A stretch of DNA of 64,000 nucleotides, taken from positions 124,001 to 188,000 of the forward strand of contig NZ_WKJI01000001.1 of assembly GCF_009674685.1 (NCBI RefSeq). Direction: 5' to 3'. Position numbers and translations under genes: made by a program. Of this stretch, positions 1 through 64,000 are shown piece by piece. The notes under the pieces were generated by a model that saw only the letters and a list, made by a program, of their open reading frames with translations, did not search any database and was not told the DNA's origin. Each line of letters opens with the position of its first letter. Position 1 is the first letter of the stretch. Source of the DNA: Pedobacter puniceum (GTDB lineage Bacteria; Bacteroidota; Bacteroidia; Sphingobacteriales; Sphingobacteriaceae).

Positions 1-1
1 A

Positions 2-1903
2 ACGATAAATAATCCTGCCGGCGTAAGCATGCGTAGTGGAGCTTTAGCTGTAAATGGTACTTTAGCTATACCAAATGGTTTCTTAGATATGGAGACCAAT
101 GCTTTAACCGTAGCTGCTGCCAATGGTTTTACAGGTACAGGTACTTTAAGAACGCAAAATACTTCTGCTAATCCTATATCGGCAGGGAAAAATTGGCCAG
201 GTACGGTAGAGTTTAATGCTAGCGGCAATCAAACCATTGTTTCAGGAACTTTTAATAACTTGACAGCCAGTACCGGTGGTACAAAAACAGTTTCTGGCGC
301 AGCAAATGTGACCAATACGCTTAGTGTAAATTCTCCGGCAATTTTAAATGCTAATGGTAATTTAACCTTACTGGCCAATGCAAATAGCAATGCTAACTTA
401 GCCGCGTTGAGCGGTTCTGCAGATGTTACAGGCGATGTAAATGTTCAGGTGTACTTATATGGTGTGCCTAGTGGCAGAACCAGAGGCACTAAAACCATGT
501 CTTCACCTATTAACGATAATTTAATTGCTGGGGCAAAAACCTTTGCGCAGCTTAAAAATTATATACCTATTACAGGACCCGGAAATACCGCCAATGGTTT
601 TGATTTAGGAGGTGCAGTAGATTTAAATGCGGTAACGCTCAATTTCTATAATGAACCAGCTGCACCAACAGTCTCTGCATTTACACCTGTACCAACATTG
701 GCTACTGCGGTAAGCCCAGGCACTGGTTTTTTAACTTTTTTTAGAGGGAATCGTGATAACATGTATACGAATCCTGGAAAATTGAATGCTCCTTTCCCTC
801 CTGCAGAAGATGTATTGTTAACCTTTACTGGCCCTATTAATAAAGGAAACATAGATGTTCCAATTGGTTTTACCAATTTTAGTCATAGTACTGATGGTTA
901 TTATGTGGCAGGTAATCCTTATCCTGCTACCATAGACTGGCATGAAGTAAGAAATGCTTCTTCTAATTTAAGCAGTACTATTCTTATTGTAACAGGTGGT
1001 AAACCCAATGCTACTTACAATGCCGTAGGGAATGTTTCTATAAATGGTGGCTCTAGGTATATACAGCCCGGTCAAGGTTTTTATGTACAAGCTTTAAGTG
1101 GTGGTGGTACTTTAAGATTCAGAGAGAATCAAAAGAATACCACAGAAGCACCAGCAAGGTTATTGTCTCAACCAAATGAAATTGTATATACCGATTTCGG
1201 AAACTTTAAGTTACCAAGTTCTACGCAAAACTTAAGTAAACAATTGAGATTTAGTTTGTCAAGTGCAGAATTCTCAGAAGAGGCCTTGGTTGTTTTTGAT
1301 GATGCTTTCACCAAACATGTAGATGAATATGATTCTAAGTACTTAGAAGGCTATAATATAAATTTAGCTACTTTATCTCCTAAGCATGAGCTTTTAGCCA
1401 TTAATTCAACTTCTAGCGTGGATACTTTAAACCTTTGGGTAAATGCTGAGGAAAGCAGTAAGATGACCCTCAAGTTTGGGAACTTAGAGGCTTTTGCAAA
1501 GCAAGATATCATATTATGGGATAAGTTGTTAAATAAAAGGCTTGCAATCCATAGCGGTTATAACTATGCTTTTACAATAGATAAAACCAATCCTGCTAGC
1601 TACGGATCTGACAGGTTAGCCTTATTATTTAAGGATGCCGGAAGTTTAGCTGAAGCTGTTAAGACCATAAAAGTTTTTCCTAATCCGGTAAAAGAAGAAT
1701 TAAGCGTAGATTTGGGTGGGCATCCCGCATTGGAAATATCTGTTCTTGATTTGAACGGAAGAACGATAAAAAATCTTACTTTTGTAGAAAACCAGGAAAT
1801 AAAAGTTAACGTATCTGATTTAAATAACGCACTTTATATCCTGCAAATTAAAAACAGAGATACCAAAGAAGTTATTTCTCATGTGAAGTTTGTGAAGAAC
1901 TAA
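2..1903 (+). CDS. Large secreted protein with type IX secretion (T9SS) sorting domain, 5'-truncated by window edge
   Basis: The reading frame is open from the first bases of the window, so the true start lies upstream and only the last 633 residues are seen. The visible N-terminal part is Gly/Asn/Thr-rich with repeats such as LNANGNLTL, as in Bacteroidota adhesin-like surface proteins. Roughly the last 80 residues form a T9SS type A sorting domain: it opens with KVFPNPV (about residue 555 of the visible part), contains VLDLNGRTIKNL and ends in VKFVKN. Such proteins cross the inner membrane by Sec and the outer membrane by the PorSS/T9SS machinery, where the tail is removed. No enzymatic motif was recognised. 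A small exported protein follows after 6 bp, so the two are probably co-transcribed. Secretion route is well supported; function is unknown. Confidence 0.85.
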   Translation, partial: TINNPAGVSMRSGALAVNGTLAIPNGFLDMETNALTVAAANGFTGTGTLRTQNTSANPISAGKNWPGTVEFNASGNQTIVSGTFNNLTASTGGTKTVSGAANVTNTLSVNSPAILNANGNLTLLANANSNANLAALSGSADVTGDVNVQVYLYGVPSGRTRGTKTMSSPINDNLIAGAKTFAQLKNYIPITGPGNTANGFDLGGAVDLNAVTLNFYNEPAAPTVSAFTPVPTLATAVSPGTGFLTFFRGNRDNMYTNPGKLNAPFPPAEDVLLTFTGPINKGNIDVPIGFTNFSHSTDGYYVAGNPYPATIDWHEVRNASSNLSSTILIVTGGKPNATYNAVGNVSINGGSRYIQPGQGFYVQALSGGGTLRFRENQKNTTEAPARLLSQPNEIVYTDFGNFKLPSSTQNLSKQLRFSLSSAEFSEEALVVFDDAFTKHVDEYDSKYLEGYNINLATLSPKHELLAINSTSSVDTLNLWVNAEESSKMTLKFGNLEAFAKQDIILWDKLLNKRLAIHSGYNYAFTIDKTNPASYGSDRLALLFKDAGSLAEAVKTIKVFPNPVKEELSVDLGGHPALEISVLDLNGRTIKNLTFVENQEIKVNVSDLNNALYILQIKNRDTKEVISHVKFVKN

Positions 1904-1909
1904 TATTTT

Positions 1910-2140
1910 ATGATCAAAAAGGCTCTCAACACTATTTTAACACTTGCTTTATTAGCAATGCCTTTATGGTCTTTTGCTCAGGATGACCCCTGTAACGACC
2001 CTTTTAATCCAAATCCAGATGACCCCGCCTGTGATCCAGATATTTATGTTCCAATAGATGGTGGTGTTTCTGCATTGCTTGTTGGTGGAATACTTTTGGG
2101 TGTTAGGGCTTACCGTAATAAGAAGACTAAAGATGAATAG
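1910..2140 (+). CDS. Small exported protein with PID-CTERM-like sorting tail
   Basis: 76 residues. A Sec signal peptide covers residues 1-23 (cleavage probably after SFA). It is followed by an acidic Asp/Pro/Asn stretch with two Cys (C28, C41). The C-terminus has the layout of an exosortase-type sorting signal: motif PID at 48-50, Gly-Gly, a hydrophobic helix at about 51-66 and a basic tail RAYRNKK. From memory such tails in Bacteroidota are named PID-CTERM; the partner enzyme is not in this window. It lies 6 bp after the T9SS protein gene, so it is likely translated from the same message. The mature part would be very short (about 25 residues). The domain call rests on motif layout only; it could instead be a simple bitopic membrane protein. 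Confidence 0.7.
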   Translation: MIKKALNTILTLALLAMPLWSFAQDDPCNDPFNPNPDDPACDPDIYVPIDGGVSALLVGGILLGVRAYRNKKTKDE

Positions 2141-2181
2141 TCTTTAAATTAATTATTAACTGTGTTGCTGAATCTACAATC

Positions 2182-3902
2182 TCATAGCGAGCAAAGCGAA
2201 GCTATAACAATCGCTTTGTCATAGCGAACACAGTAAAGCTATCACGATTGTTTTGTCATAGCGAGCAAAGCGAAGCTATCTCTTCACGCAAGGCTTTCCT
2301 ATAAGTATAATAAGAGAAGCCACGTTCCTCGCAGTGACAAACGCTTTGTCATATCGAGCAAAGCGAAGCTATCACGATCGCTTTGTCATAGCGAACCTAG
2401 TGAAGCTATCCCTTCATGCAAAGCTTTCCTATAAGTATAATAAGAGAAGCCACGTTCCTCGTAACGTTTTGTCATAGCGAACGTAGTGAAGCTATCTCTT
2501 CATGCAAGGCTATCCCTATAAGCATAATAAGAGAAGCAACGTTTTGTCATAGCGAACCTAATGAAGCTATCCCTTCATGCAAGGCTATCCCTATAGCATT
2601 ATAAGAGAAGCCACGTTCCTCGCAGTGACAAAGGCTTTGTCATAGCGAACGTAGTGAAGCTATCTCTTCATACAAGACTATCCCTATAGCATTATAATAG
2701 ACTGCCACGTTCCTCGCAGTGACAAACGTTTTGTCATAGCGAGCAAAGCGAAGCTATCACGATCGCTTTGTCATATCGAGCAAAGCGAAGCTATCTCTTC
2801 ACGCAAGGCTTTCCTATAAGTATAATAAGAGAAGCCACGTTCCTCGTAACGTTTTGTCATAGCGAATGTAATGAAGCTATCCCTTCATGCAAGGCTATCC
2901 CTATAGCATTATAAGAGAAGCCACGTTCCTCGCAACGTTTTGTCATAGCGAACACAGTAAAGCTATCACGATTGTTTTGTCATAGCGAACGTAGTGAAGC
3001 TATCTCTTCATACAAGACTATCCCTATAGCATTATAAGAGAAGCCACGTTCCTCGCAGTGACAAACGTTTTGTCATAGCGAACGTAGTGAAGCTATCCCT
3101 TCATGCAAGGCTATCCCTATAGCATTATAAGAGAAGCCACGTTCCTCGCAACGTTTTGTCATAGCGAACACAGTAAAGCTATCACGATTGTTTTGTCATA
3201 GCGAACATAGTGAAGCTATCTCTTCATACAAGAATATCCCTATAGCATTATAATAGACTGCCACGTTCCTCGCAGTGACAAACGCTTTGTCATATCGAGC
3301 AAAGCGAAGCTATCTCTTCATACAAGACTATCCCTATAGCATTATAATAGACTGCCACGTTCCTCGCAGTGACAAACGCTTTGTCATAGCGAATGTAATG
3401 AAGCTATCCCTTCATGCAAAGCTATCCCTATAAGCATTACGAGAGAAGCCACGTTCCTCGCAGTGACAAACGCTTTGTCATATCGAGTAAAGCGAAGCTA
3501 TCACGATTATTTTGTCATAGCGAACGTAGTGAAGCTATCTCTTCATGCAAGGCTATCCCTATAGCATTATAATAGACTGCCACGTTCCTCGCAGTGACAA
3601 ACGCTTTGTCATAGCGAACACAGTAAAGCTATCACGATTGTTTTGTCATAGCGAACATAGTGAAGCTATCTCTTCATACAAGACTATCCCTATAGCATTA
3701 TAATAGACTGCCACGTTTCTCGCAGTGACAAACGCTTTGTCATATCGAGCAAAGCGAAGCTATCACGATTATTTTGTCATAGCGAACGTAGTGAAGCTAT
3801 CCCTTCATGCAAAGCTTTCCTATAAGTATAATAAGAGAAGCCACGTTCCTCGCAGTGACAAACACTTTGTTATAGCAAACACAATGAAGCTATCTCACCA
3901 CA
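2182..3902 (+). repeat. Array of about 25 copies of a palindromic intergenic repeat
   Basis: A gene-free stretch filled with variants of CATAGCGARCRNAGYGAAGCTATC, each preceded by TTTGT. Many copies continue through TTCATGCAAGGCTATCC and end in CCACGTTCCTCGCAGTGACAAA, giving a unit of about 90 bp whose ends TTTGTCA and TGACAAA are inverted repeats. Shorter spacers of about 37 bp also occur, which suggests nested or recombined copies. The layout is that of a REP/MITE-like element related to the common bacterial repeat reading GTCATTGCGAG...AATGACAA. The last copy (about 3870) is degenerate. ORFs across it, such as one reading CHSERSEAIS, are translations of the repeat, not genes. Confidence 0.9.
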
Positions 3903-4005
3903 TAAGTTATAGCTGTTGCATTTGTGTAAATCATGAGCAAAATATAGGTTAGATATTGATTATTGAAATTAAAATCCTTTGCTTTGAGCTAAATTGTTAA
4001 TACAC

Positions 4006-4755
4006 ATGCTCATCAGTATCCTAACATCCACATATAATTCTGCTACTCATATTGAAGATGCATTAAATTCTTTTTTAATACAATCGTATCAAGAAAAAGA
4101 GTTGGTGGTGATTGATGGCGCTTCTCAAGATGATACCTGTGCAAAGGTAAAGGCTCTGGTGGAGGGACAAGTCTTTCAATTAATTTCTGAACCCGATCAA
4201 GGAATTTACGATGCACTTAATAAGGGGATCCAAATAGCAAAGGGGGATGTTATCGGAATTTTGCATTCTGATGATGTTTTTGCAAGTACCGATGTTTTGA
4301 GAAAAGTAGCTATAGCATTTGAACAAGATGAAACACTTATGGCTGTTTATGGTGATTTGCAGTACGTAAAAAGAGAAAATAAAGATGAAGTCATCAGAAA
4401 TTGGATTGCAGGAACCTCTAGTATGGAAAAATTAAACTGGGGTTGGATGCCACCTCATCCAACTTTATTTATCCGTAAGACATGTTTTCTAAAATATGGA
4501 GCTTATGATTTGCAATACCGTTCAGCAGCTGATTATGATTTAATTTTAAGATTCTTATATCGGTATCAAATAAAAACAGCTTATCTTCCTGAGGTTATGG
4601 TTAAAATGAGGGTAGGAGGAACCAGTAATGTTTCCTTTAAAAATCGGTGGAGAGCTAATCAGGAAGACAGGCGAGCTATGAAAGTAAATGGCATTTCATT
4701 TCCATTCTTTGCATCATTATGGAAACCTTTGCGAAAATTAAGACAGTTTTTATAA
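4006..4755 (+). CDS. Glycosyltransferase family 2
   Basis: 249 residues, a single GT-A domain. The N-terminus ISILTSTYN is the usual first beta strand. DGASQDDT (37-44) and SEPDQGIYDALNKG (61-74) bind the nucleotide sugar, and HSDD (87-90) supplies the DXD-type metal site. MPPHPTLFIRK and SAADYDLILRF are typical of WcaA-like enzymes of surface polysaccharide synthesis. It would transfer one sugar from an NDP-sugar to a lipid-linked glycan at the cytoplasmic face; the sugar cannot be read from sequence. I use the ATG at 4006; a TTG at 3994 is in frame but adds only LLIH. A sugar-phosphate transferase gene follows 37 bp downstream, which fits a glycan assembly remnant. There is no transmembrane segment. 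Confidence 0.88.
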   Translation: MLISILTSTYNSATHIEDALNSFLIQSYQEKELVVIDGASQDDTCAKVKALVEGQVFQLISEPDQGIYDALNKGIQIAKGDVIGILHSDDVFASTDVLRKVAIAFEQDETLMAVYGDLQYVKRENKDEVIRNWIAGTSSMEKLNWGWMPPHPTLFIRKTCFLKYGAYDLQYRSAADYDLILRFLYRYQIKTAYLPEVMVKMRVGGTSNVSFKNRWRANQEDRRAMKVNGISFPFFASLWKPLRKLRQFL

Positions 4756-4792
4756 TATTGATTATATTTATATCGCTTTAATACATGATGTT

Positions 4793-5890
4793 TTGATTCT
4801 GGATATCCACAACTTTTATTTTATAGCTATTATTTTAATGTCAGGATTTGTGAGCCTTGCAGCAATTCCGTCTATTATGTTTATAGCCAGAGAGCGTAAG
4901 CTTTATGATGATTTTCATCAGGAACGTAAAACGCATGAAACGGGTATATCAAGATTGGGCGGGGTTGGTATTTTTTGTAGTTTTACGATTATCTCACTTT
5001 TATTTGCTAAACATGATGCTGTTTTACCTACCAATATTTTATTAACAGCCTGTATCATGTTATTTGCTGTAGGTTTAAAAGATGACCTAGCAGGTGCTGG
5101 TCCAAGTACCAAGTTTTTCATCCAATTTTTAGTAGCTGCTATTCTTGTGTTTCTAGGCGATGTGCGTTTAACCAGTATGTATGGTATTTTAGGTATTCAA
5201 GAAATCGACTTTTTTACCAGTTCTGTATTATCCATTACTACCATTATGTTTATGGTAAATGCTTTTAATTTGATAGATGGCATAGATGGTTTGGCAGGCA
5301 CCTTGGGTTTAATTGTGAATTTAACTTTCGGTATCATGTTTCTTCATATGGAACAAAAAGAATTAGCTACCCTTGCTTTTAGTATGGTAGGGGCTTTAGC
5401 AGGTTTTCTTTACTTTAATTATACACCTTCACGCATTTTCATGGGAGATACTGGTAGCTTACTGATTGGATTAATCTCGGTGGTTTTAGGAATTAAATTT
5501 ATCGAATTGAATAAGATTGGTTATGAGCAGATTTCACCTGTATTTATATCAGCACCTGCTACCGCAGTAGCTGTTTTAATTATTCCCTTGTTTGATACAG
5601 TTAGAGTTTTTACTTTAAGAGTCATTCAAAGAAAATCGCCATTTCAGGCAGATAGAAACCATATTCACCATCGTATCCTATCTTTAGGTTTTACACATTT
5701 GCAAGCCACATTTATCATCGTGTTAACCAATTTATTATTTATCTACCTCGTTTTAATATTAAGAGAATGGGGTAATTTTACTTTGATTTTTGTTTTCCTA
5801 GGGATTTGTATTTTAATCAATTGGATAACGACTGTTCTAATACGCATCAAGTTTAGAAGAGATTTTAAACTAGACTATTTCTGGAAGTAG
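4793..5890 (+). CDS. WecA/WbpL-like undecaprenyl-phosphate sugar-1-phosphate transferase (MraY family, GT4)
   Basis: 365 residues with about ten hydrophobic segments. Family motifs: LKDDLAGAGPSTKF (catalytic Asp pair at 97-98), FNLIDGIDGLAG (158-169), FMGDTGS (216-222) and HIHH (about 288-291), which together define the polyprenyl-phosphate HexNAc-1-phosphate transferases. It starts a lipid-linked glycan by loading a sugar-1-phosphate on undecaprenyl phosphate in the inner membrane, so it belongs with the upstream GT2. The start is uncertain: ATGs just upstream are out of frame or followed by a stop. TTG at 4793 keeps the first membrane helix; the next in-frame ATG, before SGFVSLAA, would cut into it. 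WecA-like (GlcNAc) and WbpL-like (FucNAc/QuiNAc) roles cannot be told apart. Confidence 0.88.
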   Translation: MILDIHNFYFIAIILMSGFVSLAAIPSIMFIARERKLYDDFHQERKTHETGISRLGGVGIFCSFTIISLLFAKHDAVLPTNILLTACIMLFAVGLKDDLAGAGPSTKFFIQFLVAAILVFLGDVRLTSMYGILGIQEIDFFTSSVLSITTIMFMVNAFNLIDGIDGLAGTLGLIVNLTFGIMFLHMEQKELATLAFSMVGALAGFLYFNYTPSRIFMGDTGSLLIGLISVVLGIKFIELNKIGYEQISPVFISAPATAVAVLIIPLFDTVRVFTLRVIQRKSPFQADRNHIHHRILSLGFTHLQATFIIVLTNLLFIYLVLILREWGNFTLIFVFLGICILINWITTVLIRIKFRRDFKLDYFWK

Positions 5891-5969
5891 GAGGTTTTTT
5901 CTCTTTATATTTTACTTGTTACGCTTCCAAATTTTGAAATAGGTATATATTATTTTAAAAATTGTAGTT

Positions 5970-7064
5970 AATGCATTTGCAAGGTGTCCCCCTTTAGAGG
6001 GGGCGAAGGGGGAGGCTCTTACCACTATTCAGGCATCTTTCTACTTGGTACTTTTTACTTTCTACTCAGAATATCCTCCCTCTTTGATTCTCCCTCCAGA
6101 GGGAGACACTAGCGGCATAATTACAAAGTTGATGAATCTTCCTACTCCGTACTTTTTACTTACTACTTTTAAAAACCCATTTGCAAGGTATCCCCTTTAG
6201 AGGGGGCGAAGGGGGAGGAAGAAAGACAGTCTGTATTCCTCCCTCTTTGATTCTCCCTCCAGAGGGAGACACTAGCGGCATAATTACAAAGTTGATGAAT
6301 CTTCCTACTCTGTACTTTTTACTTACTACTTTTAAAAACCCATTTGCAAGGTGTCCCCCTTTAGAGGGGGCGAAGGGGGAGGCTCTTACCACTATTCAGG
6401 CATCTTTCTACTTGGTACTTTTTACTTTCTACTCAGAATATCCTCCCTCTTTGATTCTCCCTCCAGAGGGAGACACTAGCGGCATAATTACAAAGTTGAT
6501 GAATCTTCCTACTCCGTACTTTTTACTTACTACTTTAAAAACCCGTTTGGAAGGTGTCCCCCTTTAGAGGGGGTGCAGGGGGAGGAAGAAAGACAGTCAG
6601 TATTCCTCCCTCTTTGATTCTCCCTCCAGAGGGAGACACTAGCGGCATAGTTACAAAGTTGATGAATCTTCCTACTCTGTACTTTTTACTTTTAAAAACC
6701 CATTTGCAAGGTATCCCCCTTTAGAGGGGGTGCAGGGGGAGGAAGAAAGACAGTCTGTATTCCTCCCTCTTTGATTCTCCCTCCAGAGGGAGACACTAGC
6801 GGCATAATTACAAAGTTGATGAATCTTTCTACTCCGTACTTTTTACTTACTACTTTAAAAACCCGTTTGGAAGGTGTCCCCCTTTAGAGGGGGTGCAGGG
6901 GGAGGAAGAAAGACAGTCAGTATTCCTCCCTCTTTGATTCTCCCTCCAGAGGGAGACACTAGCGGCATAGTTACAAAGTTGATGAATCTTCCTACTCTGT
7001 ACTTTTTACTTTTAAAAACCCATTTGCAAGGTATCCCCCTCATTGAGGGGGTGAAGGGGGAGGG
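5970..7064 (+). repeat. Tandem repeat array A (about 7 units of about 160 and 205 bp)
   Basis: Units begin near 5977, 6182, 6346, 6549, 6707, 6868 and 7026. Each has GCAAGGTRTCCCCCTTTAG, AGGGGGYGMAGGGGGAGG, a variable spacer, CCTCCCTCTTTGATTCTCC, CTCCAGAGGGAGACACTAGC, a stretch ending in TGATGAATCTTCCTACTC, and GTACTTTTTACTTACTAC. Two G/C-rich hairpins (CCCCCTTTAGAGGGGG and CTCCCTCCAGAGGGAG) recur per unit. The 205-bp form carries a spacer with CTATTCAGGCATCTTTCTAC, and the 160-bp form one with AAGACAGTCTGTATT. Both strands give ORFs (PPSLILPPEGD on +, SPSGGRIKEGG on -) that only reflect the repeat. No gene is supported here. Confidence 0.9.
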
Positions 7065-7074
7065 AAATTAAAAT

Positions 7075-7130
7075 AGCCGATACAATCGTTACCCCATTCT
7101 AAGCCCTCGTTACAAACGAGCGCAAGATGA
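7075..7130 (+). repeat. Dispersed palindromic repeat, copy 1 (CTCGTTACAAACGAG core)
   Basis: A 56-bp block starting AGCCGATACAATCGTTACC and ending in CGCAAGATGA. At 7106-7120 it contains the hairpin CTCGTT-ACA-AACGAG. Nearly identical copies lie at 9101-9156 and 9365-9420, a degenerate one at 9836-9889, and a further copy near 33671-33716. Confidence 0.85.
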
Positions 7131-7184
7131 ACTATTATATTCCATTTTGATAAATAGGCCTAAATATCCAGCTCCTTTCAACTT

Positions 7185-7255
7185 ATAACTTTCCACTTTT
7201 AACCTTCCACTTATAACCTTCCACTTTCAACTTTCCATTCTCCATCCCCATAATC
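7185..7255 (+). repeat. Low-complexity pyrimidine-rich tract of degenerate 13-16-bp repeats
   Basis: Loosely repeated phrases ACTTATAACTTTCCACTT, AACCTTCCACTT and AACTTTCCA fill the space before the antiterminator gene. A related tract precedes 17720. No gene or clear regulatory site was seen; it is simple sequence. Confidence 0.6.
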
Positions 7256-7300
7256 CATTCTTTTCTATTATCTTTAACACCTATTATTCCATAGCCTAGT

Positions 7301-7816
7301 ATGTCTAAATTAGATGAACTTTATCGTTGGTATCCAGTGTATACTCATCCAAGAAGTGAGAAGAAAACAGCGGATAGCCTTATTAAAAGAGGAATTCAGG
7401 TATACTTACCTTTACAAAAAACTTTAAAGCAGTGGAGTGATAGGAAGAAGTGGGTAGAGGAGCCGCTGTTTAAGTCTTATTTATTTGTTCACATATCTAA
7501 TAAAGAGTACGACCAAGTTATTCAAACCTATGGTGTGGTTAGATTCATTTATTTCTCGAGACAAATTGCCAGTATCCCTGATAAGCAAATCCAAATGTTG
7601 CAAAATTATTTAAGTGGACAAGCAGATCCTGAAATTACCTTTGAGCAATTAGAAAAAGGACAAAAAGTTAAGATTATCTCAGGAAAGCTAAAAGGGTATG
7701 AAGCAGAACTGATATCGTGGAAACAACAACAAAGAGTGATATTACGCTTGGATGCTTTAGGTCAGTCTTTAATTCTGAAGATAAGTGCCGCCGATGTTAT
7801 TCCTGTTTTTGATTGA
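7301..7816 (+). CDS. UpxY-family (NusG-like) transcription antiterminator
   Basis: 171 residues. The NusG N-terminal domain spans about 8-110: it opens with WYPVYTHPRSEKK, then has GIQVYLPL and KKWVEEPLFKSYLFV, the signature of the specialised NusG paralogs called UpxY in Bacteroides. A KOW motif follows (LEKGQKVKIISGKLKGYEAE, about 115-134). These proteins bind RNA polymerase at the leader of one polysaccharide operon and prevent early termination. Normally the gene is first in the operon it controls. Here it lies downstream of two glycan genes, is enclosed by repeat arrays, and is followed by a hairpin and then by prfC on the other strand, so its target is not evident. Start ATG at 7301 fits the family. 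Confidence 0.9.
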   Translation: MSKLDELYRWYPVYTHPRSEKKTADSLIKRGIQVYLPLQKTLKQWSDRKKWVEEPLFKSYLFVHISNKEYDQVIQTYGVVRFIYFSRQIASIPDKQIQMLQNYLSGQADPEITFEQLEKGQKVKIISGKLKGYEAELISWKQQQRVILRLDALGQSLILKISAADVIPVFD

Positions 7817-7827
7817 GATTTCTAATC

Positions 7828-7856
7828 TATAGCCCAAGGTTTAAACTTGGGCTATA
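7828..7856 (+). terminator. Perfect 11-bp stem-loop after the antiterminator gene
   Basis: TATAGCCCAAG, a 7-nt loop, then CTTGGGCTATA, 11 bp after the stop codon and followed by AAATATTATTATTTT. A decayed copy (TATAGCCCAAGGTTTAAA) lies near 17545, so this may be a dispersed repeat that serves as terminator. Confidence 0.65.
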
Positions 7857-9100
7857 AAATATTATTATTTTAAAGGTTACTCAATCTATCTACGCTGTAC
7901 TTTTTACTTAAAAATCCTCCCTCTTTGATTCTCCCTCCAGAGGGAGACACTAGCGGCATAATTACAAACGTGATGAATCTTCCTACTCTGTACTTTTTAC
8001 TTACTACTTTTTAAAAAAAACCATTTGCAAGGTGTCCCCCTTTAGAGGGGGTGCAGGGGGAGGAAAAAAGACAGTCTGTATTCCTCCCTCTTTGATTCTC
8101 CCTCCAGAGGGAGACACTAGCGGCATAATTACAAAGTTGATGAATCTTTCTACTCCGTACTTTTTACTTACTACTTTTAAAAACCCATTTGCAAGGTATC
8201 CCCCTTTAGAGGGGTGCAGGGGGAGGAAAAAAGACAGTCTGTATTCCTCTCTCTTTGATTCTCCCTCTAGAGGGAGACACTAGCGGCATAATTACAAAGT
8301 TGATGAATCTTCCTACTCTGTACTTTTTACTTACTACTTTTTAAAAACCCATTTGCAAGGTATCCCCCTTTAGAGGGGGCGAAGGGGGAGGGAAAGGCAG
8401 TCTGTATTCCTCCCTCTTTGATTCTCCCTCCAGAGGGAGACACTAGCGGCATAATTACAAAGTTGATGAATCTTCCTACTCTGTACTTTTTACTTACTAC
8501 TTTTTAAAAACCCATTTGCAAGGTATCCCCCTTTAGAGGGGGTGCAGGGGGAGGAAAAAAGACAGTCAGTATTCCTCCCTCTTTGATTCTCCCTCCAGAG
8601 GGAGACACTAGCGGCATAATTACAAAGTTGATGAATCTTCCTACTCTGTACTTTTTACTTACTACTTTTAAAAACCCATTTGCAAGGTATCCCCCTTTAG
8701 AGGGGGTGCAGGGGGAGGCTCTTACCACTATTCAGGCATCTTTCTACTTGGTACTTTTTACTTTCTACTCAGAATATCCTCCCTCTTTGATTCTCCCTCC
8801 AGAGGGAGACACTAGTGGCATAATTACAAAGTTGATGAATCTTCCTACTCTGTACTTTTTACTTACTACTTTTAAAAAAAAAACATTTGCAAGGTGTCTC
8901 CCTTTAGAGGGGGTGCAGGGGGAGGAAGAAAGACAGTCTGTATTCCTCCCTCTTTGATTCTCCCTCTAGAGGGAGACACTAGCGGCATAATTACAAAGTT
9001 GATGAATCTTTCTACTCCGTACTTTTTACTTACTACTTTTTAAAAAACCATTTGCAAGGTATCCCCCTTTAGAGGGGGCGAAGGGGGAGGAAAATAAAAT

Positions 9101-9156
9101 AACCGATACAATCGTTACCCCATTCTAAGCCCTCGTTACAAACGAGCGCAAGATGA
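9101..9156 (+). repeat. Dispersed palindromic repeat, copy 2
   Basis: Same block as at 7075-7130, with the hairpin CTCGTTACAAACGAG at 9132-9146, here nested inside tandem array B. Confidence 0.85.
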
Positions 9157-9364
9157 CCACTATTCAGGCATCTTTCTACTTGGTACTTTTTACTTTCTAC
9201 TCAGAATATCCTCCCTCTTTGATTCTCCCTCCAGAGGGAGACACTAGTGGCATAATTACAAAGTTGATGAATCTTCCTACTCTGTACTTTTTACTTACTA
9301 CTTTTAAAAACCCATTTGCAAGGTATCCCCCTTTAGAGGGGGCGAAGGGGGAGGAAAATAAAAT

Positions 9365-9420
9365 AACCGATACAATCGTTACCCCATTCTAAGCCCTCGT
9401 TACAAACGAGCGCAAGATGA
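9365..9420 (+). repeat. Dispersed palindromic repeat, copy 3
   Basis: Hairpin CTCGTTACAAACGAG at 9396-9410. It is 264 bp after copy 2, so it was duplicated together with the tandem unit. Confidence 0.85.
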
Positions 9421-9835
9421 CCACTATTCAGGCATCTTTCTACTTGGTACTTTTTACTTTCTACTCAGAATATCCTCCCTCTTTGATTCTCCCTCCAGTG
9501 GGAGACACTAGCGGCATAATTACAAAGTTGATGAACCTTCCTACTCTGTACTTTTTACTTACTACTTTTAAAAACCCATTTGCAAGGTATCCCCCTTTAG
9601 AGGGGGTGCAGGGGGAGGCTCTTACCACTATTCAGGCATCTTTCTACTTGGTACTTTTTACTTTCTACTCAGAATATCCTCCCTCTTTGATTCTCCCTCC
9701 AGAGGGAGACACTAGCGGCATAATTACAAAGTTGATGAATCTTCCTACTCTGTACTTTTTACTTACTACTTTTAAAAACCCATTTGCAAGGTATACCCCT
9801 TTAGAGGGGGCGAAGAGGGGGGGGGAAATTAAAAT

Positions 9836-9889
9836 AGCCGATACAATCGTCCTCCCATATGAAGCCCTCGTTGCAACTAGCGCAAGAGG
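9836..9889 (+). repeat. Dispersed palindromic repeat, degenerate copy 4
   Basis: Keeps AGCCGATACAATCGT and GCGCAAGA, but the hairpin has decayed to CTCGTTGCAACTAG. It marks the edge of the repeat region before prfC. Confidence 0.6.
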
Positions 9890-9894
9890 CAGAA

Positions 9895-9909
9895 AAAGCT
9901 TTCCGCTTT
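9895..9909 (-). terminator. Weak terminator-like hairpin after prfC
   Basis: On the minus strand AAAGC-GGAAA-GCTTT is followed by a short T run, 16 bp after the prfC stop. The 5-bp stem is short, so this is tentative. Confidence 0.35.
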
Positions 9910-9924
9910 AAGCCTTCAGCTTCT

Positions 9925-11511
9925 CTAAATCCTATCCCATTCTGAAGTATCGTGGAAACTGATTTCCGGAAATTGTTTAGCTGTATATTCTAAATCCCAT
10001 TGTGAAGAAGAGAAGAAAACAGGTCTGTTTTCTTTATCATAGCCAATTCTGGAAGCTTGAGCTTTTAAAAACTGTTGCATCGCGGCAGGTGTGGTGGCAG
10101 AAACCCAACTCGACTTAGAGAAGTTCAAAGGTCTGAAAATACAAGAAGCACCATATTCCTGCTTCAACCTGAATTGAATGACCTCAAATTGTAGCTCACC
10201 AACAGTACCTATAATTTTCCTGTTTCCCGGATTTACTGTAAATAGCTGTGCAACCCCTTCATCACTCAATTGGTTGATACCTTTTTCAAGTTGTTTAGTC
10301 TTCATCGGGTCTGTATTTTCTAACTCTCTGAAGATTTCTGGTGAAAAACTAGGTATACCTAAGAATTGTAATTTTTCACCCTCTGTAAGGGTATCGCCAA
10401 TTTTGAAGTTTCCGGCATCGTATAAACCAATCACATCGCCTGGATAGGCTTCTTCAACCAAGCTCTTATTGTCAGCCATAAAGCTAGTAGGAGAGGCAAA
10501 TTTTAGCTTCTTATCTAAACGGGTATGGTAATAAAAGGTGTTTCTTAAGAAAGTACCCGAGGTAATTCTGCAAAAGGCAATCCTATCGCGGTGGTTAGGG
10601 TCTAAGTTGGCATGTATCTTAAATACAAAGCCAGTAAATTTAGCTTCTTGAGGTTCTATTTGTCTGAGGTTAGCTTCTCTTCCTTGTGGTGTAGGTGCAA
10701 TTTCAATAAAAGTATCTAAGAGCTCCTGCACACCAAAATTATTGATGGCACTACCAAAGAAAACAGGAGCTAGATAACCCGAACGGTATAAACCTAAATC
10801 AAAAGGCTCTGCTACTTCTTCAATCAGCTCTGCTTCTTCCCTTAGCTTATGAGCTGCATGCTCACCTAACATTTGGTCTAATTCTGGCTGATTTAAATCG
10901 TTGATAGCGATAACATCATCAGCAATTTCTTTTTTATTAGGACTATAAAGGTTTAAAGATTTTTTGTGGAGTTGATAAACGCCTTTAAAAGTATGCCCTA
11001 TACCAATAGGCCAGCTTAATGGTCGGGTAGAGATATTTAATTCTTTTTCTAATTCTTCCAGTAAATCAAAAGGGTCTTTACCTTCTCTATCCATTTTATT
11101 GATGAAGATAATCACAGGGGTATGTCTCATCCTGCACACCTGCATTAATTTTCGTGTTTGCTCTTCAACCCCTTTCACACAGTCAACGACTAAGATTACC
11201 GAGTCTACAGCTGTTAAAGTACGGTAAGTGTCTTCAGCGAAATCTTTGTGACCTGGAGTATCTAAGATGTTGATTTTGATGTCTTTGTATTCAAAACCCA
11301 TTACCGAAGTAGCAACAGAAATACCACGTTGCTTTTCTATCTCCATAAAATCGGAGGTAGCGGTTTTTTCAGCTTTGTTACGTTTTACGGTTCCTGCTTT
11401 TTGTATAGCACCTCCAAATAAAAGGAGTTTTTCTGTTAGTGTAGTTTTACCGGCATCGGGGTGACTGATAATTCCAAAGGTTCTTCTTTTGTTGATTTCT
11501 TTCTCTAACAT
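9925..11511 (-). CDS. prfC: Peptide chain release factor 3
   Basis: 528 residues, the usual RF3 length. It is a translational GTPase that removes RF1/RF2 from the ribosome after peptide release. G1 is SHPDAGKTT (16-24), G3 DTPGHKDF, G4 NKMD; the start [23 protein letters not shown] is typical. The domain II/III region follows, including [18 protein letters not shown], which is specific for RF3 as against EF-G. It is monocistronic. A TATTTTTG box lies 26 bp upstream. No anomalies were seen. Confidence 0.97.
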
Positions 11512-11536
11512 TTTTTGAGGTGCTATTAATAGGGCG

Positions 11537-11544
11537 CAAAAATA
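11537..11544 (-). promoter_or_regulatory. Candidate -7 box of the prfC promoter
   Basis: TATTTTTG on the minus strand matches the Bacteroidota -7 consensus TAnnTTTG, 26 bp before the prfC ATG. A matching -33 TTTG was not obvious. Confidence 0.45.
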
Positions 11545-11874
11545 AGGAATTTATTGGATGCTGAGGTAGATTGTCTTAAAACATAATTTTGGGTAAGTTA
11601 AGATTTAATGCCTACCTACCTTAAGTAAGCATTTCAATAAATCAATATGGAACGGTGTGTTTAGATGGTTTTTGGCATCTCTATAGTCGGCGAGGCTTGT
11701 TCCTTTTGTGAGGCCAAAAGAAATCAAAGGAAGCTTCGGCGAATTTATGAATGCTTTAAATCAATTAGAACTAATGAATAAAGTTTTATAAAGTGTTGCT
11801 CATGTACTTCAGCTAGCGTGTTTTTGATAAATAAAAAAATGCAAAATTTATGTTTCACTTTAGAGCAACTTTAG
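11545..11874. other. Intergenic region without a supported gene
   Basis: About 330 bp between prfC and the toxin gene. A G/C-richer island at about 11690-11750 (GGCGAGGCTTGTTCC, then AAAGAAATCAAAGGAAGC) differs from the AT-rich flanks and may be a decayed coding or repeat fragment. Nothing else was recognised. Confidence 0.5.
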
Positions 11875-11882
11875 TAGCTTTG
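11875..11882 (+). promoter_or_regulatory. Candidate -7 box of the toxin-antitoxin operon
   Basis: TAGCTTTG matches TAnnTTTG and ends only 4 bp before the GTG start of the toxin gene. If used, the transcript would start at or inside that start codon. Confidence 0.4.
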
Positions 11883-11886
11883 TAAT

Positions 11887-12234
11887 GTGAGCAAAAATCA
11901 GAAGCACAGAAGTATAACATTTTATAAGAACTACTTTCAAGACTTCTTTATTAAACAAAACAAAAAAGTAAAAGCAAAAATTGTTTGGACTTTTGAATTG
12001 CTTGAAGATTTACAAAGAGTTCCAGAAACTTATCTTAAACATATTGAAAATACTGATGGACTTTATGAAATACGGGTTCAAATAGGTAGTGATATTTTTA
12101 GAATTTTTTGCTTTTTTGATGAAGGGAAACTGGTTGTTTTAGCTAACGGTTTCCAAAAGAAAACGCAAAAGACTCCAAAGAAAGAAATAGAAATAGCACT
12201 TAAAATAAAAGCAGAATATGAAAGCGAAAAATAA
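11887..12234 (+). CDS. RelE/HigB-type toxin (host-inhibition, Gp49-like)
   Basis: 115 residues, Lys-rich. The core pattern is that of the HigB/Gp49 branch of RelE toxins: VWTFELLEDLQRVPETYLKHI, then GLYEIRVQIGSDIFRIFCFF, then LVVLANGFQKKTQKTP. Such toxins cut mRNA on the ribosome. Catalysis usually relies on Arg/Lys in the GLYEIR and FQKK segments, and both are kept. The start codon is GTG; the overlapping ATG is followed at once by a stop. The gene overlaps the antitoxin gene by 17 bp, with the toxin first, as in higBA systems. An adaptive mobile origin is possible but no mobility gene is nearby. Confidence 0.85.
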   Translation: MSKNQKHRSITFYKNYFQDFFIKQNKKVKAKIVWTFELLEDLQRVPETYLKHIENTDGLYEIRVQIGSDIFRIFCFFDEGKLVVLANGFQKKTQKTPKKEIEIALKIKAEYESEK

Positions 12235-12523
12235 AAGCTTAACAACTCTTGAAGAGTTCAAAGAAACAAACTACGGAAAACGTGGAACAAAAGAGCGTGA
12301 TGAACTTGAAGCAGGTTATGAAGTATTTAAAATTGGTGCTTTGATTCACGATACAAGAATTGAATTAGGAATGACACAAGAGCAACTTGCCGAAAAAGTA
12401 GGGACAACCAAATCTTATATTTCAAAAATTGAGAACAACATCAAAGAAGCTCGTATTTCTACACTTCAAAAAATTATTGAACTTGGTTTTGGTGGCCGAC
12501 TTGAACTGAATGTAAAAATTTAG
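12218..12523 (+). CDS. HigA-like antitoxin, XRE-family helix-turn-helix protein
   Basis: 101 residues. The C-terminal half (about 43-92) is a Cro/C1-type HTH with GMTQEQLAEKVGTTKSYISK and IENN. The N-terminal 40 residues (TLEEFKETNYGKRGTKERDE) are the toxin-binding part common in this subfamily. It would neutralise the upstream RelE/HigB-like toxin and repress the pair through its HTH. The start lies inside the toxin gene (17-bp overlap), so translation is coupled. A close alternative is a plain XRE regulator, but the partner and gene order argue for an antitoxin. Confidence 0.88.
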   Translation: MKAKNKSLTTLEEFKETNYGKRGTKERDELEAGYEVFKIGALIHDTRIELGMTQEQLAEKVGTTKSYISKIENNIKEARISTLQKIIELGFGGRLELNVKI

Positions 12524-12575
12524 TAAAAAGGATTAGTTTCTAAATCAATCTTAACTAATACGATGAAATATCCTA

Positions 12576-14114
12576 CTAAGCCTTATCCGTCATTACCGGA
12601 TAATCCGGATCCTCCAGAATATTTACATCAATGATACCTTTGGCATTGGCTAATAAACGTCTACAATCTTCACTCAAATGTTTCAAGTGCAAGATTTTTC
12701 CTGCTTGTTGATACCTTTCTGTTAGTTTATGTAGGGCGTCTATCCCAGACATATCTGCAACCCTGCTTTCCTTGAAATCAATGATGACTACTTGAGGATC
12801 GTTTTGGATATCGAATTTTTCTGTGAAATGACTTACTGAAGCAAAGAACAAAGGCCCATATATTTCATAATGTTTGATGCCTTGTTCATCTATATATTTC
12901 TTTGCTCTAATTCTCTTTGCACTTTCCCAGGCAAATACCAAAGCAGATATCACCACGCCTATAAGCACTGCTAAAGCTAGATTATGTAGCCAAATGGTAA
13001 TAAGGGCAACTAAAATACCTGTTAAAATATCTTGTTTAGGCATTTTATTGATGATGCGAAAACTTATCCATTCAAAAGTACCAATGGCCACCATAAACAT
13101 GACACCCACTAAAGCGGCAATGGGAACTTTTTCTATCACAGGTGCACCTATCAAAACAATCAATAAAATGGTAAAGGCAGCAATAATCCCTGATAAACGG
13201 GCTCTTGCACCAGCAGAAAGGTTAATAAAGGTCTGGGCTATCATGGCACAACCACCCATGCCGTAAAAGAAACCATTTAAGAGGTTTGCGCTACCTAAAG
13301 CCAAGCATTCTTTATTCCCTTTTCCTTTGGTATGGGTAATTTCATCAACCAGATTGAGGGTTAACAAGCTTTCTGTTAAGCCAACACCAGCCATAATTAA
13401 AGCGTAAGGGAAAATTACTTTTAATGTTTCCAGATTAAAAGGTATCTGTGGAATATGAAAAGGAGGGAATCCGCCACTTACTGAGGCGATATCCTGTACC
13501 GTTTTGGTATCAATACCTAATGCTAAAACCAAAATAAATACAATAATTATAGCCACCAAGGAGGCAGGAATGGCTTTCGTGATTTTAGGAAAGCTTATAA
13601 CTATTGCAACGGTGAGGGCTATTAAACCCAACATGGTATATAGGGCTTGTCCGCTTAGCCATACTTCTTGTCCGTTTACAACCGTTCTAAGTTGTTGAAA
13701 CTGAGAGGTGAAAATAATTACTGCTAAACCATTCACAAAACCATACATCACAGGTTGAGGTACTAACCTAATAAATTTACCTAATTTGAATAAGCCCACT
13801 AGAATTTGGATTAATCCGGCCAGAGCTACTGCGGCAAGGACATAATCTAAGCCATGATCCTGCATTAATGCAATAAGCACAACAGCTGTAGCACCCGCCC
13901 CGCCAGAAACCATACCGGGTCTGCCGCCAAAAACAGCAGTTACCAAACCCATCATAAAAGCAGCATATAAACCTACCAAAGGAGGGAAACCTGCTAATAT
14001 GGCAAAGGATAAAGATTCTGGAACCATGGTCATGGCTACTGTTAAACCTGCTAGTATTTCTATCTTATAATCTATTTTTTGTTTAAAATCAAAGAGTTGC
14101 AATGTGGCTTTCAA
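12576..14114 (-). CDS. SulP-family anion transporter with STAS domain
   Basis: 512 residues. An inner-membrane transporter of about 10-14 helices, opening with the SulP signature (TVAMTMVPESLSFAILAG, PPLVGLYAAF, GGRPGMVSGGAGA). It ends in a STAS domain (about 430-508; VVIIDFKESRVADMSGIDAL). Family substrates are sulfate, bicarbonate and other anions; this member lacks a fused carbonic anhydrase and has no neighbour that fixes the substrate. The GGAGATAVVL segment resembles the bicarbonate/sulfate branch, which I cannot resolve further. It is monocistronic; the 110 bp upstream hold only simple repeats. Confidence 0.9.
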   Translation of the reverse strand: MKATLQLFDFKQKIDYKIEILAGLTVAMTMVPESLSFAILAGFPPLVGLYAAFMMGLVTAVFGGRPGMVSGGAGATAVVLIALMQDHGLDYVLAAVALAGLIQILVGLFKLGKFIRLVPQPVMYGFVNGLAVIIFTSQFQQLRTVVNGQEVWLSGQALYTMLGLIALTVAIVISFPKITKAIPASLVAIIIVFILVLALGIDTKTVQDIASVSGGFPPFHIPQIPFNLETLKVIFPYALIMAGVGLTESLLTLNLVDEITHTKGKGNKECLALGSANLLNGFFYGMGGCAMIAQTFINLSAGARARLSGIIAAFTILLIVLIGAPVIEKVPIAALVGVMFMVAIGTFEWISFRIINKMPKQDILTGILVALITIWLHNLALAVLIGVVISALVFAWESAKRIRAKKYIDEQGIKHYEIYGPLFFASVSHFTEKFDIQNDPQVVIIDFKESRVADMSGIDALHKLTERYQQAGKILHLKHLSEDCRRLLANAKGIIDVNILEDPDYPVMTDKA

Positions 14115-14223
14115 GTGGTGGGTTATTAGTTAGTTGGTAGTCAATTGTCTATGGTTCATTGTCCATAGTTTATTGTTAATTTAAATAGCTATTATAGTGG
14201 ATTTTATCAGGCTTTCCGCTTTT

Positions 14224-14352
14224 TTAAGCCTTCATCCAATAATACAAGGCTATAAAAATAAGACTTACCAAAATGGAAAGTATCCAGAATAAGCGTTTTT
14301 CATTGCCGCTATTATCGCTTTTAAAGTGATATTTTCTTTTGTTTCCTAACAT
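14224..14352 (-). CDS. Hypothetical 42-residue single-pass membrane protein
   Basis: A short ORF on the minus strand that starts MLGNKRKYHFKSDNSGNEK and ends with a hydrophobic helix (LFWILSILVSLIFIALYYW) before MKA. Charge distribution (basic N-terminus, one helix) is that of a small bitopic membrane protein. It starts 11 bp after the rlmH stop on the same strand, so it is probably co-transcribed. I know no family for it. It may be real because the hydrophobic pattern is clean, but it could be chance. Confidence 0.55.
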   Translation of the reverse strand: MLGNKRKYHFKSDNSGNEKRLFWILSILVSLIFIALYYWMKA

Positions 14353-14363
14353 AATGTTAATTT

Positions 14364-14837
14364 TTATTCGTGATGATAAGGTTCTCCTTTTAGGATAGTA
14401 AAAGCTCTGTAAACTTGTTCAACAAAGAAAAGGCGTACCATTTGATGCGAAAAAGTCATTTTAGAGAGCGATAATTTGTCTTGTGCTCTTTGGTATAAAC
14501 TAGCATCAAAACCATAAGGGCCGCCAACAATAAAAACCAACTGTTGTACACTACCAATCATTTTTTTATTCATAAAATCGGCAAAATGCATAGAGCTCAA
14601 TTCTTTTCCTCTTTCATCTAATAACACCACATGATCGGTATGGTTTAATTGTTTAAAAATCATTTCAGCTTCCTTACTTTTTTGCTGGTCCTCGCTTAAA
14701 CTCTTCGTTTTTTTTAATTCTGGTATTTCAATAATTTCAAATTTGATATAATGCTTAAGCCTCTTGAGGTATTTTTCTATCCCCTCAAGAATATATTTAT
14801 CCTCGGTTTTACCAACGGTTAAGAGTGTAATTTTCAT
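14364..14837 (-). CDS. rlmH: 23S rRNA (pseudouridine-1915-N3)-methyltransferase RlmH
   Basis: 157 residues, full length for this SPOUT-class enzyme, which methylates pseudouridine 1915 in helix 69 of 23S rRNA using SAM. Diagnostic parts: KITLLTVGKTEDKY at the start, LLDERGKELSS in the middle, the knot motif FIVGGPYGF, and the conserved end LSKMTFSHQMVRL with FTILKGEPYHHE. A 42-codon ORF follows on the same strand. No anomalies. Confidence 0.97.
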   Translation of the reverse strand: MKITLLTVGKTEDKYILEGIEKYLKRLKHYIKFEIIEIPELKKTKSLSEDQQKSKEAEMIFKQLNHTDHVVLLDERGKELSSMHFADFMNKKMIGSVQQLVFIVGGPYGFDASLYQRAQDKLSLSKMTFSHQMVRLFFVEQVYRAFTILKGEPYHHE

Positions 14838-14931
14838 CTATGAATATTTATTTAAGACGATGATTGCCTTTCTATATTTTGAGGGCATAATATGGTAAAA
14901 TGTTTTAATATCTTGCTTCAAATTTTTCATC

Positions 14932-16755
14932 ATGTTATCAACTGATATTCTAGAAGATTATCAATCGCAAATTTCGGACCTTAAAGTGCAAAATAAAGCA
15001 CTTAAAAAGTTAATCAATAAATACTCTTTTGCTCGGTTAGGTTTATTTTTATTGGCCATTATCCTCATCAAGCTCTTTTTTAATGTTGGCTTAACAGCTG
15101 TAGCTTTTATCGCCACATTTCTTTTATTGGGTTTCTTGATATTAGTTAAAATACAACAAAAAAAGGTGGATTTACTGCGCTTTCAAGAAACTAAATTAAG
15201 ACTTTTAGAAAATGAAGTAAACGTGTTAGCAGGAGGCGAAAATATTTACGATGATGGTTCTGATTTCATCGATGCTCAACACCCTTATACGGATGACTTG
15301 GATATTTTTGGAGCTCAATCTTTGTATCATTACCTCAATAGATGTGTTTCTTCTCAGGCTACTGAAATTTTGGCTAGCTGGTTAAAAACACCAGCAGAGC
15401 TAGCCACCATTCAAGAGCGACAAGCAGCTGTACAAGAGCTAAAAAATGTCCAAAAAGATGGACTAGAATTTAGAACACGTTTGTTTTTATTAGAGCCAAA
15501 GCTTTTAACAACTCTAGGACATTTTATATCCAAAGATTTGGGCGTTTTATTAAAGTTCCTGAATCATAAAGGACTGAAAAATATTGTCCGTGTTTTACCA
15601 TTCATCAATTTATCTGTTTTAGCTATAGCGATATTTTTAGGGAGTTTTTGGTGGAGTGTTTTAGGTTTAATTCTATTAGGAAACGGCCTGTTCTACTCTT
15701 TTTTTAAGCAAAAGATAGATGTGGTGCATCTGCAAGTTGAAAAAGCAGCAAATGCGCTAGATGCCTATGCCCGCAATGTGAAATGGATTGAAGATAAGTA
15801 TTGGAAAAATAGTTTGATGAATGATTTGCTTGAAGGTATAAAGCCAGAAATACCGCTAAGCGAAAAAATAAGCAGCCTAAGAAAAATTGTTGTAAGGCTC
15901 AACTATCGTTTAAATATGTTGGTGAGTTCTTTCTTGAATCTCTTTTTCCAGTGGGACTTGCATACCCTTTTTATCCTAAAAGATTGGCATCAGCAACACC
16001 AACATAGTATGGTTTCTGGTTTTGGAGTTATGGCACAGGTAGAAGCTTTATTAAGCTTAGCTAACTTAGATTATAATCATCCTGAATGGGTTTATCCGCA
16101 ATTAGAGCAAGATTTTAGTTTTAGTACCAGAGCGTTAGGGCATCCTCTTATTCCTCAAAAACAGCGAGTAAATAACCATTTTCATTTAGTTGTGCAGCCT
16201 ACAACAGATGTAATTACAGGATCAAACATGGCCGGTAAATCAACATTTTTAAGAACTGTTGGAGTAAACATGGTTTTGGCTTTTGCAGGAGCTAAAGTTT
16301 GTGCTTCTAGTTTTAAAACATCCATTTTTAAATTGGTAAGCTATATGCGCATAAAAGACTCCTTACAAAATCAAACTTCAACTTTTAAGGCCGAAATAGA
16401 TAGGTTAAAAATGATTTTAGATTATACCAAGCAAGAAAAACAGGCTTTTGTATTGATAGATGAAATGCTGAGAGGAACAAATAGTAAAGACAAATATTTA
16501 GGTACGAAAGTGTTTATAAAAAAGTTAATAGCACAAAAAACGCCAGGCTTTATTGCTACACATGATTTACAAATAGCTGATTTGGTAGAGGAATATCCAG
16601 AACAATTGCGGAACTTCCATTTTGATATACAAATACAAGAAAATGAAATGTATTTCGATTATCAAATTAAAGCAGGGAAGTGTGAAAGCTTTAATGCCTC
16701 TTTACTTTTAAAAGCTATTGGCTTAGATATTGATTCGGAATATAAGTTAAAATAA
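14932..16755 (+). CDS. Membrane-anchored MutS-like ATPase (MutS domain V family)
   Basis: 607 residues. The C-terminal part is a MutS-type ABC ATPase: Walker A GSNMAGKST (430-438), then TFKAEIDRLK, Walker B FVLIDEMLRGTNS (about 505-517) and switch His in FIATHD. Unlike true MutS it lacks the mismatch-recognition domain. It has two hydrophobic regions: about 35-75 (LGLFLLAIILIKLFF onward) and about 218-255, with a coiled-coil-like start. So it should sit in the inner membrane with the ATPase in the cytoplasm. Such MutS-related proteins are common in Bacteroidota; their role is not established, and mismatch repair should not be assumed. The gene is monocistronic and starts at ATG after TTTCATC. 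Confidence 0.85.
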   Translation: MLSTDILEDYQSQISDLKVQNKALKKLINKYSFARLGLFLLAIILIKLFFNVGLTAVAFIATFLLLGFLILVKIQQKKVDLLRFQETKLRLLENEVNVLAGGENIYDDGSDFIDAQHPYTDDLDIFGAQSLYHYLNRCVSSQATEILASWLKTPAELATIQERQAAVQELKNVQKDGLEFRTRLFLLEPKLLTTLGHFISKDLGVLLKFLNHKGLKNIVRVLPFINLSVLAIAIFLGSFWWSVLGLILLGNGLFYSFFKQKIDVVHLQVEKAANALDAYARNVKWIEDKYWKNSLMNDLLEGIKPEIPLSEKISSLRKIVVRLNYRLNMLVSSFLNLFFQWDLHTLFILKDWHQQHQHSMVSGFGVMAQVEALLSLANLDYNHPEWVYPQLEQDFSFSTRALGHPLIPQKQRVNNHFHLVVQPTTDVITGSNMAGKSTFLRTVGVNMVLAFAGAKVCASSFKTSIFKLVSYMRIKDSLQNQTSTFKAEIDRLKMILDYTKQEKQAFVLIDEMLRGTNSKDKYLGTKVFIKKLIAQKTPGFIATHDLQIADLVEEYPEQLRNFHFDIQIQENEMYFDYQIKAGKCESFNASLLLKAIGLDIDSEYKLK

Positions 16756-16808
16756 GCTTTACATGTTTGGGTTTATTTGTTAATTTCGAAAATTAACGCG
16801 AAAAAAAT

Positions 16809-17381
16809 ATGAATATTAGAGTGACTATGATGGCTTTATTAGCCGTTACAATTTTTTACAGCTCGTGTAAATCTAAAAAAGTAGTACCACCACCACCGCC
16901 AGAACCTGTAGCTGCAGCACCTGCTCCAGCTCCGGCACCAGCGCCTGTAGTGAAAGATACCGACAATGATGGTATTCCTGATGATAAAGACGCTTGTCCG
17001 GAACAAAAAGGAACATCTGCTAATGGTTGCCCAGAAGTGGTTGAGCAGGTATTTAACTACAAAAACATTCAGTTTGAGTTTAATTCATCAGTATTAAAAA
17101 CTTCTTCTTACGAAGTGTTAGATGAGGTTGCTAGAATGATGAAAACTAAACCTGAGGCTAAATTTCAATTAAACGGACATTCATCGGCAGAAGGTACAGA
17201 ACAAAGAAATATGATGCTTTCTGTTGATAGAGCTAACGCCGTAAAAGCTTATTTAGTAAACAATGGAATTAAATCAAGTAATTTAATCACTAAAGGTTTT
17301 GGAGAATCATCTCCTTTAGTAGCTAATGATACTGAAGCTGGAAGAGCAAAGAACAGAAGAGTAGAGATTAAGCCTTTATAA
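16809..17381 (+). CDS. OmpA-family outer-membrane lipoprotein
   Basis: 190 residues. Lipoprotein signal peptide with Cys20 (FYSSC). A Pro/Ala linker (about 25-47) is followed by a calcium-binding thrombospondin type 3 repeat (DTDNDGIPDDKDACPEQKG, 49-67) and an OmpA C-terminal peptidoglycan-binding domain (about 80-190; NGHSSAEGTEQRNMMLSVDRA, RAKNRRVEI). It likely tethers the outer membrane to the cell wall, in the manner of Pal. There is no Tol neighbour, so it is better called Pal-like than pal. A strong terminator follows. Confidence 0.92.
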   Translation: MNIRVTMMALLAVTIFYSSCKSKKVVPPPPPEPVAAAPAPAPAPAPVVKDTDNDGIPDDKDACPEQKGTSANGCPEVVEQVFNYKNIQFEFNSSVLKTSSYEVLDEVARMMKTKPEAKFQLNGHSSAEGTEQRNMMLSVDRANAVKAYLVNNGIKSSNLITKGFGESSPLVANDTEAGRAKNRRVEIKPL

Positions 17382-17442
17382 GATTAGTTGACGGTTATCA
17401 GTTACCAGTTATCTGTTAACAGTTTTAATAAGCTTTATAACT

Positions 17443-17474
17443 AAAGAAGCGAACTTTTAAAAGTTCGCTTCTTT
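17443..17474 (+). terminator. Rho-independent terminator of the OmpA lipoprotein gene
   Basis: A perfect 32-bp palindrome, AAAGAAGCGAACTTTT then AAAAGTTCGCTTCTTT, 61 bp after the stop and extended by a T. The hairpin would have a 14-bp stem and a TTAA loop. As a symmetric element it could stop transcription from either side. Confidence 0.85.
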
Positions 17475-17720
17475 TGTATAGGGATGTTTTAGGTGTCAGT
17501 TATCAGTTGCCAGTTCTGGGTTGTCAGTTAATAGTTGTCGATCTTATAGCCCAAGGTTTAAACCTTCGGTTATGGTATTCGTATTATTTAGAGATTAAAT
17601 CGCTAAGCCAGTTAAGCACTCGTTACAAACAATCGCAAAATAATATTCTACAATACAAACCATCGCAAGAGACACCCAGCTGCTTATAACCTATAACTTT
17701 GAACTTATAACCTTCAACCC
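17475..17720. repeat. Intergenic simple-repeat and repeat-remnant region
   Basis: Holds degenerate phrases (GTCAGTTATCAGTTGCCAGT; TATAACCTATAACTTTGAAC), a decayed copy of the TATAGCCCAAG hairpin (from 17545) and a half copy of the CTCGTTACAAAC repeat (about 17619). No coding potential is believable; the 71-codon ORF here is repeat-derived. Confidence 0.6.
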
Positions 17721-18737
17721 TTAATCCAAATCCACTACCGCTTTAATAACGCCATTTTCTGGATTTAGCCAAGTATGAAACTGGTCTTTAACCTCATCAA
17801 ATTTTACACGATGTGTGATATAAGTAGTTGGGTCTACTTCTTTATTTTCCATAGCCTTTATCACATGCTCAAAATCTTCACGAGTAGCATTTCTACTGCT
17901 CATTAAAGTAGCCTCTCTCTTGTGGAACTCTGGGTGACTAAAGCTGATATCACCTTTTTGTAAACCTATCAAAACAAATCTTGCTCCATGCGCCATATAC
18001 TGAAAAGCATTGTTGATAGCTTTTAAATTTCCGGTAGCATCAATCACCACGGTTGGCATATCGCCATTAGTTATTTTTTTTAGTTCTTCGGTAACATCTG
18101 CCTCTAAGGCATTAATGGTATAATCAACTTTTAAGCGCTCTTTACAAAAAGAAAGGCGGTTTTCATTAATATCTAAAGCAATTACTTTTGCCCCGGCTAT
18201 ACGAGCAAATTCCATAGTGCCTAAGCCAATAGGGCCAGCACCAATTACTAAAACAAATTCTCCTGGTGTAACTTGGGCTCTTCTTACGCCATGGGCACCA
18301 ATAGCCAAGGGTTCTACCAAAGCCAAAGCATCAAAGCCTAATTGATTACCATGTAAAAGCGCATAAGATGGTACCGATACATATTCTGCCATGCCACCAT
18401 CAATATGAACACCAAAAACTTGTATAGCAGCACAACAGTTTGGCTTCTGATTTCTACAAGCCACACATTTACCACAATTGAAATAAGGGATGAAACTTAC
18501 TGATTCTCCAACTTTAAAATCAGGAGCGCCATCTACAGCTATAAGTTCTCCAGCCAATTCATGTCCCAATATTCTAGGATAGCTAAAGAAAGGTTGCGTA
18601 CCTTCAAAAGCATGTAAATCTGTGCCGCAAATGCCTATTCTTTTTATTTTAATGATGGCTTGTCCTTTTTCTAAAACAGGTTCTGTAGCTGTTCTATAGG
18701 CAAATTTTCCAGGCTCCAGGCATTCTAATACTTTCAT
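17721..18737 (-). CDS. Zinc-binding alcohol dehydrogenase (MDR), putative deoxysugar-acid dehydrogenase of the fucose operon
   Basis: 338 residues. GroES-like N-terminal domain with catalytic zinc ligands Cys37 (GICGTDLH) and His59-Glu60 (GHE), and structural zinc Cys88, 91, 94 and 102 (NCGKCVACRNQKPNCC). The Rossmann fold has VIGAGPIGLG (about 164-173) and a downstream acidic residue (ALDIN) that points to NAD. It is the last gene of a four-gene minus-strand operon and starts 12 bp after the amidohydrolase stop. By context it probably oxidises an intermediate of non-phosphorylating L-fucose breakdown, such as 2-keto-3-deoxy-L-fuconate; that step is inference. Sequence alone would also allow a sorbitol- or threonine-type dehydrogenase. 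Confidence 0.85.
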   Translation of the reverse strand: MKVLECLEPGKFAYRTATEPVLEKGQAIIKIKRIGICGTDLHAFEGTQPFFSYPRILGHELAGELIAVDGAPDFKVGESVSFIPYFNCGKCVACRNQKPNCCAAIQVFGVHIDGGMAEYVSVPSYALLHGNQLGFDALALVEPLAIGAHGVRRAQVTPGEFVLVIGAGPIGLGTMEFARIAGAKVIALDINENRLSFCKERLKVDYTINALEADVTEELKKITNGDMPTVVIDATGNLKAINNAFQYMAHGARFVLIGLQKGDISFSHPEFHKREATLMSSRNATREDFEHVIKAMENKEVDPTTYITHRVKFDEVKDQFHTWLNPENGVIKAVVDLD

Positions 18738-18749
18738 GAATAATCTTTG

Positions 18750-19577
18750 TTATATGTTATAAAATTTGGCAGCGTTTTCTCCCATCACCTTAGCTTGCTC
18801 TATACTAGATAAAGATTGGATATAGGTTTTAAAAATCTCTAAAACCTGCTTATAATCGGCAGCAACGCGGCAAACTGGCCAATCACTACCATACATCAAT
18901 CTATCTGTACCAAATGCATTAAAAACAATATCCAGATAAGGCTCAAAATCTTCTTGTTTCCAATTTTTCCAGTCTGCCTCCGTTACCATACCAGAAACTT
19001 TGCAATATACATTCTCATGTTCTGCAAGTTTTCGGATGGCTTTCTCCCAATCTGTAATTTTTTGATTTTTAATATCTGGTTTAGCAATATGGTCTAGTAC
19101 GAAAGCTTGGTTAGGAAAGGTTTCAACCAAAGTGCTAGAGAAGTTAATTTGGTCTTCAAAAATCAGGATATCATAAGTAAAACCAAATTGTTGAAGCTTA
19201 GAAATACCATTCATGAACTCCTTTTTCAGCATCAGCGCTCTATCTTGCTCGCCTTGTAAAACATGGCGGAAACCTTTCATGATAGGAAACTGTTGGTAAT
19301 AGGCCAAACGTTCTTCTATATTATCAGCTTGTAAATCAACCCAACCTACTACGCCTTTAATAAAATTATTTTTAGACGCATTATTTAGCTGGAAATCATT
19401 TTCCTCTTCTGATTGATGAGATTGTACTGTGATACAGCCGTCTAAACCATTTTCTTTTAAAATAGGGTGTAAGTCTTCAGGTAAATGGTTTTGCCTGATG
19501 ACTGACATGTCATCAGAAATCCAATCGTATTTTATAGGGTCGTATACCCAGAAATGTTGATGTGCATCTATTTTCAT
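18750..19577 (-). CDS. Amidohydrolase, probable L-fuconolactonase
   Basis: 275 residues of the amidohydrolase-2 (COG3618) family. Features: metal-site start DAHQHFW (H6, H8), the segment VDLQADNIEERLAYY, FRHVLQGE, LDHIAKPDI, and the C-terminal MYGSDWPVCR with the catalytic Asp. The family includes L-fuconolactonase and L-rhamnono-lactonase, which open sugar 1,4/1,5-lactones in the cytoplasm. It sits 4 bp after an aldo/keto reductase able to make such a lactone and shares its operon with an L-fucose permease, so L-fucono-lactone is the favoured substrate. Rhamnono-lactone is the main alternative. Confidence 0.85.
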   Translation of the reverse strand: MKIDAHQHFWVYDPIKYDWISDDMSVIRQNHLPEDLHPILKENGLDGCITVQSHQSEEENDFQLNNASKNNFIKGVVGWVDLQADNIEERLAYYQQFPIMKGFRHVLQGEQDRALMLKKEFMNGISKLQQFGFTYDILIFEDQINFSSTLVETFPNQAFVLDHIAKPDIKNQKITDWEKAIRKLAEHENVYCKVSGMVTEADWKNWKQEDFEPYLDIVFNAFGTDRLMYGSDWPVCRVAADYKQVLEIFKTYIQSLSSIEQAKVMGENAAKFYNI

Positions 19578-19581
19578 ATCC

Positions 19582-20622
19582 TTAAGAAATGCTTAAACTA
19601 GGTTTTAAGGTAATTAAATTTTCTTCTTCAAGTTTTTGCCAAAAAGCGTCGCAAATGTAATCATTTGCCATGGCTATATTACCTTCAACACGTTTTGGAT
19701 TGCTGGTATTAAGTGCAATACTTTTTACACCAGGTGCCGATAAGCCAAACTGTACACAAGCGCTCGCTGGTTTAACGTCAAATTCTGTACAAATTTTATA
19801 AAACTTGTCTCGCCATTTAAATAGCTCCTGATGCTGTGGCTTATCTCTACTTACCGGAACGTAGTTGTAAAAATCTCCGCCAGTTAAAAAGCCAGCGTTA
19901 AACACTGCCGAATTGATAATGCTTACACCTTTTTGGCTTAAAGCAGTCATAAAATCTAGTAATTCTTTCGGGTGACTATAAACTGTCATGCTGTTGGCTA
20001 TCATCACCCAATCAAAATCTAAATCAGCACTAAGCTCTTTAATAATTTTCCAATCTTTAGCACCTACACCTATGACTTTAACTTTACCTTGTCTTTTTAA
20101 ATCAAACAAAGCTTTATAAGCATCCAAAATGTTTTGATATCTTTTAGAACGATCTTCTGCAGAGCTTGCTGCAATTAAATACTCGTCTGGGTCATGTACA
20201 GAAACCATTTGTGGGATATATGGACCCAATAATTGGTTGCCTTGTTCAAAGCATTCTAAAATACCATCATAACTTATTTTTTGTACCGCATCGTTTTTAA
20301 GATTTTTCCAAACATAGGGCTCAAAAGTAGGTTCGTCGGTTTTAAGCTCGGTACGTAACCAACCTAGTTTATTACTGATGATTACTTCTTCTGGTTTAAC
20401 GTTTAGCTTCTTCAGACAATCTCCTAAAGCTTCTAAAGCTAAACCAGCACCATATTTACCCGCACTATCAAATACCACAGGCTTGTCAGAATGTAGAAAG
20501 CATTGTTTAACAATTTCTAGTTTGGTGTCATCATCTAATGCTGTAAATAAATTACCTAAGCTGCTGGTTCCAAAAATTACTTTTGGTATTTGTAACCCTT
20601 CGCTACTGTTTGTACTATTCAT
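19582..20622 (-). CDS. Aldo/keto reductase, probable L-fucose (D-threo-aldose) 1-dehydrogenase
   Basis: 346 residues forming a TIM-barrel aldo/keto reductase. Catalytic-tetrad features: the Asp/Tyr segment FDSAGKYGAGLAEALG-like (FDSAGKYGAG, about 51-60), Lys in SNKLGW, and His in VSVHDPDEY. Members close to this architecture act as D-threo-aldose 1-dehydrogenase, oxidising L-fucose or L-galactose to the lactone with NAD(P). It follows the permease by 6 bp and precedes the lactonase by 4 bp, a typical gene order for oxidative L-fucose use. The start MNSTNSSEG gives a Ser/Asn-rich N-terminus; a later start is less likely since PKVIFGTSSLG is the first strand. Confidence 0.86.
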   Translation of the reverse strand: MNSTNSSEGLQIPKVIFGTSSLGNLFTALDDDTKLEIVKQCFLHSDKPVVFDSAGKYGAGLALEALGDCLKKLNVKPEEVIISNKLGWLRTELKTDEPTFEPYVWKNLKNDAVQKISYDGILECFEQGNQLLGPYIPQMVSVHDPDEYLIAASSAEDRSKRYQNILDAYKALFDLKRQGKVKVIGVGAKDWKIIKELSADLDFDWVMIANSMTVYSHPKELLDFMTALSQKGVSIINSAVFNAGFLTGGDFYNYVPVSRDKPQHQELFKWRDKFYKICTEFDVKPASACVQFGLSAPGVKSIALNTSNPKRVEGNIAMANDYICDAFWQKLEEENLITLKPSLSIS

Positions 20623-20628
20623 AAAAAA

Positions 20629-21879
20629 TTAATGAGCTGCTGTAAGTTTTAAGTTTTCTATTTTAATGTTTTTAATGGCGAAATATAAGACCATCAATAG
20701 GCAAACTGCTGGTATGGTATAAGCTATTTGTATATTGCTGATATCTGATACTGCCCCCATGATCACTGGGAAAACTGCACCCCCTACAATAGACATAATC
20801 ACCAATGATGAGCCGTCTTTTGTTTTGCTTCCTAAGCCTCTTACGCTTAAAGCAAAAATGGTAGGGAACATGATAGATAGGAAGAATTGAACGGCTGTAA
20901 GAGCATAAATGGTAAACATACCGGATGTAAATACCGCTACTAATAAAAGTAAAATGACAATGATAGTATAAGCAGCAAGTAGTTTTGGTGGAGCAATAAA
21001 CCTCATGAAGAAAGTGCCAGCAAACCTGCCAATCATAAAGCCTAATAAAGCACCAGATAAGTAATAAGCTGCTGATACTTCATTGATACCTACAACATAA
21101 CCACAAAAGCGTATAAAGAAACTACTGATACAAACTTGTGCACCAACATAGAAAAATTGAGCTAGAACGCCTTGTATTAAGTTTTTTTCTTTAAAGATAG
21201 AACCCTTAGTTTCTAAAGAATCATCTTCTTTTATTTCTGGAAGATGGGTTCTCCACAAAAATATAGCTACCAGCAATACTACTATCCCGATTACAATAAA
21301 AGGTAATTGTACAGATTCTGCTTCCCGTTGTAAGAAGCTGTCTATTTCAGCAGGGGATAAGCCACTTTGGGTATCGGTATTAAATTCTTTTCCTGAAAGG
21401 ATGAAGCGCCCACCTATGGCAGGAGCTAAGAAAGCTGCTAAGCCATTAAAAGATTGGGCAAAATTAAGACGCTGTGTACCAGTAGCAGGATCGCCCAAAA
21501 CCGTCATATAAGGGTTTGCCGCAGTTTCTAGAAAGGTTAAGCCACTGGCTATGATAAATAATGCTGCTAAAAAGAATACAAAAGAACGAGTTTCTGCTGC
21601 AGGGTAAAATAAGAATGCCCCAATAGCAAACATCATTAAACCGAATATGATGCCGCCTTTATAACCAAAGCGTTTCATGAATTTTCCTGCTGGGATAGCA
21701 AATAGGAAATAAGCGATGTAAGAAGCAGAGTCTATAAAAGCAGATTGTGTATCTGTTAGCTGACACGCTTTTTTTAAATGAGGGATAAGAATAGGGTTAA
21801 GGTTTAAAGCAAATCCCCATAAAAAGAATAAGGAGGTAATTAAAATTACCGCAAATAAAGGCTTGTTATTTGATTTCAT
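20629..21879 (-). CDS. fucP: L-fucose:H+ symporter, FucP-type MFS permease
   Basis: 416 residues with 12 predicted helices. FucP-family marks: LFFLWGFALNLNPILIPHLK in helix 1 (the family has LFFLWGFxxxLNDILI), AYFLFAIPAGKFMKRFGYK, and FLETAANPYMTVLG in helix 4-5. It imports L-fucose with a proton across the inner membrane. It is the first gene of the four-gene operon, 101 bp from the divergent LacI gene, with a palindromic operator between. FucP relatives also carry glucose/galactose or N-acetylglucosamine (GluP/NagP), so the substrate rests on the operon partners. Confidence 0.88.
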   Translation of the reverse strand: MKSNNKPLFAVILITSLFFLWGFALNLNPILIPHLKKACQLTDTQSAFIDSASYIAYFLFAIPAGKFMKRFGYKGGIIFGLMMFAIGAFLFYPAAETRSFVFFLAALFIIASGLTFLETAANPYMTVLGDPATGTQRLNFAQSFNGLAAFLAPAIGGRFILSGKEFNTDTQSGLSPAEIDSFLQREAESVQLPFIVIGIVVLLVAIFLWRTHLPEIKEDDSLETKGSIFKEKNLIQGVLAQFFYVGAQVCISSFFIRFCGYVVGINEVSAAYYLSGALLGFMIGRFAGTFFMRFIAPPKLLAAYTIIVILLLLVAVFTSGMFTIYALTAVQFFLSIMFPTIFALSVRGLGSKTKDGSSLVIMSIVGGAVFPVIMGAVSDISNIQIAYTIPAVCLLMVLYFAIKNIKIENLKLTAAH

Positions 21880-21909
21880 TTTTTTTGAAGGTTATAATAG
21901 GTTATGGAA

Positions 21910-21917
21910 CAAATATA
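21910..21917 (-). promoter_or_regulatory. Candidate -7 box of the fucose operon
   Basis: On the minus strand TATATTTG matches TAnnTTTG, 30 bp before the permease ATG. The operator palindrome sits just upstream, where it could block RNA polymerase. Confidence 0.5.
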
Positions 21918-21925
21918 ACTTATTG

Positions 21926-21937
21926 GAAATCGATTTC
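21926..21937. promoter_or_regulatory. Probable LacI-family operator
   Basis: A perfect 12-bp palindrome GAAATCGATTTC with a central CG, as LacI-family operators usually have, in the 101-bp gap between the divergent lacI-type gene and the permease operon. Confidence 0.72.
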
Positions 21938-21980
21938 TAAAATATTATTTAATTTTTTTTAAACTGTTTTATGTAGTTTT

Positions 21981-23021
21981 ATGGCTATTGTTCACATGGC
22001 TAAAAGAGAAAAGAGAATAACCATTTATGATTTAGCAAAATCATTAAACATTGCACCATCGTCTGTATCGAAGGCGTTAAACAATTCGCATGCTATTAGT
22101 AGTAAGATTAAAAAGATGGTGGAAGATAAAGCTAAAGAGCTTAATTATATCCATAATACCAATGCTGCTAATTTAAGAAGAGGTTTTACCCGTATTATAG
22201 GGGTTATTGTACCCAAAATAAATGAATCTTTTTTTGCCAATATCATTGCCGGTATAGAGAAGGTTTGTGTGCAGTATCAATACAGTTTAATTATTTGCCA
22301 AACAGAAGAATCGCTAGAAAAAGAAGTAAATGCGGTAAAAACTTTAATTAGGCAAAATGTGGATTGTATTTTAATTTCTTTATCTCTAGAGACACAAACT
22401 ACAGCACATTTAGAAGAAATTAAAAATAACCATATTCATTTTATACAGTTTGATAGGGTATCGCCAGCCGTAGATAGCTATACTGTAGTAAACGACAATG
22501 CAGCGGCCTCTTATCAAGCAGTAAAACATTTAGCTGAACAAGGGTATCAAAAAATAGCTTATTTTGGTGGTCCTGCTCATTTAAACCTTTATCAGGAAAG
22601 AAAAAAGGGATATAAAAATGCTCTTAAAGATTTAGGTTTAACCTTTAACGAAGCTTTTGTTAAAGATGAGATTATTTCTACCGAAAATGGTAGGCAAGAA
22701 GCTTTAAGCCTGCTTCAGGCTGATGTTAAACCAGATGCTTTTTTGTGTACCTCAGATTATGTTTCTTTGGGTGTATTAGAAGCCTTAAAGACGCTAAATT
22801 TAACATCTCCTAAAGATATTGGTATCATCGGTTTTGCCAATGAGATGTTTACCCAATTGATACAGCCTTCCTTATCCTCTGTAAATCAATTTAGTTATGA
22901 AATGGGCGAGCAAATTGCTAAGCTTTATTTTGATGAGGTGATGAAAAATAAAGAAAATGATAAGGTAAAATCTGTTAAAGTAAAAACAGAAATTGTTGAG
23001 CGATCATCATCAAGCAGGTAA
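21981..23021 (+). CDS. LacI-family transcriptional regulator of the fucose operon
   Basis: 346 residues. N-terminal LacI HTH (about 12-58; ITIYDLAKSLNIAPSSVSKALNN) and hinge, then a periplasmic-binding-protein-like sensor domain (from IIGVIVPKINESFFANIIAG) with the C-terminal PSLSSVNQFSYEMG typical of the family. It is divergent from the sugar operon and shares its regulatory region, so it most likely represses the operon until fucose or a metabolite binds. An ATG at 21996 (MAKREKR) is an equally good start. The inducer is inferred. Confidence 0.9.
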   Translation: MAIVHMAKREKRITIYDLAKSLNIAPSSVSKALNNSHAISSKIKKMVEDKAKELNYIHNTNAANLRRGFTRIIGVIVPKINESFFANIIAGIEKVCVQYQYSLIICQTEESLEKEVNAVKTLIRQNVDCILISLSLETQTTAHLEEIKNNHIHFIQFDRVSPAVDSYTVVNDNAAASYQAVKHLAEQGYQKIAYFGGPAHLNLYQERKKGYKNALKDLGLTFNEAFVKDEIISTENGRQEALSLLQADVKPDAFLCTSDYVSLGVLEALKTLNLTSPKDIGIIGFANEMFTQLIQPSLSSVNQFSYEMGEQIAKLYFDEVMKNKENDKVKSVKVKTEIVERSSSSR

Positions 23022-23308
23022 TACACAAAAGTCTATAAAAATGTTAAGCCCCAAACCGGGGAGGAATGGAGCTTAAACTAACCAATTATAAACCTAATTT
23101 TTATGATAGGACAACCTAAAAATGTAATAATTCTTTGTTTATTACGATGGTGTAAAATTAACACTAACAGCTGGGTTTATTGTCATGCTAACGTCATGAG
23201 CATATAATGCTTTTGTTACATAAATGTGTTTTTATGGTTAAAAAAGCGATTTTTACACCTAAACATTCCTTAAAATTTATAAATTAGAGCCTCACTTTAA
23301 ACCATTTT

Positions 23309-26167
23309 ATGAAAGGAAGTTCTTCATTGTTAGTTGTTTTTCTGTTTCTGAGTGTTTTTACTGCTCTAGCAGATGATCAGTCGAAGAAGAGAAAATTTAA
23401 ACTTCCTGTGGGTGTAAGTTCTAAAGATTATATTCCTAATAGTATAATTATAAAATATAAAAACATCAGTACCACAACCAGTCGTTCTGTAGAGAACAAG
23501 CTGATGGTAGGTAAACAAAAGGTGCAATTTGTAAAGCATCAGCCTATTTTAAAGGTAAATTACCTTTATGATCTTCCTTTACAAAAGCAGCTAGCTCTAG
23601 ATAAGGCTGGGGTAAATAAAATTTTTGAGTTAGAATACCGTTCCTCAGCACCTATAGAAGAGGTTATTAATGCCCTATTAGAACAGGAGGAGGTAGAATA
23701 CGCTGAGCCTAGATATATCTACCGTACAACTAATGCTCCTAATGATCCTTTTTTTCTACAAGGTTTTCAAAATAGTCTTTCACAAGTGAAGGCATTAGAA
23801 GCCTGGGGTATTCAGAGTTCTGCCAACGGTCAAATTATTGCCGTTATAGATTCTGGAGCCGATTTGGAACATGAAGATTTAGCTGCTAATATCTATCTAA
23901 ATACCAACGACCCTATTAATGGTATAGATGATGACGGGGATGGTTATACTGATAATTACAGGGGGTGGGATTTTGTAGGTGCTTCTTTTACCGGAGGTAC
24001 ACCTGATAATAATCCAGATATTCCGGCAGATAGCTTAGACCATGGAATGCATGTAGCGGGTATAGCCGCTGCCGTTACCAATAATGCTAAAGGAGTGGCT
24101 AGTGTTTCCAGAGATGCCAAATTAATGATACTAAAAGCAGGTTCTGATGATAATGCTTCCGCCATTTACAGAGGCTACGAAGCTATTTTATATGCGGTAA
24201 ATAAAGGTGTTAAAATTATCAATTGCTCTTGGGGAGGGCCAGGGTTTAGCTCTTTTGGGCAAGATATCATCAATTTTGCAGTGAGTAATGGTGCTTTAGT
24301 TGTTGCTGCAGCAGGTAATAGCGGAAGAGATGGTTTGGATTATCCTGCTGCTTATAAGGGTGTTTTGGCAGTAGCAAATGTAAATGCTAATGATGTTAAA
24401 GCGGGCAGCTCTAGCTATGGCTTTGATGTAGATATTGCTGCTCCGGGGCAGAATATTTTTAGCACTATTAATGGAGGAGCTTATGGCACTAAATCAGGTA
24501 CCTCCATGGCTACACCTTTGGTATCAAGTGCGGCAGCTCTTGTTGCTGCAAAATATCCTAATTTATCCGGAGTTGCTATTGGTGAAATATTAAGGTTAAG
24601 TGCTGATGATATCAGTAACATTGGCGATAATGCCGCTTACCAAAATAAGTTAGGGAAAGGCAGGCTCAACGTTTTTAAAGCACTGCAAAATAATTCTTTT
24701 GTCGCTATAAGAAGACAAAATATTATTATTGAAGATAATTCTAATGGTGTTTTAGCGGCCGGAGATACAGTAAATTTAGCTGTTGATTTAAAAAGTATTC
24801 TGGGTAATGTTAATAACCTGAGCGTTACTTTACAAACAAATAATTCTGATGTTGAAGTTATTACCCCAACCTTAGTTTTAAATAGCTTAAATGAGTTAGA
24901 AGTAAAGCGTTTAGGGTTTTTTAAGATATTCTTATCACCTCAAACACAAGAAAACAGAGAAATAATTTTTACCCTAACTTATCAGTCATCCAACTATCAA
25001 GATCAGGAGTTTTTCTCTTTAAGGGTTAACCTAGATTATCTGAATATTATTAACAATCAAATTGCTACTACTTTAACCAGTAATGGAAGAGTAGGTTTTA
25101 GTTCAAATGATGCAGAAAATGGTTTGGGCTTTATCTATCAAAACAAAAATCTGCTTTATGAATCTTCTCTCATGATAGGCAATAGCGCTACCAGAATTTC
25201 CAATAATACGCGTTCGCCGCAAATTGGCAGTTCTGAAGAAGATTTTATAAAAATATCAAGACCTATAAAAAACAATGCTAATACAACGGCCTTAGAAGCC
25301 TCGGCTACTTTTAATGATTATGGCTCAAACAGTCCTTTAGATGTAGAGGTTACAAATCGGCATATTGCATATCCTAATTCTCCGGATGATAAATATGTGC
25401 TGATAGATTATATCATCAAGAATAAAAGTATTGTGCCCTTAAATGGGATTTATATTGGTTTATTTTGCGATTGGGATGTAGAAGCTAGTGATAAAAACGT
25501 AGTAAAATATCAGCCTGCTGAAACTTTAGCTTACACTTACTCTTTAAATCCGGGTAACCCTTATACTGCGGTTAAGGTGTTAAATACTGATGGGGCTATT
25601 CAGTTTTATCCGATGTCATATCAATTGGTAGGTGATGTTCTGGAGGATGATGTTTTTACGAGGGCAGAGAAATTTACAACACTTAGCAGTGGTGTCTTTA
25701 AAACAGAGTTGGGAGAAAGTTTAGGAGGCTTGGATGTGATGTATACCATTGGCGCAGGTCCTTATAATATTGCTTCAGGAGATTCTGTTCAAGTAGCTTT
25801 TGCTTTTATTGCAGGAGATAATTTAAATGACATCATAGTTTCTGCTAATGCCGCCGAGCAAAAGTTTAAGAACATTCAGTTGGTTGTTCCAGAACCTATT
25901 GATAGGTTTAAAGTATCTCAGAATTATCCTAACCCTACAAGAAGAAATACCTATTTTGATATGTTTTTGCCAGAGGCGGGTGCTGTAAGTGCAGATTTGT
26001 TTGATATTGGTGGTAGGAAACTCAAAAATATATACAATAGCACTCAGCTAGATGCAGGTAAACATACTATAGCAACGCAAGTAGATGATTTAAGTACCGG
26101 TATCTATTATGTAGAGTTTCGTTATCAAGAAAGCAGAGAAATCGTGAAAATTATTGTGACAAGATAA
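23309..26167 (+). CDS. Secreted subtilisin-like serine protease (S8) with T9SS sorting domain
   Basis: 952 residues. Signal peptide 1-21. An N-terminal propeptide-like part precedes the S8 domain with the catalytic triad Asp181 (AVIDSGADLEHEDL), His245 (DHGMHVAGIAA) and Ser399 (SGTSMATP); the oxyanion region AAAGNSG is kept. An Asp-rich insert NGIDDDGDGYTDN may bind calcium. A long beta-rich region (about 470-860) of unknown role follows. The C-terminal 80 residues (YPNPTRRNTYFDM, ending IVTR) are a T9SS type A sorting domain. It is therefore an exported or surface-bound protease for extracellular protein. It is monocistronic and ends 1 bp from the convergent tdk gene. Confidence 0.95.
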   Translation: MKGSSSLLVVFLFLSVFTALADDQSKKRKFKLPVGVSSKDYIPNSIIIKYKNISTTTSRSVENKLMVGKQKVQFVKHQPILKVNYLYDLPLQKQLALDKAGVNKIFELEYRSSAPIEEVINALLEQEEVEYAEPRYIYRTTNAPNDPFFLQGFQNSLSQVKALEAWGIQSSANGQIIAVIDSGADLEHEDLAANIYLNTNDPINGIDDDGDGYTDNYRGWDFVGASFTGGTPDNNPDIPADSLDHGMHVAGIAAAVTNNAKGVASVSRDAKLMILKAGSDDNASAIYRGYEAILYAVNKGVKIINCSWGGPGFSSFGQDIINFAVSNGALVVAAAGNSGRDGLDYPAAYKGVLAVANVNANDVKAGSSSYGFDVDIAAPGQNIFSTINGGAYGTKSGTSMATPLVSSAAALVAAKYPNLSGVAIGEILRLSADDISNIGDNAAYQNKLGKGRLNVFKALQNNSFVAIRRQNIIIEDNSNGVLAAGDTVNLAVDLKSILGNVNNLSVTLQTNNSDVEVITPTLVLNSLNELEVKRLGFFKIFLSPQTQENREIIFTLTYQSSNYQDQEFFSLRVNLDYLNIINNQIATTLTSNGRVGFSSNDAENGLGFIYQNKNLLYESSLMIGNSATRISNNTRSPQIGSSEEDFIKISRPIKNNANTTALEASATFNDYGSNSPLDVEVTNRHIAYPNSPDDKYVLIDYIIKNKSIVPLNGIYIGLFCDWDVEASDKNVVKYQPAETLAYTYSLNPGNPYTAVKVLNTDGAIQFYPMSYQLVGDVLEDDVFTRAEKFTTLSSGVFKTELGESLGGLDVMYTIGAGPYNIASGDSVQVAFAFIAGDNLNDIIVSANAAEQKFKNIQLVVPEPIDRFKVSQNYPNPTRRNTYFDMFLPEAGAVSADLFDIGGRKLKNIYNSTQLDAGKHTIATQVDDLSTGIYYVEFRYQESREIVKIIVTR

Positions 26168-26168
26168 T

Positions 26169-26726
26169 TTATTCAGAAGTATGGTAGCAAACTCGGCAAC
26201 GTGGTTCGTAACTTTCTTTTTCTCCTAAAAGTACTTTATTGGTGTTTTCAATCAGCCTATAGCTGTAAAGTGCTGGACCTCCACATTTTACACAAACCGC
26301 TTGTACTTTAGTAACTTCTTCTGCTATAGCCATTAAAGCAGGCATAGGGCCAAAGGGTTTACCTGTAAAATCCATATCTAGGCCTGCTACAATTACCCTA
26401 ATACCTTTATTGGCCAGTTTAACGCAAACATCTGGCAACTCATCATCAAAGAATTGGGCTTCATCAATACCAACTACTTGTGTATTGCTACCATAAAGTA
26501 AAATTGCTGATGAATGATCAACCGGGGTAGAGTGGATAGAATTTAAATCATGAGATACAACTGCAACTTCATCATATCTGGTATCGGTTTTAGGCTTAAA
26601 AATTTCTACTTGTAATTTAGCTATTTCGGCCCTTCTTAGCCTTCTAATTAACTCTTCTGTTTTACCAGAAAACATAGAACCACAAATAACTTCTATGCTT
26701 CCTCCCAATTCGCTTTTTCTTTTCAA
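26169..26726 (-). CDS. tdk: Thymidine kinase (type II)
   Basis: 185 residues. Phosphorylates thymidine to dTMP in the salvage pathway. P-loop [14 protein letters not shown] (about 16-29), the Walker B-like DEAQFFDD with catalytic Glu, the lasso Tyr/Arg region, and a zinc site formed by CVKCGG and CRVCYH. The length matches bacterial type II enzymes. It is convergent with the protease gene, with 1 bp between stops, and divergent from an uncharacterised gene. A 6+6-bp inverted repeat (TCTGAA/TTCAGA, 26758-26773) lies upstream; its role is unknown. Confidence 0.96.
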
Positions 26727-26852
26727 GATACCGTTTTTAATGATATAATTATTTGCTTCTGAAAACGTTCAGAGAAACGAATATCAGAATTTTAATGTTA
26801 TTTTTGAATGAGTATTTACCAACATCGTTGAGCCCGAGAAATATAAATCAAT

Positions 26853-27824
26853 ATGATGAATAAGCAGGAGATTTTAAAGAAAATAGGAAATATTATTCAA
26901 GAGTTAAATGAACAGCATCAATACCTAAGTCATGTTCAAAAGATAAATATTCTTGAGTTAGAGTTGTTTACTGCAAATGCCGATTTTTTAATAGATCATA
27001 TAGAAATATTAAAAAAGCTAAACGATACAAAAGGTTGGCAAGAAGATACATTAGCGGCTAAGCCTATTTTAGCAGAGGTAGTTCCTGTTCAAGAAAATAA
27101 ACCTATAGAAGTTGTTTTTGAGCAGGAGGCCGAAGAAGAAAATCTTATTGAAGAAGTTGCTTCTATAGAGGAAGAACCTGCTTTACCAGAGTTTAAATTT
27201 TCTTTTGATGAGCCTGAGCCTACAGAAATGATTTTTGATTTTGAAAAGAAATTGGCTGTAGAAGAAGTTTTTGATAGAGAGCTTACTCAAGAGGAGCAAC
27301 GCGTTTTAGCAGAAAAGCAGCAAGCTTTAAAAGCTGTTGCAGCGCCAGAAGTACCGCCTATGGATGAAGTAGAGGAAGATACTGAAGTAGAAGAGCCGTT
27401 CATCATTCATCGTGAAGAATCAAAAGAAGTACAAGAAATGCCTTTATCAGCAGCGCCTATTGAGATTTTTCAACCTTCAACTCCGGTAGATAAAATTACA
27501 CCATCCGATACAGAGAAACCTAAGTCTTTAAATGAAGTTTTATCGGCCAGTAGAGAGGGGGCTGGTTCTCATTTATACAGCAAGCCTGTTACTGATTTAA
27601 AAGCTTCTATATCTCTTAACGATAAAATGATGTTTATAAAAGAACTTTTTAATGGCTATAATTTAGCTTATAGCGAGGCTATTGAGATTTTAAACAGGTT
27701 TGATACTTTTGATGCAGCGGATAATTTTTTATTAAAGAATTATGCTGATAAAAATAATTGGGCACAAAAACAAGAAGTTGTAGACCGTTTATACGAGATT
27801 CTAAGTAGAAAATTTAAGAGTTAA
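26853..27824 (+). CDS. Uncharacterised acidic protein
   Basis: 323 residues. I do not recognise a named family. An N-terminal helical part (1-70, including HLSHVQK-like HQYLSHVQKINILELELF) is followed by a very acidic, low-complexity middle (about 75-215, dominated by Glu, Val and Pro). A conserved-looking C-terminal helical domain of about 75 residues (LNDKMMFIKELFNGYNLAYS, EILNRFD) closes it. There is no signal peptide or membrane segment, so it is probably cytoplasmic. Its stop overlaps the end of the convergent rodA by 11 bp. The domain-linker-domain layout suggests a scaffolding or adaptor role, which is a guess. The start is ATGATG at 26853; the second ATG is equally possible. Confidence 0.8.
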   Translation: MMNKQEILKKIGNIIQELNEQHQYLSHVQKINILELELFTANADFLIDHIEILKKLNDTKGWQEDTLAAKPILAEVVPVQENKPIEVVFEQEAEEENLIEEVASIEEEPALPEFKFSFDEPEPTEMIFDFEKKLAVEEVFDRELTQEEQRVLAEKQQALKAVAAPEVPPMDEVEEDTEVEEPFIIHREESKEVQEMPLSAAPIEIFQPSTPVDKITPSDTEKPKSLNEVLSASREGAGSHLYSKPVTDLKASISLNDKMMFIKELFNGYNLAYSEAIEILNRFDTFDAADNFLLKNYADKNNWAQKQEVVDRLYEILSRKFKS

Positions 27825-29082
27825 TACCCATACGGTTGGCATCAAGTTTTAACAAGATAAAAAGAAGTATTGTAAAACTGATTAAAGAAGAGCCTCCATA
27901 GCTTAAAAATGGTAGAGGTATACCTATTACAGGCATCAAACCAATCGTCATGGCGATGTTGATAAAGAAATGGCAAAATAGAATACAAGCTACAGAATAG
28001 CCATAAATCCTATTAAAAGAAGAGCGCTGTCTTTCTGCCAACACAACTATCCTAAGCAATAGGATGAGGTAAATAAGAATAACCGTAAAACTGCCAATAA
28101 AGCCCCATTCTTCACCTACGGTACAAAAAATAAAATCTGTACTTTGCTCTGGTACGAAGTTAAATTTAGTTTGGGTACCTTGTAAATAACCTTTCCCTAA
28201 CAAACCGCCTGAGCCAATAGCTATTTTAGATTGGTTAACGTTATAGCCAGCGCCTCTTAAATCTGTTGAGATACCTAAAAGAATATCGATCCTGCCTTTT
28301 TGGTGTGATTTCAAAACGTTATTATAAACGAAATCTACACTAAACATAAAAATAATAGAGAGTATAAAGCCCGCTATAAAAGTGGTAACTAGCTTTCTGT
28401 TTTTTTGATAGTTATAAATGAGTAAACCAGTAAGGGCAATTAAAACTAAACTTACTGCCAGCTTTCCAAATAATAAGGTAGTGATGAATAAAATAATCAT
28501 CAATACTCCGGAAATGAGGTAATAAGGAGAAAGTCCTTCGCGGTACAATACCAAGATGAGCGACCCAAATACCATAGCAGAGCCCGTGTCTGGCTGCAGC
28601 ATAATGAGAAACATCGGAAGTCCTAAGATGGCGGCACACATTACCTGTGTTTTAAAATCGGTTAGCTTAAAATTACCAGAACTAAGGTATTTAGCTAACA
28701 GTAAGCAAGATGACCATTTAGCAAACTCAGACGGTTGAAGTCTAAAACTACCAATAGGTATCCATGCTTGGTTACCACCTACATTTCTTCCTATCACTAA
28801 AACAATGATTAAAAGAATAATGGTTATTCCGTAAAAAACAGGCGAAAAGGTACTAAAAAATTTTGCATCCATTAAAAGAATGGCAGTCCCCGTCATGATA
28901 GCTACAATAATAAATATCAGCTGTTTACCAAAATTGGTATTCATATCAAAAATAGATATGGTTTCATCAGTAAATACAGCAGCGTAGATATTAAACCAGC
29001 CAATAGCCATCAATAGCAAGAAAAGTAGGATAGTAAAACCATCTACATTGAAGAAAAAGCTGCGGTTATGGTTATTGTTCAT
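27814..29082 (-). CDS. rodA: Rod-shape peptidoglycan polymerase RodA
   Basis: 422 residues, SEDS family, about ten helices. It polymerises lipid II glycan for cell elongation together with PBP2. Signature parts: WIPIGSFRLQPSEFAKW, LLQPDTGSAMVF-like LQPDTGSAMVFGSL (catalytic Asp), SKIAIGSGGLLGKGYLQGTQ, FVPEQSTDFIF and the C-terminal GIPLPFLSYGGSSL. It overlaps the PBP2 gene by 11 bp, so the two are translationally coupled. It is the last gene of the mre operon. Confidence 0.96.
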   Translation of the reverse strand: MNNNHNRSFFFNVDGFTILLFLLLMAIGWFNIYAAVFTDETISIFDMNTNFGKQLIFIIVAIMTGTAILLMDAKFFSTFSPVFYGITIILLIIVLVIGRNVGGNQAWIPIGSFRLQPSEFAKWSSCLLLAKYLSSGNFKLTDFKTQVMCAAILGLPMFLIMLQPDTGSAMVFGSLILVLYREGLSPYYLISGVLMIILFITTLLFGKLAVSLVLIALTGLLIYNYQKNRKLVTTFIAGFILSIIFMFSVDFVYNNVLKSHQKGRIDILLGISTDLRGAGYNVNQSKIAIGSGGLLGKGYLQGTQTKFNFVPEQSTDFIFCTVGEEWGFIGSFTVILIYLILLLRIVVLAERQRSSFNRIYGYSVACILFCHFFINIAMTIGLMPVIGIPLPFLSYGGSSLISFTILLFILLKLDANRMGINS

Positions 29083-31006
29083 CTTTCTTACTACTTATTT
29101 GGGCATTTACTGGTAAAGCATTGCTTGTAGCGGGTTTACTGTTTGTGCTATCTTTTTTTACCCCGGGTCTAATAACTTTCTTTTGACCGGGTAATAAATT
29201 GGCTTTTAAAATTCTTTCTGTATAATATTTTGGTCTGGTGATAGAATCTCTAAGGTATTTCTCTATCATTAAACTGGCAATAGGTGCAGACCATGTAGAG
29301 CCAAAGCCTGCATTTTCTACCACTACCGCAATTGCAATTTTAGGATTTTGTCGTGGCGCAAACGCCACAAATACCGAGTGATCTGCTCCGTGAGGATTTT
29401 GTACAGTACCTGTTTTACCACAAATTTCTATATCAGCAATCTTTGAAAAATAACCGGTACCTCCTGGGGCATTCACAACCCGGCTCATTCCTTCTATGAC
29501 AGGTTCAAAATATTTAGCATCTATGCCTGCGCTATTTTTTATAGTGTATTCCTCTTTGATAATTTTTTTATCGCCAATAGCTTTTATTAGGTGTGGTTTA
29601 TAGTAAAAACCTCTGTTAGCAACAATAGCCATAACATTTGCCATTTGAAGTGGTGTAATTCCTAGCTCTCCTTGCCCTATGGATAAAGAAATATTAAAGC
29701 CCGAACCCCATTTATTGCTTCCCCATCTTTTAGTGAAATAATCTGCCGTAGGTATAAGGCCATCTCTTTCGGCAGGTAAATCAATACCTAACTCTGCTCC
29801 AATTCCAAATTTCATAACAGCTTCACGCCATCTGGTATAGGCTTTGAATGGTTTTAAACCAGTTTTGTCTATCATTCGGTTATAAGCATAACCATAATAG
29901 GTATTACAAGAACCTTCAATTGATTTTTCTAAGGCAATGGTACCATGTACGTGGGTACATCCCATAAAACCTCTGGCTCCATAACGGTAACCACCTGGGC
30001 AATGGAATGTGGTTTGAGCGGTAATAGCCCCCATTTGCTGGGCAACTAGGGCATTAATAACTTTAAAAATAGAGCCTGGAGGGTATTCTGCTTGTGTAGG
30101 CCTGATGAACATGGGTTTGAAAGGATCTTTCAAGAGTTTCATGTAATTATTTCCTCTTTGACGGCCTACCATTAAGTTTGGATCGTATTTTGGACTACTT
30201 ACAAAAGCTAGAATCTCACCTGTGGCAGGTTCAATAGCTACCACGCTACCAATTTTATTATTCATCAATTGTTCGCCATACAATTGCAACTCTTTGTCTA
30301 AAGAAGAAATAAGCTTATCTCCGGCAACAGCTAAAGTATCATATTTACCTTCAAAAAAGCTTCCCTGTTCTCGGTTATGTACATCAACCATGATGTTTCT
30401 AACGCCTCTTTGTCCTCTTAGTAAATCCTCGTAAGATTTCTCTATACCCGATTTTCCTATATAATCACCTTGAGTGTAAAAGCCATCATACTTTTCAATC
30501 TCTTTATCGTTAACCTCACCAATATAGCCTAAGAATTGTGCAGCGGTAGAGTCTGGATAATAACGTACAGACCTAGCTAAAACATAAAAACCTGGAAACT
30601 GGAATTGTTTTTCTTGAAAAGCAGCATAAGTTTTGGCAGAAAGCTGTTTTTCAAACAACGACGCCCGGTAAGGAGAGTAGTTATTAGCTTTTTTATATTT
30701 TTTATCAAACTCCTTTTTGGTGATATCAATTAATCGGCAAAATTCAATAGTGTCAAAAGGTTTTACCTGTTTAGGTATAATCATTAAATCGTAAACCGGT
30801 TCGTTTTGAACCAATACTTTCTCATTTCTGTCTAAGATGATACCCCGGGCAGGGTAAATGATGAGTTTTCTGAGTACGTTGTTATCTGCAGATAATTTAT
30901 AACGGTCATCAATAACTTGAATGTAAAACAGGCGAGCCAATAAAACCAAAGCGGTAACAATAAATAGGCCTTGGATAATGTATCTACGAGTAAAAAAACT
31001 ATTCAT
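29072..31006 (-). CDS. mrdA: Penicillin-binding protein 2 (elongasome transpeptidase)
   Basis: 644 residues. One N-terminal membrane helix (about 9-30), a pedestal/dimerisation domain (YPARGIILDRN at about 51-61), and a transpeptidase domain with SxxK at Ser312-Lys315 (GSIFK), SxN in EGSCNTYYG and KTG in CGKTGTVQNPHG. It cross-links peptidoglycan in the periplasm during side-wall growth with RodA as glycosyltransferase. The start overlaps mreD by 4 bp and its end overlaps rodA by 11 bp, indicating tight coupling. The C-terminal tail is Lys/Ser-rich (VIRPGVKKDSTN onward). Confidence 0.95.
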   Translation of the reverse strand: MNSFFTRRYIIQGLFIVTALVLLARLFYIQVIDDRYKLSADNNVLRKLIIYPARGIILDRNEKVLVQNEPVYDLMIIPKQVKPFDTIEFCRLIDITKKEFDKKYKKANNYSPYRASLFEKQLSAKTYAAFQEKQFQFPGFYVLARSVRYYPDSTAAQFLGYIGEVNDKEIEKYDGFYTQGDYIGKSGIEKSYEDLLRGQRGVRNIMVDVHNREQGSFFEGKYDTLAVAGDKLISSLDKELQLYGEQLMNNKIGSVVAIEPATGEILAFVSSPKYDPNLMVGRQRGNNYMKLLKDPFKPMFIRPTQAEYPPGSIFKVINALVAQQMGAITAQTTFHCPGGYRYGARGFMGCTHVHGTIALEKSIEGSCNTYYGYAYNRMIDKTGLKPFKAYTRWREAVMKFGIGAELGIDLPAERDGLIPTADYFTKRWGSNKWGSGFNISLSIGQGELGITPLQMANVMAIVANRGFYYKPHLIKAIGDKKIIKEEYTIKNSAGIDAKYFEPVIEGMSRVVNAPGGTGYFSKIADIEICGKTGTVQNPHGADHSVFVAFAPRQNPKIAIAVVVENAGFGSTWSAPIASLMIEKYLRDSITRPKYYTERILKANLLPGQKKVIRPGVKKDSTNSKPATSNALPVNAQISSKKDEQ

Positions 31007-31521
31007 TTACGCTGTTTTTTTCTATAAAACAGAACTTCTGTAATTAAAATTAACGTTACTGTAAACGTTGAACTTACCAGAACCCTGCTGAAGGTATTGA
31101 GTATTTCTGCAAATTTAAAAACCTCCAGATTAAACAGAAAAAAGTGGTGAGTTATTGTGAGGATAAGTGTATAAAAGAAAAACCATCTGAAACCCATAAT
31201 ACCTAAAGTGGGCTCGGGGTCGCTATCATAATTATCTTTTTGTACAGTAATACTTATAAAAAACACCCTCATTAATGCTAAAACCGTACAAGCAGCAGCA
31301 TGCAGACCTAAAGTATCGCTAAACAAATCTATACTAAAACCCATTAAAAAAGATAGGGTGAATAGTAGGATGTTAGGCGTTTCAAAAGGTAATAGCAGGA
31401 TAAAAAGAATGTACAAAAAAGGCACATTAAGGTTATAAAACACCATATTCTTCAACAGGAAAACCTGTACAAAAAGCAAGATGATAAACCTTAAAATGTT
31501 ATAAAGCAGAATTCTACTCAT
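31003..31521 (-). CDS. mreD: Rod-shape protein MreD
   Basis: 172 residues, almost entirely hydrophobic with five to six helices. Sequence conservation in MreD is weak; the call rests on length, topology and its place between mreC and mrdA. The LLPFETPNILLFTLSFLMGF segment and LFSDTLGLHAAACTVLALMR are in line with the family (Asp/Gly in the F-x-D-x-x-G part). It bridges MreC/PBP2 with the cytoplasmic MreB scaffold in the inner membrane. The stop overlaps the next start by 4 bp. Confidence 0.9.
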   Translation of the reverse strand: MSRILLYNILRFIILLFVQVFLLKNMVFYNLNVPFLYILFILLLPFETPNILLFTLSFLMGFSIDLFSDTLGLHAAACTVLALMRVFFISITVQKDNYDSDPEPTLGIMGFRWFFFYTLILTITHHFFLFNLEVFKFAEILNTFSRVLVSSTFTVTLILITEVLFYRKKQRK

Positions 31522-32352
31522 TTATAATTCTTTATTTTGTGCCTCTAACTGTAATTGTTCTGAAGCGAAATTATTTTTAATAATATACACATGCTGTAAA
31601 GCATAAAAATTGGTTGATAACTTCACACTGATATCTAAAAAGCTACCCCCACCCTTAACGCCAGATTTTAAAACTGTACCCACCACTATCCCTTTAGGGA
31701 ATATTACACCTAAGCCAGAAGTAACTACTCTTGATTTAGGTTTTATATTAAGTTGATTTGGGATATCTGTTAAGGTAACAATTTGTGCATCCTCTCCGTT
31801 CCAGATTAATGGGCCAAAATATGGGGTTCCTTCTATAGATGAAGTGATGCGTGTATCTTCATGTAAAATAGACTGTATAGAAGAAAAATTCTCGGATACG
31901 TTCCAAATGATGCCTACCACACCCGAAGGACCAATAACGCCCATACCTTTTTTAATGCCGTGTTTACTGCCACGGTTAATGGTTAAGTAGTTATTTCTTG
32001 AAGTAATAGATTTATTAATAACCTCAGCTTCTATATACTCGTATTGTACTTTATTAATAGTATCTATTACCTTTTTGTTTATCAAACTATCGTTAAAATA
32101 TGCAGATGGTAATTTACTTCTTAAGAGTGCGTTTTCGCGAGCTAAGCTATTATTTACAGCTTCTAGATTTAAATATTTACTGATATTGTTATAACGCTGG
32201 TAAAAGTTACCAATGATTTGGCTGGAAGAATTTAAAGTGCTTGAGCGCTGAAAATCATTGTTTCTAACCAGTAAAATGATGGAAGTAGTAAAGAATATGA
32301 CAAATAAAAAGAGGGCATTATAATTACTAATAAACCTCCAAAGATTGCGCAT
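31522..32352 (-). CDS. mreC: Rod-shape-determining protein MreC
   Basis: 276 residues. A short cytoplasmic start, one helix (about 12-28, LFLFVIFFTTSIILLV), a coiled coil (about 50-80) and the two-barrel MreC periplasmic domain (YEYIEAEVINKSITSRNNYL, GVIGPSGVVGIIWNVSENFS, SGLGVIFPKGIVVG). It organises PBP2/RodA for wall elongation. The gene is directly joined to mreD and is separated from mreB by 92 bp that hold a long hairpin. Confidence 0.95.
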   Translation of the reverse strand: MRNLWRFISNYNALFLFVIFFTTSIILLVRNNDFQRSSTLNSSSQIIGNFYQRYNNISKYLNLEAVNNSLARENALLRSKLPSAYFNDSLINKKVIDTINKVQYEYIEAEVINKSITSRNNYLTINRGSKHGIKKGMGVIGPSGVVGIIWNVSENFSSIQSILHEDTRITSSIEGTPYFGPLIWNGEDAQIVTLTDIPNQLNIKPKSRVVTSGLGVIFPKGIVVGTVLKSGVKGGGSFLDISVKLSTNFYALQHVYIIKNNFASEQLQLEAQNKEL

Positions 32353-32375
32353 ATTATATTTGATTTATGATTGTT

Positions 32376-32433
32376 GATTTTAGATTTACGATTTTATCTG
32401 CTATAACCTATCTAAAATCGTAAATCTGAAATC
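32376..32433 (-). other. Long stem-loop between mreB and mreC
   Basis: Two 21-nt arms (on the + strand GATTTTAGATTTACGATTTTA at 32376-32396; TAAAATCGTAAATCTGAAATC at 32413-32433) pair with one mismatch around a 16-nt loop. It fills most of the 92-bp intercistronic gap. There is no T-run, so it is not a classic terminator. It could set the relative amounts of mreB and downstream message, or be a simple-sequence repeat. Confidence 0.7.
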
Positions 32434-32444
32434 GTATGTTTTGA

Positions 32445-33467
32445 CTATTGCATTAAGAACTTAAAGTTCTGGATATTTTTTAGAGAAATGCCTGTACCTC
32501 TAACAACTGCTCTCAATGGATCATCAGCTACGTGAACAGGTAATTTAGTTTTTGAGCTGATACGTTTGTCTAAACCTCTTAGTAAAGCACCACCACCTGT
32601 TAAATAAATACCTGTTTGGTAAATATCAGCAGAAAGTTCTGGAGGTGTAATCTCTAAAGCTTTTAAAATAGCTTCCTCTATTTTAGAGATGGATTTATCT
32701 AGACAATGTGCAATTTCTGTGTAAGAAACTGTGATTTGTTTAGGTACACCCGTCATTAAATCTCTACCTTGAACTGCAAAATCAGCAGGTGGGTCTTGTA
32801 GCTCTGGTAGGGCAGAACCTACTTCAATTTTAATTCTTTCTGCAGTACGTTCACCAATCATAATGTTGTGTTGGCGGCGAATATAATTTACAATATCAGA
32901 GTCGAAATTGTCTCCAGCTGTACGGATAGATTGATCACAAACAATACCTGAAAGTGCAATAACTGCAATTTCTGTAGTACCGCCGCCAATATCAATAATC
33001 ATATTACCCATTGGTTCTTCTACATCTATACCAATACCAACAGCAGCAGCCATAGGTTCGTGAATAAGATAAACCTCTTTAGCACCTGCAATTTCTGCAG
33101 AGTCTCTTACAGCTCTTTTCTCAACTTCAGTAATACCTGAAGGGATACAAATGACCATTCTTAAAGATGGGAAAAACCAGCCTTTACCACCATTAATCAT
33201 TTTTATCATTCCTCTAATCATGTGTTCAGCTGCGTTAAAATCAGCAATTACACCGTCTTTAAGCGGACGAACAGTTTTGATGTTTTCGTGAGTTTTACCT
33301 TCCATTTGCATGGCTTGTCTGCCTATGGCGATAACTTTATTGGTAGTTCTATCAAAAGCAACTATAGATGGCTCATCTACAACTACTTTGTCATTATGTA
33401 TAATTAGCGTGTTAGCAGTACCTAAATCGATTGCTATTTCCTGTGTAAACCAGTTGAATAAACCCAT
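32445..33467 (-). CDS. mreB: Rod-shape-determining protein MreB (bacterial actin)
   Basis: 340 residues, full length. Actin-fold ATPase that forms membrane-bound filaments guiding wall synthesis. Phosphate-1 loop AIDLGTANTLI (about 12-22), phosphate-2 NMIIDIGGGTTEIAVIAL, adenosine motif GIYLTGGGALLRGL. It leads the operon mreB-mreC-mreD-mrdA-rodA; purH lies about 400 bp upstream on the same strand. The start MGLFNWFTQEIAIDLG is typical for Bacteroidota. Confidence 0.97.
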   Translation of the reverse strand: MGLFNWFTQEIAIDLGTANTLIIHNDKVVVDEPSIVAFDRTTNKVIAIGRQAMQMEGKTHENIKTVRPLKDGVIADFNAAEHMIRGMIKMINGGKGWFFPSLRMVICIPSGITEVEKRAVRDSAEIAGAKEVYLIHEPMAAAVGIGIDVEEPMGNMIIDIGGGTTEIAVIALSGIVCDQSIRTAGDNFDSDIVNYIRRQHNIMIGERTAERIKIEVGSALPELQDPPADFAVQGRDLMTGVPKQITVSYTEIAHCLDKSISKIEEAILKALEITPPELSADIYQTGIYLTGGGALLRGLDKRISSKTKLPVHVADDPLRAVVRGTGISLKNIQNFKFLMQ

Positions 33468-33701
33468 TTATTGTTTTAATATAAAGATGCAAAGGTGCAA
33501 AAAAAATAGTATTAATAATAAGTCTAATTTGACTATTTTATTGTAAACGACCTAAATTTTTTTTGCGTACATTTTGTAATGGTTGATGAATGGTTATTTG
33601 TAGTTTTTAAGAATGGTAATGGTGTAGCAGCCAGTCTTAGGTGTTTTTTTCTTAAAAAGTTCTCAGAAATCATCGATACAATCGAAAATCCATTTTAAGC
33701 A

Positions 33702-33716
33702 CTCGTTACAAACGAG
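33702..33716 (+). repeat. Dispersed palindromic repeat, distant copy (CTCGTTACAAACGAG)
   Basis: The same 15-bp hairpin as in the repeats at 7106, 9132 and 9396, preceded by CGATACAATCG, within the 404-bp gap between purH and mreB. The rest of the gap has T-rich simple repeats (TTTTAATTTTGAA twice) and no believable gene. Confidence 0.8.
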
Positions 33717-33823
33717 CTTAAAGAGTTTTTTACTACTATTTAGGCTCTTTTTAATTTTGAATTTTTAATTTTGAATTTTTACTTTCCACCCTCTTTCGAT
33801 AAAAAAAATCTTCTAAAATAAAA

Positions 33824-33849
33824 AAAGCCATCCTTTAACAGATAGCTTT
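33824..33849 (-). terminator. Probable rho-independent terminator of purH
   Basis: On the minus strand AAAGCTATC, an 8-nt loop and GATGGCTTT (one G-T wobble) are followed by a run of T, 23 bp after the purH stop codon. Confidence 0.75.
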
Positions 33850-33871
33850 CTTCTTATGAAAGGATTAATCA

Positions 33872-35401
33872 TTAATGCTTGAAATGGCGAACTCCGGTAG
33901 TTACCATGGCGATACCTTTTTCATTAGCTTTATCTATAGAATCTTGATCTTTAATAGAACCTCCAGGTTGTAAAACTGCAGTAATACCAGCTTCAGCAGC
34001 TAGTTCAACACAGTCAGGGAAAGGGAAAAAAGCATCTGATGCCATAACAGCGCCTTGTAAAGAAAAGCCAAAGCTTTCGGCTTTAATAACAGCTTGTTTC
34101 AAAGAGTCTACCCTAGAAGTTTGCCCCACACCACTAGCAATTAATGTGTTGTTTTTAGCAAAAACAATAGTATTAGATTTAGTATGTTTTACTACTTTAT
34201 TAGCGAAGAAAAGGTCTTTTAATTCTTGCGCTGTTGGTTTTTGTGTAGTAACGGCAGTCATTAGCTCAGGGCCTTCAACCGTATTATCTTTGTCTTGCTC
34301 TATAACTCCGTTTAATAAAGTTTTAAATAGTTTTCCAGGTAAGGCAACATCTTTTCTGCGTAAGATGATTCTGTTTTTCTTACTTGTTAAAACCTGTTCT
34401 GCAGCAGCAGAATAAGCTGGTGCTATTAAAACCTCGAAGAATAATTTGTTGATTTCTAAAGCTGTAGCTTCATCAACCTCGCCATTACAAATCAATACAC
34501 CACCAAAAGCAGAAACTGGGTCGCAGGCTAAAGCATCATTCCATGCCTCTAGTAAATTTGGTCTGCTAGCAACACCGCAAGCATTGGTATGTTTTAAGAT
34601 GGCAAAAGTAGGTTCTGTAAACTCATCAATTAAAGCTACAGCAGCATCAACATCTACCAAGTTATTATAAGAAAGCTCTTTACCATTTAATTTATCAAAC
34701 ATAGCATCCAAATCGCCATAGAAGTAACCTTTTTGGTGAGGGTTTTCTCCATAACGTAAAACAGTTGCCTTTTGCTCACTTTGTTTAAATACAGTTAACG
34801 CATCGTCACCTTGGTTAAACCAGTTGAAAATTGCGCTGTCATAATGAGAAGAAACATTAAAAGCATTTCTTGCAAAAGCCTTACGTTGTTCTAAGCTAGT
34901 TTCTCCATTTTGTGCTTCTAAGATGTTATTTAGTGTAGTATAGTCATCTTTAGATGCGATGATGACAACATCTTTATGGTTTTTTGCAGCAGCTCTGATT
35001 AAGGAAATACCACCGATGTCTATTTTCTCAATAATATCTTGCTCTGGAGCACCAGATTTCACAGTTTCCTCGAAAGGATATAAATCAACAATTACTAAAT
35101 CTATCTCTGGGATTTCGTATTGAGCAATTTGCTCTTGATCGCCACTGTGCGCTCTTCTGGTTAAAATACCTCCAAACACTTTTGGATGCAAAGTTTTAAC
35201 TCTACCACCTAATATAGAAGGGTAAGAAGTTAGGTCTTCTACCGGGATAACATCCACACCTAAGTTCTTGATAAAGGTTTCTGTACCTCCGGTAGAGTAA
35301 ATGTTTACTCCTAATTTTTGTAATTGTAAAATTACCGGTTCTAAATTGTCTTTATAAAAAACTGAAATTAAGGCGTTTTTGATTTTTACTGGGTGGTTCA
35401 T
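33872..35401 (-). CDS. purH: Bifunctional AICAR transformylase / IMP cyclohydrolase
   Basis: 509 residues from the preferred start (MNHPVKIKNALISVF). It carries out the last two steps of IMP synthesis: formylation of AICAR with 10-formyl-THF, then ring closure. The N-terminal IMPCH domain (about 1-190) has STGGTETFIKNLG and GGRVKTLHPKVFGGIL. The C-terminal AICARFT domain has ATVLRYGENPHQKGYF, LKHTNACGVA, SDAFFPFPDCVE and the end TTGVRHFKH. An in-frame ATG 39 bp upstream would add a non-conserved leader, so I reject it. It precedes the mre operon on the same strand, a common order in this phylum. Confidence 0.97.
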   Translation of the reverse strand: MNHPVKIKNALISVFYKDNLEPVILQLQKLGVNIYSTGGTETFIKNLGVDVIPVEDLTSYPSILGGRVKTLHPKVFGGILTRRAHSGDQEQIAQYEIPEIDLVIVDLYPFEETVKSGAPEQDIIEKIDIGGISLIRAAAKNHKDVVIIASKDDYTTLNNILEAQNGETSLEQRKAFARNAFNVSSHYDSAIFNWFNQGDDALTVFKQSEQKATVLRYGENPHQKGYFYGDLDAMFDKLNGKELSYNNLVDVDAAVALIDEFTEPTFAILKHTNACGVASRPNLLEAWNDALACDPVSAFGGVLICNGEVDEATALEINKLFFEVLIAPAYSAAAEQVLTSKKNRIILRRKDVALPGKLFKTLLNGVIEQDKDNTVEGPELMTAVTTQKPTAQELKDLFFANKVVKHTKSNTIVFAKNNTLIASGVGQTSRVDSLKQAVIKAESFGFSLQGAVMASDAFFPFPDCVELAAEAGITAVLQPGGSIKDQDSIDKANEKGIAMVTTGVRHFKH

Positions 35402-35492
35402 GAATTTAAATTTTTGAAGGCGCAAAGATAGAAAAATCAATAAGTTTTAGGAAGTAAAATTCAATATTGATGAACGATGAAATAAAGCTATT

Positions 35493-35861
35493 TTATTTAC
35501 CCATTTCTGCTCTACGCATAGGCATCACATCAATGATTTTATAAAGCGTATTTAGACTGGTTAATTGGTAAGAGCGGTATTTCTCTCCACCATCTTTGCC
35601 TACAAGAATAAGGGTAAAAGTATTGGGTTTTGTGATGAGCCTGAGTTTATCTTTTGGTAAGCCTTCATCAAAAAAATAAGTACTCAATTTAATGTCTCTC
35701 TCTGCTAAACCTTTTTCATCTGCTTTTAATACTTGTAATTGATTGATATACTTTGGGTCTTCCTTATGGGATGCTAATAAAATTATTTCTCTATAATCTC
35801 TAAATTGAAGAGGATAGTAACCGAGGCTAAGAGCAACAATAAGTAAGTTTAGAATATACAT
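35493..35861 (-). CDS. DUF4174-type small exported protein
   Basis: 122 residues. A hydrophobic N-terminus (MYILNLLIVALSLGYYP) is either a signal peptide or an anchor. The body (YREIILLASHKEDPKY, NQLQVLKADEKGLAERDIKL, TFTLILVGKDGGEKYRS) resembles DUF4174, a thioredoxin-fold-like domain of periplasmic proteins without the CxxC pair. GKDGGEK followed by IDVMPMRRAEMG is a recognisable end motif. The function is unknown. It lies upstream of purH on the same strand (91 bp), probably as a separate unit. Confidence 0.78.
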   Translation of the reverse strand: MYILNLLIVALSLGYYPLQFRDYREIILLASHKEDPKYINQLQVLKADEKGLAERDIKLSTYFFDEGLPKDKLRLITKPNTFTLILVGKDGGEKYRSYQLTSLNTLYKIIDVMPMRRAEMGK

Positions 35862-35994
35862 CCTTTTGTTTATGAGAGTGTTGTAGAAATAACATCCACA
35901 AGTGTGAATTGTTTATATAACATCGGTAAATAAAACAATCTTAAAAATTACAATTCTATTTCATTAGGTAATTAGGTGTATACCTTTATTTAGT

Positions 35995-36002
35995 TATTTT
36001 TG
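35995..36002 (+). promoter_or_regulatory. Candidate -7 box of the dedA gene
   Basis: TATTTTTG matches TAnnTTTG, 23 bp before the GTG start. A -33 TTTG at the right distance was not found. Confidence 0.45.
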
Positions 36003-36025
36003 CCGCTTATTTTAGTAAGAGAGCT

Positions 36026-36679
36026 GTGGAATTTATCTTATACGTATTCGATTTTATCATTAATATAGACAAGCATTTAAGTGAGATTATCGCTAATTAT
36101 CAGTTCTGGACTTACCTTATTTTATTCATTATCATTTTTGCTGAAACAGGTTTTGTAGTGACGCCTTTTTTACCAGGCGACCCCTTGTTGTTTGCCGCAG
36201 GGGCTTTAATTGCTGGTGGCGGAACCGGATTGAATATTTACCTGTTAGCATTATTACTCATTATAGCAGCTATAGCGGGTAATCAGGTGAATTATTTTTT
36301 AGGTAATTACTTTGGTCCTAAGGTATTTAAGCCAGAAAACAGGATTTTAAAATATAGCTATTATGAAAAAACACAAGTTTTTTTTCTAAAGCATGGCGGT
36401 AAATCTGTGGTATTTAGCAGGTTTTTTCCGGTATTAAGAACATTTGTACCTTTTGTAGCAGGTGTTATAAAAATGCCAATAAGCAAATTCTCTTACTATA
36501 ATGTTACCGGAGCTTTAATCTGGATTATTGGATTTTTGTTTCTAGGCTATCTTTTTGGAAATTTAGATTTTGTAAAAAACAATTTCAGTTGGGTGATTTT
36601 AATAATCAGTTTATTTACCACTTTACCACCTATTATAGGGGCTATATACGCTAAAAAATCAGATAATAAGGCTGCATAA
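36026..36679 (+). CDS. DedA-family membrane protein
   Basis: 217 residues with about five to six helices (SNARE-associated/DedA/VTT fold). Key segments: FAETGFVVTPFLPGDPLLFAAG (acidic E and the FLPG loop), NYFLGNYFGPKVF, and the re-entrant FSRFFPVLRTFVPFVAG with conserved Arg residues. Members flip undecaprenyl phosphate or phospholipids and support membrane potential and resistance to cationic compounds. The start is GTG at 36026. A cation:proton antiporter gene follows closely, which may share the message. Confidence 0.9.
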   Translation: MEFILYVFDFIINIDKHLSEIIANYQFWTYLILFIIIFAETGFVVTPFLPGDPLLFAAGALIAGGGTGLNIYLLALLLIIAAIAGNQVNYFLGNYFGPKVFKPENRILKYSYYEKTQVFFLKHGGKSVVFSRFFPVLRTFVPFVAGVIKMPISKFSYYNVTGALIWIIGFLFLGYLFGNLDFVKNNFSWVILIISLFTTLPPIIGAIYAKKSDNKAA

Positions 36680-36711
36680 TTAGGCTGGTACTAATTTTGA
36701 CCATCTCAGGC

Positions 36712-37959
36712 ATGGATAAATACCTGATGATGTTAATAGTGATAGGGGCTGCGGCTTTTATCATGACTTTTATGCCCGCCATCACAACAAAAACTAAAAT
36801 TTCATATTCTCTTTATTTTTTAGTTTTTGGAGTTATTATTTACTATTTCTGGCCACAATATTTACCCTTTACCAATCCCAAAATTTATCCTGATATAAGT
36901 TTACACCTTTCAGAAATGGTTGTTATCATTTCTTTAATGGGTACAGGTATAAAAATAGATAGGCCTTTCAATCTCAAAAACTGGGCTTCCCCCTTGCGCT
37001 TGGTTACCATTGCTATGTTGCTTTGTATGCTTGGAGTAACTTTTTTGGCATATTATGTTTTAAATTTTGATTTAGCTTCCGCAATTTTACTAGCCGCTGT
37101 TTTAGCACCAACAGACCCTGTTTTGGCTTCAGATGTACAGGTTGGTCCGCCTAATGAGGAATATAAATCAGAAACTAAATTTGCTTTAACAGCAGAAGCA
37201 GGTTTAAATGATGGCTTGGCTTTCCCTTTTACCTGGTTAGCCGTTACGGTAGCTTTCATGCAGATAGGAGAGAAAGATAATTTAATAGAATGGTTTTATT
37301 TTATGCTTATATATAAAATTTTGGCAGGTATTGCCATAGGGTATTTAGCGGGTAAGTTTACCGGATATTTAATTTTTAACTTAAGTAAGCGTTTTAAATT
37401 TTTAAAAACGCAAGATGGTTTTTTAGCCTTGGCACTTACACTGTTGGTTTATGGTATTACAGAAGCTTTTCATGCTTATGGCTTTGTGGCTGTTTTTATA
37501 AGTGCCATAACATTTAGACATTCAGAAAAAAAAGATGATTATCATGATCATTTACACAGTTTTATAGACCAAACAGAACGGGTATTAATTGCCATTGTAC
37601 TCTTATTATTAGGCGGTTCTTTGGTTCAACAAGGTTTACAATACCTTAGCTGGGAGATAGCTATTTGTATCCTTGCCTTTTTATTCCTCATTAGGCCGCT
37701 TTCAGCTTATATAAGTTTATATAACATGAAATTTCATGTAAAAGAGAAAACGGCTATTAGTTTTTTAGGTATCAGAGGAATAGGCTCTATATTTTATTTG
37801 TCTTTTGCCCTCAAAGAAGCAGATTTTAGCTTTGAAAATCAAATATGGTCAGCCGTGTTTTTTACCATCTTACTATCCATTGTAGTGCATGGTTTTACCG
37901 CCCCGCATATTATCAATCATCTTGGAGAAAATATTAAAAAAGAAAAAGTACCCGAATAA
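36712..37959 (+). CDS. Cation:proton antiporter, CPA1 (NhaP-like) family
   Basis: 415 residues from the ATG at 36712; a TTG at 36697 would add LTISG. About 12 helices. Family core: ILLAAVLAPTDPVLASDVQVG in the discontinuous helix and AEAGLNDGLAFPFTW with the Asn-Asp ion-binding pair, followed later by GIRGIGSIFYLSFAL. It exchanges Na+ or K+ for H+ across the inner membrane and serves pH and salt homeostasis. It is only 32 bp after dedA, so probably co-transcribed. No cytoplasmic regulatory domain is fused. The substrate ion cannot be told. Confidence 0.9.
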   Translation: MDKYLMMLIVIGAAAFIMTFMPAITTKTKISYSLYFLVFGVIIYYFWPQYLPFTNPKIYPDISLHLSEMVVIISLMGTGIKIDRPFNLKNWASPLRLVTIAMLLCMLGVTFLAYYVLNFDLASAILLAAVLAPTDPVLASDVQVGPPNEEYKSETKFALTAEAGLNDGLAFPFTWLAVTVAFMQIGEKDNLIEWFYFMLIYKILAGIAIGYLAGKFTGYLIFNLSKRFKFLKTQDGFLALALTLLVYGITEAFHAYGFVAVFISAITFRHSEKKDDYHDHLHSFIDQTERVLIAIVLLLLGGSLVQQGLQYLSWEIAICILAFLFLIRPLSAYISLYNMKFHVKEKTAISFLGIRGIGSIFYLSFALKEADFSFENQIWSAVFFTILLSIVVHGFTAPHIINHLGENIKKEKVPE

Positions 37960-37978
37960 TTTAAACCCTTTATTTTAA

Positions 37979-37994
37979 TTTCAGATATTTGAAA
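37979..37994. promoter_or_regulatory. Inverted repeat upstream of the Fur-family gene
   Basis: TTTCA-GATATT-TGAAA, 20 bp before the ATG. AT-rich interrupted palindromes of this kind can be Fur-family operators, so autoregulation is possible. Confidence 0.35.
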
Positions 37995-38013
37995 TCAAAA
38001 TTCACAACTGGAT

Positions 38014-38436
38014 ATGGCCAACAGCTTCATAAAGCTTCTAGAAGAGAACGATTTAAAGAAAACCCAACCTCGCATAAGCGTATTAAAGGTTTTAACTTCT
38101 CGTGAGATGGCTACTTCGCAGCCAGATTTAGAGGCCATATTAGGTAAAGAAATAGATCGCGTTACGCTATACAGAACACTTAAAACTTTTGAAGACAAAG
38201 GTATCATCCACAAAGTAATTGATAATAAAGGTACAGCTAATTATGCCATGTGCTCACACCAGTGTAATGCAAAGGAACACCATCATGATCATTTGCATTT
38301 TAACTGTACCCAGTGCAATCATTTATATTGTTTAGATGAGTGTATTTTACCTCAAATTACAGTGCCAAGTGGATATCAAGTAGAAAATCTGCAATTGATA
38401 GCCACTGGTATTTGTGCTAAGTGCAAACAAGGCTAA
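38014..38436 (+). CDS. Fur-family metal-responsive regulator
   Basis: 140 residues. Winged helix (about 10-85; TQPRISVLKVLTS, DRVTLYRTLKTFEDKGIIHK), then the His-rich HHHDHLHF metal motif. Two Cys pairs, CTQC (about 99-102) and CAKC at the C-terminus, match the structural zinc site of Fur/Zur/PerR. The subtype (iron, zinc, peroxide) is not resolved; the NLQLIATGICAKC end is common in Zur-like Bacteroidota proteins. It is convergent with the Cys-rich four-helix protein gene (4-bp overlap of stops) and heads the metal region, so a role in metal homeostasis is likely. Confidence 0.9.
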   Translation: MANSFIKLLEENDLKKTQPRISVLKVLTSREMATSQPDLEAILGKEIDRVTLYRTLKTFEDKGIIHKVIDNKGTANYAMCSHQCNAKEHHHDHLHFNCTQCNHLYCLDECILPQITVPSGYQVENLQLIATGICAKCKQG

Positions 38437-38771
38437 GCAGCCATTTTTTCACATTCATCAGCACAAATTCGACAAGCTTCAGCACAAATGCGGCAATGCT
38501 CCATCCCCATTGCTGCGTGTTTTTCACATTCTTGAGCGCAGTTATCACAAGCATCGGCACAGATATTACAGATAATAGTGCTGTAAGAGCTGTTTAGGCT
38601 CATCAACTCTGCTGCCGACCGGCAAATAGCCGCACACTCTAAATCTGTTTGTATACAATTTCCCATCATATCTACATCTTCTTCTTTTAAGCATGAAGTA
38701 GCACATTGGTTGCAAGCAACAGCACAAGCCAAGCAGGCTTCTATGCATTTTCTATATTTTTCTGGTGTCAT
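38433..38771 (-). CDS. Four-helix bundle copper-binding (Csp/DUF326-like) protein
   Basis: 112 residues with about 20 Cys spaced as CxxxC and CxxC along helices (CIEACLACAVACNQCATSC, CNICADACDNCAQEC, CRICAEACRICADECEK). This pattern is that of copper storage proteins (Csp) with a DUF326 repeat: a four-helix bundle whose core Cys bind many Cu(I) ions. There is no signal peptide, so it would be cytosolic, like Csp3. It is divergent from the HYC_CC_PP-type gene that opens the metal operon. It is a good candidate for Cu(I) buffering. Confidence 0.88.
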   Translation of the reverse strand: MTPEKYRKCIEACLACAVACNQCATSCLKEEDVDMMGNCIQTDLECAAICRSAAELMSLNSSYSTIICNICADACDNCAQECEKHAAMGMEHCRICAEACRICADECEKMAA

Positions 38772-38793
38772 AGTTAAATGTTTTGGGTATGAT

Positions 38794-38821
38794 GTATCAG
38801 CTATTGTGCCAAATGTGATAC
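38794..38821. promoter_or_regulatory. Interrupted palindrome in the divergent metal promoter region
   Basis: GTATCA and TGATAC arms 16 bp apart, in the 104-bp gap between the Csp-like gene and the metal operon. A shared operator is possible; no regulator could be assigned. Confidence 0.35.
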
Positions 38822-38863
38822 GGTAATGATAAAGCCATTTTGTTTTTTTGAAAAATATTACCG

Positions 38864-38871
38864 TAACTTTG
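38864..38871 (+). promoter_or_regulatory. Promoter of the metal efflux operon
   Basis: TAACTTTG (-7 box, TAnnTTTG) with TTTG at 38839-38842 about 21 bp upstream as the -33 box. The GTG start of the first gene is only 4 bp later, so the leader would be very short or absent. Confidence 0.5.
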
Positions 38872-38875
38872 AGGC

Positions 38876-39259
38876 GTGAAAAAACTATTTACGCTTACGC
38901 TGATATTTCTTTACTCGCTTTCTGTTTTAGGAGTAGCGGTAAATAAATTTTATTGCTGTGGCGAGCTAGAATCTGTTACTTTCACAACCTCGGAGAAATA
39001 CTTAAAAGCCAGTAAGGCCAGTAAAGATGCTGGTTGCTGCCAAAATGAAGTAGAAACATTTAAAGTTAAAGACAGTCACTTATCAAGCTCTGCAAAATTT
39101 TTAGAGGCTAAAATTTTCGCTACGCTTTTATCACCAATCCCTGTATTTGATTTTAAAGTTGTAAACACTCAAGAAGTGGTATTGGCTTATCAAAGTCATG
39201 CACCCCCATTAGGAGCTGTATCTCCCATCTATCTACAAAACTGCAATTTCAGAATCTGA
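38876..39259 (+). CDS. HYC_CC_PP-family small exported protein
   Basis: 127 residues, GTG start. Signal peptide (about 1-20). It has the marks from which the family is named: a FYCCG motif near residue 26, a second CC pair (GCCQNE), and a late Pro pair in HAPPLGA. Here the first motif reads KFYCCGELE, with Lys in place of His. Proteins of this group in Bacteroidota often precede heavy-metal RND efflux genes, as here. A periplasmic metal-binding or sensing role is inferred from the Cys pairs and context. The next gene starts 159 bp downstream. Confidence 0.78.
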   Translation: MKKLFTLTLIFLYSLSVLGVAVNKFYCCGELESVTFTTSEKYLKASKASKDAGCCQNEVETFKVKDSHLSSSAKFLEAKIFATLLSPIPVFDFKVVNTQEVVLAYQSHAPPLGAVSPIYLQNCNFRI

Positions 39260-39418
39260 TCTTTCTTCCCTTTTGCTTTACACTTATGGAGGCTATTTAT
39301 TTTATAGTCTTCAAGTAAGTTTTGGTTTATTACCAATTTAAGCATATCCCCAACTTATACAATTCAATTTTTTGTTTACCAATAATATCCCTGTAAAGGG
39401 TTGATTTTAAATTTTTTA

Positions 39419-39673
39419 ATGATGAAAAAGATAGCTTTAATTTTAATGATTTTAGGTGTTATGGTTGTAACTGCATGTAGCAATAATACTAAAAGTAATG
39501 ATGCTGCCGCAGATAAAAACACTGTTTATACTTGCCCAATGGATCCAGAAGTAATTGCTAATGAGCCTGGTACATGTCCAAAATGTAAAATGGATTTAGT
39601 AGCTCAGGCTGATGTAGAAACTGATACCACACATATGCATACCGATACTACTCATCATAACCATAATCACTAA
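39419..39673 (+). CDS. Heavy-metal-binding-domain lipoprotein
   Basis: 84 residues. Lipoprotein signal with VTACSN (Cys about 17-20). It has one heavy-metal-binding domain (HMBD) of the pattern YTCPMDPEVIANEPGTCPKC, then KMDLV, in which Cys, Met and His hold Cu(I)/Ag(I). The C-terminus is His-rich (HMHTDTTHHNHNH). It is probably a periplasmic metal chaperone feeding the pump encoded 5 bp downstream. A TTG 18 bp upstream is in frame, but the ATGATG at 39419 precedes a proper signal peptide. The same domain recurs in both adaptor proteins of this operon. Confidence 0.88.
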   Translation: MMKKIALILMILGVMVVTACSNNTKSNDAAADKNTVYTCPMDPEVIANEPGTCPKCKMDLVAQADVETDTTHMHTDTTHHNHNH

Positions 39674-39678
39674 AAAAG

Positions 39679-40962
39679 ATGATACCAGCAATTATAGATT
39701 TTTCTTTAAAAAACAGGCTCTTCGTTTTACTGATAACGGCAGGTTTGTTTGGCTGGGGGATATATGCTGTACAAGAAAATCCGATAGATGCCATCCCTGA
39801 TTTATCAGAAAATCAGGTGATTGTATTTACCGAATGGATGGGTAGAAGTCCGCAAGTAATAGAAGACCAAATTACCTATCCTCTGGTAAGTAATTTACAA
39901 GGTATTCCTCAGGTTAAAGATGTTAGAGCAAGTTCTATGTTTGGGATGAGCTTTGTTTACATCATTTTTGATGATAAAACGGATATTTATTGGGCTCGTA
40001 CTCGGGTATTAGAGCGATTAAACTATGCACAGCGATTATTACCAGAAGGAGTTAGCCCAACACTAGGCCCTGATGGAACAGGTGTTGGTCATATATTTTG
40101 GTATACACTAGATGCCGGTAAAATGGACCTTGGCGAGCAACGGGCACTACAAGATTGGTATATCAAACTGGCTTTACAAACCGTACCTGGTGTTGCAGAA
40201 GTAGCCTCTTTTGGTGGTTTCGAGAAGCAATACCAATTGGTGATAGACCCCTTAAAATTACAGTTCTACAACCTTTCTTTAATGGATGTGATGAATAAGG
40301 TAAAGGCAAATAATAATGATGTTGGAGGGAGGAAGTTCGAGATGAGCGATATGGCTTACATCATTAGAGGTTTAGGTTATGTAAAGAATAAGCAGGATTT
40401 AGAGAACATCGCTATAGCCAATAACAAAGGTATCCCTGTAAGGGTAAAAGACATTGGTACAGTGCAAATGGGAGGCGATTTAAGACTCGGTATTTTTGAT
40501 GAAAATGGCGAGGGCGAAGCTGTTGGAGGTATTGTGGTGATGCGTTATGGAGAAAATGCCGATAAAGTTATTGCTGCTGTTAAAACCAAAATGGAAGAAG
40601 TAGAAAGGGGTTTGCCAAAGGGTGTGAAGTTTAATATTGCCTATGATAGAAGTTCTTTAATAGAAGCGGCTATTTATACCATCAAAGTAAAATTGTTAGA
40701 AGAAATTATAGTGGTGTGTATTATCGTTATTATTTTCTTGATGCATTGGAGAAGTGCTTTAAGTATTATTCTACAAATACCGGTAACTATCGCTCTTAGC
40801 TTTTTATTACTTAATGCTTTTGGTATTTCATCTAACATCATGTCTTTAACAGGTATTGCTTTGGCTATTGGTGTTATTGTGGATAATGGAATCATCATGT
40901 CTGAAAACGCTTATCGCCGATTGTCTGAATGGCAAAACAATCCAAAACATCAAAAATCATGA
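39679..40962 (+). CDS. cusA: CusA/CzcA-type heavy-metal RND efflux pump, N-terminal part (split gene)
   Basis: 427 residues: helix 1, the first periplasmic porter domain and helices 2-4 of an RND pump. Marks: NPIDAIPDLSENQVIVFTEW, DPLKLQFYNLSLMDV, and helix 4 with GVIVDNGIIMSENAYRRL. The frame then stops at TGA 40960 in the cytoplasmic loop after helix 4. The rest of the pump continues one frame away. Together the two parts have normal length (about 1075 residues) and no conserved segment is missing. One extra base (for example a sixth A in the run at 40952-40956) would join them as ...HQKIMIRF.... It is either a sequencing slip, a recent mutation, or a true split gene with ATGA stop/start overlap. 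The metal is Cu(I)/Ag(I) by context. Confidence 0.88.
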   Translation: MIPAIIDFSLKNRLFVLLITAGLFGWGIYAVQENPIDAIPDLSENQVIVFTEWMGRSPQVIEDQITYPLVSNLQGIPQVKDVRASSMFGMSFVYIIFDDKTDIYWARTRVLERLNYAQRLLPEGVSPTLGPDGTGVGHIFWYTLDAGKMDLGEQRALQDWYIKLALQTVPGVAEVASFGGFEKQYQLVIDPLKLQFYNLSLMDVMNKVKANNNDVGGRKFEMSDMAYIIRGLGYVKNKQDLENIAIANNKGIPVRVKDIGTVQMGGDLRLGIFDENGEGEAVGGIVVMRYGENADKVIAAVKTKMEEVERGLPKGVKFNIAYDRSSLIEAAIYTIKVKLLEEIIVVCIIVIIFLMHWRSALSIILQIPVTIALSFLLLNAFGISSNIMSLTGIALAIGVIVDNGIIMSENAYRRLSEWQNNPKHQKS

Positions 40963-42911
40963 TAAGATTCATCAAAAATATATTCAATAAGAAAAAGGAA
41001 GATTTAGGTTACACGCCTATTCCTGAAGCTACCCGCTTGCAAATTATTGCCGATGCTTGTAAGCAAGTATCAAGAGGGGTGTTTTTTTCTACCGTTATCA
41101 TCATCGCATCTTTTTTGCCCGTTTTTCTATTAACAGGACAAGAAGGGAAACTATTTGGCCCCTTAGCCTATACCAAAACTTTCATTTTAGTGATAGATGC
41201 TATTTTGGTGCTCACTTTAGCGCCGGTACTCATCTCTTATTTTATGAAAGGTAGGTTCAGAAGCGAAAATGAAAACCCGGTTAACAGGAAGTTAGAAGCT
41301 TGGTACGAACCCTTGATTACCAAGTGTATACACTGGCGAAAAACTACACTAGGTGTTAATATTCTGGCTTTATTAATTAGTGTGCCGATGTTATGGAGCT
41401 TAGGTAGAGAGTTTATGCCTCCGCTAGATGAAGGCTCTATTTTATTTATGCCTGTAACGCTACCTGATGTTTCTAATGGCGAAGCCAAACGTATCCTACA
41501 AGTTCAGGATAAGATTATCAAATCTGTGCCAGAGGTTAGCTATGTTTTAGGAAAAGCCGGAAGAGCCGAAACAGCAACAGATAATTCGCCTATCAGTATG
41601 ATAGAAACGATTATCCTACTTAAACCTAAACACGAATGGCGTTCTGGTATTACCAAAGATGATATCATCAACGAGTTGAATACGAAGTTGCAAATACCCG
41701 GAGTTACTAACGGTTGGACGCAGCCTATCATCAACCGTATCAATATGCTTTCTACAGGTATCAGAACAGATGTAGGTGTAAAAGTTTACGGTCAAAATTT
41801 AGATACTATTGATGCTTTCTCTCAAAAAATACGTAGCTATTTGCAAGGTATAGAAGGGGTTAAAGATTTATACGTTGAGCCTATTACTGGTGGTAAATAT
41901 ATTGATATAACCATTAAAAGGGATGAAATAAGCAGATACAATTTAAGTGTGGATGATGTAAATACCGTAGTTGAAAGTGCTTTGGGTGGTATGCAATTAA
42001 CAACTACTATTGAAGGCCGACAAAGATTTTCTGTAAATGCCCGTTATGGCCAAGATTTTAGAGATAACTTGCAAGATTTAAAACGTTTGCAAGTACAAAC
42101 CATGGATTTTGGTCCAATTCCTTTAGAAGCTGTAGCTGATATTGGGATTTCTGAAGGCCCACCCATGATTAATTCAGAAAATGCTTTACTACGCGGGACT
42201 GTTTTATTTAATGTAAGAGATAGAGATTTAGCAGGTACGGTAGAAGAAGCTCGCGAGAAGCTAGATGTCATGATAGGGCAATTACCTAAAGGTTATTTTA
42301 TAGAATGGAGTGGGCAGTATGAAAACCTTATCCGTAGCGAGCGTACCATGAAATTGATTATTCCTATCGTGTTAATCATCATCTTTTTATGTATGTATTT
42401 CGCTTTCCACTCGGTAAGAGAAGCGTTTTTTAGCTTGATATCTATTCCATTTGCCCTTATTGGTGGTGCTTTTATGGTTTATTTTTGGGGTGTTAATCTT
42501 TCTGTGGCGGTGGCCGTAGGTTTTATAGCACTTTTTGGTTTAGCAGTAGAAACAGGTATTGTGATGGTAATTTATCTGAATGATGCCATGCAGCAATTGG
42601 TTGCACTAAAAGGAAACTCTAGAGAAACCATTACCAAAGAAGATTTAAGAACTTACGTGATAGCTGGCGCAGCAAAACGCTTAAGACCAAAGCTCATGAC
42701 CGTTTGCGTTTCTCTGTTTGGTTTAATCCCCATCCTATGGAGCACTGGTGTAGGTAGCGATGTGATGATTCCTATTGTGCTACCTATGGTCGGTGGGGTG
42801 TTAACATCATCAACACATATATTATTAGTTACACCATTAATATTTCTGATGACTAAAGAGTACGAGTTGAAGAAGTATGGTAAAATAGAAGTTTTAGATG
42901 CTAAACACTAG
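40959..42911 (+). CDS. cusA: CusA/CzcA-type heavy-metal RND efflux pump, C-terminal part (split gene)
   Basis: 650 residues from the ATG that overlaps the upstream stop (ATGA); an ATG at 40929 is also in frame. It holds helices 5-12 and the second porter domain. GQEGKLFGPLAYTKT, EFMPPLDEGSILFMP, LGKAGRAETATDNSP with MIET (a Met-Glu segment near the CusA Met sites) and EWSGQYENLIRSERTM are all typical. The last helices are complete and it ends LDAKH. It begins in the loop between helices 4 and 5, which is variable in this family, so the break does not remove a conserved element. Whether a separate C-terminal half is made depends on coupled restart at the ATGA. Confidence 0.88.
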   Translation: MIRFIKNIFNKKKEDLGYTPIPEATRLQIIADACKQVSRGVFFSTVIIIASFLPVFLLTGQEGKLFGPLAYTKTFILVIDAILVLTLAPVLISYFMKGRFRSENENPVNRKLEAWYEPLITKCIHWRKTTLGVNILALLISVPMLWSLGREFMPPLDEGSILFMPVTLPDVSNGEAKRILQVQDKIIKSVPEVSYVLGKAGRAETATDNSPISMIETIILLKPKHEWRSGITKDDIINELNTKLQIPGVTNGWTQPIINRINMLSTGIRTDVGVKVYGQNLDTIDAFSQKIRSYLQGIEGVKDLYVEPITGGKYIDITIKRDEISRYNLSVDDVNTVVESALGGMQLTTTIEGRQRFSVNARYGQDFRDNLQDLKRLQVQTMDFGPIPLEAVADIGISEGPPMINSENALLRGTVLFNVRDRDLAGTVEEAREKLDVMIGQLPKGYFIEWSGQYENLIRSERTMKLIIPIVLIIIFLCMYFAFHSVREAFFSLISIPFALIGGAFMVYFWGVNLSVAVAVGFIALFGLAVETGIVMVIYLNDAMQQLVALKGNSRETITKEDLRTYVIAGAAKRLRPKLMTVCVSLFGLIPILWSTGVGSDVMIPIVLPMVGGVLTSSTHILLVTPLIFLMTKEYELKKYGKIEVLDAKH

Positions 42912-42922
42912 ATTTTAATAAG

Positions 42923-44173
42923 ATGAAAACAAGATTAATGATGCTAGTGCTGCTTTTACAGGTGATTGTTGTAAAAGCACAAGAAAAGTTAGACTTAGCA
43001 ACTATTTTGAAGCAGATAGAGCAGCAAAACCCACAGTTGAAGATGTACGATGCCGAAATCAAATCTATGGATGAGATGGCAAAAGGCGCTAAAGATTGGG
43101 AAAGTCCGCAGTTAGGAACCGGCTTATGGATGGTGCCTTACAATACTTCTATGTGGAGAAGAGGAATGGATGGAAGCACAGGAATGGGCCAATATGCCAT
43201 CAGTTTAGAGCAAATGTTTCCTAATAAAAGTAACCTTAACGCCAATGCAAAACTGATGGAAACAGCATCTTCTGTAGAGCTAGAAAACAAAAAAGGTGTT
43301 GCTTTTAATTTGTTTAGCTTGGCAAAGCAAAACTTTGTGGAGTGGAAATTAGCAAAAGAAAAAGCTAAGGTTCTGGAGCAAAATCAGCAATTGCTAAGCT
43401 TTATGATTAGGAGTACCGAAATCAGATATAAAAATGGTTTAGAAAAGTTAAATACTTATTATAAAGCAAAAGCCGCTTTGGCCAATATAGAAAATATGCA
43501 GTTGATGTTGCAGAACGATATCAAGCAGAATAGAATTATGCTGAACACCTTAATGAACCGCAATAAGCTATCTAATTTTGATATCGATACGGTTTATCCT
43601 CAAAAGCAATATCAATCATCCCTTTATGATAGCACAACCTTAGCCAACCATAGAAGTGATATCAAAGCTATAGAGCAAAGTATTGTATTGAATGGTTTAG
43701 AGCAAGCCGTAGAGAAAAGTATGTTGAAGCCCGAGTTTGGTGTACGCTACGAACATATGTTTGGTTTTGGCGGCATGCCTATGCAATATTCTTTAATGGG
43801 GATGATTAAAATACCTGTGGCTTGGTCTACCAAATCTGAAAGGGCAAATATTGAAGGTTTAAAATGGCGCTCTGAGGCTTTAAGGCAAGAAAAAGATATG
43901 CTTTTAAGTGAGATAAGAGGAAGAGCTTTTGGAAAAGTAAACGATTTGCAAACCAAAGAAAAACAGCTTAAACTTTTTGAACAGCAAATAATTCCTGCTT
44001 TAAAGAAAAACTACCAAAGTTTACAACTGGCTTATGAGCAAAATACAGCAGAACTATTTATGTTGTTTGATGCCTGGGAAAGCTTAAACATGACTCAGCT
44101 TAACTATATCGATTTGCAAAAGGAGTACCTCATGATGCAAATAGAGTTAGATAGGATTTTAGAGTTAAAATAA
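42923..44173 (+). CDS. TolC-family outer-membrane efflux channel (CusC-like)
   Basis: 416 residues. Signal peptide 1-19 (ends VKA). Two repeats of the long coiled-coil hairpins of outer-membrane efflux proteins are visible (about 20-210 and 215-415), with Ser/Gln/Asn/Leu-rich heptads such as EQMFPNKSNLNANAKLMETA. It would form the outer-membrane exit duct for the RND pump, starting 11 bp after it. It lacks a lipobox, unlike E. coli CusC. Met-rich segments (GTGLWMVPYNTSMWRRGMDG, FGFGGMPMQYSLMGM) might interact with metal, which is speculative. Confidence 0.9.
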   Translation: MKTRLMMLVLLLQVIVVKAQEKLDLATILKQIEQQNPQLKMYDAEIKSMDEMAKGAKDWESPQLGTGLWMVPYNTSMWRRGMDGSTGMGQYAISLEQMFPNKSNLNANAKLMETASSVELENKKGVAFNLFSLAKQNFVEWKLAKEKAKVLEQNQQLLSFMIRSTEIRYKNGLEKLNTYYKAKAALANIENMQLMLQNDIKQNRIMLNTLMNRNKLSNFDIDTVYPQKQYQSSLYDSTTLANHRSDIKAIEQSIVLNGLEQAVEKSMLKPEFGVRYEHMFGFGGMPMQYSLMGMIKIPVAWSTKSERANIEGLKWRSEALRQEKDMLLSEIRGRAFGKVNDLQTKEKQLKLFEQQIIPALKKNYQSLQLAYEQNTAELFMLFDAWESLNMTQLNYIDLQKEYLMMQIELDRILELK

Positions 44174-44185
44174 ACCATTAAACAT

Positions 44186-45430
44186 ATGAAAGATTTTAAA
44201 ATGGTGAATTTAAAAGATAAAAAAGGTGTTTATGTGTTGATGATTTTGCTTTTAGCATTTTTTTCTTCTTGTGAATTTTTTGCAGATAAAAAAGCACATG
44301 AACATACCACGCAATATACTTGCCCTATGCATCCAGAAATTATTGAGGATGAATTTGGAAGTTGCCCAATTTGCAAAATGGATTTGGTGCCTAAACTTAC
44401 CGAGGCAGAGCAGGTAAAAGATGTAAGTTTAGAAAGCTTATTACAGCCTACCAATAATTTGGTAGTTTCTAAAATAGGCTTAACTAAAATCAGCGAAAGT
44501 GAAGAAGAAATAACTATTGATGCTTTAGGCTTTACAGCTTATAATGATAATTATACAGGTACCGTAGCAGCAAGATTTGGCGGTAGAATTGAGAAAATGT
44601 ATTTGAAATATAATTATCAAGATGTAAATAATGGGCAAAAAGTACTAGAACTTTACAGTCCGGAGATGCTTACCGCACAAGAAGAACTACTATTCTTAGT
44701 GAAAAATGATGCCGGAAATGATATCTTAATTCAAGCTGCTAAACAAAAATTACAGCTATTAGGTGTATCTGCACAGCAAATTAATCAAATCATTAAAACA
44801 AAGAAAAGCAATTTTACATTGCCGGTTTATAGTTCTTATACAGGGCATATCCATGATGTTAATGAGGAAGAGCAAGGTATGCAGCTTAATATGAATACCA
44901 CTCAGCTACAGCTTAGAGAGGGTATGTATGTTAATAAAGGAGATATACTTTTTAAGGTTTATAATCCAGAGCATTTATGGGTGTTGGTTGATGTTTATAC
45001 GCATCAGCAAAAGATGGTGAAAGTAGGTTCGCAAGTAAGCCTCACGGTAGAAACACATCCTGATAAGGAAATCCAAGCTAAGATAAATTTTATTGAGCCC
45101 TTTTTTAGAGAAGGAGCTAAAACTATCAAAGCGAGGATAAATATCGATAACCCTAATCAACATTTACCTGTAGGAGCGCAGGTGAAGGCTAAAATTAAAG
45201 CAGAAACTTTATCTGGTAATTGGTTGCCAGAAAGTGCTGTGATTAGTTTAGGGCTACATGAGGTTGTAATGTTGAAAACAGCCGCTGGTTTTAAAGTGCA
45301 TCAAGTGGAAACTGGTTATCGTGGGAATGCTAAAGTTCAGGTTTTAAAAGGCTTAAGTGCTAAGGATGAGGTAGCAGTAAATGCTCAATATTTAATAGAT
45401 AGTGAAAGTTTTATCGCAATTAAACCATAA
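44186..45430 (+). CDS. RND periplasmic adaptor (CusB-like) with N-terminal heavy-metal-binding domain
   Basis: 414 residues. Lipoprotein signal (FFSSC, Cys about 29), an HMBD (YTCPMHPEII, then GSCPICKMDLV), and the MFP adaptor body: barrel-sandwich hybrid, a helical hairpin (YSPEMLTAQEELLFLVKN), a lipoyl-like part (MYVNKGDILFKVYNPEHLWV) and a membrane-proximal domain. It links the inner-membrane pump to the TolC-type channel. The start could also be MVNLKDKKG, 15 bp downstream, which gives a shorter signal peptide. It is followed after 1 bp by a second adaptor gene, so the pump may use two different adaptors. Confidence 0.9.
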   Translation: MKDFKMVNLKDKKGVYVLMILLLAFFSSCEFFADKKAHEHTTQYTCPMHPEIIEDEFGSCPICKMDLVPKLTEAEQVKDVSLESLLQPTNNLVVSKIGLTKISESEEEITIDALGFTAYNDNYTGTVAARFGGRIEKMYLKYNYQDVNNGQKVLELYSPEMLTAQEELLFLVKNDAGNDILIQAAKQKLQLLGVSAQQINQIIKTKKSNFTLPVYSSYTGHIHDVNEEEQGMQLNMNTTQLQLREGMYVNKGDILFKVYNPEHLWVLVDVYTHQQKMVKVGSQVSLTVETHPDKEIQAKINFIEPFFREGAKTIKARINIDNPNQHLPVGAQVKAKIKAETLSGNWLPESAVISLGLHEVVMLKTAAGFKVHQVETGYRGNAKVQVLKGLSAKDEVAVNAQYLIDSESFIAIKP

Positions 45431-45431
45431 G

Positions 45432-46604
45432 ATGAAAATATTAAAATTGATTTCGCTAGCTGTTTTGCTTGTGGTAAATGCCTGTAGTGGCGATAAAAAA
45501 ACTACAGCAGACAGCAATACTTATTATACCTGCTCTATGCATCCGCAGATTATGGAGCCAGAACCTGGTACTTGTGCCATTTGTAAAATGGATTTAATTG
45601 CAGTACAAAAGAATTCAAGTAAGAAAGTGAACGAGTTGATGTTGAGCGACCAACAAATTCAGTTGGGAAATATCCAAACCGATACTGTTAAAGCTGGTGG
45701 CGTTAATGCAGAGTTTACAGTTACTGCAACTTTAAGTACCGACGAAAATTTACAAGAAGCAATAAGTGCCAGAGTTGGAGGTAGGATAGAACGTTTGTAT
45801 GTTAAGAATATGGGCGATTTTGTTTCTGCTGGATCTAAATTAATGGATATTTATAGTGAAGAGTTAAATAGTGCTAAACAAGAATATCTGGCAGCTTTAG
45901 AGAAGCAACAAGAGTTTAAAAATGGCTTGATAGATTATGGTCGTTTGTTGCAAAGCGCAAAGCAAAAACTAGTACTATGGGGGATGACAGAGCAACAGAT
46001 TAAAACCTTGGCCCAACAAAAGAAGATAGATAAGTTTACTTCTTTTTATAGTAAAAAATCAGGCTACATTACAGAGCTTATGGTAACAGAGGGAGATTAT
46101 GTAATGGAAGGCTCTTTGATTTTGAAACTAGCAGATTTATCTAATTTATGGGCAGAAGCTCAATTATATTCATCACAATTAGCACAAGTTAATTTACAAC
46201 AAGCAGTAAAAGTGAATATTCCTGATTTTCCTGAAAAAGAAATTATAGGTCGTGTTGATTTTCAAAACCCAGAAATTAGTGCCAGTAGCAGGGTGAATTT
46301 GATTAGGATTAATGTAGCTAACAAAGATTTGCAACTGAAACCAGGAATGCTAGCTTATGTAAAGTTCAAAGGGAAAGCATCAGCAAATATATCAGTACCT
46401 ATAAAAGCTGTGATAAGAAACGGTAAAACAAATGTAGTTTGGTTAAAAACCGGAAAAAACACTTATACCCAAAAAGAAGTAATTACCGGAGTAGAAAACA
46501 ATAGTCAGATTGAAATTAAAGAAGGCCTAGAAATAGGCGATTTGCTAGTTACCTCTGGTGCTTATTTATTAAACAGCGAATTAGAATTTAAACAAGGGAG
46601 TTAG
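45432..46604 (+). CDS. Second RND periplasmic adaptor with heavy-metal-binding domain
   Basis: 390 residues. I use the ATG at 45432 (MKILKLISLAVLLVVNACSG, a clean lipoprotein signal); an ATG at 45402 inside the previous gene lacks a good signal. The HMBD (YTCSMHPQIMEPEPGTCAIC) precedes an MFP adaptor domain with the hairpin IYSEELNSAKQEYLAALEKQ and ADLSNLWAEAQLYSSQLAQV. It is a diverged paralog of the upstream adaptor. Two adaptors could form a mixed ring on the RND trimer, in place of the usual six copies of one protein. A terminator follows directly. Confidence 0.9.
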   Translation: MKILKLISLAVLLVVNACSGDKKTTADSNTYYTCSMHPQIMEPEPGTCAICKMDLIAVQKNSSKKVNELMLSDQQIQLGNIQTDTVKAGGVNAEFTVTATLSTDENLQEAISARVGGRIERLYVKNMGDFVSAGSKLMDIYSEELNSAKQEYLAALEKQQEFKNGLIDYGRLLQSAKQKLVLWGMTEQQIKTLAQQKKIDKFTSFYSKKSGYITELMVTEGDYVMEGSLILKLADLSNLWAEAQLYSSQLAQVNLQQAVKVNIPDFPEKEIIGRVDFQNPEISASSRVNLIRINVANKDLQLKPGMLAYVKFKGKASANISVPIKAVIRNGKTNVVWLKTGKNTYTQKEVITGVENNSQIEIKEGLEIGDLLVTSGAYLLNSELEFKQGS

Positions 46605-46617
46605 CTTAGGCTAACTC
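46598..46617 (+). terminator. Terminator of the metal efflux operon
   Basis: GAGTTAGC-TTAG-GCTAACTC followed by TTTTG. The left arm includes the stop codon of the second adaptor gene. Confidence 0.75.
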
Positions 46618-46870
46618 TTTTGCTTTTATATCTATCTCTTTTATCCTATCTTCTTAAATAGGATTCGTATTTATGATTCTTTAATTGGTAAGTTCTTGAT
46701 GATAAAGATGTTAAAATGAGCTAATCCTTTGCTAAGATGACTGATTTTTTTCGAGATAATATGTCTCATATTTGAGAAAAGCCGAACCAAATTACATTTC
46801 ATTTCTCCTAAATTAAGACACTCTTGATATGTGTTTGATGGCTGTTATTAGCAAACCAATTAATCATTAT

Positions 46871-47698
46871 ATGAAATCAATTTTTACTACAGTTTTAGCC
46901 TTGATGTTAGGTTTAACATTGAAAGCACAACCCTGGAGCTACAACTTTGGCAGTCAGAAAGGTGTTTTTAATGCTACGGCAGTATCAACATCTTCAAAAA
47001 GTAATCTATTAAAACCTGAATCTGGTGGAGTAGCCCGTTTTAGGTACATAGATAGTATAGGTTACGGAGAATATGTTCAAAATGCTGGTGGCTCTGCCCT
47101 AAGAATTAATGGGTCAGCAATAGGCGCTGGCACCAAGTTTTCAATCTATGATTTCCCAGGAACTAATGTTCTAGATTTAAGTTTCAAGCTGAGATTTGAG
47201 TCTGGTACAAGCGGTAATTTTTTTATTGGAATTGGAAATCATATGGCGGAGGGATCATTCTTTTCTAATAATAGCAATGTAAATCAAGAAAAGGATAAAG
47301 TATTTACTGGTTTTAGGTTTGATTTGAAAGCAAGCCCCATAAACCATTCAGTACGTTACTTAGAAGGTACATCCTATTTGGGTGTTAATGCTAAGTTGAA
47401 TCCAGTTCTAGCATTAGAAAATGGTAAAGATTATCAGGTACAAATATTATGTAATAATAGCTCTAATACCACCACTTATAAGAAAAATGGTTCAAGCTAT
47501 ACCATAGAGCCACAAAAATATCATGTATGGATAAATGGTACGCAAATTTTGAAGGCAGCTACTGATGGTAATTTCGGAGCTTACCAAGCAAGCTCTAAAG
47601 AAGTAGTCTTAAATGCTTTTGGTTTATTCTTTAACAATGCAAAAGATAAAGCAGCTGTTATTGTTGATGATTTTATTTATAGTAATAAACTTCCTTGA
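46871..47698 (+). CDS. Uncharacterised secreted protein, paralog 1 (no sorting tail)
   Basis: 275 residues from ATG 46871; upstream in-frame ATGs give no proper signal peptide. Signal peptide ends at LKAQ, and the mature protein starts PWSYNFGSQKG. It has no motif I can name. It is a clear paralog of the next gene: both share QPW[ST]Y[ND]FG, GSALR, GTKFSIY, SGxxGNFFxxxG, NxxxxTIxPxxYHxW and a last strand IVDDFIYSNKLP / IIDNFAYNNTLP. The beta-rich pattern suggests a jelly-roll, lectin-like fold; this is inference. It lacks the T9SS tail present in its sister. It precedes the alginate locus, so polysaccharide binding is possible but unproven. Confidence 0.75.
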   Translation: MKSIFTTVLALMLGLTLKAQPWSYNFGSQKGVFNATAVSTSSKSNLLKPESGGVARFRYIDSIGYGEYVQNAGGSALRINGSAIGAGTKFSIYDFPGTNVLDLSFKLRFESGTSGNFFIGIGNHMAEGSFFSNNSNVNQEKDKVFTGFRFDLKASPINHSVRYLEGTSYLGVNAKLNPVLALENGKDYQVQILCNNSSNTTTYKKNGSSYTIEPQKYHVWINGTQILKAATDGNFGAYQASSKEVVLNAFGLFFNNAKDKAAVIVDDFIYSNKLP

Positions 47699-47726
47699 TT
47701 ATAAACTTACATTTAAACTCAATTTT

Positions 47727-49175
47727 ATGAAGAAAATTTTACTTTTTATTTTATTGCTAGGTTTTTTAGCTAGTGCTCATGCACAGCCATGGACTTATGA
47801 TTTTGGTACTGCTACGGGTACTACTACGGCAACCATTACATCCAATACCACAAACTCTTTTCTACCAAGACCCAATCCTAGTGATAATAATACTACTACT
47901 TTTATTGCAAGATTAAGGCATGTGGCAAACCCATTGGGATATTTTGAAATGGTGAACTCTGGGGCAAGTTTTATTTCAGGATCTGCTTTACGAACTTACA
48001 GTGCAGGCAGTGGTTCTGGAACTAAATTTAGTATTTACGGAATTCCATCTCAGTCTCGCTATTTTGATTTAGCATTTGATTTCCAAGTTATATCTGGTGC
48101 AACTGGAAACTTTTTCGTTTGCGTTGGTGCAGATGGCGTTGCACCTTCATTAGTGGATAATTTTTTTAGTGACAATTCAAATACTGATATTGCTGATACT
48201 ATTTTTACTTATGTTAGATTAAATTTTGCCTCACCCAATCATTCTTTAAGAGTTTCTAATTATCCTTCAGGTGGTGGAGCTATAGCACAAACTACTTTAA
48301 GTACCAGCTTAAACCCTAGCATAAGTGCTATTAATAATAGTACAGTCGGTAGACTAAGATTATTGTGTAATGCTTCTAATAATAGTGTTCAATATACTAT
48401 TGCTAACACTAATTATACCATTGCTCCTCGTTCTTACCATATTTGGTTTGGTAATAATCAGCTACTTTTAGCTGCTGATAATCCAAACTTTGGTCAAACC
48501 AATCCTGATTTTCCTGCTCTAAATAGGTTAAATGCTTTTGCAATTTTTAGTAATGGTACTACAGATAATGCTAATTTTATTATAGATAATTTCGCTTATA
48601 ACAATACCTTACCTAGTTTAGTAGTATTACCAGTATCCTTAACATCATTTACTGCTAGAAAAAGCAATAATCAAATACAATTAGCTTGGTCTACTGCTTC
48701 AGAAAGTAATAACTCGCATTTTGAGATAGAGCGTTCTGTAAACGGAACCGATTTTGTTAAAATTGGTGAGAGAAAAGGAGCAGGTAATAGTTCTTCTGTC
48801 TTAAACTACAGTTTTATTGATAACAATCCTGCAAGTGGCACTAACTACTACCGTTTAAAACAAGTAGATTTTGACGGTAAGTTTGAGTACTCTGATATTC
48901 AAGCAGCTTCTTTAGCTTCTACCGAAGAATTAGCACTTAAATATTTAGGTGGTCAAGATACTCATCAGGTTAAGTTTGAAATAAATACTCAGAAAAATAC
49001 TAATGGTTCTTTAATCATTTATGATTTATCTGGCAGAAGAGTAGCTAAACAAGATTTGCTGCTTAAAGAGGGTTCAAATCTTGTGCCTTTATCTATGCTG
49101 AACTTAAACTCGGGGGTATATTTCGCTGCTTGCCAAGTAGATGGTAAAGTTGTAACCCAAAAATTTGTAAAATAA
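47727..49175 (+). CDS. Uncharacterised secreted protein, paralog 2 with T9SS sorting domain
   Basis: 482 residues from ATG 47727, with a signal peptide ending in SAHA. Residues about 20-290 are homologous to the upstream gene. A fibronectin-like linker follows (LPVSLTSFTARKSNNQIQLAW, FEIERSVNGTDFVKIGERKG, NYYRLKQVDFDGKFEYSDI), a part often found just before T9SS tails. The end (LIIYDLSGRRVAKQDL to VVTQKFVK) is a T9SS type A sorting domain. So a similar extracellular domain exists in a secreted-only and a T9SS-sorted form in tandem. The gap to paralog 1 is 28 bp. A terminator follows. Confidence 0.82.
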   Translation: MKKILLFILLLGFLASAHAQPWTYDFGTATGTTTATITSNTTNSFLPRPNPSDNNTTTFIARLRHVANPLGYFEMVNSGASFISGSALRTYSAGSGSGTKFSIYGIPSQSRYFDLAFDFQVISGATGNFFVCVGADGVAPSLVDNFFSDNSNTDIADTIFTYVRLNFASPNHSLRVSNYPSGGGAIAQTTLSTSLNPSISAINNSTVGRLRLLCNASNNSVQYTIANTNYTIAPRSYHIWFGNNQLLLAADNPNFGQTNPDFPALNRLNAFAIFSNGTTDNANFIIDNFAYNNTLPSLVVLPVSLTSFTARKSNNQIQLAWSTASESNNSHFEIERSVNGTDFVKIGERKGAGNSSSVLNYSFIDNNPASGTNYYRLKQVDFDGKFEYSDIQAASLASTEELALKYLGGQDTHQVKFEINTQKNTNGSLIIYDLSGRRVAKQDLLLKEGSNLVPLSMLNLNSGVYFAACQVDGKVVTQKFVK

Positions 49176-49198
49176 AATCCATAATAGTTAGTGTATAC

Positions 49199-49226
49199 AA
49201 GGCCTTTGTAGAAATGCAAAGGCCTT
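49199..49226 (+). terminator. Terminator of the secreted paralog pair
   Basis: A 10-bp perfect stem AAGGCCTTTG / CAAAGGCCTT with an 8-nt loop, followed by TATTA. It separates this unit from the alginate regulator. Confidence 0.78.
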
Positions 49227-49249
49227 TATTACTAAAATTTAAATTAAAA

Positions 49250-49289
49250 TTTGGTTAACCAATTTTAAAAACTATATTTGGTTAACCAA
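49250..49289 (+). promoter_or_regulatory. Promoter of the alginate regulator overlapped by two operators
   Basis: The -33 TTTG (49250-49253) and the -7 TATATTTG (49273-49280) lie 19 bp apart, the usual Bacteroidota spacing. The perfect palindrome TTGGTTAACCAA occurs twice, at 49251-49262 over the -33 box and at 49278-49289 over the -7 box, centres 27 bp apart. The regulator ATG is at 49300. The arrangement predicts repression of the gene by its own FadR/GntR product. Confidence 0.78.
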
Positions 49290-49299
49290 TTTTTTGTAA

Positions 49300-50046
49300 A
49301 TGAGTCAGCTTACAGAAACCAAAAAAAGCATAAAATTAGAATCCCCGGTTGATAAAATCATCGGGCAGTTAAAGCACTTGATAACCTCTGGTCAGTTAAA
49401 ACCTGGAGATAGGTTACCAGCAGAAAGAGTTTTATCAGAAAGTTTTGGTGTAGGCAGAAGTTATGTAAGAGAGGCTATTTTAAAACTAGAATTTTATGGG
49501 CTTTTAAAAACTAATCCGCAAAGCGGTACTTATGTTTCTGGGCTCAGCATCAACGTTATTGATAATATCATTTCTGATATCATCAAATTTAATAAGGATG
49601 ATTTTAATGCCTTAATAGAAGCTAGATATCATTTAGAACTAACTGCGGTAAAATTAGCTGCGGAAAGAAGAAGCGAAGAAGATGTAGAGGAAATTAAATC
49701 GGCTTTAGAAGATTATGAAAATAAACTAAGCAGTGGTGCAGATAATGCAGTGGAGGAGGATATGATTTTTCATATCAAGATAGCTAAAGCTTCTAAAAAT
49801 TCCGTTGTAGAATCTATGATATTAATTCTTATTCCTGATTTGATTAAGAATATCGTAGAAAGCAAAATTTGTGGAGAAAACCGAGGCAAAAAAGCTATAG
49901 CAGAACATCGGAAAGTGTTAGAAGCTATAGAAAAGCAGGATGTTGGTATGGCAGAACAGGCTATGGCAGCGCATTTAGATGAGATTTGGCAGATTAGCAA
50001 GGCTGGTTTTGCAACGCAACATATCATGAAGCAAGCAGCATTATAA
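49300..50046 (+). CDS. FadR-subfamily GntR regulator of the alginate locus
   Basis: 248 residues. N-terminal GntR winged helix (about 14-80; LKPGDRLPAERVLSESFGVG, SYVREAILKLEFYGLL, then SGTYVSGL). The C-terminal all-helical FCD domain (about 100-235) carries metal-site candidates (EARYHLELTAV; EDMIFHIKIA; EHRKVLEAI) and binds small acids. Members of this branch control uronate and alginate use. The gene heads the locus, 50 bp before the PL17 lyase gene. Two palindromes in its promoter fit autorepression. The inducer is probably DEH or KDG, by analogy only. Confidence 0.92.
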   Translation: MSQLTETKKSIKLESPVDKIIGQLKHLITSGQLKPGDRLPAERVLSESFGVGRSYVREAILKLEFYGLLKTNPQSGTYVSGLSINVIDNIISDIIKFNKDDFNALIEARYHLELTAVKLAAERRSEEDVEEIKSALEDYENKLSSGADNAVEEDMIFHIKIAKASKNSVVESMILILIPDLIKNIVESKICGENRGKKAIAEHRKVLEAIEKQDVGMAEQAMAAHLDEIWQISKAGFATQHIMKQAAL

Positions 50047-50096
50047 CCTGTTATAAGGATAAAACCAATAATAAATTAACATATTGATTTTCATTT

Positions 50097-51347
50097 ATGA
50101 ACTACTTAAAAACAGTGGTAATTGTAATTTTTTGCCTCATTTTTAGCCTAAATAGCTTTGCGCAAAAGCACCCTTCTTTAATGCTTACAGAGGCTCAATT
50201 ACCAGAAATAAGAAATGGCGTTCAGCAATATCCATTACTTCAAACATCTTATGAAGCACTTAAAACCGAGGCAGATTTAGCTCTGAAATCGCCGTTAAAC
50301 GTACCTATTCCAACTGATGGAGGGGGCGGAGTTACACATGAGCAGCATAAAAGAAATTATATCAATATTTTAAACTGCGGAGTTGCTTATCAAATCTCTC
50401 AGGATAAAAAATATGCCAATTATGTGAGAGATATCTTGCTCAATTATGCTTCACAATACCAGAAATGGCCTTTACATCCAAAGAGGAAGCCAAATCATCC
50501 GGCAGGGAAAATATTTTGGCAAGGTTTAAATGATTGTGTTTGGCAGGTGTATGTGATACAAGGCTATGATTTGGTTTACAATGCCTTAACAACAAAAGAA
50601 CGCCAGCAAATAGAGCAAAATCTTTTCATGCCTATCCTTAAATTTTTAACGGTAGATAGCTATGAAACTTTCAATAAAATTCATAACCATGGCACTTGGA
50701 ATGTTGCTGCGGTAGGGATGACCGGTTATGTCTTAAATCAGCCTGATTATGTAGAAATGGCAATAAAAGGTTCTAAAAAAGATGGTAAAACCGGCTATTT
50801 AGCACAAATCAATCAATTGTTCTCTCCAGATGGTTATTATATGGAAGGGCCTTATTATCAGCGCTATGCTTTGTTGCCGTTTATCCTTTTTGCAAAAGCG
50901 ATTAATAATTATCAGCCTCAGCTAAATATTTTTGAGTACCGAGATAAATTGCTAGCAAAAGCCATCAATACATCTTTACAGCTTACTTATACCAACGGCG
51001 TTTTATTCCCTTTTAACGATGCTATTAAAGATAAAACTTATGAATCTATAGAGTTGGTTTATGGCTTAAATCTCGCTTACGCGGATATAAAAGAAGAAAA
51101 TCATCTGTTAGAAATTGCTCAAAAACAAGGAAAAGTAATTGTTTCTGATGCAGGTTTAAAAGTAGCTAAAGCTATAACAGCTGGTAAAACCGAGCCGTTC
51201 AAATACCAATCTCAGTGGATAAGAGATGGTGGCAACGGTAATGAAGGGGGCGTTGGTATTTTAAGAGTCGGTGAGAATAAAGACCAACAAGCTTTAGTTT
51301 TAAGGCAGCATCACAGGGTATGGGACATGGCCATTTTGATAGGCTAA
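50097..51347 (+). CDS. PL17 oligoalginate lyase, N-terminal part (frameshifted gene)
   Basis: Signal peptide 1-22 (FAQ). The alpha/alpha-toroid part of an exolytic oligoalginate lyase is complete: HPSLMLTEAQLPEIR at the start, NHGTW with catalytic Asn197-His198, and EGPYYQRYALLPF with Tyr254, which line up in spacing with Asn201, His202 and Tyr258 of Alg17C (from memory). After RQHHR the frame runs into VWDMAILIG and stops; the true continuation QGMGHGHFDRL is in the next frame. One missing base near 51312-51318 explains it (for example CACCAGGG reduced to CACAGGG). Only this break is needed to restore a protein of about 711 residues. PL17 releases unsaturated monouronate from alginate oligomers in the periplasm. 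Confidence 0.88.
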   Translation: MNYLKTVVIVIFCLIFSLNSFAQKHPSLMLTEAQLPEIRNGVQQYPLLQTSYEALKTEADLALKSPLNVPIPTDGGGGVTHEQHKRNYINILNCGVAYQISQDKKYANYVRDILLNYASQYQKWPLHPKRKPNHPAGKIFWQGLNDCVWQVYVIQGYDLVYNALTTKERQQIEQNLFMPILKFLTVDSYETFNKIHNHGTWNVAAVGMTGYVLNQPDYVEMAIKGSKKDGKTGYLAQINQLFSPDGYYMEGPYYQRYALLPFILFAKAINNYQPQLNIFEYRDKLLAKAINTSLQLTYTNGVLFPFNDAIKDKTYESIELVYGLNLAYADIKEENHLLEIAQKQGKVIVSDAGLKVAKAITAGKTEPFKYQSQWIRDGGNGNEGGVGILRVGENKDQQALVLRQHHRVWDMAILIG

Positions 51348-52231
51348 ATATTTTGTATTACGATAATAATGCCGAAGTTTTTAATGATTATGGAGCTGCT
51401 AGGTTTATCAATATCGAATCTAAAAGAGGCGGGCATTATTTGCCAGAAAACACCAGTTGGGCAAAGCAAACGGTAGCGCATAATACTTTAGTAGTTGATG
51501 AAACTTCACACTATCAAGCCAAAGAAGAATTGGGAGAAAAACAGCATCCAGAGCTTTTATATTTTAGTAATCAGCCTCAATTACAAGTGGTAAGCGCTAA
51601 AGAAACACATGCTTACGCTGATGTTGATTTGTATAGAACTACCGCTTTGGTAAAACTTCCAGAGCTTCATAAAGCTCTTTTGATTGATGTATACCGAGCG
51701 AATTCTGCTAACAATCATCAGTACGATTTACCTTTTTGGTATAACGGTCATTTGGTAAATGCTTCATTTAAAATAAACGCAATTACCGATAATTTAAGAG
51801 CTTTAGGCAAGGCAAATGGCTATCAACATATCTGGAAAACTGCTGAAAATAACCTTGATGCTAAAGGTGGTTTTATCACTATTTTGAATAATAAAAGATT
51901 TTACACCACGCATTTCACAAGTGGGCAGGCACTTGTGGTAAAGCAATTAGCCATTGGCGCTAACGATCCAGAGATGAGCCTTTTCCCTGGCAAAGGTTTT
52001 ATGCTATCACAAGAAGCTGTAAAAAATCAAACTTTTGTGAGTATTACCGAAGCCCATGGCGGGGTAGATCCTATAAATGAAACTATCACGGCAGCAGGTA
52101 GTGGCATTAGCAATTTAACCTTGATAAATAGCGATGAAAGACAAACGCAAATAAGCTTTCAGTTAAAAGGGAAAACTTATATCTATACCATTAACTATCT
52201 GGATAAGAATAATTATATCACATTTAAATAA
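51320..52231 (+). CDS. PL17 oligoalginate lyase, C-terminal part (frameshifted gene)
   Basis: The heparinase II/III-like beta-sandwich half of the upstream lyase, in a shifted frame. It begins at or just before GMGHGHFDRLNIL, whose His residues belong to the metal/active-site region of the family. NDYGAARFINIESKRGGHYL and WAKQTVAHNTLVVDE follow, then a complete C-terminal sheet domain to the stop. The first in-frame ATG (51320) is simply the Met of GMGHGH, so it is not a natural start. I regard this as the 3' part of one broken gene, not as a separate protein. The kdgF-like gene follows after 23 bp, in operon spacing. Confidence 0.85.
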   Translation: MGHGHFDRLNILYYDNNAEVFNDYGAARFINIESKRGGHYLPENTSWAKQTVAHNTLVVDETSHYQAKEELGEKQHPELLYFSNQPQLQVVSAKETHAYADVDLYRTTALVKLPELHKALLIDVYRANSANNHQYDLPFWYNGHLVNASFKINAITDNLRALGKANGYQHIWKTAENNLDAKGGFITILNNKRFYTTHFTSGQALVVKQLAIGANDPEMSLFPGKGFMLSQEAVKNQTFVSITEAHGGVDPINETITAAGSGISNLTLINSDERQTQISFQLKGKTYIYTINYLDKNNYITFK

Positions 52232-52254
52232 ACCAATTAATTACAAAAAAAACA

Positions 52255-52590
52255 ATGCAAAGCAATTCATTTCAATTTGAAAACGAAACCCCTTGGGAAG
52301 ATTTAGGAAATGGCATACAAAGAAAAATGTATGGTTACGATAAGCAAGTTATGATGGTAAAAGTAAAGTTTGAGGTAGGTGCAGTAGGCGCTTTACACCA
52401 GCATTACCATGCGCAAGTAACTTATGTAGAAAGCGGTGCTTTCGAAATGACCATAGGCGATGAGAAAAAGATCATTAGAACAGGCGATGGTTATTACGTA
52501 AAACCACATACCATACATGGTTGCGTATGTTTAGAGCCTGGTGTGTTGATAGATGTATTTAGTCCGCACAGAGAAGATTTTTTAGTTTAA
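52255..52590 (+). CDS. kdgF: KdgF-like cupin: unsaturated uronate linearising enzyme
   Basis: 111 residues forming a single cupin barrel. The metal-binding motif is ALHQHYHAQVTYVESGAFEM (His, His, Gln/His) with a second His in KPHTIHGCVCLEPG. The N-terminal WEDLGNGIQRKMYGYDKQVM is typical of KdgF. KdgF speeds the conversion of the 4,5-unsaturated monouronate freed by alginate and pectin lyases into the open 5-keto form (DEH). This fits its position directly after the PL17 gene. The function is inferred from family and locus. Confidence 0.88.
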   Translation: MQSNSFQFENETPWEDLGNGIQRKMYGYDKQVMMVKVKFEVGAVGALHQHYHAQVTYVESGAFEMTIGDEKKIIRTGDGYYVKPHTIHGCVCLEPGVLIDVFSPHREDFLV

Positions 52591-52604
52591 AAAAATCAGA
52601 ATAA

Positions 52605-53474
52605 ATGAAAAAAATAATAGCCTTTTACTGCTTGATATTGATGGGGTTAACTTCAAAAGCACAAGAAACGCCAGAATTCAAAAAAGTAGAATATCCACTA
52701 GGATATACAGAGCAACTTAATGTTGTGTATACCATAGCCAATGGCTGGGAAGGTAAAATGGATTTATATCTGCCACCAAAAGATAAAGGCCCAAGTCCGG
52801 TTGTTATCAATATTCATGGTGGCGGTTGGAATAAAGGTTCTAAAGAATCTCAGACCGGTTTCAATACTTTTTTTAAGAAGGGATATGCCGTTGCGAATAT
52901 TGCCTATCGCTTATCGCAAGTTGCACCAGCACCTGCTGCTGTTGAAGATACAAGATGTGCCTTGATTTATTTGATTAAGAATGCCAAGGCTTTAAATATC
53001 GATATCAACAAAATTGTAATCATGGGCGGTTCTGCCGGAGGCCATTTGGCTTTAATGGGTGGTTTATTAGGTAATGATACCCGTTTTGATACCAATTGCA
53101 AAGGGCTTAAAGATGTTAAAGTTGCGGCTATTATTAATAAATATGGTATAGCAGAACTAGGAGATTGGCCAAGCAAATCATTAAACATGTGGCTAGGAGA
53201 TCAGATAAAAAATCCAGTATTTGTTCAGTCTGTTTCACCCATTTATCATGTTAAAAGGAATAGTCCGCCAGTATTTATTGTACACGGCGATGCAGACCCC
53301 GTTGTTAGCTATCAGCAATCTGTAAACCTTAAGAAAAAATTAGATGAAATGGGTGTAAAAAATACCTTTATCACGGTAGAAGGGGGCGAACATGGTAAAT
53401 TCTCTAAAGAGAAAAACGCCGAAGTTAATACTGCTATCATGAATTTTCTTAAAGAATTAGGTATCCATCAGTAA
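52605..53474 (+). CDS. Secreted alpha/beta-hydrolase, BD-FAE/esterase-like
   Basis: 289 residues with a signal peptide (1-19, ends SKA). Alpha/beta-hydrolase of the BD-FAE/esterase-lipase group: oxyanion VVINIHGGGWNKGSK, nucleophile Ser in IMGGSAGGHLALMGG, acid Asp in VHGDADPVV, His in EGGEHGKFS. Enzymes of this type remove acetyl or feruloyl groups from glycans. Placed inside the alginate operon, it may deacetylate alginate or oligomers before lyase action; natural bacterial alginates are O-acetylated on mannuronate. The substrate assignment is inference. The gaps to neighbours are 14 and 11 bp. Confidence 0.85.
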   Translation: MKKIIAFYCLILMGLTSKAQETPEFKKVEYPLGYTEQLNVVYTIANGWEGKMDLYLPPKDKGPSPVVINIHGGGWNKGSKESQTGFNTFFKKGYAVANIAYRLSQVAPAPAAVEDTRCALIYLIKNAKALNIDINKIVIMGGSAGGHLALMGGLLGNDTRFDTNCKGLKDVKVAAIINKYGIAELGDWPSKSLNMWLGDQIKNPVFVQSVSPIYHVKRNSPPVFIVHGDADPVVSYQQSVNLKKKLDEMGVKNTFITVEGGEHGKFSKEKNAEVNTAIMNFLKELGIHQ

Positions 53475-53485
53475 AATAAAATAAT

Positions 53486-54766
53486 ATGAAAGTAAAAGGA
53501 TTGCGGTGGTATATCATAGCCTTAATTGGGCTTGCAACCATTATTAATTATGTAGATAGAAGTGCTATAAACATTTTATGGCCATACATTTATGAAGAAT
53601 TTGGTATTGCCGAGGCTGATAATAAAAGTGCTTTGGCACTTATTACTACCTTTTTTATGATAGCCTATGCATTAGGGCAAACTTTTACGGGCAAGCTTAT
53701 GGATGCTATTGGTACGCGTTTAGGGATGACTATTTCTATCATCGGATGGAGTATTTCAATAGCCTTACATGCTTTTGCTAAATCTTTGATGTCTTTTAAC
53801 ATCTTTAGGTTTATGTTAGGTTTTAGCGAGGCAGGAAACTGGCCAGGTGCTACAAAAAGTAATGCCGAATGGTTTCCGGCTAAAGAAAGAGCCATAGCAC
53901 AGGGTATATTTAATGCAGGAGCTGCTTTAGGCTCGGTAGTATCTGCGCCTATTATTGCGCTACTTTATATTGCTTTTGGCTGGAAATTAACTTTTGTATT
54001 AATAGCAGGTTTAGGTATTATATGGGTAGTGCCTTGGTTGGTAGTTAATAAGGCAACACCAGACAAACACCCATGGTTAACAGAAGAAGAAAGAGCACAT
54101 ATATTGGCGCAGCCAGAAACTTCAAAAGCAGAGCTTAGCGTAGCAGAAGCTCCTGTTTTAACATGGAGAGAGTTACTGAAATACAGAAGTACCTGGGGCA
54201 TAATTATGGCTAGGTTCTTCATAGACCCTGTATGGTGGCTATTTGTAACATGGCTTCCAACCTTTTTAAAAGAACAATTTATGTTTGATATTAAGCAAAT
54301 AGGGGCTTTTACTTGGTTACCTTATTTGTTTGCTGCTATAGGTAGTTTGGTAGGTGGATATTACTCCTCTCAATTGATTAAGAAAGGTTTAAGGGCAGAA
54401 AATGCTCGTAAATATGCCATTGCCATAGGCTGTTTCGTGATGATTATTTCTTTATCTGCTATTTTATATTTCTTAGGCAGTTTAAAAGATATGCCAACAT
54501 TGGCTATGCTCTTAATAGGTACTACCTTATTTGGTTTTCAATTTCTCATAGGCAATTTACAAACCTTACCTAGTGATTATTTCAATGGTAAAAATGTAGG
54601 GGTAGTTGCCGGTATGGGGGGGACAGCAGCCGTTGCTGGTACTTTGTTAACCACCTGGGCAGTTCCAGTAATTACACAAACAAGTTATGTTTCATTCTTT
54701 GTCTTGGCAGCAGTTTTAGTTCCACTTTCGTGGATAAGCATTAAATACATCACAACAAAAAAATAA
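53486..54766 (+). CDS. MFS transporter, ExuT-like (uronate / DEH uptake)
   Basis: 426 residues, 12 helices. It belongs to the anion:cation symporter (ExuT/hexuronate) branch: LATIINYVDRSAINI in helix 1, FSEAGNWPGATKSNAEWFPA with RAIAQGIFNAGAALG, and GLGIIWVVPWLV. In this locus it most likely carries monouronates from PL17 (DEH or the unsaturated form) across the inner membrane. E. coli ExuT moves galacturonate and glucuronate. The order kdgF - esterase - MFS - SDR fits uptake followed by reduction. Confidence 0.88.
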   Translation: MKVKGLRWYIIALIGLATIINYVDRSAINILWPYIYEEFGIAEADNKSALALITTFFMIAYALGQTFTGKLMDAIGTRLGMTISIIGWSISIALHAFAKSLMSFNIFRFMLGFSEAGNWPGATKSNAEWFPAKERAIAQGIFNAGAALGSVVSAPIIALLYIAFGWKLTFVLIAGLGIIWVVPWLVVNKATPDKHPWLTEEERAHILAQPETSKAELSVAEAPVLTWRELLKYRSTWGIIMARFFIDPVWWLFVTWLPTFLKEQFMFDIKQIGAFTWLPYLFAAIGSLVGGYYSSQLIKKGLRAENARKYAIAIGCFVMIISLSAILYFLGSLKDMPTLAMLLIGTTLFGFQFLIGNLQTLPSDYFNGKNVGVVAGMGGTAAVAGTLLTTWAVPVITQTSYVSFFVLAAVLVPLSWISIKYITTKK

Positions 54767-54786
54767 AATCTTAAATAAATTATATC

Positions 54787-55539
54787 ATGCGTTTAAAAAA
54801 TAAAGTAGCCATTATCACAGGCGGTTCAAGAGATATTGGAAGAGCAGTTTCTGTACAATTAGCAAAAGAGGGAGCAAAAGTTGTTATCAATTATTTAGGT
54901 AATGAAGATAATGCCAACGAAACTTTAAGATTAGTTAAAGAAGTAGGTGGCGAAGGTATCATTGTAAAAGCAGATATGACAAAAGCTGCCGAAGTAGAGC
55001 AATTAGTAGCAGAAACAAAAGCCACCTATGGCGATGAAATTCATGTCTTAGTTAATGTTGCTGGTGGTTTGGTAGCCAGAAAAACTACCCTAGAAATGGA
55101 TGAAGATTTCTGGGATTTTGTAATGAGTTTAAATCTAAAATCGGTGTTTTTAGCAGTTAAAAACGTGATTCCTTTTATGCCGGCAGGTTCTGCTATCATT
55201 AATTTTTCCTCTTTAGCCGGAAGAGATGGCGGCGGCCCAGGAGCAAGTGCTTATGCAACTTCTAAAGGTGCTATCATGACCTATACCAGAGCATTAGCAA
55301 AAGAGTTAGGCCCTAAAGGTATTCGTGTAAACGCTGTAGCACCTGGTATGATAGCTACTGCTTTTCATGATAGTTTCACTAAGCCAGAAGTTAGGGCTAA
55401 TGTTGCAGCAGCAACAGCTGTTAAAAGAGAAGGTAGGGCAGAAGAAGTGGCAGATTTGGTAGCTTATCTAGCTTCAGATGAGTCTTCTTACATTACAGGT
55501 AACAACATAGATATCAATGGAGGTATAAGTTTCTCTTAA
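54787..55539 (+). CDS. SDR-family oxidoreductase, probable DEH reductase
   Basis: 250 residues, a classical SDR. The NAD(P) motif TGGSRDIGRAV (about 11-21), Asn in VAGG-like NVAGG, the catalytic Ser in SSLAGRDG and Tyr-x3-Lys in YATSKGA, and the usual end YITGNNIDINGG. In the alginate pathway an SDR reduces 4-deoxy-L-erythro-5-hexoseulose uronate (DEH) to 2-keto-3-deoxygluconate (KDG). The gene lies directly after the uronate carrier (20 bp). FabG-type fatty-acid enzymes look similar, so the call depends on locus context. KDG kinase and aldolase are not in this window. Confidence 0.87.
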   Translation: MRLKNKVAIITGGSRDIGRAVSVQLAKEGAKVVINYLGNEDNANETLRLVKEVGGEGIIVKADMTKAAEVEQLVAETKATYGDEIHVLVNVAGGLVARKTTLEMDEDFWDFVMSLNLKSVFLAVKNVIPFMPAGSAIINFSSLAGRDGGGPGASAYATSKGAIMTYTRALAKELGPKGIRVNAVAPGMIATAFHDSFTKPEVRANVAAATAVKREGRAEEVADLVAYLASDESSYITGNNIDINGGISFS

Positions 55540-55548
55540 ATATTTATC

Positions 55549-55577
55549 GCTTTGAGGGAAAAACAAGCCCTCAAAGC
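55549..55577 (+). terminator. Stem-loop after the DEH reductase gene
   Basis: GCTTTGAGGG, a 9-nt loop and CCCTCAAAGC form a perfect 10-bp stem 9 bp after the stop. There is no long T-run behind it, so it may be a partial terminator splitting the locus into two units. Confidence 0.6.
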
Positions 55578-55582
55578 ATTCT

Positions 55583-55611
55583 AGGATATAAGCTTGAAGC
55601 CAATATATCCT
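55583..55611 (+). other. Hairpin in the leader of the first PL6 gene
   Basis: AGGATATA / TATATCCT arms around 13 nt, 25 bp before the PL6 start and just after the reductase-gene stem-loop. It could be a leader structure or a protein-binding palindrome. Confidence 0.4.
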
Positions 55612-55635
55612 TACCATTTCCTAAACCTTTCCATC

Positions 55636-57960
55636 ATGAAGATTATTTTATACTTGTTAATACTGTTTTACAGCCCTTTCATTTGGGCACAAAATAAAAT
55701 AGTTAAAGATGCAAATGCCTTAGAAAAGGCTGTTAAACAAGCTAAACCAGGCGATACCATATTCTTAGTCAATCAAGAATGGAAGAATGTTGCTTTAACT
55801 GTCTTTGGAAAAGGAACTACCTTAAAGCCTATTGTGATTATGCCTAAGGATACAAAAAAAATTATCATTAGCGGACAATCTTTTTTACGTATTGCGGGCG
55901 AACATTTAATCCTAAAAGGTTTACATTTCAAAAATGGTTATAGCCCACAAAGAGAGGTGGTAACTTTTAGAATTAATCATGATTTATTGGCTAATCACTG
56001 CCGACTAACAGAATCTGTGATAGAAGATTTTAGTCAGCCAGAGCGTTTTAAAAATGATGTTTGGGTAGTTTTTTGGGGAAAGCATAATCGTGTAGACCAT
56101 TGTACTTTTGTGGATAAACTAAGTGCCGGACCTGTTATAATTGCCGAGTTGAATGATGAACGCAGTCAGGAAAATTGCCATTTTATTGATGCTAATTATT
56201 TTAAGGGCAGGCAACGTTTTGGATCTAATGGCGGCGAAACCATTAGGATAGGTGTTTCGCGATATTCTTTAACGGCATCTCGCACTCAAATCATCAATAA
56301 CTATTTTGAAAGGTGCAATGGAGAAGTAGAAATTGTTTCTATCAAATCGGGTGAGAATAACATCAGTTTTAATACTTTTTACGAGTGTGAGGGCTCATTG
56401 GTATTAAGACATGGCTCAAATAATACAGTTGAGGGGAACTTATTTTTAGGTAATAACAAACCTTTTACTGGCGGAGTTAGGGTGATTAATCCTGGACATA
56501 AAGTTTTTAATAATGTATTTAAAGATTTAAGAGGAACAGCTTTTCGCTCTGCTTTAGCTGTCATGAACGGTGTTCCTAATTCTTTAATCAACAGATATTA
56601 TCAGGTTAAAGATGCCAGTATAGAGCGTAATACTTTTATCAATTGTGGTCCGGTTTTGTTTGGTGCAGGTAAAGATGCTGAGCGGACTTTATCGCCTCAA
56701 AATGTTGCGTTTTCTAGTAATTTAATGGTAAATCCTACAGGGAATTTAATAGATGATACTAATAAAGATGGGGGTATCAGTCTTAAAAATAACGCTGTTG
56801 TAAACCTGTACAAAGCCTCATTAACAGATGGTTTTACCCTTATAAAAGTAAATCAACATAAAAAGGATGCCTTATCCATTCCTTATCATAAAAATTATGG
56901 TGCCGATATTAAAAAGCTACCATTTGTACAAAAATCACAAGCAGGAGCTAGCTGGTATGTTGAAGAAGTGTTTAGGCCATCAAGAGCTAATAAGACTTTT
57001 AATTTAGCATCGGCTCAAAGCCAACAAATTCATAAAATTATTGAAAATGCCATTTCGGGTGATACCATTTGCTTTACAGAAGCTACTTTTTATAAGGTAG
57101 ACAAAGAAATAGTTTTAGATAAAATGCTGCATTTAATAGCTGATAAGATTTTAAAAGGCAAACCAATTTTAGTAAGCAGCAGCTTTAAAACCCTTCCGGC
57201 TTTTATTACCATTGCTAACGGGGGCTCTTTAGCTGTAAAGGGTTTAGCTTTTAAAGGAAATTTTGAAAGCTATGGCGATGTACAATGTGGTATACGCTCT
57301 ACAGACCAAGCCATGAATAAGCATTACAACGTAAAAATAGATGGTTGTGAGTTTTATGATTATAACGAGAGCACTTTTTCTGGCTTTAAAGCAAGTAAAA
57401 GTACCTTTGCTGATACCTTATTAATAACCAACTCTTTGTTTAGAAACATTTCTGGAATGGGTATTAATTTGGCCGAGGAGAAAGAAGACAAAGGGATATA
57501 TGGTGTAGAAAATACCATCATCAAAAACTGTGTGTTTACCAATATTTTAGGCTCTGCCATAAATGTATACCGTGGCGGAAATGATGAAAGTACTTTAGGG
57601 CCATTTGTAACTATAGATTATTGCACTTTTAATGAAGTAGAAAATAGAGAGCAAGGTACTGTTGTTCGTTTATCTGGTGCGCAACAGGCTGTGGTTACCA
57701 ATAGTATTTTCATGAATAGCGGGCAAGGCGGTCGCTCTCTAGAGTTTAGAGAATTTAGGTGGGATGATATTAAAGTAGATTATTGTAATTTCTATAATTC
57801 TGGTAGGATAGACTCTTTTTACGGCACAGTGGCAGGTAAAAATATCTATCAAATTAAACCCGATTTTATAGACAGCTCTTCTTTTAATTTCAATCTTAAG
57901 CCAGGGTCTGGCTTGTCAGATAAATCAACAACAGGGAGAACTTTAGGCGCCAAATTATAA
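55636..57960 (+). CDS. PL6-family alginate lyase, two-domain (AlyGC-like)
   Basis: 774 residues from ATG 55636, giving a signal peptide that ends FIWAQ; the upstream ATG at 55594 lacks one. The first parallel beta-helix (about 22-460) is the PL6 catalytic domain: [18 protein letters not shown], the base Lys237 in SIKSG and Arg258 in LRHGSN, 21 residues apart as in the Lys220/Arg241 pair of AlyGC (recalled). A second beta-helix (about 470-774) follows, as in two-domain PL6 enzymes. It cleaves alginate by beta-elimination outside the outer membrane or in the periplasm. The next PL6 gene starts 14 bp later. Confidence 0.92.
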
Positions 57961-57974
57961 TAAACCTCAACAAC

Positions 57975-59330
57975 ATGAAAACTAAAAATATCATCAAAAT
58001 CTTATTCATCATTGGCTTAAGCAATGCTATTATGGTTCATGCTAGTACACCTAAATTGGGCTCTGACATAGAAAAGAAAACGGTTTTACAAGGGAAGGTT
58101 TATAAAATTAAATCTGTTGCCGAGTTAAGTGCCTTGATATTAAAACCGGGCGATAAAGTAGTAATGCAAGCGGGCGATTGGTCTAACCAACAATTAAATT
58201 TCAAAGGAAAGGGCACCAAAGAGCAACCTATAATTTTAACCACAGCAAGCCCAGGCAAAATAAAATTAACAGGAAGTTCTAATTTAAAAATTGATGGTGA
58301 ATGGCTAGTTGTAGACGGTTTGGCTTTTGCCGATGGTTACCTAGACAAAGGCCATGTAGTACAATTTTCGGCAACATCATCTAATTGTAGATTAACCAAT
58401 AGCAGTATCATCAACTATAACCCGCCTTCAAAAGAAACCGATTATAAATGGGTTTCTTTATATGGAAACCACAACAGGGTAGACCATTGCGATTTTACAG
58501 GTAAAAACCATATGGGTACAACGCTGGTAGTTTGGTTGGCAGATAAGCCTAATTATCACCAAATAGACCATAATTATTTTGGTCCTCGTCCGCCTTTAGA
58601 TGCTAACGGCGGCGAAACCATTAGAATAGGAACCAGCGATTGGTCTATGCATGACTCTTATACATTAGTATCTAATAATATTTTTGATAAATGTGATGGT
58701 GAGACAGAGATTATCTCAATAAAATCTGGTCATAATACCATAAAAAATAACCTTTTTTACGAGTGCGATGGCACCCTAACCTTCAGACATGGTAATTTTT
58801 CTGAAGTGTTAGATAACTATTTCATCGGTAATAAAAAGAAAAATACAGGAGGTATCAGAATCATCGGTGAAAACCAAAAAGTAGAAGGTAATTACCTACA
58901 TGGCTTAACAGGAACAGGTTTAAGAGCAGCCATTTCTGTGATGAATGCTGTTGAGAACCCAAAGCTTAACGAATATTGGCAAGTTAAAAATGCCCTTATC
59001 AGTAAGAATATGATTTTAGACTGTACAGAGGCTTTTTCCTTAGGTTCTGGAAAAAACAGTACGCGTGTTCTAGTACCTGATGGGGTTAAAATTGTAGATA
59101 ATTATATTTCTAATACACCAAAGTTAACCACATTTGAGGATCAACCTAAAAACTTACAAATAGAAAATAATCAACTTGTTGGTGCTACTTTAACTAACGG
59201 TTTTATTAAAAAAACACAAGAACTGGTAAAGTCTGATGGTGTATGGCAATTTAAAAATGCGCTCAAAAAACCATTTTGGTTGACGGAGAAAATAGGGCCA
59301 GCTTGGGGAGAAGCTAGAAATAACTATTAA
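57975..59330 (+). CDS. PL6-family alginate lyase, single-domain
   Basis: 451 residues with a signal peptide (ends VHA). Only the catalytic beta-helix is present: [15 protein letters not shown], Lys250 in SIKSGHN and Arg271 in FRHGN, again 21 residues apart, then [10 protein letters not shown]. It lacks the second beta-helix of its neighbour. Single-domain PL6 enzymes often prefer polyMG or polyG blocks and cut in endo or exo mode; the preference cannot be read here. A second such lyase next to the two-domain enzyme suggests a division of labour on alginate blocks. A terminator follows. Confidence 0.92.
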
Positions 59331-59349
59331 AGATTTTAACACTTATTTG

Positions 59350-59378
59350 AAAGGGATTATCGTGATGTTAATCCCTTT
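59350..59378 (+). terminator. Rho-independent terminator after the PL6 genes
   Basis: A 10-bp stem AAAGGGATTA / TAATCCCTTT with a 9-nt loop, followed by TTTTATT, 19 bp after the stop codon. Confidence 0.85.
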
Positions 59379-59428
59379 TTTTATTGCTCAGGTTTTCTAT
59401 TAAGATTTATAATCATTAGATTGCGATA

Positions 59429-59463
59429 TATAACCAATTTTAAAACCAATTTTCTAAACCATT
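59429..59463 (+). promoter_or_regulatory. Possible half-site cluster before the ECF sigma gene
   Basis: ATAACCAATTTTAAAACCAATTTTC carries direct AACCAATTTT phrases, followed by AAACCATT. The first 15 bases TAACCAATTTTAAAA are identical to the right half of the first operator of the alginate regulator plus its flank. It may be a set of weak sites for the same regulator; no full palindrome is present. Confidence 0.4.
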
Positions 59464-59472
59464 AATCTCAGC

Positions 59473-60063
59473 ATGTCAGATAATCATCTGGATAATATCG
59501 ATTTTAATGCTGGCTCGCATCAAGATGAGGAAGAGCTATTTAAAACCATTTACCTAGAGTTTTATCCCTCGCTTATTGTTTTCGCTAAAGGATTTCTAAA
59601 GGAAATTGCTACTGCAGAGGATATTGTAGAGGATGTTTTATTAAAGTTATGGCATAATAGAAGCGCTATTTACGCTATCAAAAATTTAAAATTATACCTT
59701 TTTGTTGCTACAAAAAATGCTTGTTTAAACCATTTAGCTAAAAATAAAAGAATGGATTACGAAAGTTTAGAGGATTTAGAAGTTGCGATTTTAAAGGTAT
59801 CTCATTCTCCAGAAGAGGCTTTTATTTCTAATGAGCAATTACACAAAATACAAGAAGAAATAAATAAGCTACCTACCAAATGCCGAGCTATTTTTATGCT
59901 GATTAAAGAAGAAGGCTTAAAATACAGCGAAGTTGCAGAACTTTTAAATTTATCTGTAAAAACAATAGAAGCGCAGATGTCTATTGCTTTAAAACGGCTT
60001 TCTGAAGCTATACAGCATGATTTTCCAAGTTTTGTGGTAAAAAAACAAAATAAATCTAGTTAA
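59473..60063 (+). CDS. ECF RNA polymerase sigma factor
   Basis: 196 residues. Region 2 (about 25-95; LEFYPSLIVFAKGFLKEIAT, AEDIVEDVLLKLW) and region 4 (about 130-185; CRAIFMLIKEEGLKYSEVAE, LLNLSVKTIEAQMSIALKRL), linked by a short spacer. It is of the Bacteroidota SusC-associated ECF type. With the FecR-like anti-sigma encoded 51 bp downstream, it should activate the susC operon when the transporter senses its glycan. This is the cell-surface signalling relay known for TonB-dependent transducers. Confidence 0.93.
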   Translation: MSDNHLDNIDFNAGSHQDEEELFKTIYLEFYPSLIVFAKGFLKEIATAEDIVEDVLLKLWHNRSAIYAIKNLKLYLFVATKNACLNHLAKNKRMDYESLEDLEVAILKVSHSPEEAFISNEQLHKIQEEINKLPTKCRAIFMLIKEEGLKYSEVAELLNLSVKTIEAQMSIALKRLSEAIQHDFPSFVVKKQNKSS

Positions 60064-60114
60064 AATAAAAAAAGCTTTAGGGGTATTAAGGTCATCAGCT
60101 GTCTTTATAGTAAG

Positions 60115-61197
60115 ATGACAGACAGGGACCGTTTTTTTGAGCTTTTAGCTAAAAAGAAGTTAAACAATTGTACACTGAGTGATATTGCAGAAATTAATCG
60201 CTTAGCAAAGGAATATGATATTGATTTGGATAATCTAAGCCAGTTAGATCATATTTTCAACTTACAATTTGTTGCTGCTGAACGTCCGTCTGTTACATCC
60301 GCAGAAAATAGCTGGTTAAAATTTAAAGAGAAACTAAAAGAAGATAAGCAGATTTACATACCAGCTGATACTGATGATAAAAAGCCAAAATATCGTATCA
60401 TGAGGTATTATATGGCAGCATCTGTAGCAGTAATTTTTGTTCTGTTAGGTATTTATGTTTTTGTTTTTCAGAATCATGATGCAGATAAACTTAATATCAT
60501 CAGCACCCAATACGGCTCAAAATCTAAGGTAGAAATGCCTGATGGTACACAAATTTGGCTAAATGCGGGTAGTAAAATTACCTACGATAACCAATATGGT
60601 AAAAAAACTAGAAGTATAAGTTTGGAGGGTGAAGCCTTTTTTGATGTGCATCATGATCCAAAACATCCATTCATTATTCACACCAAAAATCTAACTCTTA
60701 AAGTTTTAGGCACTGCTTTTAATGTTAGAGACTTTAAAGAAGAAAATAATAGCATCGCTACACTTATAAGAGGCTCTTTAGAAGTGTCTTTTCCTTCTAA
60801 GCCAGAGCAAAAAATCATCCTAAAACCTAAGGAAAAACTTGTTATCAGTAATAAAAATGCAACTAGAAAAGTTACAGCAGATAAAGAGCATATAGAAATG
60901 GCATTATCTCATGTTAATGATGTTGCCACCATAGATCATATGATTGAAGAGATAGCTTGGACAGAAAATAAGCTGATTTTTAGAAGTAAAACTTTTGAAG
61001 AATTGGTATTGGATTTGGAGCGCTGGTACAATATTAAAATTGAGATACAAGACGAAGCTATAAAATCTAAAAAATTTACTGGCGCTTTTAAAAATGAAAC
61101 CTTTTTTGAAGCCTTAGATGCATTAAAAGAAACTTATGCTTTTGATTATAAGTTTAACAAAGCTACCAATACAGTAACCATTAAAACCCAATTATAA
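60115..61197 (+). CDS. FecR-family anti-sigma factor
   Basis: 360 residues. A cytoplasmic N-terminal part (about 1-98) binds the sigma factor; a single helix follows (YYMAASVAVIFVLLGIYVFV, about 100-119), then the FecR domain (about 130-230; YGSKSKVEMPDGTQIWLNAG, VLGTAFNVRDF) and a DUF4974-type C-terminal domain (about 285-358; FRSKTFEELVLDLERWYNI). It spans the inner membrane and passes the signal from the STN domain of the SusC transporter to the sigma factor. The SusC gene lies 162 bp downstream. Confidence 0.93.
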   Translation: MTDRDRFFELLAKKKLNNCTLSDIAEINRLAKEYDIDLDNLSQLDHIFNLQFVAAERPSVTSAENSWLKFKEKLKEDKQIYIPADTDDKKPKYRIMRYYMAASVAVIFVLLGIYVFVFQNHDADKLNIISTQYGSKSKVEMPDGTQIWLNAGSKITYDNQYGKKTRSISLEGEAFFDVHHDPKHPFIIHTKNLTLKVLGTAFNVRDFKEENNSIATLIRGSLEVSFPSKPEQKIILKPKEKLVISNKNATRKVTADKEHIEMALSHVNDVATIDHMIEEIAWTENKLIFRSKTFEELVLDLERWYNIKIEIQDEAIKSKKFTGAFKNETFFEALDALKETYAFDYKFNKATNTVTIKTQL

Positions 61198-61216
61198 ACT
61201 AATTACGAATCAAAAA

Positions 61217-61258
61217 ATGAAACAATCAAACAAAAAGAAACGGGAAATACTGATATAG
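61217..61258 (+). CDS. Possible 13-codon leader ORF upstream of susC
   Basis: ATG-initiated, reads MKQSNKKKREILI then TAG. Its end lies inside a hairpin (61240-61268). It could be a leader peptide or chance in AT-rich sequence; no ribosome-binding evidence is available. Confidence 0.2.
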   Translation: MKQSNKKKREILI

Positions 61259-61268
61259 TATCCCCCGT
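61240..61268 (+). other. Hairpin in the susC leader
   Basis: ACGGG-AA-ATACT, loop GATAT, AGTAT-CC-CCCGT: two 5-bp stems separated by a 2x2 internal loop. There is no T-run. It may be a leader structure of the susC mRNA. Confidence 0.45.
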
Positions 61269-61293
61269 AAATCGATTAAACAGCTGAAAAATT

Positions 61294-61324
61294 TCACATG
61301 ATAAGCGACCAAACCCTCATGTGA
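61294..61324 (+). other. Second inverted repeat in the susC leader
   Basis: TCACATG and CATGTGA (7-bp perfect arms, 17-nt loop), ending 35 bp before the susC start. It could be an operator or an RNA hairpin. Confidence 0.4.
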
Positions 61325-61359
61325 TTAACAACTAATTATTTAACCTAACATTCAAAAGT

Positions 61360-64000
61360 ATGAAAAAAAATGTTTGGGATGACACCCCTATTCCAAAAAA
61401 ACAATTAATTAAAGCCCTAGTTTACATGAAATTAACTTTTGCCTTGGTTATTGCTTTGAGCTTGCAGTTGTCTGCAAAGGTACACTCTCAGAGTATAACC
61501 TTAAGTGTTAAAAATGCTACTTTAAACAAGTTATTTCTTGAAATCGAGAAGAAGTCTCCGTATAGAATTGTTTTTAATGATGATATGCTGCCTAAAGGAA
61601 AAAACTTTAGTGTAGAAGCTGATAATGAGGATGTAAAAGAAGTGGTAGATGAATTATTAAGCAATACTAACCTAACTTTTAAGATTACGCAAAGTAATTT
61701 GATGGTTATTGTCTTGAAAGAAAGTGCCCAAAACATACAAGTAAGTGGTAAAGTTGTTGATAAGGATAATCAAGCTTTAATTGGCGTTGCTGTAAAAATA
61801 AAAGGTACTAACAGAGGCACAACAACTGATGCTAGCGGAAATTTTCGTTTAACGGTTGATAATAGTCAAACTGTTTTAGTGTTTAATTATTTAGGTTTTC
61901 AATCTAAAGAAGTAACTGTTGGCAACCAAAAGGTTATAAATGTTACCCTACAAACAGATGATAAAGCCTTAAGTGAAGTTGTTGTTATTGGTTACGGTGG
62001 TGTAAAGAAAAGCGATTTAACAGGTTCTGTAAGCTCTATCAAAAGTAAAGAATTAACAGCTTTTCCATCAGCCGGTGTACAACAGGCCATCCAAGGAAGA
62101 GCTGCTGGTGTTACCGTACAATCTAATAACGGTGAGCCCGGTGGTGGTTTTAAAATCAGAATTAGAGGTGGTACTTCTGTTAATGCTAGTAGTGATCCAA
62201 TTTTCGTGGTAGATGGTTTTGCTGGTGCAGTCTTGCCTCCGCCAGAGGATATAGAATCTATGGAGATTTTAAAAGATGCTTCAGCAACAGCAATTTATGG
62301 TTCTAGAGGTGCTAATGGGGTAATATTAATTACTACTAAAAGAGGTAAGTCTGGAAAACCTCGTATAGAATTTAATACTTCTTACTCTGGCCAACAAGAA
62401 ATCAATAGGTTAGATTTATTAAATGCCAATCAGTTTGCAGACTATATTAAAGAAGTAAATGCCTCTTATGTACCAGGTACTGCCAATACAGATTGGCAAG
62501 ATTTAATCTTCAGACAAGGAAATATTAAAAACTCACAACTATCTTTTGCGGGTGGTAACGAGTCGGTTAAATACTATGTTTCTGGTGCGATGTATGATCA
62601 ACAAGGTGTTATCATCAACTCATCATTTAAAAGATTCTCGGTAACCAGTAATCTTGATTTTCAAGCCTCCAAATGGTTAAAAATGGGCTTAAACTTCTTT
62701 GCAAGGTCTAGCCAGACAGATGGTGTTAGAACCCAAGAAGGTAGCGGTGGGGCTAATGGTACGGGTGTTATTGCCAGTGCTTTTAAATTTGGTCCAGATC
62801 AACCTGTATTTACCCCTACTGGTGTTTATACCACTGCTATTATCGGAGACCCACATGATAACCCGGTTGCTGTTGCCAGAGAGTTACAAAATAATACTAA
62901 AGGTGGTTTATATCAGTATAATTTATATGCTGAAGCCGATTTATTGAAGAACTTAAAATTTAAAACAACTTTTGGTTCTTTCTCTACATCAGAAAGAACG
63001 GGAGTATTTACACCAACTACTTTAAATGCAGGTAGATTAAATGGCGGAGAGGCAAGTATCAATCAATCTACCAATTTAAGTTACATCAATGAGAATTTCT
63101 TAACCTACAGCAAAACTTTTAATGAGAAGCATACAGTATCTGCTTTAGGTGGTTTTTCATATCAAAAATTTGTGAATGAAGATTTTGGTGCTGCTAGTCA
63201 ATCTTTCTTATCTAACTCGGTTTCTTTCCAAGATTTAGATGGAGGGTCAGTTGTTTTAGCGCCCAACTCAGGTATATCAGATTCTAAATTGGCTTCTTAT
63301 TACGGAAGGTTAAATTATAATTATGCAGACCGTTATTTGTTAACTTTTAATGCTAGGTATGATGGTTCGTCTAATTTCAGTATCAATAATAAATGGGCAT
63401 TTTTCCCATCAGCTGCTTTTGCTTGGAATATGCATAACGAGTCTTTTATGCAAGATATCGAGTTCATCAGTAGTTTAAAATGGCGTTTAAGTTATGGTTT
63501 AACAGGTAATCAGGCGATTAGCCCTTACCAAACCTTAGCCAGATTTTCATCGGTATTTAGTGTAATAGGAAACGTACCTGTAAACGCAGTAAGACCAACC
63601 ACAATAGCTAATAACGAGTTGAAATGGGAAACTACTGCTCAGCAAAACTTAGGTGTTGATATAGGTTTAATAAATAACAGAATAAATTTTACGGCAGATT
63701 ATTATAAATCTGTTACCTCAGATTTGTTATTTAATGTTCCATTGCCACAGTATTCTGGTTATTCTACTCAGTTACAAAATATCGGTAAAATCCAGAATAC
63801 AGGTTTAGAGCTAAGCTTAAATACCAGAAATCTTACCGGAGCATTTACTTGGAGTACAGATTTTAACATCTCTTTTAATAGAAATAAAGTGTTAGAATTG
63901 CCAAATGGTAATGATATCATTTATGCTAATGCACCAGGCCATTTAGTGGGTATTGGTAGTACATCGCAAATATTACGTGTTGGTTATCCTGTTGGTAGTT
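61360..64000 (+). CDS. SusC/RagA-family TonB-dependent transporter with STN signalling domain (3' end outside window)
   Basis: The first 880 codons are seen; the frame is open to the window end. It starts MKKNVWDDTPIPKKQL with a signal peptide at about 26-45. An STN (secretin/TonB short N-terminal) domain (about 46-126; LSVKNATLNKLFLEIEKKS) follows, then a carboxypeptidase-D-like regulatory fold (VSGKVVDKDNQALIGVAVKI), the SusC motif SEVVVIGYGGVKKSDLTGSV, a plug (GGTSVNASSDPIFVVDGF) and much of the barrel. With its SusD partner (expected downstream) it imports glycan oligomers through the outer membrane. The STN domain contacts the FecR-type anti-sigma encoded upstream. The substrate is probably alginate oligosaccharide, by locus. 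Confidence 0.94.
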   Translation, partial: MKKNVWDDTPIPKKQLIKALVYMKLTFALVIALSLQLSAKVHSQSITLSVKNATLNKLFLEIEKKSPYRIVFNDDMLPKGKNFSVEADNEDVKEVVDELLSNTNLTFKITQSNLMVIVLKESAQNIQVSGKVVDKDNQALIGVAVKIKGTNRGTTTDASGNFRLTVDNSQTVLVFNYLGFQSKEVTVGNQKVINVTLQTDDKALSEVVVIGYGGVKKSDLTGSVSSIKSKELTAFPSAGVQQAIQGRAAGVTVQSNNGEPGGGFKIRIRGGTSVNASSDPIFVVDGFAGAVLPPPEDIESMEILKDASATAIYGSRGANGVILITTKRGKSGKPRIEFNTSYSGQQEINRLDLLNANQFADYIKEVNASYVPGTANTDWQDLIFRQGNIKNSQLSFAGGNESVKYYVSGAMYDQQGVIINSSFKRFSVTSNLDFQASKWLKMGLNFFARSSQTDGVRTQEGSGGANGTGVIASAFKFGPDQPVFTPTGVYTTAIIGDPHDNPVAVARELQNNTKGGLYQYNLYAEADLLKNLKFKTTFGSFSTSERTGVFTPTTLNAGRLNGGEASINQSTNLSYINENFLTYSKTFNEKHTVSALGGFSYQKFVNEDFGAASQSFLSNSVSFQDLDGGSVVLAPNSGISDSKLASYYGRLNYNYADRYLLTFNARYDGSSNFSINNKWAFFPSAAFAWNMHNESFMQDIEFISSLKWRLSYGLTGNQAISPYQTLARFSSVFSVIGNVPVNAVRPTTIANNELKWETTAQQNLGVDIGLINNRINFTADYYKSVTSDLLFNVPLPQYSGYSTQLQNIGKIQNTGLELSLNTRNLTGAFTWSTDFNISFNRNKVLELPNGNDIIYANAPGHLVGIGSTSQILRVGYPVGS

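Follow-up and report, generated by a model that had tools for sequence, protein, structure and literature searches.

SecD/SecF, a member of the RND superfamily, is split or fused depending on the bacterium, and MdtBC is a functional RND pump that requires two gene products. The protomer of RND pumps is generally regarded as a single chain, as it is in E. coli CusA, and a single polypeptide of about 1000-1100 aa is a trait of the TIGR00914 (CusA/CzcA) family. Here, we analysed a CusA-type gene of Pedobacter puniceum that lacks this trait, as its product is encoded by two ORFs; the gene lies in a stretch of 64,000 nucleotides (contig NZ_WKJI01000001.1, positions 124,001 to 188,000; hereafter, the window, in whose own numbering all coordinates are given). 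The locus most probably represents a natural two-chain HME-RND pump, in which two separately translated, coupled half-pumps would form one protomer and three such pairs a 3+3-chain trimer.

The two-gene arrangement is already visible in databases: RefSeq annotates the halves as separate 'efflux RND transporter permease subunit' genes on plasmids of Haliscomenobacter, Hymenobacter and Mucilaginibacter. No description of a split CusA or RND pump was found in the open-access full-text literature, and an earlier account in subscription papers is possible. In the GeneTack survey of frame transitions, a MATE efflux cluster was placed under translational coupling, and the term 'RND' is absent from the main text (PMC3711429).

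A CusA-type pump divided between two adjacent ORFs

The earlier note had read the locus as a pump gene split into two ORFs by an ATGA overlap, with the break in the cytoplasmic TM4-TM5 loop and with halves that add up to a pump of normal length. The ORF coordinates (Table 1) confirmed the split, and alignments to TIGR00914 and to E. coli CusA bore out both the position of the break and the completeness of the sum. The N-half, whose frame closes with TGA, spans positions 1-428 of the NCBIfam profile TIGR00914, 1-422 of PF00873 and 8-431 of the E. coli CusA chain, while the C-half, which runs from its own ATG to a TAG, spans 430-1037, 419-1019 and 438-1042, respectively. The two are consecutive parts of a single TIGR00914 CusA/CzcA pump, with core residues neither lost nor doubled. 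Alone, they score 485 and 611 bits against a model of length 1051 with a cut-off of 701 bits; each falls below the cut-off because each is a part of a family protein.

Table 1. Features of the split pump locus and its surroundings (window coordinates)
Feature	Coordinates	Strand	Details
Csp1-type four-helix copper storage protein	38433..38771	-	just 5' of the pump operon
HYC_CC_PP family protein	38876..39259	+	just 5' of the pump operon
Small lipoprotein-like protein with heavy-metal-binding domain (HMBD)	39401..39673	+	PF19335; first gene of the putative operon
N-half, CusA-type RND pump	39679..40962	+	427 aa; TM1, first periplasmic domain, TM2-TM4
Alternative upstream C-frame start region	40929..40958	+	open C-frame; ATG at 40929; 34-nt overlap
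ATGA, C-half start overlapping N-half stop	40959..40962	+	seen in the sequence; identical in L010-L012
C-half of the pump	40959..42911	+	650 aa; basic N-terminal leader, TM5-TM12, second periplasmic domain
TolC-family outer membrane channel	42923..44173	+	PF02321
CusB-type periplasmic adaptor 1 (with HMBD)	44186..45430	+	PF16576, PF19335; NF007303
CusB-type periplasmic adaptor 2 (with HMBD)	45402..46604	+	PF16576, PF19335; TIGR01730
Terminator-like hairpin, putative operon end	46593..46622	+	13-pair stem, then T-rich tail

The more upstream ATG of the C-frame is probably not used as a start, judging from its distribution: it is present only in the closest relatives, and the next relative (L043) has the -4 ATG alone. 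The ATG within the ATGA was taken as the C-half start because the leaders of relatives align there.

Models predicted for the separate halves were of moderate confidence, as expected for halves modelled without their partner, and were used for helix counts and fold matches, not for interface claims. The N-half model (mean pLDDT 67.0) has four TM helices, and its best PDB matches are CusBA and CusA; in the C-half model (mean pLDDT 65.6), a short leader helix of low confidence precedes helices that agree with the expected TM5-TM12.

The proton-relay residues that mark HME-RND pumps are all present in the window, with the equivalent of D405 (TM4) in the N-half and those of E939 and K984 in the C-half. 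The C-half also carries the equivalents of M573, M623 and M672, the three-methionine metal site of the Cu(I)/Ag(I) subgroup. The D405 and the three methionine equivalents are kept in all 125 of 125 split loci, the E939 equivalent in 84 of 86 and the K984 equivalent in 79 of 85 of those covering the position, the remainder being mostly truncated rows. As the relay is divided over two chains, a single half would not be expected to act as a CusA-type transporter by itself.

Putative operon and copper-related neighbourhood

The putative operon runs in the order HMBD protein, N-half, C-half, TolC, CusB, CusB. Our scan of the operon region found no terminator-like hairpin at the N/C junction, only the one at the putative operon end, and promoter-like sites in the region, including between the halves, did not exceed those in shuffled sequences. 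An operon with a CusB adaptor and a TolC-type channel is a further mark of the Cu(I)/Ag(I) subgroup, and here a TolC and two CusB-type adaptors lie directly downstream. Together with the methionine site, this suggests that the split pump would have a Cu(I)/Ag(I)-type metal specificity. The gene order matches in loci L196 and L198 and, as far as its sequence stretch extends, in L197.

The two successive adaptors (44186-46604), each with an HMBD, overlap by 29 nt and share one TolC; this double arrangement recurs on Haliscomenobacter and Mucilaginibacter plasmids. The Csp1-type and HYC_CC_PP genes beside the pump operon fit a copper-handling island. The source genome also has two further CusA-like pumps, L002 (C3) and L003 (C1), single ORFs of 1445 and 1478 aa that are continuous at the TM4-TM5 loop and whose C-terminus is fused to an outer-membrane-channel (OEP) domain. 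Thus, in one genome, one pump is split, while two others are joined to their own channel.

Distribution and history of the split

The family scan covered 301 genomes and yielded 111 N-half matches at an identity of at least 60%, of which 108 are split at the TM4-TM5 loop (open frames of 422-475 aa) and three are continuous (1051-1067 aa). A search with the C-half in the same 301 genomes gave 112 places, of which all but one, located in the fragmented genome G159, adjoin an N-half; the pairing was made by reading both match tables. In the phylum-wide sample there were 29 split matches, and the remoter homologues of other lineages were continuous, at about 1050-1160 aa, save for a few cut at contig ends. 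Both scans scored the N-half regardless of continuation into a longer frame, and query-driven sampling of loci could under-represent fused relatives. Recurring in more than 100 genomes, the break is far beyond chance. The earlier note's expectation that a natural split would be unusual holds for RND pumps in general; in the present Bacteroidota clade, by contrast, the split is the rule.

Split pumps occur in Pedobacter, Mucilaginibacter, Sphingobacterium, Chitinophaga, Niastella, Chryseobacterium, Kaistella and Flavobacterium, and also on plasmids of Haliscomenobacter, Hymenobacter and Mucilaginibacter with matching gene order. The C-half of one locus (L029, in G024) lies in more than one frame and looks damaged, whether through decay of this copy or through an error in sequencing.

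Trees were built with FastTree (139 rows) and IQ-TREE (69 rows), and both require five state changes. Rooted on fused homologues and outgroups, these fit one ancient fission that would have been followed by four re-fusions: in one genus of the family (three genomes, L176-L178), in Flavihumibacter profundi (L142), in a Chitinophagaceae MAG (L118) and in G047 (L193). In L142, the re-fused loop (HLSDWQAANTNGNNYRIPGAVRMDLVRKA) combines the N-tail SDWQ with the C-half motif YRIP..RM of split relatives and has no basic start, which is the composition expected for fusion from a split ancestor.

Separate trees of the N- and C-halves give essentially the same clades, and their comparison revealed no clear swap of halves between clades. 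These trees bear on an alternative hypothesis, in which the two halves do different jobs or one of them joins a half of some other pump, the split then serving to exchange subunits. In its favour, two or three split pumps are present in some genomes (e.g., G506, G612 and G151); however, the halves are adjacent and paired, their trees agree in essentially all clades, and each is without a part of the proton relay. We therefore consider this alternative very unlikely, and the two-chain protomer built from neighbouring halves remains the preferred reading.

Two genes rather than frameshifting

Another alternative is that both ORFs yield one protein, through a programmed -1 frameshift or through slippage within the A-rich stretch. 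In the window, the C-frame is indeed -1 relative to the N-frame, and there are A runs of 4, 4 and 5. However, no X_XXY_YYZ slippery heptamer in frame was found in the window or in L096, L097 and L011, and only 16 of 154 split loci have any such heptamer within the last 120 nt. Across 131 distinct split loci, the distance from N-stop to C-start lies between -40 and +952 nt and all three frames occur, with the -4 (ATGA) overlap in 41 of the loci and spacings of +1, +2 or +4 in 12 to 16 loci each. Relative to the N-frame, the C-frame is shifted by -1 or +1, or is unshifted but separated by a stop codon, so that relatives would need -1 shifts, +1 shifts or stop readthrough. In several loci the halves lie 100-950 nt apart, and in two of these a whole gene stands between them: a 23S_rRNA_IVP (23S rRNA intervening-sequence-type, S23-like) gene, along with repeats, in the 952-nt gap of L194 (G012), and a methyltransferase gene in the 620-nt gap of L084 (G727). 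Moreover, the C-halves begin at an ATG of their own and bear a new leader.

Thus, neither a conserved slippery site nor a conserved frame relation was found, and the variable spacing and frames together with the unrelated genes between the halves exclude conserved frameshifting as a general mechanism; the chance that it operates at the locus itself appears very small. The genuine two-piece pump, which the earlier note had offered with either coupled restart or slippage, stands with respect to separate or coupled initiation and not with respect to slippage. Independent or coupled initiation is supported as the likely mechanism, and the spacing of the ATGA suggests stop-start coupling in the window. 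Shine-Dalgarno-like motifs precede the C-half in 12 of 154 loci; such motifs are usually rare in Bacteroidota.

With regard to the two intervening genes, that of L194 is flanked by short ACCGATTACCGA-like repeats and seems to be a repeat-borne insertion that the junction has tolerated, and the methyltransferase-like frame of L084 has no obvious ATG near its start.

The loop and the leader at the break

Fused outgroups have 21-24 aa between the end of TM4 and the lead-in of TM5, and this loop carries a net charge of -1 to -2. For split pumps, the median length is 14 aa for the N-half tail and 27 aa for the C-half leader, and the median sum of the two is 42 aa. The leader is basic, with a mean net charge of +2.7 over its first 12 aa, and typically starts with MKKIFKR, MKNIFKK or MTNWFKRNKDPL. 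By the positive-inside rule, such a leader would keep the new N-terminus cytoplasmic. A Mucilaginibacter-type clade is without it (MTTAERIKII start), which indicates that a basic leader is not universally needed. It may thus be helpful without being essential.

Integrity of the junction in close relatives

The earlier note had also raised a recent inactivating mutation, and a frame change within a conserved gene does normally point to a decaying pseudogene. Nevertheless, the functional residues are all conserved, the split is ancient and common to a whole deep clade, and pairwise dN/dS among close relatives is low on either side of the break, at 0.015-0.035 in the N-half and 0.025-0.043 in the C-half. 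Both halves are under strong purifying selection, with no relaxation 3' of the putative lesion, and the pseudogene hypothesis is highly improbable.

A sequencing or assembly error, in which one A is missing from the A-rich stretch and the gene is really a single ORF, has practically no credibility, as the junction, including the ATGA, aligns indel-free and with no added A in three other, independent assemblies of the same genus (90-97% nucleotide identity), and as the split recurs in the more than 100 genomes noted above, single-contig ones among them.

A proposed course of events

Taken together, these observations are best accommodated by the natural two-chain pump. A CusA-type gene would have been cut once in the TM4-TM5 loop, early in a Bacteroidota lineage, and its halves would have been inherited as adjacent genes of one operon, each with its own start codon and, in the window, with ATGA stop-start coupling. 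The C-half would have acquired a short, mostly basic leader that holds its N-terminus in the cytoplasm, allowing TM5-TM12 to insert correctly. One N-half and one C-half would then make up a protomer, and three pairs a trimer that would export Cu(I)/Ag(I)-type ions via the usual proton relay, together with TolC and CusB. Expression of the half-pumps and their 3+3 assembly are read here from sequence and are proposed on that basis.

If the protomer is indeed made of two chains, folding, trimer assembly and proton coupling would all be possible without the TM4-TM5 link, and the split pump is a ready-made split-protein system with which this can be tested. The four re-fusions would serve as natural controls, in which the same pump can be compared in its one-chain and its two-chain form. 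A broader view is that two-chain RND pumps are a distinct natural architecture, whose independent halves can be regulated, assembled stepwise or exchanged among the several split pumps of a cell, the split being adaptive and not a neutral accident; we regard this as a rather unlikely extension of the two-chain reading. As a caution for annotation, the halves fall under the CusA/CzcA cut-off and can be filed as incomplete or frameshifted genes.

Comparison with known systems

By homology, residues and operon, the split pump is an HME-RND pump, and it departs from that family in the single-chain feature. With E. coli CusA (HME-RND; PDB 3k07, 3ne5 and 3t51) it shares the family and the metal-binding and proton-relay residues, and its halves cover the full chain; the difference lies in the number of polypeptides, one in CusA and two here, cut in the TM4-TM5 loop. 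The OEP-fused pumps of the source genome are likewise CusA-like, but are single ORFs. MdtB and MdtC are each complete RND proteins, whereas each gene of the split pump gives a fragment. SecD/SecF offers the likeness of an RND-fold membrane protein that exists in a two-gene and in a fused, one-gene form; however, it is divided between the two 6-TM repeats, while the split pump is cut inside the first repeat (4+8 TM), and SecDF, unlike the proposed split pump, is not a metal efflux trimer. A large natural two-chain family cut inside the first 6-TM repeat would thus stand in contrast to the single-chain protomers as which RND pumps are treated.
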